This document shows positions 1-64,000 of a stretch of DNA of 64,000 bases, one piece after another; the first letter of the stretch is position 1, and every line of letters begins with the position of its first letter. The translations under genes were made by a program, and so were the position numbers. The notes beneath the pieces were generated by a model, which worked only from the letters and a program-made list of their open reading frames with translations, ran no database searches and was not told the DNA's origin. Source of the stretch: Aequorivita xiaoshiensis (GTDB lineage Bacteria > Bacteroidota > Bacteroidia > Flavobacteriales > Flavobacteriaceae). The stretch covers positions 1-64,000 of the forward strand of contig NZ_JAIRBB010000010.1 of NCBI RefSeq assembly GCF_022008395.1, given 5' to 3'.

Positions 1-76
1 AATAAATTAAAAAAGATTTGAAAGAACTTTTACGCTTCACCCTAAAACTAAAAAAAACGTTTTCCAAAGCGGGGTG

Positions 77-106
77 CAAATATAAAACCATTTTTCATAC
101 CCGCAA
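77..106 (-). promoter_or_regulatory. Leftward promoter P1 (TTG-N19-TATATTTG)
   Basis: Read on the minus strand, a TTG (104-106) is followed after exactly 19 nt by TATATTTG (77-84), a perfect Bacteroidota -7 box TAnnTTTG. It is followed by the GC-rich stretch CACCCCGCTTT. The same arrangement recurs about 115 bp upstream. This strength and duplication are typical of rRNA or tRNA operons in this phylum, but the transcribed gene is outside the window. Confidence 0.65.
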
Positions 107-191
107 CACTTTTGAAAAAGTATTTTTATAAAATTTTAAAGAGCGAGTTTTTAACCCCTGAAACAAGCAATTCTGTTTCGTTAAGCGGGTG

Positions 192-221
192 CAAATATAA
201 CCCCGTTTTTTAACCCCACAA
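192..221 (-). promoter_or_regulatory. Leftward promoter P2, near-copy of P1
   Basis: On the minus strand a TTG (219-221) lies 19 nt before TATATTTG (192-199), followed by CACCCGCTT. Spacing, -7 box and downstream GC-rich element match P1, so this is a tandem promoter pair rather than a chance match. Confidence 0.65.
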
Positions 222-487
222 CATTAATTTAAACTTTTTTTAATGCCTACTTAATAATAATATCTAAGTATTTGAAAAAGCAACACTTAGATTAAAAATA
301 AATTATCAGTATTTTACCTTGATGTATATTCCAGTTGCTTTGTAATGCAAAACCTACCACCAATTAAATAATTACTATTGCTTAAAACAACTATAAATTA
401 TCTCTAAAAGCACATTAACTAGCTTAGAAAAAAAGAGCGAATTACAAACTTACTATCATTGTAACTTCTATGCAATAAAAACCTAAC

Positions 488-1189
488 TTATTTATTAACA
501 GCACCTTTACTCCAGTGCGTGCTTAATTCAGAGAAATCAATTGGGAAAGCTGGCTCCTGTCTTTCCAGGATATAGTCTCGGAAAGAGCGCTCTAATATAT
601 CTTCAATTAGGTAGTCCTCCTCTACTTCAAATGGGTTGTATTCCTCTTTTAAGGATATTTCAAAAAAACTAGCGGTGGTATTATACCAAAAGGCTCGCCA
701 TCCAGTTCGTAATTCTTTTACAAGATCAAAAGCAGTAGTTCCCGTTTGTCTATGGATAAGCTTAACTAGTATTTGCCCCTCTGAATGAGTAAGTTTTTTC
801 AACCTATCAGAAAACTCTCCTTCTATATATTTTTGAATTCTTTTAGTATATCGTTTCTTGTCTCTATTCTTTTCGATTGTCTTTAATCTTTCTTTCATTG
901 TTGTTAATCGCTCAGCAGCTAGTTTAGCATAAGGGTACACTTTACGTGTTTTTCGTCGTAATATCAAATAACGCATTCTATCTTCTTTAGAAGTAAATTG
1001 CATTTTCTTCAGCAAATACACCTCATCGAGGTTAATCATTTCACGCGCAATTGTATCTCCTTCTATGATATAGTACATAACCTGTACGGTATCTTTTTCT
1101 TTTTCGAGCTTAAGAGTATCAACTTGGGCAAAAGTAGATGTGAATCCAAAAAGGAGTATACATATATATATAGGTATTCTAAACTTCAT
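488..1189 (-). CDS. DUF4294 domain-containing exported protein
   Basis: 233 residues with a signal peptide (about 1-21, ending FAQ) followed by a mostly alpha-helical, strongly charged domain. The segment containing YLILRRKTRKVYPYAK and the downstream TGTTAFDLVKELRTGWRAFWYN are typical of DUF4294, a Bacteroidota-specific family of unknown function. It probably acts in the periplasm or at the inner face of the outer membrane. It is transcribed alone, away from the M42 peptidase gene on the other strand. The ATG at 1189 is chosen because it opens directly on the signal peptide. The family assignment is from recognition of the sequence; no reaction can be assigned. Confidence 0.75.
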   Translation of the reverse strand: MKFRIPIYICILLFGFTSTFAQVDTLKLEKEKDTVQVMYYIIEGDTIAREMINLDEVYLLKKMQFTSKEDRMRYLILRRKTRKVYPYAKLAAERLTTMKERLKTIEKNRDKKRYTKRIQKYIEGEFSDRLKKLTHSEGQILVKLIHRQTGTTAFDLVKELRTGWRAFWYNTTASFFEISLKEEYNPFEVEEDYLIEDILERSFRDYILERQEPAFPIDFSELSTHWSKGAVNK

Positions 1190-1315
1190 TCAAATTAGGT
1201 ATTAATATAGTAAGCTACTATTATCCAAAAACGTTCCAAAATTAAGCAAATTGCTTGGTCAAGCTTAATAAGAAATTGCTAATTTTACCGAAGACCTATA
1301 TATAAGACGAAAACT

Positions 1316-2401
1316 ATGAAGAAATCAATATTGAACGACAATTCATTAAAATTTTTAAAAGAATACTTAAACAATGCCGCGCCTACTGGTTATGAATGGG
1401 ACGGTCAAAAGTTATGGATGAATTATCTAAAACCTTATGTAGATGAGTTTTTTACTGATACCTACGGTTCAGCAGTGGCTGTAATTAATCCAAAAGCAAA
1501 GTTTAAGGTGGTTATTGAAGGACATGCCGATGAGATTTCTTGGTATGTAAACTTCATTGACGATAACGGATTACTTTATGTGATTAGAAATGGTGGTAGT
1601 GATCACCAAATTGCACCTTCTAAAATGGTGAATATTCACACTAAAAATGGAATTGTAAAAGGAGTATTTGGTTGGCCTGCTATTCACACGCGAAATAAAA
1701 GCAAGGAAGAAGCTCCAAAACCAGATAATATATTCATTGATGTAGGAGCTAAAGACAAAGATGAAGTTGAAAAAATGGGAATTCACGTTGGTTGTGTAAT
1801 TACCTACCCAGATGAATTTCACATTTTAAACAATAACAAATTTGTTTGTCGCGCATTAGACAATAGAATGGGTGGTTTTATGATTGCAGAAGTTGCAAGA
1901 TTAATACACGAAAACAAAAAAGAATTGCCATTCGGACTTTATATTACAAACTCTGTACAAGAAGAAATAGGTTTACGCGGGGCACAAATGATTGCTGAAC
2001 GCATTAAACCAAATGTTGCGATTGTTACAGACGTTACTCACGACACCACTACTCCAATGATTGACAAAAAGAAACAAGGTTTTGCCGAAATTGGATCTGG
2101 TCCTGTTATCGCTTATGCTCCAGCAGTTCAGCAAAAACTACGTGACTTAATTGTTGAAACAGCAGAAGAAAACAAAATTCCATTCCAACGAGCTGCACTT
2201 TCTAGAGCAACAGGAACTGACACTGATGCGTTTGCTTACAGTAACGAAGGAGTTGCAAGTGCATTAATATCTCTTCCGCTTCGATATATGCATACCACTG
2301 TGGAAATGGTTCATAAAGATGATGTAGAGAATGTAATTAAGCTTATTTACGAATCACTTTTAAAAATTAAAGACGGAGAAACGTTTAGCTATTTTGACTA
2401 G
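1316..2401 (+). CDS. M42 family metallopeptidase (TET-like aminopeptidase)
   Basis: 361 residues, the usual length of M42 cytosolic aminopeptidases, which form large hollow complexes that trim peptides. The co-catalytic metal site can be followed through the protein: His70 in EGHADE, Asp182 in ALDNRMGG (bridging ligand), the catalytic Glu216-Glu217 pair in QEEIGLRGA, Asp239 in VTDVTHD and His326 in MHTTVEM. There is no signal peptide, so it should be cytoplasmic. It stands alone between a divergent DUF4294 gene and a convergent symporter gene with which it shares a bidirectional terminator. Some relatives were named endoglucanase M, but the metal site argues for peptidase activity. The substrate is unknown. 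Confidence 0.88.
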   Translation: MKKSILNDNSLKFLKEYLNNAAPTGYEWDGQKLWMNYLKPYVDEFFTDTYGSAVAVINPKAKFKVVIEGHADEISWYVNFIDDNGLLYVIRNGGSDHQIAPSKMVNIHTKNGIVKGVFGWPAIHTRNKSKEEAPKPDNIFIDVGAKDKDEVEKMGIHVGCVITYPDEFHILNNNKFVCRALDNRMGGFMIAEVARLIHENKKELPFGLYITNSVQEEIGLRGAQMIAERIKPNVAIVTDVTHDTTTPMIDKKKQGFAEIGSGPVIAYAPAVQQKLRDLIVETAEENKIPFQRAALSRATGTDTDAFAYSNEGVASALISLPLRYMHTTVEMVHKDDVENVIKLIYESLLKIKDGETFSYFD

Positions 2402-2453
2402 GTAATTACATCCTCTTAATTTCCAACAAGAAGTTTATTTGTTGATACATAAA

Positions 2454-2494
2454 AAAACGACCTTCAATAACATTATCAATTGAAGGTCGTTTTA
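2454..2494. terminator. Bidirectional intrinsic terminator
   Basis: A near-perfect hairpin with arms AAAACGACCTTCAAT and its reverse complement around a 10-nt loop. It has a T-run on one side and an A-run on the other. It sits between two convergent genes (M42 peptidase and symporter) and can terminate both. Confidence 0.9.
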
Positions 2495-2501
2495 TTCGTT
2501 C

Positions 2502-3884
2502 TTATTTGTTTTTAGCATCTTTCAATTTCGAAAAGTAAATTTTAGCTTGCTTTATTACTTTTGGAGCTAGTATAATAGTAGCCGTCATTGTAGGGATAGC
2601 CATAAGTGCAAAAAAAGTATCGATTAAATTAATCATCATACTTAAAGAAGTCGTTGCCCCTAATAGAATACTGATTATATAAAAATAGTTGTAAATCCCT
2701 TTGTTTTTAGCGCCGAATATAAAACTCATACACTTGCTTCCATAGTATGAGTATGAAAACAAAGAAGAAATACTAAACACTGCAATACATGCTAAGAGTG
2801 CGTATTTACCGACGTAAGGAATACTTTCTCCAAAAGCGGAAGCTGTCAAACTTACTCCATTAGCATCGCTACTCTGCCACACCCCGGTTACTAAAATTGC
2901 TAGTGCAGTTAACGTACAGATTACTAAAGTGTCTATAGCTGGGCCAAGCATAGCTACTAACCCCTCACGAATAGGCTCATTTGTTTTAGCTGCTCCGTGA
3001 GCCATCGGAGCCGTACCAATACCCGCTTCATTTGAAAATGCACCACGACGAATTCCTAACAGAATTATTCCACCTACTAAACCACCTAAAAATGTATCGC
3101 CTTTATAGAAATTTGCGGAAAAAGCATCAGTAAAAATTAGACTTAAATATTTTGGAACTACATCAATATTAACCCCTAATATTATCAGCACTAATATAAA
3201 GTAAAGCAAAACCATAGCAGGCACCATTTTTGAAGCAGTTTTGCTAATACGTGAAAGTCCGCCTAGAATAACCACAGCTGTTATTGCAGCCAACACTAAA
3301 CCTATAAGTAAATCGGTTTTAAAACCGCTATAAAGACCGGCCGGTTTTAATAGGATATCGTTTATAGCTTGTGTTAATTGGTTTACATTAAAAACTGGTA
3401 ATGCCCCAACTAATCCCGCTATACTAAATAACATTGCCATTGGCATCCATTTTTTTCCTAATCCTTCGATTATAAAATACATTGGCCCACCTTGAACCTT
3501 TCCTTCTGAATCTTTTCCGCGGTAGAGAATTGCTAATGTTGCTGTGAAAAATTTAGTCGACATCCCAATTACAGCACTTACCCACATCCAAAATACAGCT
3601 CCAGGTCCACCAATTGCAATTGCAACTGCAACACCTGCAATATTCCCCATTCCTACTGTTGAAGATAAAGCCGTCATTAAAGCTTGGAAATGTGTGATTT
3701 CTCCCTCGTCATTTTCATCATCATATTTTCCACGAAGCACTGAAATTGCATGTCCTAGGTATCGAAATGGTAAAAATCGAATTCGAATTAAAAGATATAT
3801 TCCACCTCCTATTAAAATGATTAAAAGTGGTAAACCCCAGGCTATAGAAGACATGTCTGCAATAAAACTATCTAACTTTTCCAA
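2502..3884 (-). CDS. Alanine/glycine:cation symporter (AGCS family)
   Basis: 460 residues with about eleven hydrophobic membrane segments, matching the AGCS (SSS-independent) sodium:alanine symporters. Recognisable family stretches are SSTVGMGNIAGVA near residue 75, GGPMYFIIEG near 135 and RRGAFSNEAGIGTAPMAHG near 280, which shape the substrate and sodium sites. It should import alanine or glycine with sodium across the inner membrane. The start codon here is TTG at 3884, which gives the usual N-terminus (short amphipathic stretch, then the WGLPLL segment). An ATG ten codons later (3854) is the alternative. It is monocistronic, with a shared terminator at its 3' end. Confidence 0.88.
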   Translation of the reverse strand: MEKLDSFIADMSSIAWGLPLLIILIGGGIYLLIRIRFLPFRYLGHAISVLRGKYDDENDEGEITHFQALMTALSSTVGMGNIAGVAVAIAIGGPGAVFWMWVSAVIGMSTKFFTATLAILYRGKDSEGKVQGGPMYFIIEGLGKKWMPMAMLFSIAGLVGALPVFNVNQLTQAINDILLKPAGLYSGFKTDLLIGLVLAAITAVVILGGLSRISKTASKMVPAMVLLYFILVLIILGVNIDVVPKYLSLIFTDAFSANFYKGDTFLGGLVGGIILLGIRRGAFSNEAGIGTAPMAHGAAKTNEPIREGLVAMLGPAIDTLVICTLTALAILVTGVWQSSDANGVSLTASAFGESIPYVGKYALLACIAVFSISSLFSYSYYGSKCMSFIFGAKNKGIYNYFYIISILLGATTSLSMMINLIDTFFALMAIPTMTATIILAPKVIKQAKIYFSKLKDAKNK

Positions 3885-3962
3885 ATTGTATAATTATAAT
3901 TTCAGCTAATTTATGATTAATATTTTTATAATTAATTCGGAAATTGTTACTTGCAATTGCAA

Positions 3963-5231
3963 ATGAGCAGACAACTAACCTTTTTATTGCTAATAATATC
4001 TTCTTTAAGCTTTGCGCAAACTAAAGGTGATTGGAAAAAAAATGCGTTCATATTTACTCCTGAAATGCTTTTCGGAAAAACAATGGAAGCTTACGATGGT
4101 TTCCCTGAAATAAATCTTCAGAAGCAACTTATTTTAAGTTTTGGTCGAGATCACGGTAACAATCCACAGCAATGGGCACAAAGGTTAAAAAGACCAAAAA
4201 CTGGGTTGTCGGTTGGTATTACCGACTTTGGAAATGTTGACAGCTTAGGGATAGCCATCATTGGCATGCCTTTTATTGAGTTTAATGCTTTTGGAAGTAA
4301 TCGTTTTAAGGTATTAACTGGATTAGGAGTTTCTTATTTCACTGAAAAATTTAATGAAGTTACTAGTCCTAATAATCGTGCGGTTAGTACAAATATTACG
4401 TGGGCGTTTCGACTATATCTAAATTATCATTTTCTTTCTACTAAAAAAGTAGATTGGCGCGCAGGATTAGGATATTCACATCACTCCAATGGGCATACTC
4501 GATTGATGAATAACGGATTTAATTCATTCTTATTAAGTCTTTCTGCAGACATTAAAAATCCATTAAATAAATCGGAAGAAAATAAGGTTGAAAATATTCC
4601 TGAGTATAAAAATTCGGTTTATGAGTACATTTCTATACGTAGTGGAATTGGTCAGAACGTTTTTGCCTTAGCCTTTAACGACAAAAAAAATGTTTACACC
4701 ATAGCAGGTGAGTATGGAAAAGTGTATAACAATACATTTAAGGTGGGAATTGGGTTTTACTATCGTTTTTACCAACATTATTACGACTATATAAAAGGAG
4801 AAGAATCCTTAGTACAGCCAGGAAGAGAATTTGATTATTTTAGAAGTAACCCTGTGTATTACGCCAGTAACTTCGGAGTAGTATTACACGGTGAAGTATT
4901 ATTAAATCATTTTGGAATCGATTTACAGCTAGGTTACAATCTACACAAACCAGCATATAAAGCCGAATGGCGGATTAATGAAGGCTGGGATAAAACCCCT
5001 CGTGAAATACCTAAATCATGGGTTTTGGGTGAGTTAAACAGTAAATTCAAGAATAAATACCGCGTTTCTTCTAGATTGGGTTTAAAATATTATTTTTTAG
5101 GAATGGAAAAATCTCCAAAAAATAACTTCTTTATTGGCGCACATCTCAACTCTAATCTTGGGCAAGCCGATTTTACCGAAATGAGCTTAGGTTATATTCA
5201 CAGGTTTAACTCACAAACTACTTCCAAATAA
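3963..5231 (+). CDS. PagL-like acyloxyacyl hydrolase / lipid A deacylase family protein
   Basis: 422 residues from the ATG at 3963; the reading frame opens slightly upstream at TTG codons, but the ATG directly precedes the signal peptide (ending SFAQ). The rest is an outer-membrane beta-barrel pattern of alternating residues. The motif HHSNGH near residue 175, followed by N-G-F-N, corresponds to the His-Ser catalytic region of PagL-type lipid A 3-O-deacylases. At about 420 residues it is much longer than classical PagL (about 170), as is common for the Bacteroidota version, so the barrel may be larger. It should act on lipid A in the outer membrane. The exact bond cleaved is inferred. Confidence 0.7.
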   Translation: MSRQLTFLLLIISSLSFAQTKGDWKKNAFIFTPEMLFGKTMEAYDGFPEINLQKQLILSFGRDHGNNPQQWAQRLKRPKTGLSVGITDFGNVDSLGIAIIGMPFIEFNAFGSNRFKVLTGLGVSYFTEKFNEVTSPNNRAVSTNITWAFRLYLNYHFLSTKKVDWRAGLGYSHHSNGHTRLMNNGFNSFLLSLSADIKNPLNKSEENKVENIPEYKNSVYEYISIRSGIGQNVFALAFNDKKNVYTIAGEYGKVYNNTFKVGIGFYYRFYQHYYDYIKGEESLVQPGREFDYFRSNPVYYASNFGVVLHGEVLLNHFGIDLQLGYNLHKPAYKAEWRINEGWDKTPREIPKSWVLGELNSKFKNKYRVSSRLGLKYYFLGMEKSPKNNFFIGAHLNSNLGQADFTEMSLGYIHRFNSQTTSK

Positions 5232-5259
5232 AAAAGCAACCATAAAGAATGGTTGCTTT
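5232..5259. terminator. Bidirectional intrinsic terminator
   Basis: The hairpin AAAGCAACCAT / ATGGTTGCTTT with a 5-nt loop starts at the stop codon of the PagL-like gene. It faces the convergent purC gene and has A-rich and T-rich flanks for both directions. Confidence 0.85.
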
Positions 5260-5283
5260 CGAAACATTTATAGTAGTTGTGAT

Positions 5284-6234
5284 TTATTTCTTTAAATAAT
5301 CCAATACATTTTTTTCTATACGTTCTTGGATGTTCGACACATCTGCTTTTACAAACTTTTCACCAGTAATATTTTCGTAAAGCTCAATATATCTTTCAGA
5401 AACAGACTCGATATACTCATCACTCATCTCAGGTAATTTTTGACCTTCAAGCCCCTGAAATCCATTCTGAATTAGCCATTGACGCACAAATTCTTTTGAA
5501 AGTTGTTTTTGTGGCTCTTCATTTTTTTGACGTTCTTCATACCCTTCAGCATAAAAATAACGAGAAGAATCTGGAGTATGGATTTCGTCTATCAAAACGA
5601 TTTTTCCATCTTTAGTTTTTCCGAATTCATATTTAGTATCTACTAATATCAATCCTCTTTTAGATGCAATTTCGCTACCACGTTTAAAAAGTTTACGTGT
5701 ATAATCTTCTAATTGGATGTAATCTTCTTCTGAAACAATTCCCTTTTTAATGATATCTTCTCTTGAAATATCTTCATCGTGGTCTCCCATTTCAGCTTTA
5801 GTAGCAGGAGTAATTATTGGTTCTGGAAACTTATCGTTTTCCTTCATCCCTTCAGGCATCTCAACTCCGCAAAGTAATCTTTTTCCTGCTTTATACTCGC
5901 GAGCAGCGTGGCCACTCATATAACCTCTAATAACCATTTCAACCTTAAAAGGTTCGCAAGCTTCCCCAATAGCAACATTAGGATCTGGAGTTGCTATTAA
6001 CCAATTAGGAACAAGGTCTTCAGTATCGCGCATCATCTTAGTAGCTATCTGATTTAAAATTTGACCTTTGTAAGGAATTCCTTTTGGCATAACCACATCA
6101 AAAGCACTAAGTCTGTCTGTTGCGACCATTAATAATAAGTTGTTCTCTAAAGTATAAACCTCTCGTACTTTTCCGTGGTAAACACTTTTCTGATTTGGAA
6201 AATTGAAGTTTGTTGAAGTTATTGTATTACTCAT
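5284..6234 (-). CDS. purC: SAICAR synthase (phosphoribosylaminoimidazole-succinocarboxamide synthase)
   Basis: 316 residues, the long form typical of Bacteroidota and yeast Ade1 rather than the ~237-residue E. coli form. It joins aspartate to CAIR using ATP in purine synthesis. Visible family motifs are GKVREVY near the N-terminus, [13 protein letters not shown] (residues ~39-50), [28 protein letters not shown] and [12 protein letters not shown] in the second half, all expected for ATP, CAIR and aspartate binding. It is on the same strand as the PhoH gene, 60 nt downstream of it, so the two may be co-transcribed. It is complete and ordinary. Confidence 0.97.
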
Positions 6235-6294
6235 TGTTAGTAAGAATTCGGGATTTGTTATTTCGTTAATTCGAGAGTTAATGTGTTTTTTTTA

Positions 6295-7248
6295 TTAATC
6301 TACGTTTTCAATTTTTTTGTACGCAGCAATTACTTCTTTTACTAGACGGTGTCTAATCACATCTTTATCATCCAAATAGATCATTCCAACGCCTTCAACA
6401 TCTTTCAATACAAGTAATGCCTCTTTTAAACCGGAAGTTATACGTCGTGGAAGATCAATTTGTCCAGGGTCGCCAGTAATCATAAACTTGGCATTTTTAC
6501 CCATACGCGTTAAGAACATTTTCATTTGGGCATGCGTAGAGTTTTGTGCTTCATCGAGAATTACAAAAGCATTGTCTAAAGTTCTACCACGCATAAAGGC
6601 CAATGGTGCTATTTGTATAATTCCGTTTTCAATATGTGCCGTAAGCTTTTCCATAGGAATCATATCGCGAAGAGCATCGTATAACGGTTGCATATATGGA
6701 TCTAACTTTTCTTTTAAGTCCCCTGGTAAAAAACCTAGGTTCTCCCCTGCTTCAACGGCTGGTCTTGTTAAGATAATACGCTTTACTTCTTTCTCCTTAA
6801 GAGCTTTTACAGCTAGTGCCACACCTGTATAGGTTTTCCCCGTTCCCGCAGGACCAACAGCAAAAACCATATCGTTTTTACTCATTAAAGAAACCAATTT
6901 ACGTTGATTTGCAGTTTGCGCTTTAATAGGTTTTCCATTAACACCGTGAACAATAGTGCCGCCACTACCCTGGGGTGCTTCATATTCTTGTTTATTCTTA
7001 CTTAAAAGAACACGCTCAATTACGTTTTCGTCAATTTTATTATACTTGACGTATTGTTCTAATAGCATTGCAATGCGGCGATCAAACTCTTCGAGCACCT
7101 CTTCATCACCGTAAGCTTTTATCTTATTGCCACGTGCTACAATTTTAAGTTTTGGAAAGTATTTTTTTAATAGACCAATATTAACATCTTCCTGGCCGAA
7201 GAAATCCTTTGGGCTAATTTCTGTAAGTTCTATAATGAGTTCGTTCAA
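6295..7248 (-). CDS. PhoH family ATPase (YbeZ type)
   Basis: 317 residues. The PhoH P-loop ATPase domain has Walker A GPAGTGKT at 132-139 and Walker B AFVILDEAQN around 227-236. The N-terminal ~100 residues carry the KH-like region of the YbeZ branch, which acts in RNA and ribosome metabolism, often with the YbeY endonuclease. The start codon is TTG (7248). It lines up with the conserved N-terminus of the family (MNELIIELTEISPKDFF), and I found no in-frame ATG upstream. It lies directly upstream of purC on the same strand. The general function is known for the family; the specific substrate is not visible here. Confidence 0.9.
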   Translation of the reverse strand: MNELIIELTEISPKDFFGQEDVNIGLLKKYFPKLKIVARGNKIKAYGDEEVLEEFDRRIAMLLEQYVKYNKIDENVIERVLLSKNKQEYEAPQGSGGTIVHGVNGKPIKAQTANQRKLVSLMSKNDMVFAVGPAGTGKTYTGVALAVKALKEKEVKRIILTRPAVEAGENLGFLPGDLKEKLDPYMQPLYDALRDMIPMEKLTAHIENGIIQIAPLAFMRGRTLDNAFVILDEAQNSTHAQMKMFLTRMGKNAKFMITGDPGQIDLPRRITSGLKEALLVLKDVEGVGMIYLDDKDVIRHRLVKEVIAAYKKIENVD

Positions 7249-7381
7249 AAGGCATTTTTTTAGTCGTTAGATTTATTATGTTAGAAGTTATTCTATTTTA
7301 CATCAAACTGTAATAAATCATTAAAATTAAAGCCATTAAAATTGTTATGGCGCAATATATTTTTATTAATCAAAAATAGTT

Positions 7382-7410
7382 TTGGTACTAACAAAAGTAA
7401 CTTATTTTTG
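7382..7410 (+). promoter_or_regulatory. Promoter of the SAM hydrolase gene
   Basis: A TTG at 7382-7384 lies 18 nt before TATTTTTG (7403-7410), a perfect match to the Bacteroidota -7 box TAnnTTTG. The ATG of the gene follows 36 nt later. Confidence 0.6.
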
Positions 7411-7446
7411 TGGTTATTCTTTTAAGAAAATATCAACAATTCATTT

Positions 7447-8286
7447 ATGGCTATAATTACACTAACAACAGACTTTGGACAGAAGGATCACTTTGTTGGT
7501 GCGGTAAAGGGAGCTATTTTTTCAGAAATTGAAAATGTAAATATTGTTGATATCTCCCATTACATTTCACCGTTCCACCTACACGAAGCTGCATACATCA
7601 TTAAAAACGCTTACAAAAGTTTCCCAAAAGGGAGTATTCACGTAATTGGTGTTGATTCAGAATTAAATCCTGAAAATAAACATATAGCGGTTTATTTGGA
7701 TGGACATTATTTTATTTGTGCAGACAATGGCATTATATCGATGCTAACTTCCGAAGTGCGACCAGAAAAAATTGTTGAAATAAACATACACGATAGATTT
7801 ACTAGTAATTTTCCTGTTTTAGATGTTTTCGTTAAGGTTGCTGGACATATTGCGCGTGGTGGAACTCTAGAAGTAATTGGCAAACCTATTACTGAAACTA
7901 AAGAGTTAACAGGCATTCGCCCAGTTACAAGCAACCAAAGCAGTCAGATAATTGGAAATGTAATTTATATCGACAATTATGGCAATGTAATTACAAATAT
8001 AGACAGAAAGCTTTTTGAAGAAGTAGGAAGAGGAAGAGATTTTATAATTCAAGCCCGTACAGTAAAATTCGATAAAATTCATAGAAATTATAGCGATGCT
8101 ATAAATTTTGATGCCCCACCTGAAAAACGAGAAGAAGATGGAAAAAGAATAGCGCTTTGGAATTCATCTAACTGTTTGGAGTTGGCTATTTATAAGAGTA
8201 ATCTAACAACAGTTGGCGGTGCTTCAAGTTTATTCGGACTTGATTTTAGAGATACAATCACTGTGATTTTCACGCCAAAACTATGA
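7447..8286 (+). CDS. SAM hydrolase / SAM hydroxide adenosyltransferase (DUF62 family)
   Basis: 279 residues of the DUF62 fold shared with fluorinases and chlorinases. The N-terminal ITLTTDFGQKDHFVGAVKG holds the conserved Asp that contacts the ribose of SAM. The later VIYIDNYGNVITNI and FRDTITVIF motifs mark the C-terminal beta-barrel. Non-halogenating members hydrolyse SAM to adenosine and methionine using water or hydroxide. The substrate and role in flavobacteria are not settled. It is complete, preceded by its own promoter and followed on the same strand by a small monooxygenase-like gene. Halogenase activity is unlikely from taxonomy but not excluded by what I can see. Confidence 0.85.
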   Translation: MAIITLTTDFGQKDHFVGAVKGAIFSEIENVNIVDISHYISPFHLHEAAYIIKNAYKSFPKGSIHVIGVDSELNPENKHIAVYLDGHYFICADNGIISMLTSEVRPEKIVEINIHDRFTSNFPVLDVFVKVAGHIARGGTLEVIGKPITETKELTGIRPVTSNQSSQIIGNVIYIDNYGNVITNIDRKLFEEVGRGRDFIIQARTVKFDKIHRNYSDAINFDAPPEKREEDGKRIALWNSSNCLELAIYKSNLTTVGGASSLFGLDFRDTITVIFTPKL

Positions 8287-8368
8287 TATTATAAAATAGT
8301 ATAGTGGTTGCTATATAAATATTAAAATTGCTTTTGAGCCAAGTCTGCTCATACTATAATTAAAGAAT

Positions 8369-8662
8369 ATGTTTACAAGAATCGTAAAATTAGAGTTAGA
8401 AAAAGAAAACGTAGCCCCATTCCTTTCAAATTTTGAAGAAGTAAAGGAAAAAATCAGGAATTTTCCTGGATGTACTTTTCTTGAACTTTACAACGATAAG
8501 AACGATGAAACAATCTTTTTTACTTACAGCCGTTGGAAAGATGAATCAGATTTAGAAAACTACCGCAAAAGTGAACTTTTTAAAGGGGTTTGGAGTGTAA
8601 CAAAACCTATGTTTAGAAAACGAGCTGAAGCTTGGAGTGTAGATACTGTTGTAAGTTTGTAG
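8369..8662 (+). CDS. ABM-domain protein (putative quinol monooxygenase)
   Basis: 97 residues covering one complete ferredoxin-like antibiotic biosynthesis monooxygenase (ABM) domain. It begins with a MFTRIVKLELEKE strand and contains the typical F-P-G-C core segment and the TYSRWKDESDLENYRKSELF stretch in which the conserved Trp and helix lie. Members are cofactor-free monooxygenases or heme-binding proteins and usually dimerise. The sequence does not show which. It lies just ahead of gldF but is separated from it by 42 nt, so co-transcription is possible. Confidence 0.75.
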   Translation: MFTRIVKLELEKENVAPFLSNFEEVKEKIRNFPGCTFLELYNDKNDETIFFTYSRWKDESDLENYRKSELFKGVWSVTKPMFRKRAEAWSVDTVVSL

Positions 8663-8704
8663 TTTGAAAAATTAAAAACCTTGGCGAGAATTCGTCTTTA
8701 GATA

Positions 8705-9412
8705 ATGATACCAATCATAAAACGCGAAATAAATTCATTCTTTTCTAGTACCATTGGGTATTTGGTGATTGCCATTTTCTTGGTGATTAACGGCTTATTT
8801 TTATGGGTTTTTAGCGGGAATTTTAATATTCCAGATTCAGGCTTTGCAGATCTTTCTCCGTTTTTCGAGCTTGCACCTTGGGTGTTACTTTTCTTAATTC
8901 CCGCAGTGTGTATGCGTGCTTTTAGCGATGAAATGAAAATGGGGACACTCGAACTTTTACTTACCAAACCAATTTCACTTTTACAAATAGTATTAGGGAA
9001 GTATTTTGGAGCCGTTATACTTATTTTTATCGCACTAATTCCAACAATATTATACGTATTTGCAATTTCCGAACTAGGGAATCCTCCTGGAAATTGGGAT
9101 GTGGGTAGCACCCTGGGGTCTTATCTTGGACTATTATTTTTAGTGTTCGCTTATACTGCTATAGGTGTATTTTCATCAACGCTTTCACAAAATCAAATTG
9201 TCGCTTTTATAATTGCTGTTTTTTTATGTTTCACACTTTATTATGGGTTTGAAGGTTTCTCTACCACAACTTTTAATATTTCTCAATTAGGAATGAAAGC
9301 ACATTTTGACAGCGTAGCACGAGGCGTCTTAGACACACGAGATTTAATATATTTCTTGAGTGTTACCGTGTTTTTTATTGCTTTAACAGTTTTAAAATTG
9401 AAGAAACAATAA
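8705..9412 (+). CDS. gldF: Gliding motility ABC transporter permease GldF
   Basis: 235 residues with six membrane segments, the size and layout of GldF, an ABC-2 type permease needed for gliding in flavobacteria. Family landmarks are IKREINSFFSSTIGYLVI at the N-terminus, RAFSDEMKMGTLELLLTKPI around residues 77-96 and the L-S-Q-N-Q-I-V-A stretch near 160. Its stop codon overlaps the gldG start (TAATG), indicating translational coupling. The ATPase partner GldA is not in this window; gldA is often located elsewhere in the genome. Confidence 0.93.
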   Translation: MIPIIKREINSFFSSTIGYLVIAIFLVINGLFLWVFSGNFNIPDSGFADLSPFFELAPWVLLFLIPAVCMRAFSDEMKMGTLELLLTKPISLLQIVLGKYFGAVILIFIALIPTILYVFAISELGNPPGNWDVGSTLGSYLGLLFLVFAYTAIGVFSSTLSQNQIVAFIIAVFLCFTLYYGFEGFSTTTFNISQLGMKAHFDSVARGVLDTRDLIYFLSVTVFFIALTVLKLKKQ

Positions 9413-11103
9413 TGAAAACATCTACAAAAAATACTATCGTTTCCTTAGCGCTTTTAATTGCAGGAGTTGTACTTGTAAATATTCTAGGAGGTTATGTTTA
9501 CAAACGTTTTGATCTTACTCAAGACAAGCGTTTTACTTTAGCTGAAGAAACTAAAGAAATCATCGACCAAGTAGAATCTCCATTAATAATCGATGTTTTT
9601 CTAAAAGGAAATTTTCCTCCAGAATTTAGACGTTTACAGTTAGAAACCGAGCAACTTTTAGACGAATTTAAAGCCTATAATCCCAATATTAAGTTTGAAT
9701 TTGTAAACCCAAATGAAGAAGGAAATGAAGAGTTTCAACTTCAATTTGAAAAATTTGGACTTACCGCTGCTCAAGTTTCTGTAACAGAAAGCGGTAAACA
9801 AAGCACAGAACTTGTTTATCCGTGGGCATTAGCGCATCACAACGGGAAATCGGTTAAAATTGGTTTGTTAAAAAATCAACTAGGAGCTACTTCAGAAGAA
9901 AGAGTAAATAGTTCCTTACAAAACCTTCAATATGCTTTTGTAGACGGTTTTAAAAAGTTAGCTCAAGATAAGTCTAAAAAAGTAGCCGTACTTAAGGGTA
10001 ACGGACAATATGACGACCGCTACATTGCAGACTTCTTTTCAACTTTAAGAGATTATTACTTTATAGCTCCTTTCACATTAGATTCTGTTGCTACCAATCC
10101 GGAGAAGACACTAAAAGCATTAAACAACTTCGATTTGGTTATTTCAGCACAACCTACAGAGCCATTTACCGATGCTGAAAAATACATTTTGGACCAATAC
10201 ACAATGAATGGCGGGAAATCTATTTGGTTAATGGATGCCACTCAAATGCACAGAGATACGATTTCGGGAAATAACTTCGCTTTTGGAAGGGATTTAAACC
10301 TAAACGATTTCTTTTTTAGTTACGGGATTCGTGTAAATCCAAACCTTGTAAAAGATGTTTATTCGGCTCCTATTGTTTTGGCTAGTGGTGAAGAACGCGA
10401 ATCGCAATTTAACAGGTATCCTTGGTTTTTTAGTCCGTTGACAAGCAGTGCAAACAATCACCCTATTGTGACCAATATTGAAGCTGTAAAATTTGATTTT
10501 GCGAGTGCTATAGACACGCTTCCAAACTCAATTAAAAAAACCGTTTTACTTTCTACTTCACCTATATCAAAAACTGTAGGACTCCCCTTCCCTATTGATT
10601 TTGACGTTGAAATACCTAAGAACCTTCAAATAATTAATGAGGGACCAAATATGCAAGAATACAATGGCGGAGAAATTCCTTTGGCTGTCTTGTTGGAAGG
10701 AAATTTCAATTCGGTATATAAAAACCGAGTGAAACCAATAAAACTTTCCGGCATTAAAAATATAGACGACGGCAAGCCATCAAAAATGGTGGTAATTAGC
10801 GATGGCGATATCATTAAAAACCAAATGCAAGGCAATCGTCCTTTGGAATTAGGCTTTGATAAAATGACGAGTTCTTTCTACGGAAATAAGGAATTTTTGC
10901 TGAATACCGTCAATTACCTTCTTGACGACAACGGACTTATAAACATTCGAACAAGGCAAATTGCGGTTCCTTTTCTAGACCCTCAAAAAGTTAGTGAACA
11001 GCGTGGGAAGTGGCAAACCCTTAACTTATTGTTACCGTTGGCCTTACTCGCTCTTTTTGGAATTGCATTCCACTACTTCCGCAAACGTCATTACACTCGC
11101 TAA
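9412..11103 (+). CDS. gldG: Gliding motility ABC transporter substrate-binding protein GldG
   Basis: 563 residues with an N-terminal membrane anchor (about 10-30), a long periplasmic region and a C-terminal membrane helix before a basic tail (HYFRKRHYTR). It includes the GldG/ABC-type uncharacterised domain: RFDLTQDKRFTLAEETKEI near the start, and DLVISAQPTEPFTDAEKYILDQY with SIWLMDA in the middle. It works with GldF and GldA in a complex required for gliding. It starts inside the gldF stop codon. It is complete with nothing odd. Confidence 0.93.
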   Translation: MKTSTKNTIVSLALLIAGVVLVNILGGYVYKRFDLTQDKRFTLAEETKEIIDQVESPLIIDVFLKGNFPPEFRRLQLETEQLLDEFKAYNPNIKFEFVNPNEEGNEEFQLQFEKFGLTAAQVSVTESGKQSTELVYPWALAHHNGKSVKIGLLKNQLGATSEERVNSSLQNLQYAFVDGFKKLAQDKSKKVAVLKGNGQYDDRYIADFFSTLRDYYFIAPFTLDSVATNPEKTLKALNNFDLVISAQPTEPFTDAEKYILDQYTMNGGKSIWLMDATQMHRDTISGNNFAFGRDLNLNDFFFSYGIRVNPNLVKDVYSAPIVLASGEERESQFNRYPWFFSPLTSSANNHPIVTNIEAVKFDFASAIDTLPNSIKKTVLLSTSPISKTVGLPFPIDFDVEIPKNLQIINEGPNMQEYNGGEIPLAVLLEGNFNSVYKNRVKPIKLSGIKNIDDGKPSKMVVISDGDIIKNQMQGNRPLELGFDKMTSSFYGNKEFLLNTVNYLLDDNGLINIRTRQIAVPFLDPQKVSEQRGKWQTLNLLLPLALLALFGIAFHYFRKRHYTR

Positions 11104-11149
11104 ATGTTGATAAGTTTGTTTTAACAAACACTTCAATTGAAATATATTT

Positions 11150-11172
11150 GTGGTTCGACAGGCTCAGCAACC
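11150..11172. repeat. Half copy of a TTCGACAGGCTCAGC intergenic repeat
   Basis: The stretch GGTTCGACAGGCTCAGCAACC in the gldG-dnaN gap resembles a short dispersed intergenic element found in many marine flavobacteria. Only one arm is present here; I see no complementary arm. The assignment rests on recognition only. Confidence 0.35.
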
Positions 11173-11354
11173 TTAATTGTTTTGGAATAAAAAAATTTAA
11201 GAGATTTAAGTCGAGCTCTGTAGAAATGCTCTTTAACTAGAATGAATAGGTTGTAACAATAATGAGCTTTACTAGCTCAACACCCCTTCATTTTTGTTGT
11301 TTGTTATTTTACTGAAGAGTATTATTAAAAATTATTTCATAAAAAACACATATA

Positions 11355-12473
11355 ATGAAATTCATCGTATCGAGTTCGTATTTATTAAAACAACTGCAAG
11401 TTTTAGGCGGAATTATCAATAGCAATAACACTTTGCCTATTTTAGATAATTTCCTTTTCGATCTAGACAACAAGAGCCTTACCGTTTCTGCATCAGATTT
11501 AGAAACTACAGTATCTTCAAAACTAGAAGTTGAAAGCACAGAAAAAGGAATGGTTTGTATTCCTGCAAGACTGTTATTAGATACTTTAAAAACATTTCCA
11601 GAGCAGCCGTTAACGTTTACTGTTGAAGACAACAACACTATCGAAATCAGCTCAAATCACGGTAAATATGCTGTGGCTTACGTAAGTGGTGAGGAATTTC
11701 CAAATGCAGTAGAGTTAAAAGATCCTTCATCTACAGTAGTACAAGGAGATGTATTAGCTACTGCAATTAGCAAAACTATTTTTGCTTCAGGAAATGATGA
11801 TCTTCGTCCAGTAATGAGCGGTGTTTTCTTTCAGTTTTCAACAGAGAATTTAGTTTTTGTAGCAACAGATGCTCACAAACTAGTAAAATACACTCGCGAC
11901 GATTTAAGCGCTTCGCAAACTGCCGAGTTCATTATGCCTAAGAAACCTCTAAACCTTCTTAAAAGCATACTTGCAGGTAGTGAGGAAGATGTTATTATTG
12001 AATACAACGAAAGCAACGCTAAGTTTATATTCGAAAACATCGAAATGGTATGTCGTTTAATCGACGGGAAATATCCAAATTACGAAGCGGTAATTCCAAA
12101 AGAGAATCCAAACAAACTGGTAATTGATAGAAATCAATTTCTGAATTCAGTTCGAAGAGTTTCTATTTTCTCAAGTAAAACAACCCACCAGATTCGTTTA
12201 AAAATTGCAGGTGCAGAGTTGAATATTTCAGCTGAAGATATCGATTACAGCAATAAAGCAGAAGAGCGCTTAACTTGTGATTACCAAGGAGACGATATGC
12301 AAATTGGGTTTAACAGTCGTTTCTTAACAGAAATGCTAAACAACCTAACTAGTGACGAAGTTTCTTTGGCAATGAGCCTTCCTAACCGCGCAGGAATTCT
12401 TACTCCTGTTGATGGATTGGACGAAGGTGAAACAGTTACTATGCTTGTAATGCCGGTTATGTTGAATAACTAG
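11355..12473 (+). CDS. dnaN: DNA polymerase III subunit beta (sliding clamp)
   Basis: 372 residues, the standard length of the beta clamp. It has three consecutive clamp folds and the expected ends: MKFIVSSSYLLKQLQVLGG at the start and the hydrophobic MLVMPVMLNN near the C-terminus, which forms part of the partner-binding pocket. It forms a ring dimer that tethers polymerase III to DNA. It is not adjacent to dnaA here, which is usual in Bacteroidota. The stop codon TAG lies inside the first unit of a short tandem repeat. Confidence 0.97.
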   Translation: MKFIVSSSYLLKQLQVLGGIINSNNTLPILDNFLFDLDNKSLTVSASDLETTVSSKLEVESTEKGMVCIPARLLLDTLKTFPEQPLTFTVEDNNTIEISSNHGKYAVAYVSGEEFPNAVELKDPSSTVVQGDVLATAISKTIFASGNDDLRPVMSGVFFQFSTENLVFVATDAHKLVKYTRDDLSASQTAEFIMPKKPLNLLKSILAGSEEDVIIEYNESNAKFIFENIEMVCRLIDGKYPNYEAVIPKENPNKLVIDRNQFLNSVRRVSIFSSKTTHQIRLKIAGAELNISAEDIDYSNKAEERLTCDYQGDDMQIGFNSRFLTEMLNNLTSDEVSLAMSLPNRAGILTPVDGLDEGETVTMLVMPVMLNN

Positions 12474-12497
12474 AGGCTAGAGGCTAGAGGCTAGAAG
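12470..12497. repeat. CTAGAGG tandem repeat (3 exact units plus a degenerate one)
   Basis: Three exact copies of the heptamer CTAGAGG are followed by CTAGAAG. The dnaN stop codon is within the first unit, so the repeat has grown directly from the end of the gene. Similar CTAGA/GTCTAGA word repeats occur at 56.8-57.2 kb and 58.95 kb. Confidence 0.85.
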
Positions 12498-12508
12498 AAA
12501 ATTAAAGA

Positions 12509-12536
12509 ATGTCTACCGGTTTGGTAGGCGTTTTTT
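12509..12536 (+). terminator. Intrinsic terminator of dnaN
   Basis: A nine-pair hairpin (ATGTCTACC / GGTAGGCGT, with wobble pairs, loop GGTTT) runs into TTTTTTG. Confidence 0.8.
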
Positions 12537-12631
12537 GTTTATTTACTTTCTTACTTACTTACTATCATTTTATAAGCATACGGAAAATTGAATTCGGATA
12601 ATTTATAAGCTTAATTCAACACCACTTAAGA

Positions 12632-12663
12632 TTGAAGTTTTATCAAACTATATCTTACCTTTG
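12632..12663 (+). promoter_or_regulatory. Promoter of mnmE, probably giving a leaderless mRNA
   Basis: TTG (12632-12634), 21 nt, then TACCTTTG (12656-12663), a perfect TAnnTTTG box. The ATG of mnmE begins only 6 nt downstream, about where transcription should start. The mRNA would therefore have almost no 5' leader. Confidence 0.6.
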
Positions 12664-12668
12664 CCTCA

Positions 12669-14084
12669 ATGACACACACAGATACTATTGTTGCAATGGC
12701 AACTCCGGCTGGTGCGGGAGCAATTGCTGTTTTAAGGCTTTCAGGACCTGAGGCTATTCCTATAGCTTCATCTATTTTTACATCAGTTTCGGGTAAGTCC
12801 CTAGCAGAACAGAAAACGCATACTGTACACTTAGGGCATATTAAGGATGGTGAAAAAATAATAGACGAAGTTCTAGTTTCAATTTTTAAAAACCCAAATA
12901 GTTATACAGGAGAAGATGTGATTGAAATTTCTTGTCACGGTAGTAATTACATCCAGCAGGAAATTATTCAACTATGTCTTCGTAAAGGATGTCGAATGGC
13001 TCAGGCTGGGGAATTTACCTTAAGAGCATTTCTCCACGGAAAAATGGATTTAAGTCAAGCCGAAGCCGTTGCCGACCTTATTGCGAGTGATAGTGCTGCT
13101 AGTCATCAACTAGCAATACAGCAAATGCGTGGCGGTTTCTCTTCTGAAATTAAACGACTTCGAGAAGAGCTTCTAAATTTTGCGTCCTTAATTGAATTAG
13201 AATTAGATTTTGCTGAAGAAGATGTAGAGTTCGCAAATCGTGAGGACTTCCAAAAGCTAATTTCTAAAATTACTCACGTTCTTAAACGACTTATAGATTC
13301 GTTTGCCACAGGAAATGTACTTAAAAATGGTATTCCTGTTGCGATTGTTGGGGAGCCTAATGTTGGGAAATCAACTTTATTGAATGCATTACTAAACGAA
13401 GAAAGAGCCATCGTTAGCGACATTGCAGGTACCACCCGCGATACTATTGAAGATGAAATTACCATTGGCGGAATTGGTTTTAGATTTATAGACACGGCAG
13501 GAATACGCGAAACAACTGATACAATTGAAGGCTTAGGAATTCAAAAAACCTTTCAGAAAATTGAACAAGCGCAGGTAGTTATCTATTTATTCGATTCGGA
13601 AAAGTTTAATTCTGAGGTTTCGGGACAAAAATCAAAATTCAAAGTTGAAATAGAAACCATCAAAAACAAATACCCTCAGAAAAACTTAATAATTGTAGCT
13701 AATAAGGTCGATAAACTTTCTGAAGAGGAAAGACAAAAACTAAAGGTTACACTGAGCGAAATTGACAACTCTTCCGCTTTATTACTTTCAGCAAAATCAA
13801 ATCTTGGGGTTGAAGAACTTCAAAACAAACTATTAGATTTTGTAAACACTGGCGCCCTACGAAATAACGAAACAATTGTAACAAACAGCCGTCATTACGA
13901 TTCGATGCTAAAAGCTTTAGAGGAAATAATTAAAGTACAACAAGGTATCGACAACAACCTGAGTGGAGATTTATTAGCTATTGATATACGTCAGGCCTTG
14001 TATTACTTTGGTGAAATCACCGGGGAAATTTCCAACGACGAGCTCCTAGGTAATATTTTTGCTAATTTTTGTATTGGAAAGTAG
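12669..14084 (+). CDS. mnmE: tRNA modification GTPase MnmE
   Basis: 471 residues, full length. The N-terminal tetrahydrofolate-binding domain (to about 118) starts with DTIVAMATPAGAGAIAVLR. The central helical domain is interrupted by a G domain with G1 GEPNVGKST (~229-237), G3 DTAGI (~276-280) and G4 NKVDK (~347-351). The C-terminus ends with the catalytic FCIGK motif. With MnmG it installs the 5-carboxymethylaminomethyl group on wobble U34 of several tRNAs. Genomic islands such as SGI1 use the 3' end of this gene (trmE) as attachment site in enterobacteria. An accessory region begins right after it here too, but I could not find a second copy of its 3' end. Confidence 0.97.
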   Translation: MTHTDTIVAMATPAGAGAIAVLRLSGPEAIPIASSIFTSVSGKSLAEQKTHTVHLGHIKDGEKIIDEVLVSIFKNPNSYTGEDVIEISCHGSNYIQQEIIQLCLRKGCRMAQAGEFTLRAFLHGKMDLSQAEAVADLIASDSAASHQLAIQQMRGGFSSEIKRLREELLNFASLIELELDFAEEDVEFANREDFQKLISKITHVLKRLIDSFATGNVLKNGIPVAIVGEPNVGKSTLLNALLNEERAIVSDIAGTTRDTIEDEITIGGIGFRFIDTAGIRETTDTIEGLGIQKTFQKIEQAQVVIYLFDSEKFNSEVSGQKSKFKVEIETIKNKYPQKNLIIVANKVDKLSEEERQKLKVTLSEIDNSSALLLSAKSNLGVEELQNKLLDFVNTGALRNNETIVTNSRHYDSMLKALEEIIKVQQGIDNNLSGDLLAIDIRQALYYFGEITGEISNDELLGNIFANFCIGK

Positions 14085-14305
14085 TTGCTTTTATTGGTAC
14101 CCCATTACATTATTTCTACGAATTTCGGCTCATGCTCCGGTCTGCGGAACGTGTTGCCATGAATGTATCCATTCCTTATCCGATTATTTTCTGATGCCGT
14201 TCTAACGGGGTTTAGTCCCTGTCTTGTTGGATGCATCCTTAATTTACTATTCGTCTTAGATGGATATACCTGCTGTATTACTTTAATGTGGGTCGTTATA
14301 AGCAC

Positions 14306-14344
14306 GCTATAACCATACTATAGCTATGCTATAACCATGCTATA
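14306..14344. repeat. Two 17-nt near-copies GCTATAACCATRCTATA
   Basis: GCTATAACCATACTATA (14306-14322) and GCTATAACCATGCTATA (14328-14344), 22 nt apart, differ at one base and are joined by GCTAT. The units are rich in self-complementary TATAGC/GCTATA and could bind a dimeric protein or form alternative hairpins. No function is known. Confidence 0.7.
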
Positions 14345-14394
14345 CGCGGTATTGAAATATAGTGTATATTTGGAGGAGTAAGTGGTTGAAATTA

Positions 14395-14525
14395 TGGGAG
14401 TTATGGGTTATGAGTTATGGGTTATGAGTTGTGTGGGTTATGAGTTAGGAGTGTGGGAGACGGAAGACGGGAGATGGGAGACTGAGGACTTAGGACTGTG
14501 GACTGAGGACAGGAGACTGAATGCT
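14395..14525. repeat. G-rich degenerate minisatellite (GGGTTATGAGTTAT and GGACTGAGGACT words)
   Basis: The first half repeats GGGTTATGAGTTAT-like words and the second half GGAGACTGAGGACTTAGGACT-like words. The plus strand is almost free of C. Related word repeats recur at 56.8-57.4 and 58.08-58.16 kb. It grew probably by slippage; no coding frame spans it. Confidence 0.7.
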
Positions 14526-14567
14526 GAATACTGGGATTGGTTAATTTAATTTAAAATCGTTGAAGTT

Positions 14568-15317
14568 ATGGCAAAGCAAAAGAGTATTATTCCGATGGTT
14601 GGGACGATTGGCGGGATTAATTTTTATTTTTTGAATGGGAAGCCTGTGGCGCGTATTGCTGGGGGTGGTTTTAATTCGAAGGATGTTAGAACTAAAAAGA
14701 GCATGCAAAGGGTGCGGGAAAATGGGAGTGAATTTGGGGATTGTTCTCGGGTGAATAAGAAATTTAGGGAGGCCTTGCGGCCGTTTTATAGCAACCATAG
14801 GTTTACCTTTTTTCATAGTCGGTTGATGACTTTGTTTACGGCCATAAAAGCGCTGGATGTGGTGAACGTTCGTGGCAAACGTCAGGTTTTTAGGGGATTG
14901 GAGCATGATGCCGGAAAAGCCCTGCTTCGAGATTTCACATATACGCCAGATTGCGTGTTAAGTCAGGTGCTGCCTTTTGAATCTATTATGGATTGGGCCA
15001 CTTATACGTTTCAATTTTTGAAGTTTTCTATGGATCGGGTTTCTTTTATTGCAGGGGCGACGCATGTGGCCCTACACTTTGGAGTTTTGGACTTTAATTT
15101 TGAGACTCTGGCGTACCAGCTGCACATGGCTGAGCCACAAATGCTGCCCAGAGACTTTGCGGGTACGTGTTTGAGTATGACGCCAACAAGTTTCCCTGCG
15201 GGATTGGGGACGCCATTGGCGGTATTGGGGATTCGGTATTACCAGGAGGTTGATGGGGCGATGTACTTGTTGCATGCGCAGAATGGGGTGGGGATTGCGG
15301 TGGTGTCTGTTGTTTAG
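14568..15317 (+). CDS. Hypothetical protein, DUF6266-like
   Basis: 249 residues, no signal peptide. The N-terminus (Ile-Ile-Pro-Met-Val-Gly-Thr-Ile-Gly-Gly-Ile, then a short aromatic strand, Ala-Gly-Gly-Gly, and a basic stretch with RTKKSMQRVRENGSEF) has the same plan as the DUF6266 protein at 52.5 kb: a glycine-rich opening, then a K-T-x-x-S-basic helix and a FREALRPF segment. I therefore call it a distant relative, with low certainty. Base use is unusual: the gene is rich in GGG and GGN codons and more GC-rich than mnmE next door, suggesting foreign origin. It stands alone between repeats. Function unknown. Confidence 0.5.
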   Translation: MAKQKSIIPMVGTIGGINFYFLNGKPVARIAGGGFNSKDVRTKKSMQRVRENGSEFGDCSRVNKKFREALRPFYSNHRFTFFHSRLMTLFTAIKALDVVNVRGKRQVFRGLEHDAGKALLRDFTYTPDCVLSQVLPFESIMDWATYTFQFLKFSMDRVSFIAGATHVALHFGVLDFNFETLAYQLHMAEPQMLPRDFAGTCLSMTPTSFPAGLGTPLAVLGIRYYQEVDGAMYLLHAQNGVGIAVVSVV

Positions 15318-15509
15318 TAGGTAGGATTAAGTATTAAGAAAGGTAGAGGGTAGATTGATTGTTTGGGGTTGGATGTGAGAAGCGTGTTTTAAGGGTTTTG
15401 ATTTAAGGGACCTAGTTTTCTGAACTCTACAGTAATAATTCATTTTTTGTGGAAGTTAATGAAAATGAGATCCTAAAAAACTCATAGAAACTGCTTCTTT
15501 TAGAAAGAT

Positions 15510-15729
15510 ATTCCTTTTTTACTTACAGGAAATTTTGCGCCACGCTATTATCAAGAGATTGCAGTAAATAAAGTAATGGAACATGTTGCTGATGGCGATA
15601 AGCGTATATTATTAACTCTTGCTACAGGAACAGGAAAAACATTTATTTCCTTCCAGATTGTACATAAGCTATTACAGGCAAAGTGGAACTTAGAAGGTAA
15701 TGCCAGAAGACTACGTATTTTATTGGTCT
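15510..15729 (+). pseudogene. Fragment of a type I restriction HsdR / DEAD-box helicase
   Basis: An open stretch reads PFLLTGNFAPRYYQEIAVN, then KVMEHVADGDKRILL and Walker A LATGTGKTF. This is the region around motif I of EcoKI/EcoAI-type HsdR helicases and related DEAD-box proteins. Homology stops at RILLV (about 15729); the remainder of the protein and the N-terminal nuclease domain are missing. It differs from the intact hsdR at 22.7 kb, whose Walker A is SAGSGKS, so it is a relic of another restriction system rather than a duplication. Confidence 0.75.
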
Positions 15730-15786
15730 CAAAAATAGTTAAAACTATGCACTTTAGTGCATCTCGCTTTAGCTTCTAAAAATACC

Positions 15787-15794
15787 TACCTTTG
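15787..15794 (+). promoter_or_regulatory. Orphan -7 box TACCTTTG
   Basis: TACCTTTG matches TAnnTTTG and lies 5 nt before an ATG that opens a six-codon frame closed by TAA. It is identical in sequence and nearly identical in spacing to the mnmE promoter. No clear TTG element was found at the right distance. Confidence 0.4.
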
Positions 15795-15798
15795 TTTT

Positions 15799-16032
15799 AT
15801 GACAGACAAAGGGTAAATGGTTATACAGTTTCGAGGGAGTATAAGGCTCCCAAAACACTTCAACCGGCAGAAATATTTAGAAGTTGCCAAAGCATTGAAA
15901 ATTCCAGCAAAAACAGCTGAAGGTTATATTACAAGCTTTATAAAAGCAAATCTCATTCATCGCGAACAGCAGGACAACTATTTAAATCTCCTTAATGAGG
16001 AAAATGAGGATGTTGAGGAAATCAAGGATTAA
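15799..16032 (+). pseudogene. Remnant of a DUF3987-like mobile-element protein (C-terminus)
   Basis: An ATG just after a -7 box opens MTDKG and then a TAA; the same frame continues for 71 residues (from 15817). The segment FNRQKYLEVAKALKIP with KTAEGYI and LIHREQQDNY looks like the winged-helix C-terminal tail of DUF3987-type proteins found on Bacteroidota mobile elements. The N-terminal several hundred residues are missing. The promoter-plus-ATG placed in front of it seems to come from another gene. The family call is from recall and is uncertain; that it is a fragment is clear from its size and the in-frame stop. Confidence 0.45.
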
Positions 16033-16197
16033 ATATCCTTAGTTTCCTCGGTTTCCTTAAAGTCCTTAATTCAATGAACAGATTATAAGTAAGTTAAGAT
16101 TGTTTGTTTTATTTTCCTTTTTTACGGTTTTCCTTATCCTTTTTTCACAAATTATTCTTACATTGGACAAAATTTGACAAGTCAAAATATAAAAGGC

Positions 16198-16254
16198 GTG
16201 AAATGTCCAACTGTTGTAGTAAAATCAATAGTTTAAAACAAAAGGACATTACAC
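16198..16254. promoter_or_regulatory. Inverted repeat GTGAAATGTCC...GGACATTACAC
   Basis: Two 11-nt arms (16198-16208 and 16244-16254) are reverse complements with one mismatch, 35 nt apart. They lie 55-110 nt upstream of the XRE regulator that heads the type I R-M operon. The position suits an operator for that regulator; an insertion-sequence scar is the alternative. Confidence 0.4.
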
Positions 16255-16276
16255 CTGCCTGCCGGCAAAGGCAGGT
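16253..16276. repeat. REP-like palindrome (ACCTGCCT / AGGCAGGT)
   Basis: Eight-base perfect arms ACCTGCCT and AGGCAGGT surround GCCGGCAA. Such CCTGCC palindromes are dispersed in flavobacterial genomes. A degenerate copy lies within the coding frame at 25735-25755, on the other side of the R-M operon. Confidence 0.7.
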
Positions 16277-16308
16277 CTGACCATTGAAAAATTAATAGAC
16301 ATCATCAG

Positions 16309-16614
16309 ATGAAATTAGGCAATCGCATTAAAGAGCTGAGAGAAAGCCAAGGTTTATTACAACGGCAACTCTCGGCACAGTTAGAAATTGACACCCCTAT
16401 GTTTAGCAAGATTGAACGTGGAGAGCGTAGAGCCAAACGGGAACAGGTGCTAAAAATAGCGGAGCTATTAAAGGCCGATGAAAAGGAACTATTGGCTTTG
16501 TGGTTGGGTGACCAAATTATGGAGATAGTTACAGATGAAGAACAAGCTTTGCAAGCTTTAAAAATGGCAACAAACGATATTAAAGAAAACAATAAAAATA
16601 AAGATTCAGAATGA
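16309..16614 (+). CDS. XRE-family HTH regulator heading the type I R-M operon
   Basis: 101 residues. A Cro/C1-type helix-turn-helix occupies roughly residues 4-62 (IKELRESQGLLQRQLSAQL as helices 1-2, then DTPMFSKIERGERRAK for the recognition helix and turn). A charged tail follows. Its stop overlaps the hsdM start (ATGA), so it is translationally coupled to the methylase. By position it probably acts as a controller protein timing methylase and nuclease expression; that is inference. An inverted repeat upstream is a possible operator. Confidence 0.85.
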   Translation: MKLGNRIKELRESQGLLQRQLSAQLEIDTPMFSKIERGERRAKREQVLKIAELLKADEKELLALWLGDQIMEIVTDEEQALQALKMATNDIKENNKNKDSE

Positions 16615-18380
16615 ACCAAACACAACATAACGCTATTGTAAATTTTATCTGGAGCATTGCAGATGATGTATTACGTGATGTATATACAAGAGGTAAATAC
16701 AGAGATATTATTTTGCCATTTACAGTATTAAGAAGATTGGATGCCATTCTTGAACCGACTAAAGATAAGGTATTAGAAATGCACCAAAAGTTAAACGAAA
16801 TGAAGATTGACAACCAATCGCCTCAACTTCGTAAAACAAGCGGTTATGTGTTTTACAATACCTCTAACTATACGTTTAAAAGGCTATTAAACGAACCGGG
16901 TAATATCCGCCAGAATTTAGAAACTTATTTAGATGGGTTTAGCAGTAATGTACAAGACATCATTAGTAAGTTTAAACTACGCAACCAGTTAGAAACTTTA
17001 GAAGAAGGAAACATTACATTTCCATTAATAGAAAAGTTTTGTTCCAGTACCATAAATGTAAGTCCAAACCCTGTTACTGATAAAGATGGTATTGTAGTTA
17101 TGGAAGGCTTAACCAATTTAGGAATGGGCTATGTTTTTGAAGAATTGATACGAAAGTTCAATGAAGAAAACAATGAAGAAGCAGGAGAACACTTTACCCC
17201 AAGAGAGATTATTAAGTTAATGACCCATTTAATTTTTGAACCCTTAAAAGGTAAAATTAAAGACGGAACCTATTTAATATACGACCCAGCTTGCGGTAGT
17301 GGTGGTATGCTTACAGAAGCAGAACATTTTGCTAAAAATTTGAATCCAAAGGCAACCTTTCATTTATACGGTCAAGAAGTAAACCCTGAAACCTATGCCA
17401 TTTGTAAAGCAGATATGTTGATTAAAGATGAAGACCCAGAGAAAATTGCTTTTGGCTCTACATTAAGTAAAGACGGTTTTCCAAACTTACAGTTTGATTT
17501 TATGATAAGTAATCCACCGTATGGAAAAACTTGGAAAGTAGATAAAGATGCCATTCTCGATAAAAAAGAAATCATAGACCCACGTTTTACAGTAGGTGTT
17601 CCAAGAATAAATGATGGGCAATTACTCTTTGTAATGAACATTGTTTCTAAACTAAAAAAGAATAGTCCATTAGGTAGTAGAGCAGCAACGATACATAACG
17701 GTTCAGCTTTATTTACTGGTGATGCAGGACAAGGAGAAACCGAAATACGCAAGTATCTTTTAGAAAATGACTTATTAGAAGCCATTATTGCTTTGCCTAA
17801 CGACTTATTTTACAATACAGGGATTCCTACTTATATTTTTATTCTGAACAATAAAAAGGATGAAAACCGCAAAGGCAAACTGCAACTAATAAGCGTTACT
17901 ACCGAGCAGTTTTACAGTAAAATGCGAAAGCCTTTAGGTAAAAAGCGTGTAGAATTTACGGCAGCCCATATTAGAACTATTACAGACTTGTTTTTAAACT
18001 TTGAAAACAACGAAAACAGCATTATTCTCGATAATGAAGACTTTGGTTACAGCCAAATAACCGTACACCGCCCACAACGTGATGAAAATGGCAACATTAT
18101 AAGAGATAGCAAGAAAAAGCCTAAAAGCGATACCGCACTAAAAGACAAAGAAAACATCCCTTTAAAAGAAGATATAGATGCCTTTTTTGAAAAAGAGGTA
18201 TTGCCCTTTGCAGAAGATGCTTGGTACAACCCAAAAGAAACCAAAATAGGCTACGAAATAAACTTTGCCAAATACTTCTACAAACACAAAGCCCCAAGAG
18301 CATTAGAACAAATATCTGCCGATATTTTTAAGATTGAAGAAGAAACAGAGCATCTATTAAAAGAAATTGTAGAAGCATAA
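16611..18380 (+). CDS. hsdM: Type I restriction-modification DNA methyltransferase subunit HsdM
   Basis: 589 residues with an N-terminal helical HsdM domain (1-~130, FIWSIADDVLRDVYTRGKYR) and a C-terminal gamma-class N6-adenine methyltransferase. The SAM motif I is DPACGSGGM at 225-233 and catalytic motif IV is NPPY at 301-304. It methylates adenine in the sequence chosen by HsdS and is also part of the restriction complex. The HTPRE-like motif (EHFTPREIIKLM) just before motif I is typical of the family. It is joined to the upstream regulator by a 4-nt overlap and to hsdS without any gap. It is intact. Confidence 0.97.
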   Translation: MNQTQHNAIVNFIWSIADDVLRDVYTRGKYRDIILPFTVLRRLDAILEPTKDKVLEMHQKLNEMKIDNQSPQLRKTSGYVFYNTSNYTFKRLLNEPGNIRQNLETYLDGFSSNVQDIISKFKLRNQLETLEEGNITFPLIEKFCSSTINVSPNPVTDKDGIVVMEGLTNLGMGYVFEELIRKFNEENNEEAGEHFTPREIIKLMTHLIFEPLKGKIKDGTYLIYDPACGSGGMLTEAEHFAKNLNPKATFHLYGQEVNPETYAICKADMLIKDEDPEKIAFGSTLSKDGFPNLQFDFMISNPPYGKTWKVDKDAILDKKEIIDPRFTVGVPRINDGQLLFVMNIVSKLKKNSPLGSRAATIHNGSALFTGDAGQGETEIRKYLLENDLLEAIIALPNDLFYNTGIPTYIFILNNKKDENRKGKLQLISVTTEQFYSKMRKPLGKKRVEFTAAHIRTITDLFLNFENNENSIILDNEDFGYSQITVHRPQRDENGNIIRDSKKKPKSDTALKDKENIPLKEDIDAFFEKEVLPFAEDAWYNPKETKIGYEINFAKYFYKHKAPRALEQISADIFKIEEETEHLLKEIVEA

Positions 18381-19625
18381 ATGATGGTACAAGAAACATA
18401 TAAAACCACTTGGTTAGCTAAAGCTCCAGAGCATTGGAATAGGTTGCGTATCAAAAATATTTTTGCTGAAATTGATGAAAGAAGCGAAACAGGACAAGAA
18501 GAATTATTATCTGTTTCTCACTATACTGGAGTTACCAAAAAAAGAGATAGCCTTGAAAATGAAACCGATTTTATAAGCAATGCCAAAACCTTAGTAGGCT
18601 ATAAAAAAGTAGCTGAAAACGATTTGGTAAGTAACATTATGTTGGCTTGGAATGGTAGTTTAGGTATTTCTAAATACAATGGTATTACAAGTCCTGCCTA
18701 TTGTGTGTATCGCATTAAAGGAGACAACAACCCTAATTATTTTGGCTATTTGTTTTCTACTGCATTTATGAAAGCGGAGTTTAGAAAAAAGTCTTTTGGC
18801 ATTATTGATAGTAGATTACGTTTATATTCCGATAAGTTTTTTAGTATTCCTGCTCCTGTACCACCCAAAGCAGAGCAAGACCAAATTGTAGCCTACATAA
18901 AAGAACAATCCAAAAAAATAAAACACTTCATTAAAAAGAAGCAAACCTTTATTGGCTTACTAAAAGAGCAAAAACAAAGCGTTATTGATAAGTTATTAAT
19001 TAATAAAGGTAAAAAGGTAAAGATAAAATATTGTGTTTCTAAAATAGGTGGTGGTGTTACACCAAAAGGAGGAGCTACTGTTTATAAGAAAAGTGGAATA
19101 CTGTTTTTACGCAGCCAAAATATTTACAATGATGGTTTGTACTTAGATAATGTTGCATATATAACCGAAGAAATTCATTCTTCAATGAAGGGTTCACAAG
19201 TGAAAAAGAATGATGTATTAATCAATGTTACAGGTGGTTCAATTGGTAGATGTTACACATATTTTCTTGATGAAGAAGCAAATGTTAATCAACACGTTAC
19301 TATAATTAGACCAATTTTAGACATTCTAACTCCAGAGTTTTTGATGTTACAACTACAATCTGATAGGATTCAACATCAAATTGATATGATAGAAGGAGCA
19401 TCAAGAGAAGGTTTGACTAAAGGTGATATTTCAAACTACTACCTTTATTTACCACCAAAAGAAGAACAAGCCCAAATCGTTTCGCACATCAAAACTGAAA
19501 CTGCCAAAATAGACCAAGCCATTACCAAAGCCCAAAAAGAAATAGAGCTTATAAAAGAGTACAAAGAAGCTATGATAGCAGAAGCCGTATTGGGAAAGTT
19601 TAATCATAAAATTGTAAAGTCATAG
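18381..19625 (+). CDS. hsdS: Type I restriction-modification specificity subunit HsdS
   Basis: 414 residues organised as two target-recognition domains (about 1-165 and 208-365). Each is followed by a conserved helical spacer containing (Q/E)EQ/DQIV, then KIKHFIKKKQTFIGLLKEQK in the centre and KIDQAITKAQKEIELIKEYK at the end. This is the normal full-length arrangement for recognising a bipartite target. The two starts ATG-ATG at 18381 and 18384 cannot be told apart. The first codon follows the hsdM stop directly. The target sequence cannot be read from the protein. No inverted repeats or second hsdS that would indicate phase variation are present. Confidence 0.95.
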   Translation: MMVQETYKTTWLAKAPEHWNRLRIKNIFAEIDERSETGQEELLSVSHYTGVTKKRDSLENETDFISNAKTLVGYKKVAENDLVSNIMLAWNGSLGISKYNGITSPAYCVYRIKGDNNPNYFGYLFSTAFMKAEFRKKSFGIIDSRLRLYSDKFFSIPAPVPPKAEQDQIVAYIKEQSKKIKHFIKKKQTFIGLLKEQKQSVIDKLLINKGKKVKIKYCVSKIGGGVTPKGGATVYKKSGILFLRSQNIYNDGLYLDNVAYITEEIHSSMKGSQVKKNDVLINVTGGSIGRCYTYFLDEEANVNQHVTIIRPILDILTPEFLMLQLQSDRIQHQIDMIEGASREGLTKGDISNYYLYLPPKEEQAQIVSHIKTETAKIDQAITKAQKEIELIKEYKEAMIAEAVLGKFNHKIVKS

Positions 19626-19627
19626 AT

Positions 19628-20713
19628 ATGTCAGATCATAACGAAAACATAGAACAAGAAGATGTTGGAATGGCAATGAAAAAACCTTTCAACCCAAACA
19701 ATATCAAAGTAAGGTTGCAGGCTATACCAATCTATGCTATGGCTGAAAGAATACATCATAATGAAATAAACTTACAAACTGCGTTTCAGCGGAAAGAGGG
19801 TTTGTGGAAAGACAAACAACAGAGTAGACTAATAGAATCGATACTTATTAGGTTTCCATTACCAGTATTTTATTTTGAAGGAAGTGACCCTGATAAATGG
19901 CTGGTTATAGATGGATTACAAAGGTTAACAAGTTTAAAAAGGTTTATGGTTACAAAAGAACTAAAACTAACCGATTTAGAATTTCTTAAACAATTAGAAG
20001 GCAAGGGATGGGATGATTTAGATAGACCGCAACAACGTCAAATAAATGAAACCATATTACAGTGCCACATTATAGAAGAAGGAGATGATGATGCAATATT
20101 TAATATTTTTAAGCGAATTAATACAGGAGGTTTAAGCCTTTCAGACCAAGAGATAAGGCACGCTATGCACCAAGATGTAGCAGATTATTTAAAAAATCTT
20201 GCAGAATCACAAGAGTTTATAAAAGCAACAAGAGGAAAAGTGAGTCCAGAAAGAATGCTGGATAGAGATTTTGTAAATAGATTTTTAGCTTTCTATTTGT
20301 TCAATCAAGAAACAGACTATACCTATGATGACGACTTAGATTCATTTATGAACAGAACTTTGGATAAGGTCGCAACTTTATCACAGTCAGAACGGCAAGA
20401 TTTGGAGTTGAGATTTAAGGCAGCTATGGATACAGCACGTAGTATTTTTGGCGATTCTGCATTTTGTAAAAAGAAAGATTACAAAAGAATTAACAAAGCC
20501 CTTTTTGAAGTAATAGCTGTGTCGTTTGCTAAATTGTCCGATAATCAAAGAGATGAATTAGTAAGAAAAAAGACAGCTTTTAGAACATTATTTTTCAATT
20601 CTGTCAATGTGAGGTTTGCTGATTCTTTAACCAGTAATACTGGTGGTAAATCAAACATAGCATTAAGACATAGAGAATTTAATAATCTGGTAAATAGCAC
20701 ACTAAATAGTTAG
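19628..20713 (+). CDS. DUF262 (ParB/sulfiredoxin-like fold) protein in the R-M operon
   Basis: 361 residues. The N-terminal half is a DUF262 domain: LQTAFQRKEGLWKDKQQSRL (about 49-68), then IRFPLPVFYFEG and the signature DGLQRLT at 95-101 (family consensus DGQQRLT), which binds or hydrolyses nucleotides in relatives. A typical follow-on motif, FKRINTGGLSLSDQEIRHA, lies near 165-183. There is no DUF1524 HNH nuclease domain, so it is not a complete GmrSD or SspE-type enzyme; the C-terminal half is helical and unassigned. It starts 2 nt after hsdS and ends 3 nt before the ATPase gene. DUF262 occurs in SspE, BrxU and GmrSD defence proteins; its role here is inferred. Confidence 0.85.
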   Translation: MSDHNENIEQEDVGMAMKKPFNPNNIKVRLQAIPIYAMAERIHHNEINLQTAFQRKEGLWKDKQQSRLIESILIRFPLPVFYFEGSDPDKWLVIDGLQRLTSLKRFMVTKELKLTDLEFLKQLEGKGWDDLDRPQQRQINETILQCHIIEEGDDDAIFNIFKRINTGGLSLSDQEIRHAMHQDVADYLKNLAESQEFIKATRGKVSPERMLDRDFVNRFLAFYLFNQETDYTYDDDLDSFMNRTLDKVATLSQSERQDLELRFKAAMDTARSIFGDSAFCKKKDYKRINKALFEVIAVSFAKLSDNQRDELVRKKTAFRTLFFNSVNVRFADSLTSNTGGKSNIALRHREFNNLVNSTLNS

Positions 20714-20716
20714 ATT

Positions 20717-21814
20717 ATGATAACACATATAGATATAAAAAATTTTAAATCATTAAAGAATGTTTCTACCGATACTAAAAACCTAAATCTTTTAATGGGT
20801 TTAAATGGTATGGGTAAAAGTTCATTTCTACAAATGATTCTTTTACTAATGCAGAGTGATAAATTAGAAAACAGGATTATAGACCTTAATGGTATATTGG
20901 CCCAAATTGGTCAAGGTAGAGATGCTCTTTATCAATATGCTACAGAAGACCATATAGAATTTGGTATTCAATTTCAAAACGATAATAAATTTAGTTGGAA
21001 ATTTAATTATCACACAGATAGAGATAAATTAACAGCAGAAAATGGCTTTACAAAAGACGAGATGCAATTCTTTAGAAATGAAACTAAAGTCTTTCAATAT
21101 ATAAGTGCAGACCGCATAGGACCAAAAGATTTATATGATGCATCAAGTGTTGTTGTATCAGACAAAAAACAGTTAGGACTTTTAGGTGAGTATGCAGCTT
21201 ATTTTATTAATGTTTTTGGAGCAAGTTATGAAGTAAAAGAGTTATTACAGCATCCAAAAGCAAAATCCGAAAGTCTAAATGCTCAAATTAATGCTTGGTT
21301 AAAAGAGATTTCTCCAGGAGTGTCATTAAATACAAAATATGTTCCAGAGGCAAACAAGGTAATCTTAGATTATCAATTTGATATAATTGGCAATAAGACT
21401 AATTCATTTAGACCAAAAAATGTTGGGTTTGGAATTTCTTATGTGCTTCCTATTGTTTTAGCTTTACTAACAGTAGAAGAAGGTAAAATTATAGTAATTG
21501 AAAATCCTGAAAGCCATATACACCCAAGAGGTCAAGCAGAATTAGGTAAACTTATAGCTTTAGCAGCCCAAACAGGTGCTCAAATTTTTGTTGAAACACA
21601 CAGTGACCATATCCTTAACGGAATTAGAGTTGCAGTTAAAGAAGAAAATATAGACAAAGAAAATGTCAATATTTTATATTTCGATAAAACTACAAACGAG
21701 AAAGAATCTTATACAAATATTCATAAATTAAAATTGGATATAAATGGTACTTTGAGTGATGAACCTGAAGGACTTTTAGATGAATGGGGAACGCAATTAC
21801 TAAAACTCTTGTAA
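20717..21814 (+). CDS. DUF3696-type AAA/ABC-like ATPase in the R-M operon
   Basis: 365 residues in one ABC/OLD-like ATPase domain. Walker A is GLNGMGKS at 28-35. The Walker B region is IIVIENPE at 258-265, followed by SHIHPRGQAELGKL, which is the D-loop region of this group. ETHSDHIL at 293-300 carries the switch histidine. The tail (KLKLDINGTLSDEPEGLLDEWG) resembles the DUF3696 end. There is no TOPRIM nuclease as in OLD proteins and no long coiled coil, so it probably acts as a sensor or motor for partner proteins. It lies 3 nt after the DUF262 gene and 2 nt before the YoeB-fusion gene, suggesting a three-protein unit. Confidence 0.85.
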   Translation: MITHIDIKNFKSLKNVSTDTKNLNLLMGLNGMGKSSFLQMILLLMQSDKLENRIIDLNGILAQIGQGRDALYQYATEDHIEFGIQFQNDNKFSWKFNYHTDRDKLTAENGFTKDEMQFFRNETKVFQYISADRIGPKDLYDASSVVVSDKKQLGLLGEYAAYFINVFGASYEVKELLQHPKAKSESLNAQINAWLKEISPGVSLNTKYVPEANKVILDYQFDIIGNKTNSFRPKNVGFGISYVLPIVLALLTVEEGKIIVIENPESHIHPRGQAELGKLIALAAQTGAQIFVETHSDHILNGIRVAVKEENIDKENVNILYFDKTTNEKESYTNIHKLKLDINGTLSDEPEGLLDEWGTQLLKLL

Positions 21815-21816
21815 CT

Positions 21817-22686
21817 ATGGAATTAATATGCAATGAGCTTTCATATTATCCAATAGCGAGTAGTAATAATGAAGCAGAAACAAGGTTTAATCAATTATTG
21901 AAGTGTTTTAAAGAGGCTAATAAAACCTTTGGTTTTAAAACCATACGTTTTCATTCAAACTTTGCAGAACAGGATATTACTGCGGATAAAAAGTTTTTTG
22001 AATGGGTCTCGACTGTTAGTAATTCAACATTAAAAAATACCATTCTTTCTTTTTTTCGCAAACCTTTTGCAGATGATTTAAATGATAAAGAATTAGAAAC
22101 ATTTTTAGAAAGTGATTATACAATTGCACACGATAATGTTCCCACAAAAGAAAGTCCATTGGGGCTTCCTATTGCTCATATAAAATCAACAATAACATTA
22201 AGTTTTAATTCTGATATTTTTTGGCAAAAAAGAAAAATTAATATTATCAAAACGAACACTTCAGAACCCGAAAACTTAGAATTTGCAGCTTACAATATTT
22301 GTTTAGAAACCGACTTAAAAGAAGATGAAATAGTAGAATGGACAGATAACGTAATGTCTAATTCTATAAATTCTAAAGAGATGGTAATTAAGTATTTGTC
22401 ATATTCAAAATACAGAGTAGAACTTACAGATGCTTTTTTAGCTGAATTGTTGTATTGGAGAGAAAATAATATAGAGCTGTTTAGATATACTCTTTTATTA
22501 ATGAAAGATGTAGAGGTTCATCCTTTTACAGGAGGTATGGGGCAAACAGAAAATTTAAAATACAACGGAAAAGAAGCATCAAAACGCATTACCAATACTT
22601 ATCCTGATGGCGATAGGCTAAGTTATTTTTTAGAAAATGACACGGTAATTTTTGTTGCTTGTAAAGGCCATTATAAATTTCATTAA
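21817..22686 (+). CDS. Novel-domain protein with a C-terminal YoeB-type mRNA interferase domain
   Basis: 289 residues from the ATG at 21817. An upstream in-frame start (21784) would overlap the ATPase gene; the 21817 start follows the ATPase stop by 2 nt like the other junctions. Residues ~200-289 align along the whole length of the YoeB toxin: LLYWRENN matches YLYWQETD, HPFTGGMGQTENLK matches TPFEGKGKPEPLK, SKRIT matches SRRIT, GDRLSY matches EHRLVY, and ACKGHY matches ACRYHY. The positions equivalent to YoeB Glu46, Arg65, His83 and Tyr84 are Glu245, Arg267, His285 and Tyr286. The first ~195 residues match no family I know. YoeB cleaves mRNA in the ribosomal A site. No YefM-like antitoxin is adjacent, so control may lie in the N-domain or the two preceding proteins. 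Confidence 0.8.
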   Translation: MELICNELSYYPIASSNNEAETRFNQLLKCFKEANKTFGFKTIRFHSNFAEQDITADKKFFEWVSTVSNSTLKNTILSFFRKPFADDLNDKELETFLESDYTIAHDNVPTKESPLGLPIAHIKSTITLSFNSDIFWQKRKINIIKTNTSEPENLEFAAYNICLETDLKEDEIVEWTDNVMSNSINSKEMVIKYLSYSKYRVELTDAFLAELLYWRENNIELFRYTLLLMKDVEVHPFTGGMGQTENLKYNGKEASKRITNTYPDGDRLSYFLENDTVIFVACKGHYKFH

Positions 22687-22687
22687 T

Positions 22688-25648
22688 ATGCAAACATCCG
22701 ATACATCAGAAAAAGGCTTAGAAACTGTCATAGAAAAACACTTGATAGAAAATAATGGCTACCGCCAAAGTTATAGTGCAGATTACGACAGAGACCTTTG
22801 CATTAATAAAAAATTGCTCTTTGAGTTCATTAAAGAAACACAGCCACTTGCTTACGATACCATTCTAAAAAGAGGTGAAGAAAAGTTTGTTAAGAGGTTA
22901 ACAGACCAAATAAGACAAAAAGGAATAATTGAAATTTTACGTAACGGTATTAAAGATTTAGACCTTAGAGTACAACTCTACTACAAAAAGCCAACATCAC
23001 ATTTAAACCAAACAGCCCAAAAACAATATAAAGCAAATATCTTTTCAGTTACTCGTCAGTTATATTACAGTTTAGCCAATAGCAATTCATTAGATATGGT
23101 AATTTCTATAAACGGATTACCAGTAAGTACTTTAGAATTAAAGAATCAATGGACAGGACAAAATGTAAAAAATGCCATTCGTCAATATCAAAACGATAGA
23201 GACCCAAAAGAAGCCTTATTTACATTTGGCAGATGTATGGTACACTTTGCTGTAGATGCAGACTTAGTGTATATGACAACCCATTTGAGTGGCACTAAAA
23301 CATTCTTTTTACCATTCAATAAAGGAAATGATGATGGTGCTGGAAATCCATTAAATCCAAATGGTCTAAAAACAGATTACCTCTGGAAAGACATATTAAC
23401 TAAAGAAAGTTTTAGTAATATCATTGAAAACTATGCTCAAATAGTTGAGGAAAAAGATGAAGATACAGGCAAAATAAAACGGAAATTGATATTTCCGAGA
23501 TACCACCAATTAAGAGCGGTTAAAACCATATTAGACCACGCTAAAGAAAACGGAGTAGGTCAAAAATACTTGATACAACATTCAGCAGGTTCAGGTAAAT
23601 CAAATTCTATTACTTGGTTAGCTCATCAATTAGTCAGTCTTCATAATACAGAATATACAGAAGCTGTCTTTGATAGTGTTATTGTAGTAACCGATAGACG
23701 AGTTTTAGACAAACAAATTAGAGATAACATCAAGCAATTTGCTCAAGTAAATAGTGTTGTAGAAGCGATAGACAAAGGAAGTCGGCAACTCAAACAAGCC
23801 TTAGAAGATGGTAAGAAGATTATTGTTACCACCGTTCAAAAGTTCCCTTTCATCATAGATGAAATAGGAACTCTACAAGCTAAAAAATTTGCTATACTTA
23901 TTGATGAAGCTCATAGTAGTCAAAGTGGAGAAACAGCCAGTAAAATGAACTGGGTATTGTCTGAAAAAGAAACGCCTTACGGAGAAGAACAAGAGCCACC
24001 AACATCTGAAGACGTTATCAATGAATTGATTGAAAGTCGCAAGATGCTTAAAAATGGGAGTTACTTTGCCTTTACAGCAACCCCTAAAAACAAAACCTTA
24101 GAAACTTTTGGTACGCAAACAGCAGAAGGAAAATTTAAGGCTTTTGATACGTATACAATGAAACAGGCAATTGAGGAAGAATTTATCCTTGATGTCCTTA
24201 AAAATTATACGACTTACCAATCTTACTACAAATTAGATAAAGCAGTAGAAGATAATCCAGAATTTGAAACACGTCAAGCAAATAAGAAATTAAGGGCGTA
24301 TGTAGAAAGTCATCCGTTTTCTATTATGGAAAAGTCCAAAGTAATGTTAGACCATTTTCATACGGATATTAGAAAACAGATTAACGGACAAGCCAAAGCA
24401 ATGGTAGTTTGTAAAAGCATCAATAACGCTATCAAATATTTCCTCGCATTTAAAGAATATTTAAAAGAAATCAATTCGCCTTACAAAGCTATTGTTGCAT
24501 TCTCAGGCACAAAAGAATTAGATGGTGAAGATGTAGATGAAGCTAAATTAAACGGTTTCCCAAGTAATGATATTCCTAATGAGTTTAAGAAAAAAGAGTA
24601 CCGTTTCTTAATTGTAGCTAATAAATTTCAAACTGGTTTTGACCAACCTCTTTTACATACAATGTATGTAGATAAAAAATTGGCAGATGTTCAAGCGGTA
24701 CAAACTTTATCAAGATTAAACAGAGCTTACAAACCGTATAAAGAAGATACGTTTGTAATGGATTTTTTCAACTCAACAGAAGATATTAAAAAAGCATTTG
24801 AACCATTCTATACCACAACTATTTTAAGTGAAGAAACAGATGCTAATAAGCTAAACGACTTACAAGATGCTTTAGACAATGCACAAGTGTACTCTCAAGA
24901 TGATGTTGTAAATTTTACAGATTTATACTTTAAAGAAGCCGGCAGACAAGAATTAGACCCTATTATTGATAAGTGCGTAGCAGAGTTTAAAAATGAATTG
25001 GGAGAAGATGCTCAAATTGATTTTTATGTAAAAGCAAAATCATTTTTTAGAACCTATGCTTTTCTCTCAAAGTTGTTATCATTTAATAATGCTTATTGGG
25101 AACGATTATATTGGTTTTTAAAATTTCTCATACCAAAAATAAAACCTGAAGAAATTGAAGATTTAGCTAAGGGAATTTTAGAAGCTATAGATTTAGATAG
25201 CTATAGACTTACTCGTACTACACAAGAAGATATTAAATTAAAGGGAGAAGAGGAATTAGACCCTACACCGCCTGTAATGAAAGGTAAAAAGGGTGAACTT
25301 GGATTTAATGAATTAGATGCTATTATAAACGACTTTAATACAAAGTTTGGTATTGATAATTGGACAGATGATGATAAGGTGAAAAACTTTTTGTTTGAGC
25401 AATTACCAGCAGACTTTGCTCGTGATGAAGATACAGTTAATGCAGTAAAGAATAGCGACAAACAAAACGCCAAAATCACTTCTGATAAAAAGGTAGAAGA
25501 CTTAATGCAAGATGTGATATTTCAGTATACAGACTTGTACAAGAAATTTACTGACGACCCTGACTTTAAACGTCAATATTTAGACTTCGTATTTGATAAA
25601 ATATGGAATCAACAAAACAATCAAAATAGCTCGAATGTGAATAAATAA
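22688..25648 (+). CDS. hsdR: Type I restriction endonuclease subunit HsdR
   Basis: 986 residues from the ATG at 22688, one nucleotide after the previous stop (an earlier in-frame start would overlap that gene). The N-terminal PD-(D/E)xK nuclease has Asp136 and Glu150-x-Lys152 (in STLELKNQ). The helicase motor follows with Walker A SAGSGKS at 299-305, DEAH at 406-409, FTATP-K as motif III and QTGFDQPLLHTMYVD with QTLSRLNRAYKPYK as motifs V-VI. The C-terminal helical region assembles with HsdM. It cuts unmethylated DNA at a distance from the recognition site. It appears fully intact, so the R-M system should be active. Confidence 0.97.
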   Translation: MQTSDTSEKGLETVIEKHLIENNGYRQSYSADYDRDLCINKKLLFEFIKETQPLAYDTILKRGEEKFVKRLTDQIRQKGIIEILRNGIKDLDLRVQLYYKKPTSHLNQTAQKQYKANIFSVTRQLYYSLANSNSLDMVISINGLPVSTLELKNQWTGQNVKNAIRQYQNDRDPKEALFTFGRCMVHFAVDADLVYMTTHLSGTKTFFLPFNKGNDDGAGNPLNPNGLKTDYLWKDILTKESFSNIIENYAQIVEEKDEDTGKIKRKLIFPRYHQLRAVKTILDHAKENGVGQKYLIQHSAGSGKSNSITWLAHQLVSLHNTEYTEAVFDSVIVVTDRRVLDKQIRDNIKQFAQVNSVVEAIDKGSRQLKQALEDGKKIIVTTVQKFPFIIDEIGTLQAKKFAILIDEAHSSQSGETASKMNWVLSEKETPYGEEQEPPTSEDVINELIESRKMLKNGSYFAFTATPKNKTLETFGTQTAEGKFKAFDTYTMKQAIEEEFILDVLKNYTTYQSYYKLDKAVEDNPEFETRQANKKLRAYVESHPFSIMEKSKVMLDHFHTDIRKQINGQAKAMVVCKSINNAIKYFLAFKEYLKEINSPYKAIVAFSGTKELDGEDVDEAKLNGFPSNDIPNEFKKKEYRFLIVANKFQTGFDQPLLHTMYVDKKLADVQAVQTLSRLNRAYKPYKEDTFVMDFFNSTEDIKKAFEPFYTTTILSEETDANKLNDLQDALDNAQVYSQDDVVNFTDLYFKEAGRQELDPIIDKCVAEFKNELGEDAQIDFYVKAKSFFRTYAFLSKLLSFNNAYWERLYWFLKFLIPKIKPEEIEDLAKGILEAIDLDSYRLTRTTQEDIKLKGEEELDPTPPVMKGKKGELGFNELDAIINDFNTKFGIDNWTDDDKVKNFLFEQLPADFARDEDTVNAVKNSDKQNAKITSDKKVEDLMQDVIFQYTDLYKKFTDDPDFKRQYLDFVFDKIWNQQNNQNSSNVNK

Positions 25649-25663
25649 AAGCCTTATACCATT

Positions 25664-25909
25664 ATGCAAAATCACTGTTTCAACATCCTAACCTTTAATC
25701 ATCCACAGGAAGAACTAACACTCTACTTTACCAACCTGTCTGCCGAACAGGCAGGCGTAGAAGATGAAACCCTATCAAGGATAAATCACAGATTAGTACC
25801 TGATGAGGTTATTGAGGAGTTTGGGGAACAGGAACATTATTATACATCATTCACAAAAGAAGTAGACGGTTTTATTTCAGTTACCCAAATGCTATTTATG
25901 ATAGCTTAA
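25664..25909 (+). pseudogene. Truncated N-terminal fragment, possibly of a prokaryotic Argonaute
   Basis: 81 codons starting 15 nt after hsdR. The segments FNILTFNHPQEELTLYFTN near the start and PDEVIEEFGEQEHYYTSF further on resemble the N-terminal strand-rich region of long Bacteroidota Argonaute/Piwi proteins as I recall them. This is a weak, memory-based assignment. The frame ends abruptly after Ser-Val-Thr-Gln with unrelated residues and a stop. A REP-like palindrome sits in frame (reading LSAEQAG), where it probably was inserted. Even if the family is wrong, its short size and the inserted repeat mark it as a broken gene. Confidence 0.4.
25735..25755. repeat. REP-like palindrome inserted in frame in a coding remnant
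   Basis: CCTGTCTG and CAGGCAGG form an 8-bp stem with one G-T pair and the loop CCGAA. It is a degenerate relative of the 16253-16276 element. Its length keeps the reading frame open through the repeat. Confidence 0.6.
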
Positions 25910-26058
25910 ACCAAGCAGAGAGGGATTGGTAAATAAAATTAAATTTTAAAAAATGAGAAATCCCTAAAAAGTCAAGTAAAATCAGATTAAACGAAAAGTA
26001 ATGGAGTAATCCATTTTACTTTAAACAAAATAAAATTACAAAATACAAAACTAAATAG

Positions 26059-26066
26059 TATTTTTG
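26059..26066 (+). promoter_or_regulatory. -7 box (TATTTTTG) ahead of the higB remnant
   Basis: TATTTTTG matches TAnnTTTG and ends 16 nt before the first codon of the HigB-like frame. No good TTG partner is visible about 19 nt upstream, so the promoter may itself be weakened. Confidence 0.35.
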
Positions 26067-26082
26067 TATTAAATTAATTTTC

Positions 26083-26349
26083 AAGCGAATTGTTACTTAT
26101 AAGAGAATTAAAGTATTTTCAGAAAAACACGCTGATTCTGAAACACCTTTAAATTTCTGGTATCACACAATTACAGCAAATGAATGGAAGAACCTAAATG
26201 AGTTAAAAAGAACTTTTAATAGTGTTGATTATGTAGGTAACCATAGATATGTATTCAACATTAAAGGAAATGATTATAGGCTTGTTGCTATAGTTTCGTT
26301 TAATGAACAGAAGCTTTACATTCGGTTCATTGGTACACATAAGGAATAT
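26083..26349 (+). pseudogene. HigB-family toxin gene lacking a start codon and its antitoxin
   Basis: An open frame of 89 codons reads KRIVTYKRIKVFSEKHA, then LNFWYHTITANEWKNLNELK, VGNHRYVFNIKGNDYRLV and LYIRFIGTHKEY. This is nearly the whole HigB mRNA interferase (RelE fold, normally ~95-100 residues). Where HigB proteins start with Met-Arg-Ile/Val-Ile/Val there is AAG-CGA-ATT-GTT, so the ATG seems to have become AAG by one substitution. No alternative ATG exists in frame upstream. The 3' end is cut at Glu-Tyr by the junction with an IS256 transposase remnant, which also replaced the expected downstream higA antitoxin. A non-AUG start cannot be excluded. Confidence 0.75.
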
Positions 26350-26796
26350 GCGTGGTCCACCAGATCAGGAATGCTTGCAGGTACGTTGTATGGAAGGATA
26401 AAAAAGCCTTTACCGCTGACATGAAGCATATATATAATGCGCCCAACCAAGATGCCGCCAAAATGGCCTTAGCGGATTTTGCCCAAAAATGGGACGGAAA
26501 ATATTCCTATGCCATAAAGAGCTGGCGGGACAACTGGGAAGAGCTCATGGTGTTCTATGAGTTCCCCCTTGGAGATCCGGAAGATCATATACACCACAAA
26601 CCTGATAGAGAACCTGAACGGGAAAATAAGAAAGTACACTAAGAACAAACTTTCCTTCCCAACGGACGACGCCGTGATGAAATCCGTATATTTGGCAGTG
26701 CGTGAAGCAACCAAAAAATGGACTATGCCTATCAGGAATTGGGGTATTATTTTAAATCAGTTCCTAACGATCTATGAAAAAAGGGTCAGACTTTAA
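26350..26796 (+). pseudogene. IS256-family transposase, 5'-truncated and frameshifted
   Basis: The C-terminal ~150 residues of an IS256-type (mutator-like) transposase are present: CVVHQIRNACRYVVWKDKK, then [37 protein letters not shown] and [16 protein letters not shown]. The frame shifts near 26568, between FYEFPL and the continuation IRKIIYTTN. The N-terminal ~250 residues, including the first catalytic Asp residues, are missing. It is therefore dead. The junction with the HigB remnant at about 26350 shows that a deletion joined the two. Confidence 0.9.
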
Positions 26797-26847
26797 AAAA
26801 GTCCAACCCCTGTTATTTTAAACTTACACACTTAGCGGGATAGTGTC
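26350..26847 (+). mobile_element. Right part of an IS256-family insertion sequence
   Basis: The transposase tail is followed by a non-coding end which, read inward on the minus strand, begins GACACTATCCCGCTAAGTG, a plausible IS256-type terminal inverted repeat. The left end and target duplication are gone. It is the only recognisable insertion sequence in the window. Confidence 0.75.
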
Positions 26848-26876
26848 TTAAGTTACTATTAATTAATATTTATTTT

Positions 26877-29477
26877 TTACTTTAAAATTAATTTTCCGTT
26901 TTGGATAATTTGAGAAGAATTTTTTAGTTTATATGTATATAATCCACCCTTAAGTGTTTGACTTCTCGGGATCGAAAACAAGGACTTTCCCTCCACCTGG
27001 GACTTACTCACCAGTTTTCCTAAACTATCATATAGAAAAAACTCAATATTACCATTTGGTAACTTTCCATAGGTGTTTTTAAAATTAATATGATCATCTA
27101 CTGGATTTGGATAAACAGTATAGGGGTTTAATGTATTATTAATCGTTATCTGCTGGACTCCTAATTCAGTATCTTTAAAAAGACTTACTTGGTCTATATT
27201 AAACTGACCTATTGCTGCCATTTTTCCATCTGAAGAAATGTCGAAATAATGGGACGCTAATGTTGGTAGCGAATATTCTTCTAAAGATCCACTTGTGTTA
27301 ACTTCTAGCATATTTTCTCCATTACTAAACCTTTGGTTTGTAATAGTAAATTTCCTGTTAAAATCTTTTGCAACCCGAACTGCAATAGGGTCTGAAGGTG
27401 CATAATTGATATCCTCTACAAACTCAAGATCACTAATTGAAAATCTCTGTATAACTTGATCTTCTCTAGAAGTTACCCAAAATGACTCACTGTGAGGGTC
27501 ATATTCAATACGCGTTGGACCAGCTGCTGAAGAATATTTATTTAACAAACTCCAAATACCATCACTTTTTTCTAAAATTGCAATTTCATCACTGTACTTT
27601 AAGGTAACAGCTGCAAATTCACCTAAGGAAGAGTTTTTGGTAATAGAAATGTGTAACGGGTACTCTGCGACTGATATTGTATTTACGATAGTGTGAGAAT
27701 TAAGATCAATAATATTAATTTCATTAGAAGAACCTGCTGCAAGTAAACCATACTGGCCATCTTGTGTGATTTCAAATGAACCATGTAAAACGTAATAATT
27801 ATAAAAATATAAACTTGCTTTTCCAGTACTAAAAGTAGAAATCAAAGAGCTATTCGTTCCATCTAAAGAGATTACTCCAATATTATCAACACCTCCTACA
27901 CCTGCTACATTGCTTACGTAAGCAATATCATCACCTGGAAGGATAAAAACTTGGTTTGGTCCACTCCCGCCACTACTAACAGTAGCTACTATTTCAGCAG
28001 TTTGAAGATCAATGATAACTACCTCGTCATTAATCCTGTCCGGTACTACGGCATAATTGCCATCTGAGGTAATATCGAGACTAGCTACACTATACGTATT
28101 TAAATCAATAATACTTTCAAGTGTTTCAGTTTCAACATCTATAATTGACACGCTACCAGAAAGAGAATTTGCTGTAATTATTTTCGACCCATCTGGGGTG
28201 AACTTAACAAGGGAAGGTACATCTGCTTCAAGCTCAGACCCAGTAAATTGTTTACCTTCTTTTGTTATTTGGGAAGGTGTAGAAAGGTCATAAAAATTAA
28301 TCCACTCAAAAAATAAAGGTGTAGAGGCAGCAACTGTGCCATTGGCGCTTATAGCCCCAAGCTGTATTTGTTCATTTGAGAGAGTTCCTAAAATAGTTCC
28401 TGTATTTGAATCAATAGTACTTAAAATCGAACCTCCTGCAACAAATGTTTCCCCATTATTCGTACTTGCCAGCCAGTTTGGTCTATTGTTTAAATTTATA
28501 AAGTCAAAAGTTTCTGTTTCAAAATCTATCAGTGCCGAACTATTTTGTGATGTTGCAACCAATGCTTTGCTTCCATCCATATTAATTGCGGCTGGACCAA
28601 ATGTAAACGAAACACCTTGTGGTATAGAAACTTGTTTTGTAAAGGATTGAGTAGCTACATCTACTTGTGTAACCACATCATCCATTGTCTCATAACCCAC
28701 AATTTTAGTCCCGTCTCCACTTAGGGCAAGTTGCCTTGTATCTTTTGCCTCTACAATAGTTGCAGTAACAGCTCCGGTGTCAATATCAAAAAACTTTAAA
28801 CCATCTGAAGAAGCTCCATTAACCACAAACTCCTCGTCATCTGTAATCTTGAAATTTCTATAAGAGTTTACCTTACGGTTATGGCCTGAAGCAGTTGAAT
28901 TTAAATGAATAGCAACAGGAAAATTAGAAATGGTATTTATTACGGTGAGGGTATTCAAATTTATTACTTCTGCAACATCATCTGTATCACAACCAACAAT
29001 TGCAATATTTCCTACTCTGCTAATTTCAACTGGGGCCGGATAGGAAGAAACTGGAATAATGGTTTGCACTGAAAAATCTGAAATATTTATAACATATACC
29101 TCATTACTCAAACTACAAGTTACCAAGGCATATTCATCTGAAAAATCTATTCCGAAGGGAAATTCACCAACTTCGATATTTTGAATTATATCACGACTGT
29201 CAACATCTATAACAGTAACATTATTAGTAGATCTATTTACTGTCCAAATTTGAGTGCCATCCGGAGAAAATTTAAATTGACCAAATGTATCGCCCTCAAC
29301 TAAATCACCAGAATTTAAGTGGGATATACTTGGAGAGAATTCCGGCATCGGCGGTATAGAAATAGCGGTTTCTTCATATATATGAACAACTTGACTTCCA
29401 TCTTGAGAGCCTTGAGCAAGTAATGAGAAAAAGGGAGTAAATAAGAATAACGTAATTATTGTATAAAAAGATCTCAT
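26877..29477 (-). CDS. Exported YVTN-type beta-propeller protein with T9SS sorting domain
   Basis: 866 residues. A signal peptide (1-21, ending LLAQ) leads into a long series of ~40-residue blade-like repeats with the pattern N-x-V-x-V-I-D, such as NNVTVIDVDSRDII, GSVSIIDVETETLES and DEVVIIDLQTAEIVA. This is typical of YVTN/cytochrome-d1-like beta-propellers, probably two or more propellers in series. The last ~80 residues (YPNPVDDHINFKN, LYDSLGKLV, GLYTYKL, KLILK) form a type A Por/T9SS C-terminal sorting domain, so the protein should be exported by type IX secretion and attached to the surface. Its neighbour upstream is another T9SS cargo protein. The ligand is unknown. Confidence 0.85.
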   Translation of the reverse strand: MRSFYTIITLFLFTPFFSLLAQGSQDGSQVVHIYEETAISIPPMPEFSPSISHLNSGDLVEGDTFGQFKFSPDGTQIWTVNRSTNNVTVIDVDSRDIIQNIEVGEFPFGIDFSDEYALVTCSLSNEVYVINISDFSVQTIIPVSSYPAPVEISRVGNIAIVGCDTDDVAEVINLNTLTVINTISNFPVAIHLNSTASGHNRKVNSYRNFKITDDEEFVVNGASSDGLKFFDIDTGAVTATIVEAKDTRQLALSGDGTKIVGYETMDDVVTQVDVATQSFTKQVSIPQGVSFTFGPAAINMDGSKALVATSQNSSALIDFETETFDFINLNNRPNWLASTNNGETFVAGGSILSTIDSNTGTILGTLSNEQIQLGAISANGTVAASTPLFFEWINFYDLSTPSQITKEGKQFTGSELEADVPSLVKFTPDGSKIITANSLSGSVSIIDVETETLESIIDLNTYSVASLDITSDGNYAVVPDRINDEVVIIDLQTAEIVATVSSGGSGPNQVFILPGDDIAYVSNVAGVGGVDNIGVISLDGTNSSLISTFSTGKASLYFYNYYVLHGSFEITQDGQYGLLAAGSSNEINIIDLNSHTIVNTISVAEYPLHISITKNSSLGEFAAVTLKYSDEIAILEKSDGIWSLLNKYSSAAGPTRIEYDPHSESFWVTSREDQVIQRFSISDLEFVEDINYAPSDPIAVRVAKDFNRKFTITNQRFSNGENMLEVNTSGSLEEYSLPTLASHYFDISSDGKMAAIGQFNIDQVSLFKDTELGVQQITINNTLNPYTVYPNPVDDHINFKNTYGKLPNGNIEFFLYDSLGKLVSKSQVEGKSLFSIPRSQTLKGGLYTYKLKNSSQIIQNGKLILK

Positions 29478-29512
29478 AAATTTGAATTAAAATTAATAAT
29501 TTAACTGTTTTT

Positions 29513-31603
29513 TTATTCTTTAATTAACTTTTCTGAAAAGGTCTTTCCGTCAATTGTAATTTGAATGAAATATAGACCTTGACTAAGGTCAGAAACATTT
29601 AACGTCACATATTGGCTTTTTGGTTTTTGCATAAATACCCTTTGACCCAAAGAGTTATAAAGTTCTATATTATCTATAACTTCTTGTGAGTTTAAAAATA
29701 CATTAGTGCCTGAAGGGTTAGGATAGAGAACTAAACCAGCATTACTAAATTCATCAACACCAAGAGTTGTACACACCACATTAGCCTCCCAACCCTCTCC
29801 CGTAAGGGTCGCATTGGAAACAAAGGTTACGAACAGACTCCCATCTGGATTATCTGCTGTAAAAATCCCTGGACTTCGTACACCATCAGCACCCGTTAAC
29901 TCTGGAGCCATAGTATCGATACCGTTATAGATCCGTAAGAAGTCGTTTGATTCTATATCGACGAAAGTGAAATCAAGGCTAACGATATTCTCTGATGTCT
30001 CGGGTGAGATCAAGAATGAATAGTCTTCATTATTTTGATAAGATCCGTTAGAACCTCCTGTATCAAAAAAAGTATCGCCACAAATCGGTGTCGTCATTTC
30101 TGTTTCAAAGGTGATTTTAAGCCTAGAGGAAAAACCGTCGGCATCACAATCTGCTGAAATATAGGCATCATAGTTGGAAGATCCGATAAGATTAGTAGCG
30201 GTTCCCGTTGTAATTCCTGCCGGAAGATACTCCGTATAAATAGGGGTGTCAACATCAGGGTCATCGCCTTCATTAAATACAGAAAGTATATAGCCAATTA
30301 CTGTGTTACCAATGGCATCCCAGCTAAACTCTGCTGTTGTATCTGTAATGTTAAGAATCGTAAAGTTTTCTGGAGCTGGGCATGTTATTAAATTGTTCTT
30401 GTACAATTTCGTAGTCTTAACCCCATCCCTTTGTCCTGCTAAAATCACGTCTTGATCTCCATCTCCATCCAAATCTGAAAATTGTACTGCAGCAAATCCT
30501 AAATTTTCAAAGGGTAAATTATTAATCTCGCTAAAAGTTCCTGTTCCGTCATTGGCATAAAAGCTTGTAAATACTGGGCCAGCATTATTTTGACCGGTAA
30601 TGATAACATCTTGATCTCCGTCCTCATCTGCATCTACAAAAGTAGTAGTACTAAATTGAGCTCCTTCGAAATTTGTCCCTGTCACCTCACTAAAATTGCC
30701 GGCACCATCATTAGAATATAATACTGAAATACGTTGCGTATCAGGATCCTGTCCAGTTATGAGCAAATCTGGATCATTATCTCCATCAATATCTGCAAAA
30801 GCAATAGAACCTAAATATATAGGTATAAAAGGGCTCTCTGTACTTAAACTAAAATTACCTGATCCATCATTAACATATAAATTTGTAGTTCCTGTAAAGG
30901 TGCTATTAAGCCCAGTTAAAACAAAGTCTTGATCACCATCTCCATCCACATCGGCAAAAGCAACCGAACTTAAAGCAACATCTTCAAATGATGTTCCCGA
31001 ATCTAAAGAGTAAGCTCCTGTTCCATCATTGATGTATAATTTTGTAACTCCTTGAAGCGGCGCAATCTGTCCCGTAATCAGTACGTCTGGATCGCCATCT
31101 CCATCAACATCAGCAAAATTGATAGTTGCTCTAGAAACTCCGACAAAGGGTGTGTCTATTACTTCAGTAAAATTTCCAGTACCATCGTTAATATAGAGCT
31201 TAGTAATAGCTTCGAAAGCACTGTTTTCACCTGTAAGCAATAAATCCTGATCTCCATCATTATCTATATCCATAAACTCTGTTCTACTAAATTTAACTGG
31301 GTCGAAAGGAATATTAGCTATTTCAGTAAAACTACCTGTGCCATCATTAGCATATAGCTTAGTCACTGTTTCTTCATTATTATCTTCACCAGTGAGGAGG
31401 AAATCTTGATCACCATCATTATCAATATCTGCAAAAGATATATCGCCGACACTTACTCCAACAAAAGACGTTCCTATGACTTCTTCAAAATCTATTGATT
31501 GTGCATTAACAATAATTGGTGATATGAGAAATATACCTAATAATATTACAAAATTTTTAAAGTAATTAAGAGATGATTGAAAACTAAATAAGTGTAATTG
31601 CAT
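29513..31603 (-). CDS. Exported FG-GAP/VCBS-repeat protein with FN3, CUB and T9SS sorting domains
   Basis: 696 residues from the ATG at 31603, which opens directly on the signal peptide (ending VNAQ); an earlier start adds eight residues. Seven FG-GAP/VCBS-like repeats follow, each ~50 residues with a calcium-binding-type loop D-x-D-x-D-G-D (e.g. DIDNDGDQD, DVDGDGDPD) and the phrase LYxNDGTGxF. Then come a fibronectin type III-like domain starting CPAPENF, a CUB-like domain (CGDTFFDTGGSNGSY to the next Cys), and a T9SS sorting domain (LYPNPSGTNVFLNS to FSEKLIKE). A surface adhesin is the likely role. The repeats are also nearly identical at DNA level and could recombine. 35 nt separate it from the next T9SS gene, so they are probably co-transcribed. 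Confidence 0.88.
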   Translation of the reverse strand: MQLHLFSFQSSLNYFKNFVILLGIFLISPIIVNAQSIDFEEVIGTSFVGVSVGDISFADIDNDGDQDFLLTGEDNNEETVTKLYANDGTGSFTEIANIPFDPVKFSRTEFMDIDNDGDQDLLLTGENSAFEAITKLYINDGTGNFTEVIDTPFVGVSRATINFADVDGDGDPDVLITGQIAPLQGVTKLYINDGTGAYSLDSGTSFEDVALSSVAFADVDGDGDQDFVLTGLNSTFTGTTNLYVNDGSGNFSLSTESPFIPIYLGSIAFADIDGDNDPDLLITGQDPDTQRISVLYSNDGAGNFSEVTGTNFEGAQFSTTTFVDADEDGDQDVIITGQNNAGPVFTSFYANDGTGTFSEINNLPFENLGFAAVQFSDLDGDGDQDVILAGQRDGVKTTKLYKNNLITCPAPENFTILNITDTTAEFSWDAIGNTVIGYILSVFNEGDDPDVDTPIYTEYLPAGITTGTATNLIGSSNYDAYISADCDADGFSSRLKITFETEMTTPICGDTFFDTGGSNGSYQNNEDYSFLISPETSENIVSLDFTFVDIESNDFLRIYNGIDTMAPELTGADGVRSPGIFTADNPDGSLFVTFVSNATLTGEGWEANVVCTTLGVDEFSNAGLVLYPNPSGTNVFLNSQEVIDNIELYNSLGQRVFMQKPKSQYVTLNVSDLSQGLYFIQITIDGKTFSEKLIKE

Positions 31604-31909
31604 TTTAAAATTGTTTTTAATTAACATTAAAGGTTAAAAATAAATTTTTATCACAAAAAAATTAAAAAAACCAGTATTACAAATAATACATTCTAAACTT
31701 TCGCCAGCGGTATTTGTCCATTCAATTTCTGACACGTGAGTGAACAAAAAACAGAGAAAATAGAAAAATCAGTTTTAGTAATAATTTGTTTAACATGAAT
31801 GGCAATTTCCAAATAAAGAACCTTTTCAGTCCTAAGAATAGACGGAAAAAAGGGGACATAAGCTTGAAAAAAAGGGACTGGAAGAATAAAAGGTAAGTAT
31901 TTATGCAGG

Positions 31910-33586
31910 CTATACTTTAAGTAAGTAATTAAATAAGGAAATGCTTTTGTTCAAATTCATTTTCTCAACAATACGCTGCCTTCTTTTTTTACTCGCCTCA
32001 TAAGTAATGTTTAAAATAATGCTAATTTCTTTTATACTTAAATTCATATAAATATAGCACATAAAACGTATATCATTTGCCGTGAGTTCGGGATGTTTTT
32101 CTTTTAAGCGTTTAATAAAGTTCGGGTTAACCTTTTCAAAATGTTTTATAAAATCGTCCCGTTGCATATCTGTTTTTAAAAAGCTTTTAATGGCTTTTAT
32201 ATGTTTGATTGCTTCTTTATTATTTTTTATTGTATTATTGGATTCAAAGGAATCAATAATTTCCTGGATAAGTTCATTTCTATTTGAAAGATAGAGGGCT
32301 TTTGCAGAGAGTTCTCTATTTTTTTCCGCAATCTCGTGTTTTAGTTTTTCTTGTTTTAGTTTATTTGTCTCTAATTGCTGTTCCGCCAATGCATGCTCTT
32401 GCTTTGCTTCTTTTAAAGCTAATGAAGTGATCTCTGACTGTTGCTTTTGCTTTATAGTCCTATTTTGAAAACCTTTATAGATTGAAATAAGAAGCACAAT
32501 ACCAAGTAATACTAGTAAAATAAAAAAGCTTCTTTCCTTTTGGTGTTGTTCTTTTTTAAAACTCAGCTCTTTTTTATTAGCGATCAATTCGCTTTGATAT
32601 TCTTGGACTTTAAATTTTACTTTGCTTATCTCATAAAGCTTTCTGTTTACTGAAGCTGAAAATGAATCTTTTGTTTTTATAACAGAGTCTCTATACTGGT
32701 ATGCTTTTTTAAATTCATTTTTTTGTGCGTAAAGTTCTGCTATTTTTTTATATAAAGAAATGTAATCAATCAACTCATCAGCTGCTCTTACGGACTTATT
32801 TGCATATAAGATAGCAAGATCTATTTCTCCATTTTGCTCATGAATAGCTGTTAAAAGTTTGTACATACAAGTAACACATTCGTTTCGATACTCCTTAAAT
32901 ATTCCAGCCTTAAAATCAATATATAATTTTTCTGCCAGAGTATTGGCAAGTTTTGTCTGTTTGGTCTTCATTAAAACACTTATATAGGTCGCTCTTCCAA
33001 AGAAGTTGGTTTGGTGGTTAATCCCATATTTTTTTACTTCCAGTAATTTATTCAAACTTTTATTAGGGTTTCCAAGTCTAGAATACGCTACAGCAATATT
33101 ATTAATAATAACATTCCTTGTATCTTCATCTTCAATCTTATGAAAATTTGCAAGGTTTTCAGCTTTAAGATGATATTTTAAAGCATCAGTGGTTTTGTTT
33201 TCTTTAAAATATAATTCTCCTATATTTATCAATGGATGAATTCCTTTAACTGATAGATTTTGTTGTTGTTGTGTAATGTTATAAGCTTCATGAAAATATG
33301 CTATCGCTTCACCATAATGTGAATTATAGCGATATAATAGCCCAATCTGATTTTTTATTTGCCAAAGTTTATCATCCCATTGATTTTCTTCTGCAATGAG
33401 TTGCGCCTTTAATAGTTTTTCGAATGCAATTACATCATTATGTCGATTGGTATCTTCTACAGCCTCATCAATTAATTGTTGGCACACTTTTTTGGTGCCT
33501 TCCAAAGGTTTTAAATCGAAATTTTGTATTCCCCATACAGAATGGTCAACTAAAATAAGGAGAAGGGTAAGGAAAACGGTACGCAT
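31910..33586 (-). CDS. TPR-repeat membrane protein with C-terminal LuxR-like HTH
   Basis: 558 residues from the ATG at 33586. It has an N-terminal signal/anchor, then about six TPR-type helical repeats (e.g. GEAIAYFHEAYNI, DALKYHLKAENLA, KKAYQYRDSVIK), a transmembrane helix near 355-375 (SFFILLVLLGIVLLISIY), a coiled coil rich in Lys, Glu and Gln, and a C-terminal helix-turn-helix (DIRFMCYIYMNLSIKEISIILNI and YEASKKRRQRIVEKM). This layout is a common Bacteroidota regulator type in which periplasmic TPRs sense a signal and the cytoplasmic HTH controls transcription. It may regulate the two T9SS genes just downstream on the same strand; that is inference from position. Confidence 0.83.
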   Translation of the reverse strand: MRTVFLTLLLILVDHSVWGIQNFDLKPLEGTKKVCQQLIDEAVEDTNRHNDVIAFEKLLKAQLIAEENQWDDKLWQIKNQIGLLYRYNSHYGEAIAYFHEAYNITQQQQNLSVKGIHPLINIGELYFKENKTTDALKYHLKAENLANFHKIEDEDTRNVIINNIAVAYSRLGNPNKSLNKLLEVKKYGINHQTNFFGRATYISVLMKTKQTKLANTLAEKLYIDFKAGIFKEYRNECVTCMYKLLTAIHEQNGEIDLAILYANKSVRAADELIDYISLYKKIAELYAQKNEFKKAYQYRDSVIKTKDSFSASVNRKLYEISKVKFKVQEYQSELIANKKELSFKKEQHQKERSFFILLVLLGIVLLISIYKGFQNRTIKQKQQSEITSLALKEAKQEHALAEQQLETNKLKQEKLKHEIAEKNRELSAKALYLSNRNELIQEIIDSFESNNTIKNNKEAIKHIKAIKSFLKTDMQRDDFIKHFEKVNPNFIKRLKEKHPELTANDIRFMCYIYMNLSIKEISIILNITYEASKKRRQRIVEKMNLNKSISLFNYLLKV

Positions 33587-33900
33587 CAATACTTGGATTT
33601 TACCGAGAAAAGATATAAAATATTAGTGAGAAAGAAACTGCAATTATGTCTAGCTTCCTATTATAACTTTAACTTTTTATAATTTTTTTTACTAGTGTCC
33701 GATTAAATTAATTAAAACGAATGACACGCCAATAATAGCAAAGGGTTTAAGAGATTTTATAATATGGCACCTTGCGTTAAGGTTTTTTATTTTTTAATGG
33801 CCTAAGCGAAGTTTGCGTTAAAAAATAATGTGAGTGGAGGGTTAAGCAAACTAGCGCCAGCTATATTTGACATGGATATTGGGTTTGTTTAGCGACTTTA

Positions 33901-33921
33901 ATATACTGAATTTCAGTATAT
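33901..33921. promoter_or_regulatory. Perfect 21-nt palindrome (arms ATATACTGAA / TTCAGTATAT)
   Basis: Two perfect 10-nt arms surround a single T. An odd-centred palindrome of this length is a strong candidate operator for a dimeric regulator. The nearest downstream gene is the first gene of the metal island, almost 500 nt away; the divergent TPR-HTH regulator starts about 315 nt to the left. The binding protein is unknown. Confidence 0.55.
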
Positions 33922-34195
33922 TAACCAATATCTTTTTTTTGTTTTATTCAACTAAATAGTTTCACCCAACGGGTTCATAACAATGTATCCTATGAAAAGC
34001 ACTAATCCCGATCTTCAAAAGTAATATTTTTATTTCAATTATCTCATAATGATTATTTTGGAGTGTTTAACTGTTGGCAATCCTCTCCTGTTTGCTGAAT
34101 GATTGTCAACATTTAAATACTTATAACTTGCTCCGCATCCTATATGTGATCAACCCATAATGGTCGTCACCAGCATCTGTATGATTTCCACCAAT

Positions 34196-34297
34196 TGCCT
34201 TCAGTCGCTTTGTTTTACTCATTCGTGCCTCATTCTCTACAATCACCCACTTCCAGCAACGCGCAGCAAGAGTAGCCCACCATTCATTTCCGTTGCA
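34196..34297 (+). repeat. Copy A of a ~100-bp repeat flanking the metal island
   Basis: The 53-nt core (34222-34274, beginning TTCGTGCCTC and ending GCAGCAAGAGTA) differs from copy B (50043-50095) at only two positions and is in the same orientation. Weaker similarity extends on both sides (TTGCYTYCAGTCG to the left, CCGTTGC to the right). Copy A lies just upstream of the first metal-island gene, copies B and C just after the last one. Confidence 0.85.
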
Positions 34298-34395
34298 CTA
34301 CAATTCATTCAGGGCCACACTTGCTATTTCAACTCCTGAGTATCATTATAATTGCACAACCTTTGCACGTAATTATTTGTACATTTGTAGAAATT

Positions 34396-34791
34396 ATGAA
34401 ACTATTCTTTTCCATATCAATGTCTATTTTATTCTTTTTTCAGGGAATTAGCCTTGATATGGACTTTTGTGGACCAATAAAAGAAATTTCAAACATCATT
34501 ACCCATTATCAAGACCATAAAATGTATGGCGACTCTTTCCTTGAATATGTAGTTGAAGATTACATTGACAATGATGCAAAAAATGAAGGGCATCATAATA
34601 ACCCAGATAAGGAGAATACACCAGTTCATTCCCATCATCAATGTTGTCATCCTTTAGTGTTATTTATTACGAACAACAATTCGGCCCTAATCAATCGACT
34701 AAAGTTTGAAGATAAAGAGCCGTTCAATTTATATACAGTTAACTTATATTCCAGATATCTGGAATCTCTCTTCCAACCCCCGCGAGTATAA
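34396..34791 (+). CDS. Small exported His/Cys-motif protein ahead of the RND pump
   Basis: 131 residues from the ATG at 34396 (the frame is open upstream but begins with non-ATG codons). It has an N-terminal hydrophobic signal-like segment (MKLFFSISMSILFFFQG) and a hydrophilic body. The centre contains a likely metal-binding cluster, GHHNN followed by HSHHQCCHP, with five His and two Cys within 12 residues. It is the first gene of the rightward metal-resistance series and lies 118 nt before the RND pump. Small proteins of this kind precede CzcA/CusA genes in other Bacteroidota. A periplasmic metal-binding or sensing role is inferred from composition only. Confidence 0.6.
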   Translation: MKLFFSISMSILFFFQGISLDMDFCGPIKEISNIITHYQDHKMYGDSFLEYVVEDYIDNDAKNEGHHNNPDKENTPVHSHHQCCHPLVLFITNNNSALINRLKFEDKEPFNLYTVNLYSRYLESLFQPPRV

Positions 34792-34909
34792 TTCAGTTTT
34801 TTTAAGGATAGCTATATCCTAACGTGATGCTTCTCAAGATAGGCATTGCTTTATAAATGCGTTGCATCTATTCGCATCGTAAGTTTTAAACTGAATTAAT
34901 ACATTTTCT

Positions 34910-37900
34910 ATGATTAACAAAATCATTTCATTTTCCATTAATAATAAATTTATTATTGGCTTATTTATAGTGGCACTTGTTGGTACGGGCATTTGGTCTA
35001 TGGCCACTATAAACTTGGGTTCTGTACCCGATATAACAAACAACCAAGTACAGGTAATAACCGTGGCCCCAAACTTGGGGACAGAAGATATAGAACAATT
35101 TGTTACCTATCCCGTAGAATTGGCAATGGCCAATCTTCCTGACGTCATCGAGCTGCGTTCAGTATCCCGTTTTGGGCTGTCCGTGGTTACCATTGTTTTT
35201 AAGGACGAGGCAGGCACTTATCTGCCACGGCAATTGGTACAGGAGAAATTAACCGAAGTTGCCGGAGAAATCCCCGAAGGTTTTGGCACACCTTTTATGG
35301 CACCCATAACAACAGGTCTGGGCGAAATTTTTCAATATACCTTAAAAGTGACAGAAGGCTATGAAGACAAATATGACGCAATGGAGCTTCGTACCATCCA
35401 AGATTGGATTGTAAAACGCCAAATGGCTTTAGTGCCAGGCGTAGTCGAGGTCAATGCTTTTGGAGGTTATGTAAAACAATATGAAGTTGCCATAAATCCT
35501 GATAAACTAAAAAGTTTTGGCATTACAATGAATCAGGTTTTTGAAGCTCTTAAAGTGAACAATGCTAATACCGGTGGTGCTTACATTGAAAAAAACCACC
35601 AAGCCAATTTTATCCGTGGCGAAGGGCTGGCTCGAAGTATCGCCGATTTGGAAAACACGGTTGTGACCACTCAAAATGGAAGCCCTGTCTTGGTAAGGGA
35701 CGTTGCCGAAAAAGTGGGCTACGGAAACCAAGTGCGTTATGGTGCATTTACCCAAGACGGTCACGAATCCGTAGGTGGACAAATTTTAATGCTGAAAGGC
35801 GAAAGCCCAGGCGACGTGATTGAAAATGTGGAAAAGCGTATTGTAGAAATTCAAAAATCCCTGCCGGAAGGTGTTTATATTGATGCTTTTTTAAGCCGAA
35901 GTGAACTTATTGAGGCAACCACAAGTACCGTTAAAAACAATCTAATAGAAGGAGCCCTAATCGTCATATTTGTTTTGGTCTTACTTTTGGGAAGCTTCCG
36001 TGGTGGCTTGATAGCAGCTTCGATAATCCCTTTATGTCTATTATTTGCATTTATTTTGATGAAACAATTTGGCATTTGGGCAAATTTAATGTCCTTGGGT
36101 GCGATCGATTTTGGAATTATTGTAGATGGAGCGGTGATTATCGTGGAAGGAGCGGTTTTCCACATTCATCAACGGATGAAAAAATCCACAACCGCCATCA
36201 ACCAAGCTGAAATGGATGAAATCGCCTATGATTCTTCAAGTAAAATGATGAATTCTGCCTTCTTCGGTCAACTAATTGTTCTTATAGTTTTTACACCGAT
36301 TCTTTTTTTGACCGGTGTGGAAGGGAAAATGTTCCGGCCAATGGCATTTACATTTGGTTTTGCCGTTTTAGGCGCTATCATCCTTTGTCTTACCTACGTG
36401 CCAATGATGTCATCATTATTTTTAAAACCTGCTAAAAATCAAAATAGTTGGTTCGCCAAGTTTGAAAACAAGATTGATAGGTTCAGTGATAAAATTATGG
36501 ATGTTCTGAATCGTATCTATCTGCCTATATTAAATTTTGCACTTCGCTTTCGGGCAGGTGTGGTTATAGGCGCGGTTTCCTTGCTTTTGATTTCAGGATT
36601 TATTTTCAGCAATATGGGAGCAGAATTTGTCCCTAAATTTGATGAAGGCGATATTGCATTTCAAGCATTGATAAAACCGGGGAGCAGTCTTACAGAATCT
36701 ATTGAGGCTTCAGAGAAACTTCAGAAGTTAATCAATGAGTTTCCGGAAGTAAAAACAGTAGTTTCTAGGATTGGTGTGGCCGAAATACCGACAGACCCGA
36801 TGCCTATGGATATTGCCGATAGTTATATTATTCTTGAAAAAGATAAGAGTAAATGGACTTCCGCAGATAGTAAAGAAGAACTAATAGAAAAAATACAGGA
36901 AAAAATTTCAGTAGTTCCCGGCGTAAATTTCGTGTTTACCCAACCTGTAGAACTTCGTTTTAATGAATTGCTTACAGGGGTTCGTGAGGACGTGGCAATC
37001 AAACTGTACGGAGAAGATTTAGGCGTTTTGGCAGACAAGGTACAGGAAATCGCAGCGGTCATCAGAACCGTTCCCGGAGCGGCTGACCTCAATGTAGAAG
37101 CTACAAGCGGTTTGCCACAAATGACAGTGGTGTATAACCGGGCAAAAATGGCACAATACGGTGTAACCGTGGATAAATTGAATGATTATGTAAGTGCCGC
37201 CTTTGCAGGCGAAAAGGCAGGTGTGATTTTTGAAGGCGAAAAGCGTTTTGATGTGGTTATCAGGTTGGCAGAGGACTTTAGGCAAGACATCAATAGCTTA
37301 AAAAACCTTTACATAGACCTGCCGAACGGTGCTCAAGTGCCTCTAAAGGAAGTTGCGGATATCAGTTATAAAGCTGGGCCAATGCAAATTTCAAGAGACA
37401 ACACTATGCGTCGTATATCTGTGGGTGTAAATGTTCGTGGACGCGATGTAAAATCGATGGTCGAGGAAATTCAGCAAAAACTGGAAACGGAAGTGGAACT
37501 GCCACCAGGTTATTACGTCACTTATGGAGGGTCATTTGAAAACCTGCAACGTGCATCAGACCGATTGATGATAGTAGTGCCCATCGTTCTACTAACAATA
37601 TTTATCCTGCTTTATTTCGCTTTAAATTCATTTTCACAGGCTTTGATGATTTATATGGCAGTGCCTTTGGCGGCAATAGGCGGGGTTTTCATTTTGTTGA
37701 TCCGTGGAATGCCTTTCAGTATTTCGGCAGGGGTCGGGTTTATCGTACTCTTTGGAGTAGCGGTTTTAAACGGTCTGATACTCATAAACAAATTCAATGA
37801 ACTAAAAGAAAGTGGAATGACAGATTTAAAAAAACGTATATACGAAGCTACGCACGAACGTTTACGTCCCATTTTATTGACTGCCATTACCACAATTATG

Positions 37901-39325
37901 GGCTTTATCCCAATGGCGGTTTCCACCTCTGGTGGTGCAGAAGTACAGCGACCATTGGCAACAGTAGTCATTGGAGGAATGCTTACGGCAACATTTTTGA
38001 CCTTGGTGGTTATTCCTATTCTTTACTATTGGCTGGAATCCCGAAAAGAAAAGAAGGACAATGGTGGAGATGTAAGTTATATTAAAAAATCAACCAATAT
38101 TGTAACCGTATTATTGATGGTTGGAGGTTTGATGGCTTCTGGTACTTCATTTGCCCAAGACACCAATCAAGATGGTACAATCCCAAAGACCTTGACCATT
38201 GATGAGGCTATTGCTATGGCTAAACAGAATTATCCATCACTTAAAGAGAGCCAAGCATTTATTGAACGGGAAAAGGCACTAAAGGGAACGAGTTTTGACC
38301 TTGGTAGCACTCAAGTTTTCACGGGCAAAGAAGAATATGGAAATAATCTTCCTGGAGTGCAGACAACCGTTGGTGTGCAACAGGGCAACATTGATTTGCT
38401 TTCCGGTTTTTCAAAATCGAAGTTTTACAAAGAGCGTATTGCCTTGGGAGAAAAGTTTTATGTGGCCAGTGAACAACAATTGGTGCGTAATGTGATGCAG
38501 GCGTATGACCAAATTAATTATTACAAGGCACAATTGCGTTTTGCAGACCAATTGGACAGTATTTATACCAATTTTAAGACCGCTGCCCAACTTCGGTATG
38601 ATACGGGAGAAACAGGTAAGTTGGAATTTATTTCAGCCTCTTCAGAATTTCAACAGATTCAAGTATTAAGGCAACAAGCCTTTGATGATATTGAAATAGC
38701 CAAACGTGCCTTAAAACAATATTTGGGAACGGATGAATCCATTGAAACGATTAGTGAACCATACAAAACATTGGATTTTATGGCAATGTTAGATTCCACT
38801 TCGGTGGCCAATAACCCAATGTTGCAATATGCGTTGCAAAATGCCGAAGTAAGCAAGGCAAATGTGGGTGTTGAGAAATCACAATTCCTGCCGAAATTCA
38901 GCTTATCGTATGGCAGGCAGGTTGTAGATGATGTTTCAGGCTTCAACACCTATCAGGCGGGTATTAGCATTCCGCTATGGTTTTTTCCGCAGAAGTCAAG
39001 GGTAAAAGCAGCAAAGGCAGACGCAATGGTAGCAGAGAATCAATATTTGGAGCAAAAGGCGGTTACAGAAAGTCGCGTGTCGCAATTGACCAAATCCCTC
39101 GAAAAAACTAAGAAGACCTTGCAATATTATAAAGAAGGCGCACTATTGTTGGCAGAACAGCAAATTACCACAGCGCAATTGGCATCCAAGGAAGGCGAAA
39201 TAGATTATGTCAATTATATCACAATTCTCAACAGTGCCATCAGGATAAAACAAAACCATTTGCAATACATAAACCAGTTTAACCAACAATCCATTGAGAT
39301 ACAATATCAATTGGGCAATTTATAA
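34910..39325 (+). CDS. CzcA-type HME-RND heavy-metal efflux pump fused to a TolC-like outer-membrane factor
   Basis: 1471 residues, about 420 longer than a normal RND pump. Residues 1-~1045 are a complete HME-RND transporter with twelve membrane helices. The proton-relay motif in helix 4 is DFGIIVDGAVIIVE, giving Asp400, Asp406 and Glu413 at the positions of CzcA Asp402, Asp408 and Glu415, which favours a divalent Zn/Co/Cd-type pump over a CusA Cu/Ag type. Residues ~1055-1083 look like an internal signal peptide ending SFAQ. The remainder is a TolC-family channel protomer with two long coiled-coil repeats. Pump and channel would be made as one chain, either cleaved at the internal signal site or kept together. 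The adaptor gene follows 16 nt later. Confidence 0.92.
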   Translation: MINKIISFSINNKFIIGLFIVALVGTGIWSMATINLGSVPDITNNQVQVITVAPNLGTEDIEQFVTYPVELAMANLPDVIELRSVSRFGLSVVTIVFKDEAGTYLPRQLVQEKLTEVAGEIPEGFGTPFMAPITTGLGEIFQYTLKVTEGYEDKYDAMELRTIQDWIVKRQMALVPGVVEVNAFGGYVKQYEVAINPDKLKSFGITMNQVFEALKVNNANTGGAYIEKNHQANFIRGEGLARSIADLENTVVTTQNGSPVLVRDVAEKVGYGNQVRYGAFTQDGHESVGGQILMLKGESPGDVIENVEKRIVEIQKSLPEGVYIDAFLSRSELIEATTSTVKNNLIEGALIVIFVLVLLLGSFRGGLIAASIIPLCLLFAFILMKQFGIWANLMSLGAIDFGIIVDGAVIIVEGAVFHIHQRMKKSTTAINQAEMDEIAYDSSSKMMNSAFFGQLIVLIVFTPILFLTGVEGKMFRPMAFTFGFAVLGAIILCLTYVPMMSSLFLKPAKNQNSWFAKFENKIDRFSDKIMDVLNRIYLPILNFALRFRAGVVIGAVSLLLISGFIFSNMGAEFVPKFDEGDIAFQALIKPGSSLTESIEASEKLQKLINEFPEVKTVVSRIGVAEIPTDPMPMDIADSYIILEKDKSKWTSADSKEELIEKIQEKISVVPGVNFVFTQPVELRFNELLTGVREDVAIKLYGEDLGVLADKVQEIAAVIRTVPGAADLNVEATSGLPQMTVVYNRAKMAQYGVTVDKLNDYVSAAFAGEKAGVIFEGEKRFDVVIRLAEDFRQDINSLKNLYIDLPNGAQVPLKEVADISYKAGPMQISRDNTMRRISVGVNVRGRDVKSMVEEIQQKLETEVELPPGYYVTYGGSFENLQRASDRLMIVVPIVLLTIFILLYFALNSFSQALMIYMAVPLAAIGGVFILLIRGMPFSISAGVGFIVLFGVAVLNGLILINKFNELKESGMTDLKKRIYEATHERLRPILLTAITTIMGFIPMAVSTSGGAEVQRPLATVVIGGMLTATFLTLVVIPILYYWLESRKEKKDNGGDVSYIKKSTNIVTVLLMVGGLMASGTSFAQDTNQDGTIPKTLTIDEAIAMAKQNYPSLKESQAFIEREKALKGTSFDLGSTQVFTGKEEYGNNLPGVQTTVGVQQGNIDLLSGFSKSKFYKERIALGEKFYVASEQQLVRNVMQAYDQINYYKAQLRFADQLDSIYTNFKTAAQLRYDTGETGKLEFISASSEFQQIQVLRQQAFDDIEIAKRALKQYLGTDESIETISEPYKTLDFMAMLDSTSVANNPMLQYALQNAEVSKANVGVEKSQFLPKFSLSYGRQVVDDVSGFNTYQAGISIPLWFFPQKSRVKAAKADAMVAENQYLEQKAVTESRVSQLTKSLEKTKKTLQYYKEGALLLAEQQITTAQLASKEGEIDYVNYITILNSAIRIKQNHLQYINQFNQQSIEIQYQLGNL

Positions 39326-39341
39326 TCTTAAAAAAAGAAAA

Positions 39342-40598
39342 ATGAAGAATATATTATTAGTAAGTACCGTATTATTTACACTTATGTTTATGAGTTGTAA
39401 TGATGCCCCAAAATCTGAACTTGGGCATAACGAAGCCGAAGGCGTATCAAAAACCAATGAAGCTGGGGAAGATGCACACGGCGATGAAGGCCACAATGAA
39501 GGAGAAGAAGAAGGTCACAGCGAGGAAGAAGGCGTTGTGGAACTTACAAAGCAACAGGCCGAAACCATAGGTTTGGAAATGAAACCTTTGGAGGAACGCA
39601 ATTTAGGGAACAACATTAAGGTAACGGGAACGCTGGAGCTTTTCCCACAGGACAAGGCGAACATAAGCCCGTTTGTTGGTGGAAATGTGAGTGCCATAAA
39701 AGTAATACCCGGAGATAACGTAAGCAAAGGTCAAGTGCTGGCATATATAGAACACCCGGATATCATTGCAATGCAACAGGACTATCAGGAAAAAAATGAC
39801 GAACTGGTCTTTTTGAAACAGGATTTTGAACGCAAGCAGACGCTTTATGACAAAGGCGTTTCTTCGGGAAAGGAATTTCAAATGGCTCAATCAAAATTTC
39901 GTTCCACAACATCCAGCGTCAATGGTTTGAGGGCCCAATTGAAGTTGTTGGGGATTAATCCGGAAAAAGTGGCGGAAGGACAGATATATTCCGCAGTTCC
40001 CATTACCACACCCATAAGTGGTTATGTGGATGAAGTAATGATTAGCCTTGGCGATTACGTGGCACAACAATCCAAAATGTTCTCGATAAGCGATAATTCA
40101 AAAATTTATGTAAACTTCAAAGTCTATGAAAAGGACATAAAGCAAATCCAGAAAGGACAACAGATATATTTTTCCACGGCCTCTCGCCCAGATGAACTGC
40201 TTAAAGCAACCGTTCGGTCTATAGGTAAAACTTTTGAGACAGACCCAAAAGCCATAGAAGTTCTTGCTGATATAGAAAACAAGGATAAAAATCTTTTGCC
40301 AGGTATGTATGTAGAAGGGCGCATAGTGCAGGGCGAGAAAAAGGGTTTTGCCGTTCCGGAAGCCGCCATTATAAAGGAAGGCGAGCAATCCTTTATTTTT
40401 ATCTTGGATGAAGATGAGGAAATGGAAGTAGGCAAAATGAAATTCAAAATGATACCCGTAACGGTTGGTATTACTGATTTAGGCTTTGTTGAAGTCAATC
40501 TGCCTGCCGAAGTTTCAACCGATGCCAAAGTGGTCATAAACGGAGCTTATAACCTGTCTTCTGAAATGATAAAGGGCGAACTGGAACACGGACATTAA
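39342..40598 (+). CDS. RND periplasmic adaptor lipoprotein (CusB/CzcB-like)
   Basis: 418 residues from the ATG at 39342; the frame is open 16 codons further upstream, overlapping the pump, but this ATG opens a lipoprotein signal with lipobox LMFMSC. Next is a 45-residue Gly/His/Glu-rich stretch (GHNEAEG, AHGDEGHNEG, GHSEEEG) likely to bind metal. The membrane-fusion body follows: lipoyl-like halves (ALELFPQDKANIS, KVIPGDNVSKGQVLAYIEHPD), a helical hairpin, a beta-barrel and a membrane-proximal domain. It should bridge the pump and the outer-membrane channel and may deliver metal. It ends with the dipeptide His-Gly-His-rich tail EHGH. Intact, same operon as the pump. Confidence 0.9.
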   Translation: MKNILLVSTVLFTLMFMSCNDAPKSELGHNEAEGVSKTNEAGEDAHGDEGHNEGEEEGHSEEEGVVELTKQQAETIGLEMKPLEERNLGNNIKVTGTLELFPQDKANISPFVGGNVSAIKVIPGDNVSKGQVLAYIEHPDIIAMQQDYQEKNDELVFLKQDFERKQTLYDKGVSSGKEFQMAQSKFRSTTSSVNGLRAQLKLLGINPEKVAEGQIYSAVPITTPISGYVDEVMISLGDYVAQQSKMFSISDNSKIYVNFKVYEKDIKQIQKGQQIYFSTASRPDELLKATVRSIGKTFETDPKAIEVLADIENKDKNLLPGMYVEGRIVQGEKKGFAVPEAAIIKEGEQSFIFILDEDEEMEVGKMKFKMIPVTVGITDLGFVEVNLPAEVSTDAKVVINGAYNLSSEMIKGELEHGH

Positions 40599-40624
40599 TT
40601 CAATAATAATCAAAGGTTTTGATT

Positions 40625-40678
40625 CCGAGTTTGTTTATCGTCTTAATTAGTTAGTTAAAAATTATAAAACAGACTCGG
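40625..40678 (+). promoter_or_regulatory. Long-loop inverted repeat between adaptor and PII-like genes
   Basis: Arms CCGAGTTTGTTT (40625-40636) and AAACAGACTCGG (40667-40678) are complementary with one mismatch around a 30-nt AT-rich loop. There is no T-run after it, so it is more likely an RNA processing or attenuation element, or an operator, than a full terminator. Confidence 0.45.
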
Positions 40679-40713
40679 TTCAAAATTGATTAAAAATTTA
40701 AAAAGTTAATAAT

Positions 40714-41052
40714 ATGAAAGAAATAAAAGCATTTATAAAACCGAACCGAATCCAAAGAGTCATTGAAGCACTTTCTGACAATGGATTTGAAAGTATGACC
40801 CTTTCACAAGCAGAAGGCACGGGCGCGTTCAAGGCAAAAGGTGCCAGACCGTCGCTGGATTTTCACGTAACAGATAGTCCAGTGGTCAAATTGGAATTGG
40901 TCTGTCAAAATGAGGAAGCCCAAGCGGCCATTGAAACAATTATAGCCAACGCCAAAACCGACGGGCCTGGAGATGGTATAATTTATATAGCTAATATAGA
41001 AGATGCGTTTCACATTAAAACAGGAGATTCCTTAAAACGTTACGACCTGTAA
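40714..41052 (+). CDS. PII-like signalling protein of the metal operon
   Basis: 112 residues with the GlnB/PII fold: MKEIKAFIKPNRIQRVIEAL is the first strand and helix, DGPGDGIIYI is the conserved loop and strand region equivalent to the TGxxGDGKIF motif, and IKTGDS is the C-terminal turn. The T-loop is altered and lacks the classical Tyr uridylylation site, so it is not a nitrogen regulator. PII-like proteins placed after RND metal pumps are seen in other bacteria, where they may sense metal or nucleotides. It follows the adaptor gene by 115 nt and precedes a Fur-family gene by 16 nt. Confidence 0.8.
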   Translation: MKEIKAFIKPNRIQRVIEALSDNGFESMTLSQAEGTGAFKAKGARPSLDFHVTDSPVVKLELVCQNEEAQAAIETIIANAKTDGPGDGIIYIANIEDAFHIKTGDSLKRYDL

Positions 41053-41068
41053 TTCTCTTTCTAAACAA

Positions 41069-41491
41069 ATGGAAAAAATAGTTCAATTTTTAGAAAGCAA
41101 AGGAATACGACCTACAGCTATGCGCCTTATGACCTATAAGCGGTTGGCAGAGTTGAATGTTGCCATCAGCCTTGGCGATTTGGAAAAAGATTTTAAGATC
41201 AGTGAAAGAAGTACCCTGTTTAGGACTATGAAAGCGTTTGAAGAAAAAGGGATTGTGCATCAAATCGAGGATGGGACAGGGGTTATAAAATACGCCCTTT
41301 GCGAAGAAAATTGTGAATGCGAGGTCGGCAACGACCTTCATTTGCACTTTCATTGCAACAATTGTAATGAAACGGTCTGTTTAACAGAGCATAAAATCCC
41401 TCACATCAACTTGCCTGATGGCTATATCACGGAGGACATTAACTTGGTGGTAAAGGGTATTTGCGAAAAATGCAGTGGCAATTTGGATTAA
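41069..41491 (+). CDS. Fur-family transcriptional regulator 1
   Basis: 140 residues: an N-terminal winged helix (GIRPTAMRLMTYKRL, then SERSTLFRTMKAFEEKGIVHQI) and a C-terminal dimer domain with structural zinc cysteines in CNNCNETVCL and CEKC. The segment HLHFHCNNC carries regulatory metal-ligand histidines. It resembles Zur/Fur repressors; the sensed metal is probably zinc or a related divalent ion given the neighbours. A paralogue follows the P1B-4 ATPase at 44.5 kb. It is embedded between the PII-like and SpoIIAA-like genes in the same direction. Confidence 0.88.
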   Translation: MEKIVQFLESKGIRPTAMRLMTYKRLAELNVAISLGDLEKDFKISERSTLFRTMKAFEEKGIVHQIEDGTGVIKYALCEENCECEVGNDLHLHFHCNNCNETVCLTEHKIPHINLPDGYITEDINLVVKGICEKCSGNLD

Positions 41492-41535
41492 ACGTTTGGT
41501 TTTTAAATTCAATTATCATTTATAAATAGTGAGCA

Positions 41536-41883
41536 ATGATAACAATCTATAAAAAAGAGGCTACTGTATATATGGTAGCAGAGAATAAGCTGGATGCCAA
41601 GGATTATGAAAACTTGATACCGGTCTTAACAGAACACATAAATGCATATCAGGAAGTGTTCTGGTACATTGAAATGCAAAATTTTGAAGGTTGGGCAGCA
41701 GAGACATACTGGAAGGGAATTGAATTATACCTTCCGAATGAAAAGCATTTAAAGCGAGTTGCTTTGGTGGGCAGCGTTAAATGGCAAGAGCAATTTACCG
41801 AGGTATTGCTTCCTTTTTCAGAAGCTCATATAAAATTTTATAAGACCGAAGAAAAAGACGATGCCAAAGAGTGGATAAAATAA
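41536..41883 (+). CDS. SpoIIAA-like (STAS-fold) protein 1
   Basis: 115 residues matching the SpoIIAA-like family: a short N-terminal strand pair (MITIYKKEATVYMVA), a helix, the strand VFWYIEMQNFEGW around 43-55, and the KRVALVGSVKWQEQ segment that precedes the last helix, ending with EAKEWI-type residues (DAKEWIK). The family is widespread beside transporters but its function is unsettled; a lipid or ligand carrier role has been proposed. It lies 9 nt ahead of the P1B-4 ATPase and has a paralogue at 46.5 kb. Confidence 0.82.
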   Translation: MITIYKKEATVYMVAENKLDAKDYENLIPVLTEHINAYQEVFWYIEMQNFEGWAAETYWKGIELYLPNEKHLKRVALVGSVKWQEQFTEVLLPFSEAHIKFYKTEEKDDAKEWIK

Positions 41884-41892
41884 AAATAAAAA

Positions 41893-44418
41893 ATGGAAAA
41901 ACTACAACTAAAAATACCGGTCATCCTTCCGCAAGTTCCTAACGAAAAAGATTCTTGTGTTGAAAGGCTTATTCAAAAACTACAAGCTAAAGAGGGCATC
42001 GAAAAAGTGCACATTGCCGATGCAAACGGAGCTGATGTGCCAAAGCTCTGTTTTCATTATGACCCAGATATCATTTCCATTGACCGCATTCAATCCCTCG
42101 CCGAAAGTACTGGTGCCGAGATTACCGAAAAATACGGGCATTTGCTCATTGAAGTTAAAGGAATCAGACACACAAGACAGGCTCGTTCCATAGAGAGAAG
42201 CCTTTTGGCAATCAATGGAGTTTTGGAAGCTTCCGTTTCAGGCTCTGGAATGGTACGACTTGAGTTTGATAAAAAGCAAACAAATTTTGATGAAATAAGC
42301 AAACAAATTGAAAAGGAAGACCTTCAGGTTCAACGCAGTGCTTCAAACGAAAATGATTACACCGAAGCATCCAAAAAACAAGAGCGTTCAAAGAAGGAAG
42401 AGACTAAAGAGCAAACTTCCACCGAGGGACACGAGCACAAAGAAGGCGAGACCCACGAGGAAGGAGAAGAGCACGCCCACGGTGGTATTTTCGGTAAAAA
42501 TACGGAGCTTATTTTTTCCATTATCTGTGGGGCACTTCTCGGAATAGGTTTCGGCCTTTCCTATGTGGAATCCATCCCAGATTGGGTCAGTCTTACTTTA
42601 TACATTGGTGCTTACTTTTTCGGTGGTTTCTTTACGGCCAAGGAAGCAGTACAGACGGTTGCCAAAGGCGGTTTTGAAATTGACTTCTTAATGCTGGTTG
42701 CCGCCATTGGTGCAGCCATTCTGGGAGAATGGGCAGAAGGTGCATTGTTATTGTTCCTGTTTAGTTTGGGGCACGCCCTTGAACATTATGCAATGGAAAA
42801 GGCCCGAAAGTCCATTGCGGCACTGGCAGATTTAGCACCAAAAACAGCATTGCTGAAAAAAGATGGTAAGACAGAAGAAGTCGGGATTGAAAAATTAAGT
42901 ATAGGCGATATCATTGTGGTCAAACCCAACAGTAAAATATCTGCCGATGGTGTTGTGGTCAATGGAAAAAGCAGTGTCAACCAAGCACCTATCACAGGGG
43001 AAAGTGTACCTGTGGACAAAATTCCTGTGGAAGATACGGGCAAGGACTATTCGGCAGACGATGATATCAAGGACGAAAACCGCGTTTTTGCCGGAACTAT
43101 CAACGGTAATAATACTTTGGAAATAAAGGTAATCAAAGAAGCCAAAGACTCTACGCTGTCCCGACTGGTCAAATTGGTCAACGAGGCACAGACCCAAAAA
43201 TCCCCCACCCAACTTTTGACCGACAAGTTTGAAAAATACTTTGTACCATCCGTACTGATATTGGTTGGTATCCTACTCTTTGCCTTTTTGGTCATTGATG
43301 AACCGTTTAGTGCCAGTTTTTACCGTGCAATGGCAGTATTGGTAGCCGCCAGCCCTTGTGCACTCGCCATTTCAACACCAAGTGCGGTATTAAGCGGTGT
43401 GGCACGGGCAGCACGGGGCGGTGTACTTATCAAAGGTGGGCGACCGCTTGAGGATTTAGGGGTCATTACCGCTTTGGCTTTTGATAAAACGGGCACACTT
43501 ACCGAAGGCAAGCCCAAACTTACCGAAGTAGTACCACTGGGGAATATTGAAGAAAATGAACTGTTAAAGATAGCCGTTGCCGTTGAAAACTTGAGCGACC
43601 ACCCTTTGGCCAAAGCCGTCGTAAGGGATGGGAAAGAGCGTCTGAAAGGTACTGATATTACCGATGCGTCAGATTTGGAAGCGGTTCTCGGAAAAGGTAT
43701 CAAAGCTTCTTTGGGCAAGGATAAAATCTATATAGGAAACCTTGACTTGTATGAAGACCTCGATGAAGCAAAACCATCCGAAGATATATCGAATAAAGTA
43801 AAAGAACTTGAAGGTGGTGGAAATACCACAATGCTCATAAGAAGGAACAAAGAATATATAGGTATCATCGCCCTGATGGATACCCCACGGGAAGCGGCCA
43901 AGGAAACCCTTAAAAAATTAAAGGAAATCGGTATTAAGCGGATGATAATGCTAACTGGCGATAATCAAAAGGTTGCCGATGCCGTTGCTAAAGAAATTGG
44001 GTTGACCGATGCCTGGGGAAGCCTGTTGCCAGAGGAAAAGGTAGATGCCATTAAAAAATTAAAAGAACAGGAATCCAAAGTCGCAATGGTAGGCGACGGT
44101 GTGAACGATGCCCCTGCAATGGCAAACAGCACCGTAGGTATCGCAATGGGTGCAGCGGGCAGTGATGTGGCATTGGAAACAGCTGACATTGCCCTAATGG
44201 CCGATAAACTGGAAACCCTGCCCTTTGCCATAGGTTTGAGCAGGAAGGCAAAGACCATTATCAAGCAAAACCTTTGGGTCAGTCTTGGTATTGTTGCCCT
44301 GCTTATACCCTCAACCATTTTTGGGCTTGCCAATATCGGTATTGCGGTGGTAGTCCACGAAGGCTCAACACTACTTGTGGTATTCAATGCCTTAAGGCTT
44401 TTAGCGTATAAAAAATAA
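41893..44418 (+). CDS. P1B-4 type heavy-metal P-type ATPase (SPC / HEGST motifs)
   Basis: 841 residues. The N-terminus has two ferredoxin-like HMA folds without the CxxC metal motif, then an acidic His-rich linker (GHEHKEGETHEEGEEHAHGG region, ~175-196). The ATPase core has membrane motif SPC (AASPCALAIS), phosphorylation site DKTGTLTEGKP, the HP motif (DHPLAKAV) and GDGVNDAPAM. The last helices contain HEGST. SPC together with HEG(G/S)T defines the P1B-4 group (CoaT, CtpD, CzcP), which export Co, Fe, Ni or Zn, rather than the CPC-type Zn/Cd/Pb or Cu pumps. It is the central gene of the island and complements the RND pump by moving metal from cytoplasm to periplasm. Confidence 0.9.
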   Translation: MEKLQLKIPVILPQVPNEKDSCVERLIQKLQAKEGIEKVHIADANGADVPKLCFHYDPDIISIDRIQSLAESTGAEITEKYGHLLIEVKGIRHTRQARSIERSLLAINGVLEASVSGSGMVRLEFDKKQTNFDEISKQIEKEDLQVQRSASNENDYTEASKKQERSKKEETKEQTSTEGHEHKEGETHEEGEEHAHGGIFGKNTELIFSIICGALLGIGFGLSYVESIPDWVSLTLYIGAYFFGGFFTAKEAVQTVAKGGFEIDFLMLVAAIGAAILGEWAEGALLLFLFSLGHALEHYAMEKARKSIAALADLAPKTALLKKDGKTEEVGIEKLSIGDIIVVKPNSKISADGVVVNGKSSVNQAPITGESVPVDKIPVEDTGKDYSADDDIKDENRVFAGTINGNNTLEIKVIKEAKDSTLSRLVKLVNEAQTQKSPTQLLTDKFEKYFVPSVLILVGILLFAFLVIDEPFSASFYRAMAVLVAASPCALAISTPSAVLSGVARAARGGVLIKGGRPLEDLGVITALAFDKTGTLTEGKPKLTEVVPLGNIEENELLKIAVAVENLSDHPLAKAVVRDGKERLKGTDITDASDLEAVLGKGIKASLGKDKIYIGNLDLYEDLDEAKPSEDISNKVKELEGGGNTTMLIRRNKEYIGIIALMDTPREAAKETLKKLKEIGIKRMIMLTGDNQKVADAVAKEIGLTDAWGSLLPEEKVDAIKKLKEQESKVAMVGDGVNDAPAMANSTVGIAMGAAGSDVALETADIALMADKLETLPFAIGLSRKAKTIIKQNLWVSLGIVALLIPSTIFGLANIGIAVVVHEGSTLLVVFNALRLLAYKK

Positions 44419-44457
44419 ATTTAGTAAAAAAGATTGCTTTTTGAATCAATGCTAAAA

Positions 44458-44892
44458 ATGACAAAGACGGAAAAAACACTTTTAAACCGAGGGATTCGAC
44501 CTACTCAAATGAGGTCGAAGATATACAAGTTCCTGAAAAGGAAACAAAGTGCCATGTCCTTTTCCGATTTGAAAAAGGCGTTTGTTCAAAAGAGCGAAAC
44601 CAATAAAACAGCAAACAGAACTACCTTTTATCGCAATCTCAAGATTTTTGAGGATAAAGGGTTGATTCATCAGATTAATGATGGTGTAGGAGTGGCAAAA
44701 TATGCGATTTCTGATGAAAATGCCAAAGGTAAATACGGTACAGATTTACATATGCACTTTCATTGTACCGTTTGTAGGAAAACCATCTGTTTACCAAATA
44801 AAATATCGGAAGAAAGCCTGCCAGACGATTATGAAGTGAACGATGTGAACTTGGTTTTGAAAGGAATATGTGAAAAATGCAGGAAAAAATAA
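44458..44892 (+). CDS. Fur-family transcriptional regulator 2
   Basis: 144 residues from the ATG at 44458. An ATG three codons earlier and a TTG further up are possible, but this start matches the paralogue's N-terminal length. The winged helix (GIRPTQMRSKIYKFL, NRTTFYRNLKIFEDKGLIHQI) and the zinc-binding C-terminus (DLHMHFHCTVCRKTICL, GICEKCRKK) correspond segment by segment to regulator 1 at 41.1 kb, so the two arose by duplication and later divergence. It follows the P1B-4 ATPase by about 40 nt. Two Fur-type sensors in one island suggest separate metals or graded control. Confidence 0.88.
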   Translation: MTKTEKTLLNRGIRPTQMRSKIYKFLKRKQSAMSFSDLKKAFVQKSETNKTANRTTFYRNLKIFEDKGLIHQINDGVGVAKYAISDENAKGKYGTDLHMHFHCTVCRKTICLPNKISEESLPDDYEVNDVNLVLKGICEKCRKK

Positions 44893-44972
44893 CAGGTGGG
44901 AGTACTTGAACCTTGAACCCTTGCGCCCAATGGTCCAGTTCAGGTTTCTTTCACCCTCTTTAACTAAAAAAT

Positions 44973-46289
44973 ATGGCAGAATTAAAAAAATCATTGGGAA
45001 CACTTCGACTCACTTTTTATGGCGTTGGCACCATTGTGGGCGCAGGAATTTACACGGTAATCGGCGCAGCAGCTGGACAAGCGGGAACAGACCTCTGGTT
45101 AAGTTTTATCTTTGCTGCCATTGCAGCAAGTGTCTCGGCAATGTCCTATGCAGAGTTATCCTCTACCTATCCCAACGCCGGTGCGGAATTCATTTTTGTA
45201 CGGAAAGCGTTTCCAAAAATCGACATTCCATCGTTTCTAACAGGTTGGACGATTGCGTTTCATAGTTCGGCCACAATTGCAGCGGTGCTACTTGCCTTTT
45301 CGGGATATTTCAATACGTTTTTTAATATGCCCTCTCTTCTAATAAGTTATGGCATTTTATTGGTGTTGTCATTAATTAGTATTACAGGCATCACAAAATC
45401 GTCGACAGCAAATATTATTATGGTCAGCATTCAACTTTTGGGATTGTTATTATTGATAGTATTTGGGCTTTTGGAAACTGGTCCACCCAAAGCAGAATTC
45501 TTTCAGGTGGAATCGATTTCTGGAACTTTGGCGGCCACAGCTACATTGTTCTTTATCTATACCGGTTTTGAACATATGGCAGCTTTGGGTTCGGAAGTTA
45601 AGAACCCGGGAAAAACAATACCCCGCGCATTTTTAATGACTATGGTAATAACTACTACAATTTACTTATTTATTGCTTTTACGGTTTTGAACATTGCAGA
45701 CCCTTCCGCTTTGGCAAATGTGGATTCGCCACTATCGCTTGCAGCTTCCAATCTCAACAATTGGTTGCCTGTGGTATTGGCTATTGCTGCACTTTTTGCT
45801 ACGGCTAATGCTGCTTTTAGTGGTATCATATCCATAAGTAGATTGCTTTTTGGAATGGCAAGCGTGGGCGAACTTCCAAAGTTTATGACCAAAACCAATG
45901 CACAGAAAGTACCGTGGGTCACTACCATTATAGTTATGGCAGCAGTTGCCGGATTTTTATTGTTGGGCGATATTAAGATTGTTGCAGGAATGTCGTCATT
46001 GGGTGCTTTGCTTGTTTTTGTTGCCGTAAATGTCGCACTTATCGTGCTTCGGTTTAAAGCACCAGAGCAAGAACGACCATTTAAAGTTCCTTTGGCTATA
46101 AGACGAGTGCCGATTTTACCCATTTTGGCGATACTTATAAGTCTATCACTGATAATCCAATTTAATTGGCAGGTTTATGCAGCGTTCGTAGGTGCTATTA
46201 TCGTGGGTATTGTGCTTGATTATTTTTTGGACAAAAAGTCAAAGGATGAAATAGACCCTGAAAAAGAAAAGGAACTTTTTAACCATTAA
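44973..46289 (+). CDS. APC-family amino acid/polyamine permease
   Basis: 438 residues with twelve membrane helices. The first shows the APC signature GVGTIVGAGIYTVIGAAAGQAG, where the broken helix binds the substrate amino and carboxyl groups. The later FIYTGFEHMAALGSEVKNPGKTIPRA motif is typical of cationic amino acid transporter-like members. The tail is charged (KSKDEIDPEKEKELFNH). Such permeases turn up in Bacteroidota metal islands, perhaps importing or exporting an amino acid or peptide chelator; the substrate is unknown. It is co-directional with its neighbours, 80 nt after Fur 2. Confidence 0.85.
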   Translation: MAELKKSLGTLRLTFYGVGTIVGAGIYTVIGAAAGQAGTDLWLSFIFAAIAASVSAMSYAELSSTYPNAGAEFIFVRKAFPKIDIPSFLTGWTIAFHSSATIAAVLLAFSGYFNTFFNMPSLLISYGILLVLSLISITGITKSSTANIIMVSIQLLGLLLLIVFGLLETGPPKAEFFQVESISGTLAATATLFFIYTGFEHMAALGSEVKNPGKTIPRAFLMTMVITTTIYLFIAFTVLNIADPSALANVDSPLSLAASNLNNWLPVVLAIAALFATANAAFSGIISISRLLFGMASVGELPKFMTKTNAQKVPWVTTIIVMAAVAGFLLLGDIKIVAGMSSLGALLVFVAVNVALIVLRFKAPEQERPFKVPLAIRRVPILPILAILISLSLIIQFNWQVYAAFVGAIIVGIVLDYFLDKKSKDEIDPEKEKELFNH

Positions 46290-46298
46290 AATGAAGCT

Positions 46299-46475
46299 AT
46301 GGATTGGATGTTCGAAGATTTTAAAACTGACCTAGATGCCTTAAATCCTATTGTCCGTAAAAAAGCCCTGTCCATAGCAAAATAACTAATTGAAAAAAAA
46401 GATATTTCAGCAAAAGAAGCTTTATCGGAAGGCATCATAAGGGCGGAAGAATGGTTTTACGATTTAGAAGGATAA
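46299..46475 (+). pseudogene. Small conserved-looking protein gene interrupted by TAA
   Basis: A 59-codon frame starts MDWMFEDFKTDLDALN and ends IRAEEWFYDLEG, interrupted after SIAK by an in-frame TAA (46383-46385); the frame is open and helix-like on both sides. One substitution, for instance GAA to TAA, explains it. It has no recognised family. It lies between the permease and the second SpoIIAA-like gene, with spacings typical of this operon, so it was probably a working small protein until recently. Confidence 0.6.
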
Positions 46476-46498
46476 TTATCAATTAAAAACTATATAAA

Positions 46499-46864
46499 AT
46501 GTTACAGATAATCGAATTAAAAGAAAAAAATATTGTTGCAACAAAAGCTTCGGGCAAATTGAGAAAAGAAGATATAGAAAAAATCCATCCACTTATCCAC
46601 GCCATACTGGACAAGGGAATGAAAGTCCGTTGGTATTTTGAGATGGACAACTTCACGGGTTGGGATTTACCTGGTTTATGGGAAGACCTTAAAATGGACA
46701 CAGCCCACGCCAGGGACTATGAAAAGATTGCTATGGTTGGAGATAAAAAATGGCAGAATTGGATAACCCAATTTATGAAGCCTTTTACCAAGGCAGAAAT
46801 TAAGTATTTCAATTTAGACCAAAAGGAAGAGGCTAAAAATTGGATTGGATATAACACAAAATGA
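46499..46864 (+). CDS. SpoIIAA-like (STAS-fold) protein 2
   Basis: 121 residues, same family and layout as the protein at 41.5 kb: MLQIIELKEKNIVATKASG, then KVRWYFEMDNFTGWDL, KIAMVGDKKWQNW and the closing EEAKNWIGY. Identity with the first copy is only moderate, so they are old paralogues. Its stop overlaps the start of the next gene (ATGA), coupling it to a small membrane protein. Confidence 0.82.
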   Translation: MLQIIELKEKNIVATKASGKLRKEDIEKIHPLIHAILDKGMKVRWYFEMDNFTGWDLPGLWEDLKMDTAHARDYEKIAMVGDKKWQNWITQFMKPFTKAEIKYFNLDQKEEAKNWIGYNTK

Positions 46865-47151
46865 TACGGCAAAAATATAAAGCATTGGTTACGATTAAAT
46901 TTTGGGTCGCTCTTTTTTTTGGGTTTATAATATCTATCGTGCTAATTCAACCCTTGGCCATTTCAATATTTATGTATGATAATGCAGGAGGCTTATTAAG
47001 TTGGTGGAATACCTTTAAGATAGCTTTTCAACAAATAGTTGAGATGGGAGATTCTGAACAGATTTTGAAAAATTTTCTATTTGGACTTATGGGAGTGAGC
47101 ATTACGATAATGTATTACATCGGACTGTATATGAAAAAGAAAAGCAGGTAA
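46861..47151 (+). CDS. Small two-helix membrane protein
   Basis: 96 residues with a basic N-terminus (MIRQKYKALVTIKFW), a hydrophobic helix at about 14-35, a polar loop (~38-68) and a second helix at about 70-92 ending in Lys-Lys-Lys-Ser-Arg, so both ends should lie in the cytoplasm. No family recognised. It is translationally coupled to the SpoIIAA-like gene by a 4-nt overlap, suggesting that the two proteins work together at the inner membrane. Confidence 0.7.
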   Translation: MIRQKYKALVTIKFWVALFFGFIISIVLIQPLAISIFMYDNAGGLLSWWNTFKIAFQQIVEMGDSEQILKNFLFGLMGVSITIMYYIGLYMKKKSR

Positions 47152-47289
47152 AACCATATTGAGAATTGAAATTTAAAAAAATAAATAATAGAAATCCCAT
47201 AAATGATTAGCAAATGCAATGTAATTTTTTTAATGTCTATTAAAATTGAATTGAAAATAGTCTATAAAATGCGATTTTATCACCTATAA

Positions 47290-47305
47290 AGTCAATGCAT
47301 TGACT
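47290..47305. promoter_or_regulatory. Perfect 16-nt palindrome AGTCAATGCATTGACT
   Basis: AGTCAATG and CATTGACT are exact reverse complements without a spacer. The site lies in the only sizeable gap within the right part of the island, about 50 nt before the GDCCVxC gene and about 320 nt before the P1B-2 ATPase. It is a good operator candidate for one of the two Fur-type proteins or an unlinked metal regulator. Confidence 0.6.
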
Positions 47306-47353
47306 AAAAATTAAAATTATGGTACTGACAGTAAACACCAAAAATAAAAATCA

Positions 47354-47563
47354 ATGGAAGCTATATTAAAATCAGAAATTACCTGTCCAAACTGCGGACA
47401 CAAAAAAGTAGAAGATATGCCAACAAATTCCTGTCAATTCTTTTATGAATGTGAGAAGTGTAAAACTGTTCTAAAACCAAAAGAAGGTGACTGTTGCGTT
47501 TACTGTTCTTATGGTTCTTTGCCCTGTCCTCCTATCCAGTTAACAAGAAAAGATGAATGCTGA
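47354..47563 (+). CDS. GDCCVxC-domain small Cys-rich protein
   Basis: 69 residues with ten cysteines. The N-terminal CPNCGHKK, then CEKCK, form a zinc-ribbon-like unit. The family motif GDCCVYCSYG (residues ~46-55) is followed by PCPPIQ. This matches the GDCCVxC group, some members of which are selenoproteins; here the second position is a normal Cys codon. It probably binds metal or takes part in thiol chemistry. It sits 60 nt before the CPC-type ATPase and just after a palindromic operator candidate, so the two are likely controlled together. Confidence 0.8.
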   Translation: MEAILKSEITCPNCGHKKVEDMPTNSCQFFYECEKCKTVLKPKEGDCCVYCSYGSLPCPPIQLTRKDEC

Positions 47564-47622
47564 TGCAAATGCAATTCCTGTGCATAACCTTTTAAAGTAT
47601 CTTTAAAGAAAATTTTAATAAA

Positions 47623-49527
47623 ATGAAAGCAGCTACATCCCGGCACTTAAGCCCAAAAGTTAATAAAGAAAAAACAGGCTGGAAAACCCACTGGGACCTT
47701 CTGCTTGCCTTGCTGATTTTGGTTATACTGTTAACATTGGAATATGGGTTTAACCTCGACATACCCACTATACCTTTATTGGCAATTAACCTCATTGCTT
47801 ATATTCTCGCCGGAAGAAAAGTTTTAGATCTCGCTTGGCGAAAGTCAAAAAGAGGCGATTTCTTCAATGAATTTGTATTGATGAGTGTGGCAACAATCGG
47901 CGCATTCATCATTGGAGAATATGAAGAAGGTGTTGCCGTAATGGTATTTTACCAAATAGGCGAATGGTTTCAGGACTCGGCAGTTAAGCGCGCCAAAAGA
48001 AGCATTAAAGCCTTGCTTGATATAAGGCCTGATGAAGTTATCGTTCTAAGAAACGGAAAATCACAGGTTATACATCCTTCAGAAGTAGAAATAGGAGAAA
48101 AGATACAAGTGAAACCTGGTGAAAAGGTTGCCTTGGATGGTGATCTCATTTCTGAAAAAGCCTCTTTCAACACTGCGGCATTAACAGGGGAGAGCAAACC
48201 AGATACCAAATATAAAGGTGAACAGGTACTGGCCGGGATGATCAATCAAAACACACTTGCAGAAGTAAAGGTAACCGCCCTGTTTAGGGATAGTAAACTC
48301 AGCAAAATCTTGGAAATGGTACAGGATGCCACCGCACGTAAATCACAGACCCAACTCTTCATATCCCGTTTTGCCAAAGTATATACCCCAATCGTATTTT
48401 TCCTTGCACTGGCACTTTGTGTAACCCCAATATTTTTTGTGGATGATTATGTGTTTCGGGAATGGTTTTATCGTGCCTTGGTATTCTTGGTGATCAGTTG
48501 CCCCTGTGCATTGGTTGTTTCCATACCTCTGGGCTACTTTGGAGGTATCGGCCTTGCTTCCCGAAATGGAATCCTGTTCAAAGGCGGAAACTATTTGGAT
48601 GTTATGACCCAAGTAAAAACAGTGGTGATGGACAAAACAGGCACCTTGACCAAAGGGGTCTTTAAAGTTCAGCAAGTAGTACCCCAAGGAATTGAAAAAG
48701 AAGAACTGATCAAAGTAGCAGCAGCTTTGGAAAAGAACTCGACCCATCCCATAGCCATAGCTGTAACGGATTATGCCGATAATAAACACCAAGGCCTACA
48801 AACTTCAAACATTGAAGAAATAGCAGGACACGGCTTGAAAGGCATCGTTGGTAATAAGGAAGTATTGGCTGGAAACCTTAAACTTTTAAAGAAATATGAC
48901 ATAGCTTATCCTGCCGAAGTCGAACAGATTGTAGATACCATAGTGGTATTGTCCATTGATAATAAGTACGCCGGTTATATCACTATTGCCGATGAAATAA
49001 AGGAAGATGCATATCAGGCCATCAAGGAAATGCACCGTCTAAACATAAAAACCGTAATGTTATCTGGTGATAAACAAACAGTGGTAGATCAGGTGGCAAA
49101 AGTTTTGGGAATTGATGAAGCTTATGGTGGCCTGCTTCCGGACGAAAAAGTGGAGAAAGTGGAGGCTCTTAAAAAAGAAGGAGTAAAATTGGCCTTTGTA
49201 GGCGATGGTGTTAACGATGCTCCGGTTATTGCCCTCGCCGATGTTGGTATTGCAATGGGCGGTCTCGGTAGTGATGCCACCATCGAAACAGCAGATGTAG
49301 TTATTCAAAACGACCAGCCGTCAAAGATCGTTGCAGCAATAAAGGCGGGTAAAATCACCAAAAACATTGTCTGGCAAAATATCATTCTCGCTATGACAGT
49401 CAAAATTATAGTACTTGCATTAGGTGCAGGCGGTGTTGCTACTTTATGGGAAGCCGTTATCGCAGATGTGGGTGTAGCTCTTTTGGCTATATTGAATGCT
49501 GTGAGAATACAACGGAAGGATTTATAA
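47623..49527 (+). CDS. P1B-2 type heavy-metal P-type ATPase (CadA/ZntA-like)
   Basis: 634 residues without an N-terminal metal-binding domain, shorter than typical ZntA (~730). The core has SCPCALVVS (CPC motif), DKTGTLTKGVF, the HP motif (STHPIAIAV) and GDGVNDAPVIA. In the last two helices the Lys in MTVKIIVLALG and the Asp in IADVGVALLAILN correspond to ZntA Lys693 and Asp714, the P1B-2 signature for Zn, Cd and Pb export. It differs in metal class from the P1B-4 pump at 41.9 kb. It is the last gene of the island; no terminator is obvious after it. Confidence 0.92.
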   Translation: MKAATSRHLSPKVNKEKTGWKTHWDLLLALLILVILLTLEYGFNLDIPTIPLLAINLIAYILAGRKVLDLAWRKSKRGDFFNEFVLMSVATIGAFIIGEYEEGVAVMVFYQIGEWFQDSAVKRAKRSIKALLDIRPDEVIVLRNGKSQVIHPSEVEIGEKIQVKPGEKVALDGDLISEKASFNTAALTGESKPDTKYKGEQVLAGMINQNTLAEVKVTALFRDSKLSKILEMVQDATARKSQTQLFISRFAKVYTPIVFFLALALCVTPIFFVDDYVFREWFYRALVFLVISCPCALVVSIPLGYFGGIGLASRNGILFKGGNYLDVMTQVKTVVMDKTGTLTKGVFKVQQVVPQGIEKEELIKVAAALEKNSTHPIAIAVTDYADNKHQGLQTSNIEEIAGHGLKGIVGNKEVLAGNLKLLKKYDIAYPAEVEQIVDTIVVLSIDNKYAGYITIADEIKEDAYQAIKEMHRLNIKTVMLSGDKQTVVDQVAKVLGIDEAYGGLLPDEKVEKVEALKKEGVKLAFVGDGVNDAPVIALADVGIAMGGLGSDATIETADVVIQNDQPSKIVAAIKAGKITKNIVWQNIILAMTVKIIVLALGAGGVATLWEAVIADVGVALLAILNAVRIQRKDL

Positions 49528-50015
49528 CATCCGCATACTTATCTTGGCTTCAAAAAGATTGTTTTTCTCGAACGAAAAAAATGTTCCTTGCTCTGGCGGT
49601 TGTTGCTATGTTCGCTTCAAAAACTTAATAGACAACCCAGATGTCATTTATAAATTGCTCATTCCTCTACTGATATTTTTATTGTGATATTTTTTATTGG
49701 TCAAATCCTCAGGCAAATCCCTAAAGTTTAGCTATTCAGACAGGGTAAGCCTGACATTAACTACTACGGCAAGAAATTCACCTATTTCATTAGCCATTGC
49801 CGTTTCTGCTTTTTTTTATGAACCATTAATAGCATTATCATTAATTATTGAACCATTGGTTGAACTTCCAGTTTGGTTTTGACATCACAAATAATATTGT
49901 ATTATTGTGCTTAATATACTGACCCTAATTTCCTCACCACTAAAGCTAACCTTATTCCTTCTATAGCGGAATTAGATGATTCCAATTTAAGGAAAAAAAC
50001 CCACCGCACAGCCAT

Positions 50016-50117
50016 TTGCTTCCAGTCGGTTCTTTTCGTTCGTTCGTGCCTCACTCTCTACAATCACCCACTTTCAGCAACGCGCAGCAAGAGTACTCCT
50101 TCAATCGGTTCCGTTGC
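50016..50117 (+). repeat. Copy B of the ~100-bp island-flanking repeat
   Basis: Core 50043-50095 matches copy A (34222-34274) at 51 of 53 positions in direct orientation. It begins about 490 nt after the last metal-island gene. Confidence 0.85.
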
Positions 50118-50501
50118 TCTCCACCTCAATCAGTCGCACCCTTGCTTTTTCCCACGCGCATCCAAACGCAGGTAAAGCGGTGTTCGTCAGTCCTTCCGCT
50201 TTGTTCCGCAAAAACATATCTGCAAGGGTAAAATGAACTCCCTGCGGTCGCCCTTGCATATACCGTTCACTTGCCAGGTGTCTTGCGCTCCAGTGGGTGC
50301 TCGCCACCTGCCGTTCACTTGTTTTGCTTCACACGCTACTCTCCTTCCTCACCCGTGGCTACTCCATCCCCCCAAACCCTAATAAGGTGTTCGCTGCGCT
50401 CACCACTTTTTTAATTGGGGGTCTGCCGCCACTTGTTAATTGTGCGAGCCTGCGGGTCGCTTCGGGCTGATCGGGCTGTCACGTTTTTTGCAATCCGCCA
50501 T

Positions 50502-50595
50502 TTGCTTTCAGTAGGTTCTTTTCGTTCGATCGTGCCTCTCTCTCTACAATCACCCACTTTCAGCAACCCGCGCAAGAGTAGCTCATTCTCTCCAC
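50502..50595 (+). repeat. Copy C of the island-flanking repeat, more degenerate
   Basis: TTGCTTTCAGTAGGTTCTTT to CGCAAGAGTA matches copy B with several substitutions and one deletion in the GCAACGCGCAGC part. It lies 486 nt to the right of copy B in the same orientation. Confidence 0.8.
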
Positions 50596-51564
50596 TACAC
50601 GAGCCTACGTACCTCCATTTCGCAATGCCATTAAATTCACTTCAATCTTTTTTTGACGATTTTATACTCAATAAAAACACTTCAATTAGATAGATGTCAA
50701 GGCATTGCTCCATTCCGGCTCCGGCATCGTTTCGTTGCGTTCAATCGCTACCCTTGCCTTTCCCTACCCGGAAGCAAAAAATCGCGCCAGCCCTGCCGTA
50801 AACGGTAGGCGTCTGCCGCCCTCCTTCCTCGGGCTTCTGCAGCCACCACCCTTGCTCCGCTCGCAGGCGGCTCGCATTATACTTCCAGCAATCCATTCCG
50901 TTACTCTCCATTCCTTGCTTCCACTATAGCTCCGCTTTGGTTTACCTGCCCAATAAAATTCAATCGAATCAGAATAAACATCCACTTGATCATTTAAGAA
51001 TGGTCATCTGATAATCATTGTTGACTCCGATTAATTTCTATTTAAAACGAACTTCCGACTTGAATATGAAACTTACCACTATCTGACTTCTACAATCAAA
51101 TACATTATCCCTATTCATCCGATTTACTTAAAAACAATAACCCCACTTTTAATTCGGAATCAAATCAACATTTCGTTATAGAGAAGTAAAAACTCCAACA
51201 TAAAGCAAAGGTACAGGCGTGCGGATGCGAGAGCTGCAAGGGTTCGCTTCGCCTGTTTTAAAAAAAAATCTCCACCCTCGCTTCTTGCTTGCATTCAAAT
51301 TTTCACTGTTAATGATACTATGGTTTCCACCTGATTGTTACGCTCTTAACACACGGGTAGTATTTTTTTTAACAGCCCTTGCATCAGTCGCACCGATCCT
51401 GTGGCATAAGGCATTATGTTCAAGTTTTTATTTAGAGTCCGTTTAGGCAGCCGGTGGTTGTTGGCGGGCATACGCACCTCGGGCAGTCCGTTCTTCATTG
51501 GTGTGCATTACGTAGGCTTCAAGGAGTATACGTTGCGCATCCTTTGGCTAGAGTGCTGCCTCAC

Positions 51565-51595
51565 AGAGCTCCCTTTTTAGGGGGCTCTTTTTTTT
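51565..51595 (+). terminator. Intrinsic terminator with no upstream gene
   Basis: AGAGCTCCC and GGGGGCTCT form a 9-bp stem (loop TTTTTA) followed by a long T-run. No protein gene on the plus strand ends before it within 2 kb. It therefore probably ends a non-coding RNA. Confidence 0.75.
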
Positions 51596-51635
51596 AGTCG
51601 TTCCCCTAAAAATTAATAAAAGAGGTCAGCAAAGA

Positions 51636-51772
51636 TAGGCGGGTTGCCCCATTCTTCAGCCACCACGGGTTTTCAAGGTCAAGCCCTCCGGGTTTTGATG
51701 AAAATCTCCATCCGCCTCTGGCTGGATAGTATTTTCATTCAAAAACCTTGACAACCCCAGCAAACCCGCCTA
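51636..51772. repeat. 137-nt nested imperfect inverted repeat
   Basis: Outer arms TAGGCGGGTT (51636-51645) and AACCCGCCTA (51763-51772) are perfect complements. Inside, GTCAAG pairs with CTTGAC, GTTTTGATGAAAAT with ATTTTCATTCAAAAAC (one bulge and near-perfect), and CCATCC with GGATAG-like bases at the tip. The whole can fold as one long interrupted hairpin. It lies 98 nt ahead of the DUF6943-like gene. RNA structure, oriT or a recombination site are all possible. Confidence 0.65.
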
Positions 51773-51870
51773 AACGAAAGCTTTCTCTTTTCTTTTTTTT
51801 CGCTTCTGATTTTCTCTTCTGAAAAAAATTAATGCGAAGCAAAAAGAAGCCAATTCTAAAAAGCTTTTAT

Positions 51871-52305
51871 ATGAAAACGTTCCGAATCAAAACTCACAGA
51901 CTACCCCTCACCTATTCCAAACCACATTTCTTTATACTCAATAAAGGATTAAACAGTGGAAAACCATTAAAGGAATCTTGTCCGAATTGCTTTGTCTGCA
52001 CTACAACCGGCGAAATCCACAGAGATTTTATGTACTGGTTATGTTCCGGATTATGGAAATCAAAATCATTCCATTACTTTTTGAAAGGATCCGTGATTCC
52101 GTCTATAACCATTGGAGATGTGAAAACCCATCTTGAGAAAAGTGAATCTATCGCATCCAGAAATTTTGAAAGATTCAACCAATCCATCCAAGCCCTAAAA
52201 TCTTTAGAACTCAATGAACAAAAACTAAAGCTGACTCTAAAACTGATTGATACCGCGAAAAAGGCCATCCTTCGACAACTGATGTATAAATCAGATGCAT
52301 TTTAA
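51871..52305 (+). CDS. DUF6943-like hypothetical protein
   Basis: 144 residues from the ATG at 51871; the frame opens 13 codons earlier, but MKTFRIKTHRLPLTYSKPHF looks like the family start. Typical segments are FFILNKGLNSGKPL, SCPNCFVC with two close Cys pairs, YWLCSGLW and the GSVIPSITIGDV strand, then a Lys-rich helical tail. I place it in DUF6943, a Bacteroidota family of unknown function seen near mobile regions, with moderate certainty. It follows the structured non-coding region and precedes a DUF6266 gene on the same strand. Confidence 0.6.
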   Translation: MKTFRIKTHRLPLTYSKPHFFILNKGLNSGKPLKESCPNCFVCTTTGEIHRDFMYWLCSGLWKSKSFHYFLKGSVIPSITIGDVKTHLEKSESIASRNFERFNQSIQALKSLELNEQKLKLTLKLIDTAKKAILRQLMYKSDAF

Positions 52306-52482
52306 ACTCTTCATTTATAAGAAAATCCATTTCTGAAAGGCAAAACAAAGCAAGTAAAAGCAACACCCCCCGCTACCAGAGCTCCGCACATTAATTGAAG
52401 TAATTTAGATGTATAAGGACGACGCCGTATAAAGTCCGTGCCAAGTCCGAATATTTGTTTAACCCATTAATACATAAAAATT

Positions 52483-53124
52483 ATGGCAATTATCAATCAA
52501 GGTATTCTCGGTGGTGTATCTGGAAAAATCGGGAATGTAATCGGTGGGACCTGGAAGGGCATCGATTACCTAAGAATCAAACCTTCCAGTGTAGCGAACC
52601 CCAAAACTGAAGGACAATTAGACCAGCGATCTAAGTTTGCCAAAGTGCTTCATTTCCTTCAGCCGATGACAGATTTCCTACGAGTAGGTTTTAAGCAATA
52701 CGCAATCAAAATGACCGAATTCAACGCTGCGATGTCTTACAACCTGTTTAACGCTGTACTTGGAGCGTATCCAAACTACACGATAGATTATCCCAACGCA
52801 TTGGTGAGCCGCGGAAATCTAAAAGGTGTAGCCAATGGAACTGCGGCTTCAACAACTCCAGCAGAAATTGACATTACTTGGGATGATAACTCTGGTAGCG
52901 GAAACGCACTTGCGACCGACAAATCTCTAATCCTAATCTTGAATCCGGACAAGAAAGAGAGTATTTACACTACAAGTGGTCCCGCAAGGCCAATCGGATC
53001 TGAAACCCTAACATTGCCGGCCGAATATACCGGAGACGTTGTAGAGGTGTATTTAGGATTTGTTTCAGCAGATGGCACAAAAGTTTCCAATAGTACCCAT
53101 TTAGGTTCTGTAACAGTTGCGTAA
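52483..53124 (+). CDS. DUF6266 family protein
   Basis: 213 residues with no signal peptide. The N-terminus NQGILGGVSGKIGNVIGGTWKG, followed by DYLRIKPSSVANPKTEGQLDQR, FLQPMTDFLRVGFK and YPNAL, is the DUF6266 pattern. The second half is beta-rich and immunoglobulin-like (DITWDDNSGSGNAL, EVYLGFVSADG). DUF6266 is a Bacteroidota family of unknown function, often in several copies per genome. A distant relative lies at 14.6 kb, so the two bracket the whole accessory region. A clear terminator follows. Confidence 0.8.
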   Translation: MAIINQGILGGVSGKIGNVIGGTWKGIDYLRIKPSSVANPKTEGQLDQRSKFAKVLHFLQPMTDFLRVGFKQYAIKMTEFNAAMSYNLFNAVLGAYPNYTIDYPNALVSRGNLKGVANGTAASTTPAEIDITWDDNSGSGNALATDKSLILILNPDKKESIYTTSGPARPIGSETLTLPAEYTGDVVEVYLGFVSADGTKVSNSTHLGSVTVA

Positions 53125-53145
53125 AAGCGATTGACGTTTTCTTCG

Positions 53146-53177
53146 AAAACCGTTCTCATTTGAGGGCGGTTTTTTTA
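53146..53177 (+). terminator. Intrinsic terminator of the DUF6266 gene
   Basis: AAAACCGTTCTC pairs with GAGGGCGGTTTT (loop ATTT, two G-T pairs) and runs into a T-tract. Confidence 0.85.
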
Positions 53178-53376
53178 TTTTTACCACCTCATCTTGCCTA
53201 TCTTTATTCCTTCATTAGTCAAAAGTAAATAGTTTTTGTTGCTTATACGTTGCCTAAACCTCGTAACTCCTTTATAGACAAGGCTAGAAAGATATTGCAT
53301 CGGAAAGTAAATGACAGCCATATTCTCAAGATGTTAATCAAAGTCATATAGTTAACTTTACAAACTCACTTTAATA

Positions 53377-54594
53377 ATGATTCATTACAAAAACTTCATA
53401 TTATCTACTTGTTTAGCGATGGCTTCGCTAACAGTAGCTGCTCAAGATTGTACAACTCTAACGACAGAGCAAGCTAAGGCTGAAATCGCAAACATTCCCG
53501 GAGAAACCATGGGGCAGAAACTTGAGAGTTTGCTCTTTTGGTCGCAAGAAGAAAAAGAGAGACGCTTTCCTATAATGCACGAACTTTATCCTAGCATATT
53601 TGTTTCAGGAGCTAGTGAAAGTTCTTCATTAGAAAAAACTGAAAATATTACACCAATTTGGGATGATAAAACAACTTTAACTTCATATATGAGCGACAAT
53701 CACGTTCAAGGAGTAATTGTAATTCAAAACAATAAAATTAAACTCGAAGTGTATTCAAATGGAATTGATAAAGAAACCTTGTGGACTTCCTTTTCTGTTG
53801 CCAAATCTGTTTCTTCTATGTTAGTTGGAGTTGCACTAAAAGAAGGTGACATTGAAAGTTTAGACGATCCTTTAAAAAAATATATAAGTGAACTAGATGG
53901 ATACGATTATGGAGAAGTAAGTGTACGACAATTACTAAATATGACTTCAGGAATTGCTTGGAATGAAGACTATGAAGATCATAATTCGGATGTGGCTCAA
54001 ATGTACTTACAGCCTTGTGAAGGTACCGAGTCGCATATACTAACTTATATGAAGCAATTAAAATTTTCAAATAAACCTGGCACTACTTGGAATTACAGTA
54101 CTGGTGAAACCGATTTAGTCGGGATACTAGTTCAAAAAGCTACCGGAAAGAGTTTGGCTGAATACCTTTCTGAAAAAATCTGGAAACCATGGGGAATGGA
54201 GCACTGCGCGTACTGGCTTGCTGACGAATGCAGCAATGAAAATATTGGCGGCAGCGGTCTTTCAGCTAGTCTTAGGGATTTTGCACGCTTAGGAACACTT
54301 ATGCTAAGTGAAAGCAAATTAAAGGATAATAAAATTCTAGCTGAAGAATGGGTAAAAGATGCCACTTCTATTCTATATAAAACAAACGAGCAAGGTGACG
54401 GGTACGGATATTTGTGGTGGCGTTCCAATAGCGGAAGCTATGCTGCTGTAGGTATATTCGGACAGATGATTTATATCGACCCCAGTAAAGATCTTGTAAT
54501 CGCGCAAACTGCAGCTTGGCCAAAAGCTAGTTCAAAAGAACTAGTTGAAGGCCGTAAAGAATTTGTAAATGCAGTAATAAGAGCTTTGGAATAA
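53377..54594 (+). CDS. Exported serine hydrolase of the beta-lactamase/PBP family
   Basis: 405 residues with a signal peptide (ending VAAQ) and a linker region to ~95, then a class C beta-lactamase-like domain. The nucleophile motif is SVAK at 140-143, the second motif is the Tyr240-Ser-Thr triad in TWNYSTGE, and the region SVRQLLNMTSGIAW is typical of the family. Members include carboxylesterases, D-aminopeptidases and peptidoglycan hydrolases; a true beta-lactamase is unlikely. It should act in the periplasm. It is transcribed alone, convergent with nagB. A near-consensus -7 box (TAACTTTA) lies about 25 nt upstream of the ATG. Confidence 0.85.
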   Translation: MIHYKNFILSTCLAMASLTVAAQDCTTLTTEQAKAEIANIPGETMGQKLESLLFWSQEEKERRFPIMHELYPSIFVSGASESSSLEKTENITPIWDDKTTLTSYMSDNHVQGVIVIQNNKIKLEVYSNGIDKETLWTSFSVAKSVSSMLVGVALKEGDIESLDDPLKKYISELDGYDYGEVSVRQLLNMTSGIAWNEDYEDHNSDVAQMYLQPCEGTESHILTYMKQLKFSNKPGTTWNYSTGETDLVGILVQKATGKSLAEYLSEKIWKPWGMEHCAYWLADECSNENIGGSGLSASLRDFARLGTLMLSESKLKDNKILAEEWVKDATSILYKTNEQGDGYGYLWWRSNSGSYAAVGIFGQMIYIDPSKDLVIAQTAAWPKASSKELVEGRKEFVNAVIRALE

Positions 54595-54619
54595 TTCTTA
54601 TAATAGAGAATAAAGCAAG

Positions 54620-55402
54620 CTATTTCTGTATCATTGCTGCTGCTTCTCTATCGAGTATGTATTCCACTTGTGGTAACGATTGAAGTATAGATGACGGAAC
54701 ATCAGTAGCGATGGTACCGTTAAGTGCTTTCTTAATTATTTCAGATTTCCTTTCTCCTAATGCTAGCAATAATATTTTTTTAGCTTGAACAATGGTATTA
54801 ATCCCCATCGTAATAGCCTGATAAGGAACATTATCTAAATCTCCAAAATTCTCGATAGCATCTTCCCTTGTTAGCGGATGTAAATCGATTAATCTCGTAA
54901 TGGAATCAAATTTAGAACCTGGCTCATTAAAACCAATATGGCCGTTTCTACCAATGCCTAACAACTGCAAATCTAAGCCACCATAGCTCTTGATTTTATT
55001 TTCGTAATCTAAGCAGTATTCACTTATTTGGTTTGAAGAGCAGTCTGTATGTGGAATGTGAATATTTTCTTGTGTAATGTCAACATGATTAAACAAGTTG
55101 TTATTCATAAAATAAGTATAGCTCTGCTCGTCATTTACACTTATTGGATAGTACTCGTCCAGGTTAAAACTAACAACATTGCTAAAGCTCAAGCCTTCAT
55201 ACTTATGTAAACGAATCAATTCCTGATAAACCATTTTAGGTGTATTACCCGTAGCAAGACCTAAAATTGCGCGGTTACCTTCTTTTTGTTTCTGAAGAAT
55301 AAGATCTGCGATTTTATTTGCAGTGTATTTAGAAGCAAGAACAGCACTATCATAGACTGTTAACTTATCAAAATCAGGCTGTTTATTAGAGCTTTTAATC
55401 AT
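54620..55402 (-). CDS. nagB: Glucosamine-6-phosphate deaminase
   Basis: 260 residues from the ATG at 55402 (one codon later than a GTG). Characteristic stretches are GLATGNTPKMVYQEL, SFNLDEYYP with the catalytic Asp, the loop GIGRNGHIGFNEPGS containing His and Asn active-site residues, and TMGINTIVQAKKILLLA. It converts glucosamine-6-phosphate to fructose-6-phosphate and ammonia in amino-sugar catabolism. It stands alone here. A minus-strand -7 box TATTTTTG is present at 55461-55468. Confidence 0.93.
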   Translation of the reverse strand: MIKSSNKQPDFDKLTVYDSAVLASKYTANKIADLILQKQKEGNRAILGLATGNTPKMVYQELIRLHKYEGLSFSNVVSFNLDEYYPISVNDEQSYTYFMNNNLFNHVDITQENIHIPHTDCSSNQISEYCLDYENKIKSYGGLDLQLLGIGRNGHIGFNEPGSKFDSITRLIDLHPLTREDAIENFGDLDNVPYQAITMGINTIVQAKKILLLALGERKSEIIKKALNGTIATDVPSSILQSLPQVEYILDREAAAMIQK

Positions 55403-55460
55403 CACAATTCAATCAGATTTAACTGATTATATTTATTCAAGTTCAATTTAAAAAAGTGCG

Positions 55461-55468
55461 CAAAAATA
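55461..55468 (-). promoter_or_regulatory. -7 box of nagB (TATTTTTG, minus strand)
   Basis: On the minus strand TATTTTTG matches TAnnTTTG, about 60 nt ahead of the nagB start. A TTG partner at the usual distance is not clear. Confidence 0.4.
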
Positions 55469-55561
55469 ACAACTTTAAAGGATTAGGCCCTAATTTAATA
55501 CTTAAAAGAATGCTAAACTAATAATTTGAAACCAACTATTTAAAAGTTCTTTGCTATTTCG

Positions 55562-56770
55562 CTAAACTCCAAAAGGATTATCAATACTATGCGCCGGCTC
55601 TGTAAACCATTTTGGCCCTGCATTGGTCATATAAATATGATCTTCTAGACGAATTCCAAATTCGTTGGGTACAACAATCATAGGTTCTATACTAAAGGTC
55701 ATTCCCGCTTGCAGCTCATTATCGTTCCCTCTAAGAATAAACGGATGTTCGTGAATATCTAATCCGATTCCGTGTCCTGTTCTATGTGGCAGACCGGGGA
55801 GATCGTAATCAGGGCCTAAACCATCTTTTACAAGCTGTACGCGTACTTCGTCATCAATATGTCCGCAAGGTTTCCCTAATTCCGCCGCCCTAAAGGCAGC
55901 TAGCTGTGCGTCTTTTTCATTTGTCCAGATTTTTTTTTGCTTTGCTGTTGCTTCCCCGAAAACATAAGTTCTAGTGATATCGGAAAGATATCCATTGAAT
56001 CGCGCTCCAGTATCTACTAACACTATATCATTTTCTTCTAGTGGTTTTGGCGATTTCACCCCGTGAGGAAAACTAGAATCCTTTCCAAATAGAACAATAC
56101 AAAAGTACGAACCACTTGCAATCCCAAGTTTTTTGTGTGCTTTATTTATAAAATCTTCTACTTCAGCGGTTGTAATCCCAGGTCTTAATATTTTGGCTGT
56201 TGCCTTATGCACTTGCATTGTCAAGTCCATTGCATATTGAAGTTGTGCAATTTCAGCATCACTCTTAAGCATTCTAATATCCCGAATCAGGGTTTCGGCG
56301 CTGCTAATTTGAAACACCTTGTGGTTTTGAAAACGAGAAACTAAGGTAAATGGCGTAACATCGTCTAAAGCAAGGCTTATCCCCTGTTCAATATTATCAG
56401 CAATTTTTTGTATAGGACACTCGTGTTCAGCCCAAGCAATTATTTCGCCATCGATTCCTTTGTAATCGTTAAAAGTGCCTATCTCAAACTCAGGAACCAC
56501 GTATTTTAAACTCCCATCAGCAAACAGAACTGCCCCTACTAAGCGTTCGGAAGGATTCCATTTGGTATTTGTAAAGTAATATAAGTTAGTACCTGCATTG
56601 ATATATAATGCGTCTAATCCGTTATTTTTTAATGCTGCACAAGCTTTATCAATTCTATTTTGATACTCCTCTTTACTAATTGGAGACGGTTTTACCGTAG
56701 GTTCGGTTAATTTGGATAATTCCACTTCCGCAGTACCCCCACCAATTCCATATTTTCTATTACTATTCAT
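55562..56770 (-). CDS. M24 family Xaa-Pro aminopeptidase
   Basis: 402 residues. The N-terminal creatinase-like domain (to ~165) includes YFTNTKWNPSERLVGAVLF. The C-terminal pita-bread domain has all five metal ligands in sight: the two Asp in LVDTGARFNGYLSDITRTY, the His in RTGHGIGLDIHEHPF, the Glu in FSIEPMIVV and the Glu in GIRLEDHI. It should release N-terminal residues that precede proline. No signal peptide, so cytoplasmic. It is monocistronic. Its upstream region contains the long duplicated repeat. Confidence 0.9.
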   Translation of the reverse strand: MNSNRKYGIGGGTAEVELSKLTEPTVKPSPISKEEYQNRIDKACAALKNNGLDALYINAGTNLYYFTNTKWNPSERLVGAVLFADGSLKYVVPEFEIGTFNDYKGIDGEIIAWAEHECPIQKIADNIEQGISLALDDVTPFTLVSRFQNHKVFQISSAETLIRDIRMLKSDAEIAQLQYAMDLTMQVHKATAKILRPGITTAEVEDFINKAHKKLGIASGSYFCIVLFGKDSSFPHGVKSPKPLEENDIVLVDTGARFNGYLSDITRTYVFGEATAKQKKIWTNEKDAQLAAFRAAELGKPCGHIDDEVRVQLVKDGLGPDYDLPGLPHRTGHGIGLDIHEHPFILRGNDNELQAGMTFSIEPMIVVPNEFGIRLEDHIYMTNAGPKWFTEPAHSIDNPFGV

Positions 56771-56834
56771 AATTCATTTAGTTTAAAATAAAGATACGAC
56801 ACACATTTTTAATATGCTATTATACAGCTAAGAC

Positions 56835-57432
56835 CTCTTGAGTTTAGATGCTGGAATCTAGATGCTAGATGCTAGAAACTAGACTCCATTTCCATTTATC
56901 GTTATCCAAGTCTCTCTTTCTCTGTTCTAAATTTAGAAACTTGAAGGCTTATTTTCTGTCTCTTTATACTTGACTTTTACGCCTTAGGTCCTACGTCTTA
57001 CGTCTTAAGTCCTGTTGCTAAAGCATATATCAACTACACTCTAAATACACAATCATTTATAAACTCAAAATCTCTGTTCTTTGTTTTCTGTTCTCTGTTC
57101 TCAACCTAAATCTACTGATTCTTGACTCTTGAATACAGATACTGGAATCTAGATGCTGGAACCTAGACGCTAGATGATAGATGCTAGATGCTAGAAACTA
57201 GACTCCATTTCCATTTATGGTTATCCAAGTCTCTCTTTCTCTGTTTTAAATTTACGAAACTTAAAGGCTTATTTTCCGTCTCTTTATACTTGACTGTTAC
57301 GCCTTAGGTCCTACGTCTTACGTCTTAGGTCCTGTTGCTAAAGCATCTACCAACTATACTCTAAATATACAATCATTTATAAACTCAAAATCTCTGTTCT
57401 TTGTTCTCTTTTCTTTCTTCTAACCTTCTACC
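56835..57432. repeat. Tandem ~300-bp duplication rich in word-like microrepeats
   Basis: A block starting CTCTTGA at 56835 recurs from 57125. The cores from GACTCCATTTCCATTTAT (56882 and 57201) to AACTCAAAATCTCTGTTCTTTG (57062 and 57382) are almost identical over ~205 nt with one indel. The copy spacing changes from 290 to 319 nt because copy 2 has gained about 30 nt of CTAGATG-type units. The inside carries CTAGATG and TACGTCTTA word repeats. It fills the M24-DUF4494 gap and no gene is seen in it. Confidence 0.88.
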
Positions 57433-57930
57433 CTAGTTTTCTTGTTCAACCAATTCTGGAGAATCAAGTACTTTAAATTTTTCTAACTGTTCTTCTTCTC
57501 CTGTAAAATAAGGAAAAACATCTACAATTGGTGATTCGGTGATAGAAGGAATATTATAATCCCCCATGGTTTGTTCCATAGCTTTTGTAGTGTTATCAAA
57601 AGCTTCCTTTACATCGTTTGCCTGAACTAGCAAGTAGATATTTGCCTTTTTCTCTTTCCCACTTTCTTCGTCAAGTGCTACTAAAGAAACCTTAGACTTA
57701 AACCAGCGGTCAGAATTTTCAAAGGGATGAACTTCTGAAAAGTTGGCTACTTTTATATTCATTATTCTAAAATCTTCCTCAGTAAATGTTTTCATCTCTT
57801 CGGTAATTCTAGCTTCTGCTTCTGTATAAGAAACTGCATCAAGCAGATAAGTATCCGTTGTTACTTTTTGCTCTCCTGTTTCGTGTGTTTTTTTGTATTT
57901 CACCTTACATTCATACCAAGTTACGCTCAT
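57433..57930 (-). CDS. DUF4494 domain-containing protein
   Basis: 165 residues, the usual size. It begins SVTWYECKVKYKKTHETGEQK, followed by the paired pattern DTYLLDAVSYTEAEARITEEM and IYLLVQANDVKEAFDNTTKAM. The two halves look like an internal duplication of one alpha/beta unit. DUF4494 is conserved in Bacteroidota and has no known function. Its start is preceded by a minus-strand -7 box at 57950-57957. Repeats surround the gene on both sides. Confidence 0.82.
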   Translation of the reverse strand: MSVTWYECKVKYKKTHETGEQKVTTDTYLLDAVSYTEAEARITEEMKTFTEEDFRIMNIKVANFSEVHPFENSDRWFKSKVSLVALDEESGKEKKANIYLLVQANDVKEAFDNTTKAMEQTMGDYNIPSITESPIVDVFPYFTGEEEQLEKFKVLDSPELVEQEN

Positions 57931-57949
57931 AATATTTTTTTTAAAAGCC

Positions 57950-57957
57950 CAAAAATA
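57950..57957 (-). promoter_or_regulatory. -7 box of the DUF4494 gene (TATTTTTG, minus strand)
   Basis: A perfect TAnnTTTG match 20 nt ahead of the ATG on the minus strand. Confidence 0.45.
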
Positions 57958-58077
57958 TCAATTATAACACCACTGACTTTATAAAAATAGAATAGATATT
58001 CACAATTGTCAATTCGGAATTATGAATTAACGACTTTAAAAATTATATAAAAAAACTATACAGTTATGGTGTAAAGT

Positions 58078-58163
58078 TATGAGTTATGAGTTGTGAGTTC
58101 AGAGTTGTGAGTTCAGAGTTATGAGTTTTGAGTTTTGAGTTAAGAGTTCAGAGTTATGAGTTT
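58078..58163. repeat. GAGTTATGAGTTGTGAGTTCA minisatellite
   Basis: About nine degenerate units of GAGTT plus 3-5 nt (ATGAGTT, GTGAGTTCA, TTTGAGTT, AAGAGTTCA). The plus strand is almost free of C. Same word style as 14395-14460. Confidence 0.8.
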
Positions 58164-58388
58164 AGTATAGAATTTGAGGTATTTGGTGAAGGGCGATTAA
58201 TATAGGAAGCAATTGACAATTATAAATTTCTAAAAAACCAGTATAAATACTTGAAACAAAATCTTGGTTCCTAAATCTTGCCTCTTTTTTTCTCTTCTCT
58301 CTGTTCTCTTCTCTTTATCTTTTTCCTAAAATTTACCTAAAACTTTGAATTATAGGTAATTTTCTGTGGAATTGGCAATTCAAACCTA

Positions 58389-58396
58389 TAGTTTTG
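58389..58396 (+). promoter_or_regulatory. -7 box of the FKBP gene (TAGTTTTG)
   Basis: TAGTTTTG matches TAnnTTTG and lies 33 nt ahead of the ATG. A possible upstream TG is 20 nt away; a full TTG is only 14 nt away. Confidence 0.45.
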
Positions 58397-58429
58397 TTCA
58401 CTTATTGAAATAATTGTAAAAACAAATTT

Positions 58430-58858
58430 ATGAGTCAAGTACAAGGAAATGAAACCGTAAAACTTCATTACACAGGAAAATTAAACAACGGACAGGTGTT
58501 TGATAGTTCGCTACAGCGTGAGCCTTTAGAGGTTAAGCTTGGGGAAGGCCGTTTAATCCCTGGTTTTGAAAAGGGGTTGGTGGATATGAAAGTGAATGAG
58601 AAGAAAACCATCACCATCCCAAAAGAGGAAGCTTACGGGGATGTTCAAAAAGAGCTTTTCCAAAAAATACCTAATGAAAACTTACCGCAAGAAATAAAGC
58701 CAGAAGTTGGTATGGGATTAGTTTCTAAAAACCCTGATGGATCTGAGCGTCAACTTCGCGTTGCCGACGTAAAAGACGATTTTATTATCGTTGATGCAAA
58801 CCACCCGCTTGCAGGACAAGATCTAACTTTCGAACTAGAATTACTTGAGATAAAGTAA
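58430..58858 (+). CDS. FKBP-type peptidyl-prolyl isomerase, SlyD-like
   Basis: 142 residues: an FKBP core (VKLHYTGKLNNGQVFDSS, then LGEGRLIPGFEKGLVDMKVNEKKTITIPKEEAYG) with the insert-in-flap chaperone domain between ~72 and ~125 and the closing LTFELELLEI. It lacks the metal-binding His/Cys-rich tail of E. coli SlyD and has no signal peptide. It should accelerate proline isomerisation and hold unfolded chains in the cytoplasm. It stands alone with its own promoter and terminator. Confidence 0.92.
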   Translation: MSQVQGNETVKLHYTGKLNNGQVFDSSLQREPLEVKLGEGRLIPGFEKGLVDMKVNEKKTITIPKEEAYGDVQKELFQKIPNENLPQEIKPEVGMGLVSKNPDGSERQLRVADVKDDFIIVDANHPLAGQDLTFELELLEIK

Positions 58859-58880
58859 TCATTTAGATACTTATATTTTA

Positions 58881-58912
58881 AAAAAGACTGCCGTGACGGT
58901 GGTCTTTTTTTT
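58881..58912 (+). terminator. Intrinsic terminator of the FKBP gene
   Basis: AAAAGACTGCCG pairs with CGGTGGTCTTTT (loop TGA, two G-T pairs) and continues into T residues. Confidence 0.85.
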
Positions 58913-58946
58913 GGTTTAAACGGAAACACCACTAAGGGGGATCACA

Positions 58947-58967
58947 GTCTAGAGTCTAGAGTCTAGA
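58947..58967. repeat. GTCTAGA tandem repeat (3 units)
   Basis: Three exact GTCTAGA heptamers in a row, then CTG. The unit is related to the CTAGAGG repeat behind dnaN and the CTAGATG words at 57 kb. Confidence 0.8.
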
Positions 58968-59054
58968 CTGAAGGAAATTAAAAATAGATGCAATGTTGTA
59001 AATTAAAACAATGTTACTGAATTATAAATTTTACTGGCTATTTAAAAAAGCGAT

Positions 59055-60083
59055 TTATTTTATTAGTGAATATGTTCTATTGTAAATAAAATTAACAATA
59101 ACCGAAGCTACTAAACACCATAAAACCAACCATGTGAAAATTATTAGAGGATATTGTGGGGCGTAAATAATATCTTTAAAATATATTATGTAAAAGAACA
59201 TATGTATTAACCATAAGTTAGTGGCATGGGGAGTAAAGAAATCTAAGCCTTTTTCGAGTGTATTAGCGAGTTTCATTTGAAGAAAGAGAAAGATAAACCC
59301 TAAAGCCGTAAAAGGTGCAACAATGAAATTTGGGATGATCCCATGAAATACTATTAACAATAGTATTCCTAAAATAGCAACTAGATTTGGCCATTTAATT
59401 TTTTTAAAAACATCTGAAACTTTTTTATGCCATTGATATTTCAAGGCAAAACTCCCTAGCATAAATTGGAAAAGCGTACAAAAGTATAAGGCAGTTTGGG
59501 TATGTGTCCAGTGAAGAATAGGATTCTCAAAGATATTAGAATTATACACTCGAAAGTAAAACGCCACAATATAAATAACGAATAGTAATCCTAAATAAAG
59601 ATATGGATTAACTTTATCCAACAATTTAAACCAAAACTTTGAAGTAAAAACAAACAGTATATAAATGGTAAAAAACCACCAAGCTCCATTATAACTGCCT
59701 TTTAATCCTGTAAAGTTTAAGGCGAATTTTTGCAAACTCCCTGGATAGCCATCTGTACCCATAATCCAACCCAATAATACCGCAAATAGCAAAAGAATTA
59801 TCCAATACCTTAAATAAAGCTTTTTTGTCCTTTCAACATTTTTTTTAAAATATAGGTTCTTATTATTTAAATAACTATAATACAAACCATAACCAGACAC
59901 AAAAGCAAATATAGGCACACAAGCATCTGAGAATAAGGAAATATAATAACTTAAAGGTTGACTACCTATAAAAATAAGGGGGCGAAATAAACCATCATAA
60001 TCTCTGTTAAATAGATGCAAACACAGCATCATTAAAATAGCAATAGATTTTAGTTGATTGGATTTTTGAATAGAGATTCCCAT
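59055..60083 (-). CDS. Membrane acyltransferase (acyltransferase 3 family)
   Basis: 342 residues with about ten membrane helices. The N-terminal segment SNQLKSIAILMMLCLHLFNRD has the family's R/K-x-x-A-I-x-x-x-x-x-x-H pattern, with the catalytic-type His after helix 1, and continues to PIFAFVSGYGLYYSY. Such proteins transfer acetyl or other acyl groups to surface sugars. The start ATG directly follows the ancestral stop of the broken acyltransferase-SGNH gene, so the genes form one transcript. The substrate is probably a glycan made by the glycosyltransferase cluster to the right. Confidence 0.85.
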   Translation of the reverse strand: MGISIQKSNQLKSIAILMMLCLHLFNRDYDGLFRPLIFIGSQPLSYYISLFSDACVPIFAFVSGYGLYYSYLNNKNLYFKKNVERTKKLYLRYWIILLLFAVLLGWIMGTDGYPGSLQKFALNFTGLKGSYNGAWWFFTIYILFVFTSKFWFKLLDKVNPYLYLGLLFVIYIVAFYFRVYNSNIFENPILHWTHTQTALYFCTLFQFMLGSFALKYQWHKKVSDVFKKIKWPNLVAILGILLLIVFHGIIPNFIVAPFTALGFIFLFLQMKLANTLEKGLDFFTPHATNLWLIHMFFYIIYFKDIIYAPQYPLIIFTWLVLWCLVASVIVNFIYNRTYSLIK

Positions 60084-61993
60084 TTAAAATAATTCCTTTA
60101 TTAATTTTGGTATAATGGTAGATTTTACAACTTGATCCGTTCCCATCTTACTATAGTGATTTTATCAACCATGTACGGTACGCCTTCGTCATTTAATTTT
60201 ACGACCTCCTCTAAATCGTAAATATCAATATATTGTGAATTAGGTGTATTTTCTTTTAACCACTCCATATCCCTATTTGTCTCTGCGTCTATATACTTAT
60301 TTATAAATGGATTTACATTATCTTTTGCTAATGTTTTTTGTAACATAATAATTTTTGAAAATGCAATCGTATAACTTTCCTGTTGGCCAATAACTAGAAC
60401 CGAAACGCCTTTATTTTTAAAATAGTTTAAAAATTCAGTATATGACTTTAAAAGTTCTTTCTTTGAATAACCTATTTGAGGGTTGCGGTACATAGGCCAA
60501 TGTAAACTTAGAATAACAACATCTAATTCATCAATATGGTCTGGTAAAAACTCATTGTAAAATCTATTAATCAATTTTACACTTTCTGGTTGGCCTTTTG
60601 GATTTTTAAAAGGAAATACGATACCCGCATTGAGCTCCATTATATTTAATAAATCTCCTATTTGCTCTTGAAGGGATTGGGAAAATTGAGCAGCATGACT
60701 GTCACCTATTAGCAGTATGTTTTTCTTTGTATCACTTAACTGAAGGCACCCTGACCAATTATAGTCTTCCATATTATTTCCTATGGTAATAAAACAATTA
60801 GACGAATTGAACTGCGCTTCTCGTATTTTATTATTGTATTCATCAGCATAGTTTCCTATGGCATAGGATTCATCATCATATAAAGAAAGGCTTTTGTTAA
60901 ATGGATTGTTAGGATATAAGAATGTAATTGTACCAAAAACTATAATTAAGGGCAAACTAACTGAAACGAATTTCGCTGAAGAAAACCAGTCATTCTTTTC
61001 TATACAGTAATATGACAGCACTGAAAGGAATACCGAGATCAGCGTCATATAAATAACACTAAAATCGTTAAGCAAACCAAAATATTGAAATAAAATAAAC
61101 ACTGGCCAATGTCATAAGTATAAAGAATAAGATATGTCACCAAAAAACTGCACTCCTCTAGAGTGCAAGAACTTAAAATCAATATTAAAGGCAATAATAA
61201 GAAATGTTGCTACCGCAGGAATAATCGTATAGTAAGATGGCCAAAGATCTGATGAGTCAATAAGAACTATTGAAACAAGCAGCGTTAAATACCCTATTAT
61301 TACAATTGCCCGACGCAGATTATATTCAAATTTATTTTCTAAAGGCGTAGCATATAAAAATGCGATCCCTCCTATGGTCATTTCCCAAGCTCTTGTTGGA
61401 AACATATAAAATGCAAAAGAATTATCGAATTGTGTTACCCATAAACACAGCACTAAGGAAATTAATGTAAACCCTAAAAATCCGATATTAAAAGCCTTTC
61501 TATTATTTAAATAAAATCGTTTAACGACTAACAGGAGTAATGGATAGACTAAATAAAACTGCCATTCTACCGAAAGTGACCAACTGTGTAAAAATATATT
61601 CCCTTGAGAGGCAGAATCAAAATAACCGTTGTACAACCAATAATAAATATTGGAGATAAACATACTGCTGAACACCACATTTTTAGCATTCTGAGCAGCA
61701 TCTTTGTTTAGAAAGAGTAAAATAGAAACTAATAGTATGACAAACCCTACAACTATTAAAACGGGAAAGATTCTTTTAACTCGTTTGAGATAAAATTCTT
61801 TTAGCGAAAAATTATTCCGTGTAAAACCATTTAATACTATTCGGGTCATTAAATAACCCGAAATCACAAAAAATATATCTACCCCTAAAAAACCTCCATC
61901 GAAAAAAGGAACTTTAAAATGAAAAAACAAAACGCTAATGACCGCTATTGCTCTTAAAAATCCAATGTCGTACCGGAATTGTTTTATCCCCAT
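60084..61993 (-). pseudogene. OatA-like acyltransferase-SGNH gene with an internal TGA and a late frameshift
   Basis: Read leftward, this is one ancestral gene of about 636 codons. The first 293 codons encode a membrane acyltransferase 3 domain (RYDIGFLRAIAVISVLFFHF, LGVDIFFVISGYLMTR, WSLSVEWQFYLVYP). The frame then meets TGA (61112-61114) in SLYL-stop-HWPVF, where relatives have Trp; TGG to TGA explains it. The same frame continues through the last helices and an SGNH domain with IGDSHAAQFS (nucleophile Ser). At 60160-60163 an A-run appears one base short. Restoring it converts DKITIVRW into DKNHYSKMG, the catalytic DxxH segment, and leads to a stop at 60084-60086 directly before the next ATG. 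Either lesion alone should inactivate O-acetylation by the full protein. Confidence 0.88.
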
Positions 61994-62021
61994 AACCTCT
62001 AATATTCTTTTATAAATAAAA

Positions 62022-63083
62022 CTATCTCTTCCCTGTTAGAACATTATAAGTTCTTGGGACTACCTTTTCCACGAGTACACCAACTATTATGGATAATATT
62101 GATATGAAAATAAAAGTGAACAGATACAGTATAAAATTATACAAGGCACTATCTACATCTAATTTCTCAATTATTTTTTTGAGAAAAACTATAGGTATTC
62201 CATGAAATGCGAAAATAAAGAAACTGTATTTATAAAAGTTGTAATGGTTGTTTAAATATTTGCTTAAAAAATCATAACCAAACCACATAGCCATACAACC
62301 TAATAGATTTGTAATAAATGTTAATTGTGCCGGTAAAAACTTATGAGGTTGATAATAATCAAAATAAATAATAATGTTATTCAAGATTAACCATAACACT
62401 AAGGCTATAAGTACTATTTGCACTTTCAATCGTTTTTCAATATTTATTTGTCTTATGCTCAAATAACAGACAATAGTGTAAAACAGCAATGGATAAACAT
62501 GAAAAACTTTGATACCTCCCAACGTAAATAGACTTTCATTTATAACTGAGAATCCAATTAATAAGAAAAAAATAAGCAGATTAAATTTTCGAATTAAAAT
62601 ATAAATAATAGGAGTAATTATAACATAAAGCATTAATTCTCTTAAAAACCAGAATGGGTAATTTAATGGATATACAATAAGATTGTAAATAAACTCTTTC
62701 GTAGATAGTGAATATAAAGGCTGATTAAAAAAGGTTTTTGTAACAGGTAATGTTTGTAATAGATAAATTATTCCAAACCAAATAAAGCACCATAATATAT
62801 AAGGAACTAAAAGCGTATTTACTCTTTTTTTTAACTTTAAACCATAATCGTTTAATGTCCATACCTCATCTTTTTTTAATTTAATAAAAAATAGATAACC
62901 AGAAATCATAAAAAAACAAGGCACCGCTATTTGAGCTAACTGCAGGGACAACAAATATTCCAGGTACTTAAAGAAAGTTAATTCTGAGGAGTTAGTATCC
63001 ATTGAAACGGAATGCAATAGAACAACCACCACGATAAGCCAAAAAGAAAAGAAAGTCAATTTTTGACTTAAATATTTTGTCAT
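62022..63083 (-). CDS. Membrane acyltransferase (acyltransferase 3 family), second copy
   Basis: 353 residues with about ten membrane helices: FFSFWLIVVVVLLHSV in helix 1 with the characteristic His, then VPCFFMISGYLFF and YPLNYPFWFLRELMLYVIITP. It is of the OPG/WecH-like type that acylates polysaccharide or lipid-linked sugars. Its start overlaps the stop of the glycosyltransferase gene (ATGA), so it is translationally coupled to it. It is intact, unlike the next acyltransferase gene downstream. Confidence 0.85.
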   Translation of the reverse strand: MTKYLSQKLTFFSFWLIVVVVLLHSVSMDTNSSELTFFKYLEYLLSLQLAQIAVPCFFMISGYLFFIKLKKDEVWTLNDYGLKLKKRVNTLLVPYILWCFIWFGIIYLLQTLPVTKTFFNQPLYSLSTKEFIYNLIVYPLNYPFWFLRELMLYVIITPIIYILIRKFNLLIFFLLIGFSVINESLFTLGGIKVFHVYPLLFYTIVCYLSIRQINIEKRLKVQIVLIALVLWLILNNIIIYFDYYQPHKFLPAQLTFITNLLGCMAMWFGYDFLSKYLNNHYNFYKYSFFIFAFHGIPIVFLKKIIEKLDVDSALYNFILYLFTFIFISILSIIVGVLVEKVVPRTYNVLTGKR

Positions 63084-64000
63084 TTTAATATGTTTTTTTT
63101 AATCATTAGCCTAGCGAGGTTAAGACTCTCAAACGCATTTACAAAAACTCTATCTAATAGGAATTGTTTATTTCGAAGTAAAAATACATGAATTTCATCT
63201 TTTTTATTTCCTATCGGCAAATCATTGAATCTATTAGTTAATATACTTATTTGTTTCAATTCTTTTTTTGATGAACTCCATATTCCTTTTGATAGTACTG
63301 TGTCATAGGATAGTTTTTTTAACAGTTCAGCTGTTCGCATCTTGATGATATTCTCTGTATTAATATTTAGAGATGGTGCCAATTTCATAAACGCCTCGTT
63401 GGTCAATTTTAAATCATTTATATGACTCATTTTTAACAAGCCAGATAGATTATTTTCCTGTAAACGATTATAGAAATATAAATTATCACTTATAGAAAAA
63501 ATATAATTCGTATAGATTAAATACTCTAATATAAAGATTAAGTCTTCAGATAGTCTAATACGGCTATCTAGCTTTAAATTATTGTTTCTAATTATGGAAT
63601 TTTTAAATATTTTCCCCCACAAAACCCCATTCACACCAGTAAAAAGGAAATTGGCATAGTCGAAAGAAGAAATTTTTCTATTTCTCAAGTTTTCTGGCAA
63701 ATGGTGAAGGTAATTCCCATTTGGATTATATTTTGAAAGCTCGATATAATCGCATATAACCATATCTATTTTGGAATCACTTAACAATGGCTCTATTAAA
63801 AATTTTAAATAGTTTTCATCTAACCAATCGTCTGCATCTACAAAGGCTATATACTCCGTTTTAGATTTTTCGACACCTAGGTTTCTCGCTGCCGAAGGAC
63901 CAGCGTTAGGCTGTGAAAAAACTTGAAATCTTGTATCCTTAGCTTGGTAGGCTTTGCAAATTTCTAAGCTACGATCTGTAGAACCGTCATTAATAAGAAT
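63080..64000 (-). CDS. Glycosyltransferase family 2 protein, 5' end outside the window
   Basis: The frame is open to the right edge, so the gene is partial; at least 306 residues lie inside. The upstream portion reads ILINDGSTDRSLEIC, NAGPSAARNLGVEKSK and the metal/nucleotide motif AFVDADDWLDENYLK, the GT-A fold of GT2 enzymes. The later part (GKIFKNSIIRNNNL, RLSEDLIFILEYL with the ED motif) completes the catalytic domain. It transfers a sugar from a nucleotide donor to a growing surface glycan. Its stop overlaps the next acyltransferase start by 4 nt. Confidence 0.92.
   Translation of the reverse strand: MLINDGSTDRSLEICKAYQAKDTRFQVFSQPNAGPSAARNLGVEKSKTEYIAFVDADDWLDENYLKFLIEPLLSDSKIDMVICDYIELSKYNPNGNYLHHLPENLRNRKISSFDYANFLFTGVNGVLWGKIFKNSIIRNNNLKLDSRIRLSEDLIFILEYLIYTNYIFSISDNLYFYNRLQENNLSGLLKMSHINDLKLTNEAFMKLAPSLNINTENIIKMRTAELLKKLSYDTVLSKGIWSSSKKELKQISILTNRFNDLPIGNKKDEIHVFLLRNKQFLLDRVFVNAFESLNLARLMIKKNILK

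What the first reader, a model, noticed from the sequence alone, without database searches (positions are those of the whole stretch)
19628..22686. Three-gene cassette (DUF262, DUF3696-type ATPase, YoeB fusion) nested between hsdS and hsdR: candidate undescribed defence module
All junctions from hsdS to hsdR are 1-3 nt, so the cassette is a structural part of the operon, not a nearby passenger. The logic parallels EcoprrI, where the PrrC anticodon nuclease is carried within the type I locus and fires when phage inhibits restriction. Here the suicide effector would be a ribosome-dependent mRNase, with an ATPase and a DUF262 protein as sensor or inhibitor. I do not recognise this combination as a named system.
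Basis: inference. Interest (0 to 1): 0.9.

Follow-up and report, generated by a model that had tools for sequence, protein, structure and literature searches.

The report
Menshen defence cassette inside restriction operon
The three genes are a known kind of anti-phage system (Menshen, here ending in a YoeB-type RNA-cutting toxin) that sits as an exchangeable cassette between two genes of a restriction enzyme operon; the system itself is known, but the clean swapping of whole cassettes and of the toxin gene at this spot is interesting.

Summary
In detail: hsdS|nsnA|nsnB|nsnC|hsdR with 2, 3, 2 and 1 nt junctions. The module is not undescribed: PADLOC profiles identify Menshen NsnA (E 8.5e-118), NsnB (4.8e-110) and NsnC (2.8e-32, residues 1-183), and the same gene set with a YoeB end was printed in 2025 as ptuXYZ (PMC11980606). 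The catalytic YoeB residues are invariant in 16 of 16 relatives. The PrrC analogy is not supported: 7 of 17 YoeB-type cassettes lie outside type I operons in the stretches held, and no HsdR was found in 4 of 9 genomes examined that carry one. What is worth keeping is the architecture. A near-identical hsd frame (HsdM 97%, HsdR 96%) in L126 carries a divergent Menshen cassette; high DNA identity ends at the nsnA ATG and resumes 1 nt before the hsdR ATG. In 18 of 22 comparable operon pairs homology breaks at the nsnC start and resumes in hsdR. In relatives the hsdS-hsdR slot is empty or holds RhuM, GmrSD-like or Tiamat genes. Most likely an independent abortive-infection system using a shared operon slot.

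The parts
16309..16614 (+). HTH (Cro/C1-type) regulator gene, first gene of the operon, overlaps hsdM by 4 nt
   Evidence: Pfam HTH_31/HTH_19/HTH_3; the 91% DNA block shared with L126 starts at its ATG
16611..18380 (+). hsdM, type I methyltransferase
   Evidence: PADLOC MTase_I 3.3e-246; Pfam N6_Mtase, HsdM_N
18381..19625 (+). hsdS, type I specificity subunit (ATG at 18381 or 18384)
   Evidence: PADLOC Specificity_I 8.8e-79; Pfam Methylase_S
19628..20713 (+). nsnA: DUF262 (ParB/Srx-like) protein without DUF1524, Menshen NsnA
   Evidence: PADLOC NsnA 8.5e-118; GmrSD_N; D95-G-L-Q-R99 invariant in 8 of 8
20717..21814 (+). nsnB: ABC/SMC-like ATPase with DUF3696 tail, Menshen NsnB
   Evidence: PADLOC NsnB 4.8e-110; AAA_15, AAA_21, DUF3696
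21817..22686 (+). nsnC: Menshen NsnC, N-terminal domain (about residues 1-185) plus C-terminal YoeB effector
   Evidence: PADLOC NsnC 2.8e-32 over residues 1-183; AlphaFold2 model pLDDT 84.7, pTM 0.79
22429..22674 (+). YoeB-type mRNase domain of NsnC; conserved E245, R257, R267, H285, Y286
   Evidence: Pfam YoeB_toxin; PDB YoeB by sequence and fold (TM 0.77-0.83 on the target); invariant residues
22688..25648 (+). hsdR, type I restriction subunit
   Evidence: Pfam HSDR_N, SWI2_SNF2; NCBIfam hsdR 8.1e-67, 226 bits, under that model's cut-off of 285

Best explanation
The three genes are a Menshen anti-phage system (nsnA-nsnB-nsnC) whose effector protein NsnC ends in a YoeB-type mRNase; the same thing has been called ptuXYZ. 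It rides as an exchangeable cassette, presumably transcribed with its neighbours, in the hsdS-hsdR slot of a type I restriction operon, but does not need that restriction enzyme. Proposed working: NsnA (DUF262 nucleotide switch) and NsnB (SMC/ABC-type ATPase) form the sensor, which holds the NsnC toxin silent through NsnC's N-terminal domain; an infection cue not yet known changes the NsnA/B state and frees the YoeB domain, which cleaves mRNA in the ribosomal A site and stops growth (abortive infection). Shown here: family identity, gene order, intact catalytic residues and predicted fold, recurrence, exchange of cassette and effector, no YefM-type antitoxin found in this genome. Inferred: silencing by NsnA/B and the NsnC N-domain, trigger, mRNA cleavage, abortive outcome, independence from HsdRMS.
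For: PADLOC NsnA, NsnB and NsnC matches. A third gene follows nsnB in 77 of 80 NsnA loci of one scan (defined by position; 67 of the 77 match an NsnC N-domain profile). YoeB domain by Pfam, PDB sequence profile (1.9e-18) and fold, residues invariant in 16 of 16. One YoeB domain (this one) and no PhdYeFM antitoxin found in the window's own genome, 99.94% complete. The YoeB-type cassette is outside type I operons in 7 of 17 loci, in the stretches held, and no HsdR was found in 4 of 9 genomes that carry it. The DNA match to L052, which shows no hsd genes in the 15.2 kb held, is exactly 19627-22687, the three genes. Hsd frame 96-97% identical in L126 (HsdS 67%) while NsnA, NsnB and NsnC are 45, 47 and 24%; high-identity blocks end at the nsnA ATG and restart at 22687. 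In L180 the same slot, with 83-86% DNA identity in the main flanking blocks, holds RhuM instead of Menshen.
Against: No phage or toxicity experiment was possible. Menshen's trigger and mechanism are unknown to me from any held paper. Type I embedding is frequent (13 of 80), and 2 of the 7 YoeB-type loci outside type I operons abut another methylase or RM gene (L074, L103), so a benefit of pairing with modification systems is not excluded. The genomes without HsdR are drafts of untold completeness, and 5 of the 9 do have HsdR elsewhere. A review reports an OLD-type nuclease in Menshen; no TOPRIM domain was found here. A profile of NsnA finds no solved structure, and the NsnC N-domain has no fold match in the PDB, so its role as docking or inhibitor domain is a guess.
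Confidence: 0.77

Rival explanations
1. PrrC-like second line: HsdRMS holds the YoeB effector silent, and phage inhibition of restriction (Ocr- or Stp-like) releases it.
For: Effector inside the type I locus with tight junctions. PrrC is silenced by EcoprrI and activated by T4 Stp (PMC2610378, abstract and passages). Type I embedding is common, 13 of 80. 5 of 9 examined genomes have HsdR somewhere.
Against: 7 of 17 YoeB-type cassettes are outside type I operons in the stretches held and no HsdR was found in 4 of 9 genomes examined. Embedding and YoeB type show no association on the tree, although the test has little power (7 independent pairs, median p 1). Different cassettes lie under a near-constant HsdM/HsdR frame. 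The same tight junctions occur in a trp operon.
Confidence: 0.12
2. Complementary pairing as proposed for TgvAB: Menshen's DUF262 protein recognises modified phage DNA that the type I enzyme cannot cut, so co-transcription of the two is selected, without physical coupling. (A sub-question within the best explanation; its odds overlap with it.)
For: DUF262-bearing GmrSD, BrxU and SspE respond to modified DNA (PMC10952713, passages). TgvAB sits inside a type I cluster and acts on hypermodified phages (PMC11411939, passages and conclusion). GmrSD-like proteins occupy this slot in HsdR/HsdM relatives (L153, L182). Menshen also lies inside a type III and an Hma module and beside C5 methylases.
Against: NsnA lacks the DUF1524 nuclease. 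The cassette also sits in a trp operon (L058) and behind mnmG (L052). No specificity can be tested here.
Confidence: 0.35
3. Convenience only: the cassette is in the slot because the slot recombines readily and supplies transcription; there is no benefit of proximity to restriction. (Also a sub-question within the best explanation.)
For: Replacement of cassettes and of nsnC at gene edges. Slot contents vary among relatives: empty, RhuM, GmrSD-like, Tiamat, DUF4145. Same junctions in a non-defence operon.
Against: Repeated association with several modification systems (types I and III, Hma, C5 methylase) looks non-random, though I did not test it against a background rate.
Confidence: 0.4

Closest known systems
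Menshen (NsnA-NsnB-NsnC), as modelled in PADLOC-DB 2.0.0 (Millman et al. 2022, paper not held)
   Same: All three genes, order and strand; near full-length NsnA and NsnB profile matches; NsnC N-terminal 183 residues
   Different: The NsnC C-terminus is a YoeB domain that, scanned alone, matches no PADLOC model at E <= 0.01; the cassette is nested in a type I operon. The original paper and Li et al. 2025 (gkaf357, domain polymorphism of Menshen) were not held, so the YoeB form and the nesting may be described there.
ptuXYZ (Gerdes 2025, PMC11980606)
   Same: DUF262 protein, P-loop ATPase, two-domain protein with a C-terminal YoeB-related domain; 17 operons shown; the modelled PtuZ is from a Flavobacterium (section 26 read)
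   Different: The terms 'Menshen' and 'hsd' do not occur in its main text, so its identity with Menshen and the nesting are added here; its PIN-like reading of the N-domain was not reproduced by Foldseek of the full model against the PDB
TgvAB (Vibrio VPI-2), RloF and DarTG2 embedded in type I RM operons
   Same: Another defence gene set inside a type I operon; RloF (DUF262) and DarTG2 lie between hsdS and hsdR, TgvAB is GmrSD-related and said to be positioned like RloF
   Different: Different genes and effectors; no Menshen ATPase or YoeB domain reported in the passages seen
PrrC/EcoprrI
   Same: Translation-targeting effector genetically linked to a type I enzyme
   Different: No anticodon nuclease here; dependence on HsdRMS not supported
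YefM-YoeB toxin-antitoxin
   Same: YoeB fold and conserved catalytic residues
   Different: No YefM-type antitoxin found in this genome; the toxin is a C-terminal domain of a larger protein
Cami1 (CARF-RelE effector of type III CRISPR; identity recalled)
   Same: RelE-type ribosome-dependent mRNase as output domain of a defence sensor (recalled; Foldseek row 11, E 0.1, not significant)
   Different: Sensor domain, operon and trigger unrelated

Membership tests
Menshen | NsnA DUF262 protein | tested here: met
   PDLC03877, E 8.5e-118, residues 5-360 of 361
Menshen | NsnB ATPase | tested here: met
   PDLC03878, E 4.8e-110, residues 1-365
Menshen | NsnC third gene | tested here: met
   Best PDLC03895, E 2.8e-32, but residues 1-183 only; the C-terminus is YoeB
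Menshen | OLD-family TOPRIM nuclease domain reported for a Menshen component (PMC10952713) | tested here: not met
   No TOPRIM family among Pfam hits of the three proteins; NsnB has AAA_15, AAA_21, DUF3696 and weaker ATPase matches. PADLOC files this NsnB as Menshen all the same, so I treat the domain as not defining; the review may refer to the OLD-like AAA_15 part or to another variant.
Menshen | anti-phage activity needing the genes together | not testable with these tools
   needs experiment
ptuXYZ | DUF262 protein without DUF1524 | tested here: met
   GmrSD_N found, no GmrSD_C at E <= 0.1
ptuXYZ | PtuA-like P-loop ATPase | tested here: inconclusive
   NCBIfam PtuA matches residues 2-59 only, E 9.1e-5, far under its cut-off
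ptuXYZ | YoeB-related C-terminal domain | tested here: met
ptuXYZ | PIN-like N-terminal domain of the third protein | tested here: inconclusive
   No PIN structure among the 50 listed Foldseek PDB matches of the full-length model; the domain alone was not searched
YefM-YoeB toxin-antitoxin | cognate YefM/Phd antitoxin | tested here: not met
   0 PhdYeFM matches in the own genome at E <= 0.001
PrrC/EcoprrI | PrrC anticodon nuclease carried in the type I locus | tested here: not met
   the genes between hsdS and hsdR are NsnA, NsnB and NsnC
PrrC/EcoprrI | silencing by HsdRMS | tested here: inconclusive
   no HsdR found in 4 of 9 examined genomes with YoeB-type cassettes, drafts; needs experiment
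GmrSD/TgvAB | DUF1524 HNH nuclease domain | tested here: not met

The most novel reading that the evidence does not exclude
The hsdS-hsdR junction is a scar-free exchange slot with three nested levels: whole defence cassettes swap between a near-constant HsdM and HsdR, the nsnC gene alone swaps between nsnB and hsdR, and (seen in one pair, window-L179) the YoeB effector domain can travel with hsdR independently of the NsnC N-domain. Restriction operons then act as recombination vehicles that diversify both DNA specificity (hsdS) and the suicide effector (nsnC) of an independent system, and NsnA/B accept unrelated effectors because only the NsnC N-domain docks to them.
Probability: 0.45. Interest if true: 0.62.

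Novelty: new member of a known kind. Interest (0 to 1): 0.42.

Why it matters
It links two literatures that use different names (Menshen and ptuXYZ), suggests that a YoeB toxin can be run without a YefM antitoxin, and gives natural sister operons (similar HsdR and NsnB, unrelated NsnC: L059, L060, L064, L072; L106, L111) in which one can ask directly how one sensor accepts unrelated suicide effectors. It also shows that 1-3 nt junctions do not by themselves prove functional coupling between a defence gene and its host operon.

Tried and rejected
PrrC-like coupling: examined and not favoured. YefM-YoeB TA: rejected, no antitoxin found. Type IV restriction by NsnA alone: no DUF1524. Relation of the other NsnC C-terminal classes to YoeB: profile comparison found none (probabilities 0.54% and 0.30%), and PDB profiles gave nothing convincing, so my own first guess that class c2 is RelE-like is not supported. 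Fold of the swap-partner class c0 (L064): confident model (pLDDT 93.4), no PDB match at E <= 0.001; a weak PADLOC link to CARF_DUF2103 (E 3e-4 in L064 and L056) is only a lead. Bacteroidota promoter pattern (consensus recalled): 2 hits in the window, one at 7381 and one antisense inside hsdR, none upstream of this operon, and fewer than the chance mean of 4.84. Plasmid search with NsnC: no match at E 1e-8.

Hsd calls use profiles built from the window's own family and the loci near it and will miss remote type I systems. The third gene was taken by position: 10 of the 77 match no NsnC N-domain profile. The first tree coded every non-type-I locus as 'not'; the second leaves loci cut by contig ends out of the embedding count and drops 24 distant rows. 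Left out of the pairwise boundary table: L057 (extra genes in the slot) and L088 (hsdR cut by the contig end); boundaries there are those of blastn local alignments. L059's hsdR is read in two ORFs, and its identities use the better piece.

Papers: Li et al. 2025 (PMC12065111), Payne et al. 2024 and Millman et al. 2022 were asked for and not held; I know them only as references or from recall. PMC12704722 and PMC12839542 were seen as passages only.
Full report
Observation. The operon 16309-25648 reads HTH regulator, hsdM, hsdS, DUF262 protein, ATPase, third protein, hsdR, all on the + strand. From hsdS on, the junctions are 2, 3, 2 and 1 nt.

Identity. PADLOC-DB identifies the three genes as NsnA (E 8.5e-118), NsnB (4.8e-110) and NsnC (2.8e-32, residues 1-183) of Menshen. 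The YoeB part scanned alone matches no PADLOC model at E <= 0.01, so this is a Menshen whose NsnC effector end is not in that library. Gerdes 2025 (PMC11980606; abstract and outline, sections 26 and 35, and search passages seen) describes DUF262 + PtuA-like ATPase + a two-domain protein ending in a YoeB-related domain as ptuXYZ, with 17 operons; the terms Menshen and hsd do not occur in its main text. That ptuXYZ is a form of Menshen is my inference from the profile matches. A paper on Menshen domain polymorphism (Li et al. 2025) exists but was not held, so I do not claim that the YoeB form or the nesting is unpublished. In one search, among 22 of 22 papers holding two of the terms Menshen, type I restriction and YoeB, none held both Menshen and YoeB.

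Effector. In 16 YoeB-type NsnC proteins E245, R257, R267, H285 and Y286 are invariant. By the alignment to E. coli YoeB (2a6q) these correspond to E46, R59, R65, H83 and Y84 (numbers and catalytic roles recalled). The AlphaFold2 model (pLDDT 84.7) matches YoeB structures with TM 0.77-0.83 on the target; the N-terminal half has no PDB match. In the own genome (99.94% complete) one YoeB domain was found, this one, and no PhdYeFM antitoxin.

Recurrence. In a sample of 395 genomes of the phylum, 31 have an NsnA relative at E <= 1e-20, other DUF262 families included. One scan of genome contigs with an alignment of 8 NsnA proteins gave 479 confirmed relatives, of which the best 80 were kept. A gene follows nsnB in 77 of 80; 67 of these match an NsnC N-domain profile. 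Clustering the C-terminal parts of 78 third-gene proteins (window plus 77 loci; 4 too short to place) gives class c0 with 32, YoeB with 17 (window included), c2 with 16, c3 with 7 and two singletons. HsdS immediately upstream and HsdR downstream were found in 13 of 80 loci, 11 of the 57 with at least 1.2 kb of contig on both sides. Of the 17 YoeB-type loci 7 are so embedded (the window counted), 1 (L053) lies beside an HsdR fragment, 2 (L061, L062) cannot be judged and 7 (L032, L052, L055, L074, L076, L086, L103) show no type I flank in the stretch held; two of these seven abut another methylase or RM gene (L074, L103). On a tree of 58 NsnA+NsnB pairs the effector class needs at least 13 changes (52 rows scored) and type I embedding at least 8 (43 rows scored, 14 embedded); YoeB type and embedding show no association, with little power (7 independent pairs).

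Exchange. Window versus L126 (Flavobacteriaceae MAG): HsdM 97%, HsdR 96%, HsdS 67%, but NsnA 45%, NsnB 47% and NsnC 24%. At DNA level the 94% block ends at 19630, the end of the nsnA start codon, and the 90% block starts at 22687, one base before the hsdR start codon; between them only patches of 65-73% remain. Window versus L052, which has mnmG upstream and no hsd genes in the 15.2 kb held of its 21.6 kb contig, match only over 19627-22687. Among 78 pairs of 13 embedded operons, 22 share hsdR above 70% DNA identity. In 18 of these the shared block ends within -28 to +47 nt of the nsnC start and resumes at hsdR (16 within -6 to +8 nt of its start, two at +216 and +243); in 3 homology runs through; in one (window-L179) it resumes inside nsnC at codon 205, the start of the YoeB domain. 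L059, L060, L064 and L072 share HsdR at 92-97% and NsnB at 88-94%, while NsnC is 25-27% in five of the six pairs and 89% in one; NsnA varies too, 70-95%, so recombination is not confined to nsnC.

The slot. Among 25 HsdR or HsdM relatives, mostly distant (19; 6), the hsdS-hsdR gap shows no ORF of 70 aa or more in 6 (L157, L166, L167, L169, L170, L184), holds Menshen genes in 3 (L156, L162, L179), and in others RhuM (L180), DUF262/GmrSD proteins in pairs (L153, L182), Tiamat TmtA (L154), DUF4145 (L152) or an M78 peptidase-like protein (L161). The other 10 were cut by contig ends, not scanned or not identified. Menshen also sits flush between type III mod and res (L099), between HmaB and HmaC (L109), and between trpD-like and trpC-like genes (L058).

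Mechanism. The tight junctions suggest co-transcription, not coupling. PrrC is silenced by EcoprrI and freed by Stp (PMC2610378, abstract and passages). For YoeB-type Menshen, neither an hsdR profile (E <= 1e-10) nor HSDR_N (E <= 0.001) was found in four of nine genomes (those of L052, L055, L076, L103); the other five have HsdR somewhere. In the genomes of L055 and L103 no PhdYeFM was found either. Completeness of these drafts is untold. The likeliest reading is that NsnA and NsnB hold NsnC silent, with release on infection and A-site mRNA cleavage by the YoeB domain; these steps are inference. Whether the pairing with restriction is selected (as proposed for TgvAB, PMC11411939, passages and conclusion) or merely convenient is open. 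Other papers were seen as passages only: PMC10952713, PMC12255303, PMC4619093.

Verdict. Known system, correctly spotted, wrongly called undescribed. The remaining interest is the nested exchange of cassette, gene and perhaps domain at gene edges, and the natural sister operons it provides.

Noticed in passing
L058:1361-6139: A Menshen cassette lies flush (2 and 3 nt gaps) between trpD-like and trpC-like (IGPS) genes of Candidatus Symbiothrix dinenymphae: a defence cassette inside an amino-acid operon.
   Followed up: partly
L064:7125-7409 and 31 other NsnC C-termini: The commonest effector class (c0, 32 of 78 third-gene proteins) has a confident predicted fold without a PDB match at E <= 0.001, conserved H-G and T-G-x-N motifs and a weak link to the DUF2103 part of a CRISPR CARF effector.
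   Followed up: partly
L186:1368-6686 (Vibrio phage L9-1): A Peduoviridae phage carries nsnA-nsnB-nsnC, annotated as hypothetical proteins, just after a cytosine methyltransferase gene.
   Followed up: partly
L057:7199-11853: NsnC is only 205 aa and is followed by a nucleotidyltransferase-substrate-binding gene and an hsdR ORF whose start looks nucleotidyltransferase-like by eye: a second module in the same slot.
   Followed up: partly
L179:5407-13034: The hsdS-hsdR slot holds five genes in a row: a PDDEXK_3 protein, RhuM, nsnA, nsnB and nsnC.
   Followed up: no
window 26352-26642: Remnant of a Mutator-family transposase just downstream of the operon (Pfam Transposase_mut).
   Followed up: no
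window 16309-16614: Small HTH regulator overlapping hsdM by 4 nt, inside the block shared with L126; comparable in position to RptR in the DarTG2 island.
   Followed up: no
L103 and L131, genes just upstream of nsnA: C5 cytosine methylase genes directly upstream of nsnA (3 nt before it in L103, 4 nt overlap in L131), a further modification-gene association.
   Followed up: no
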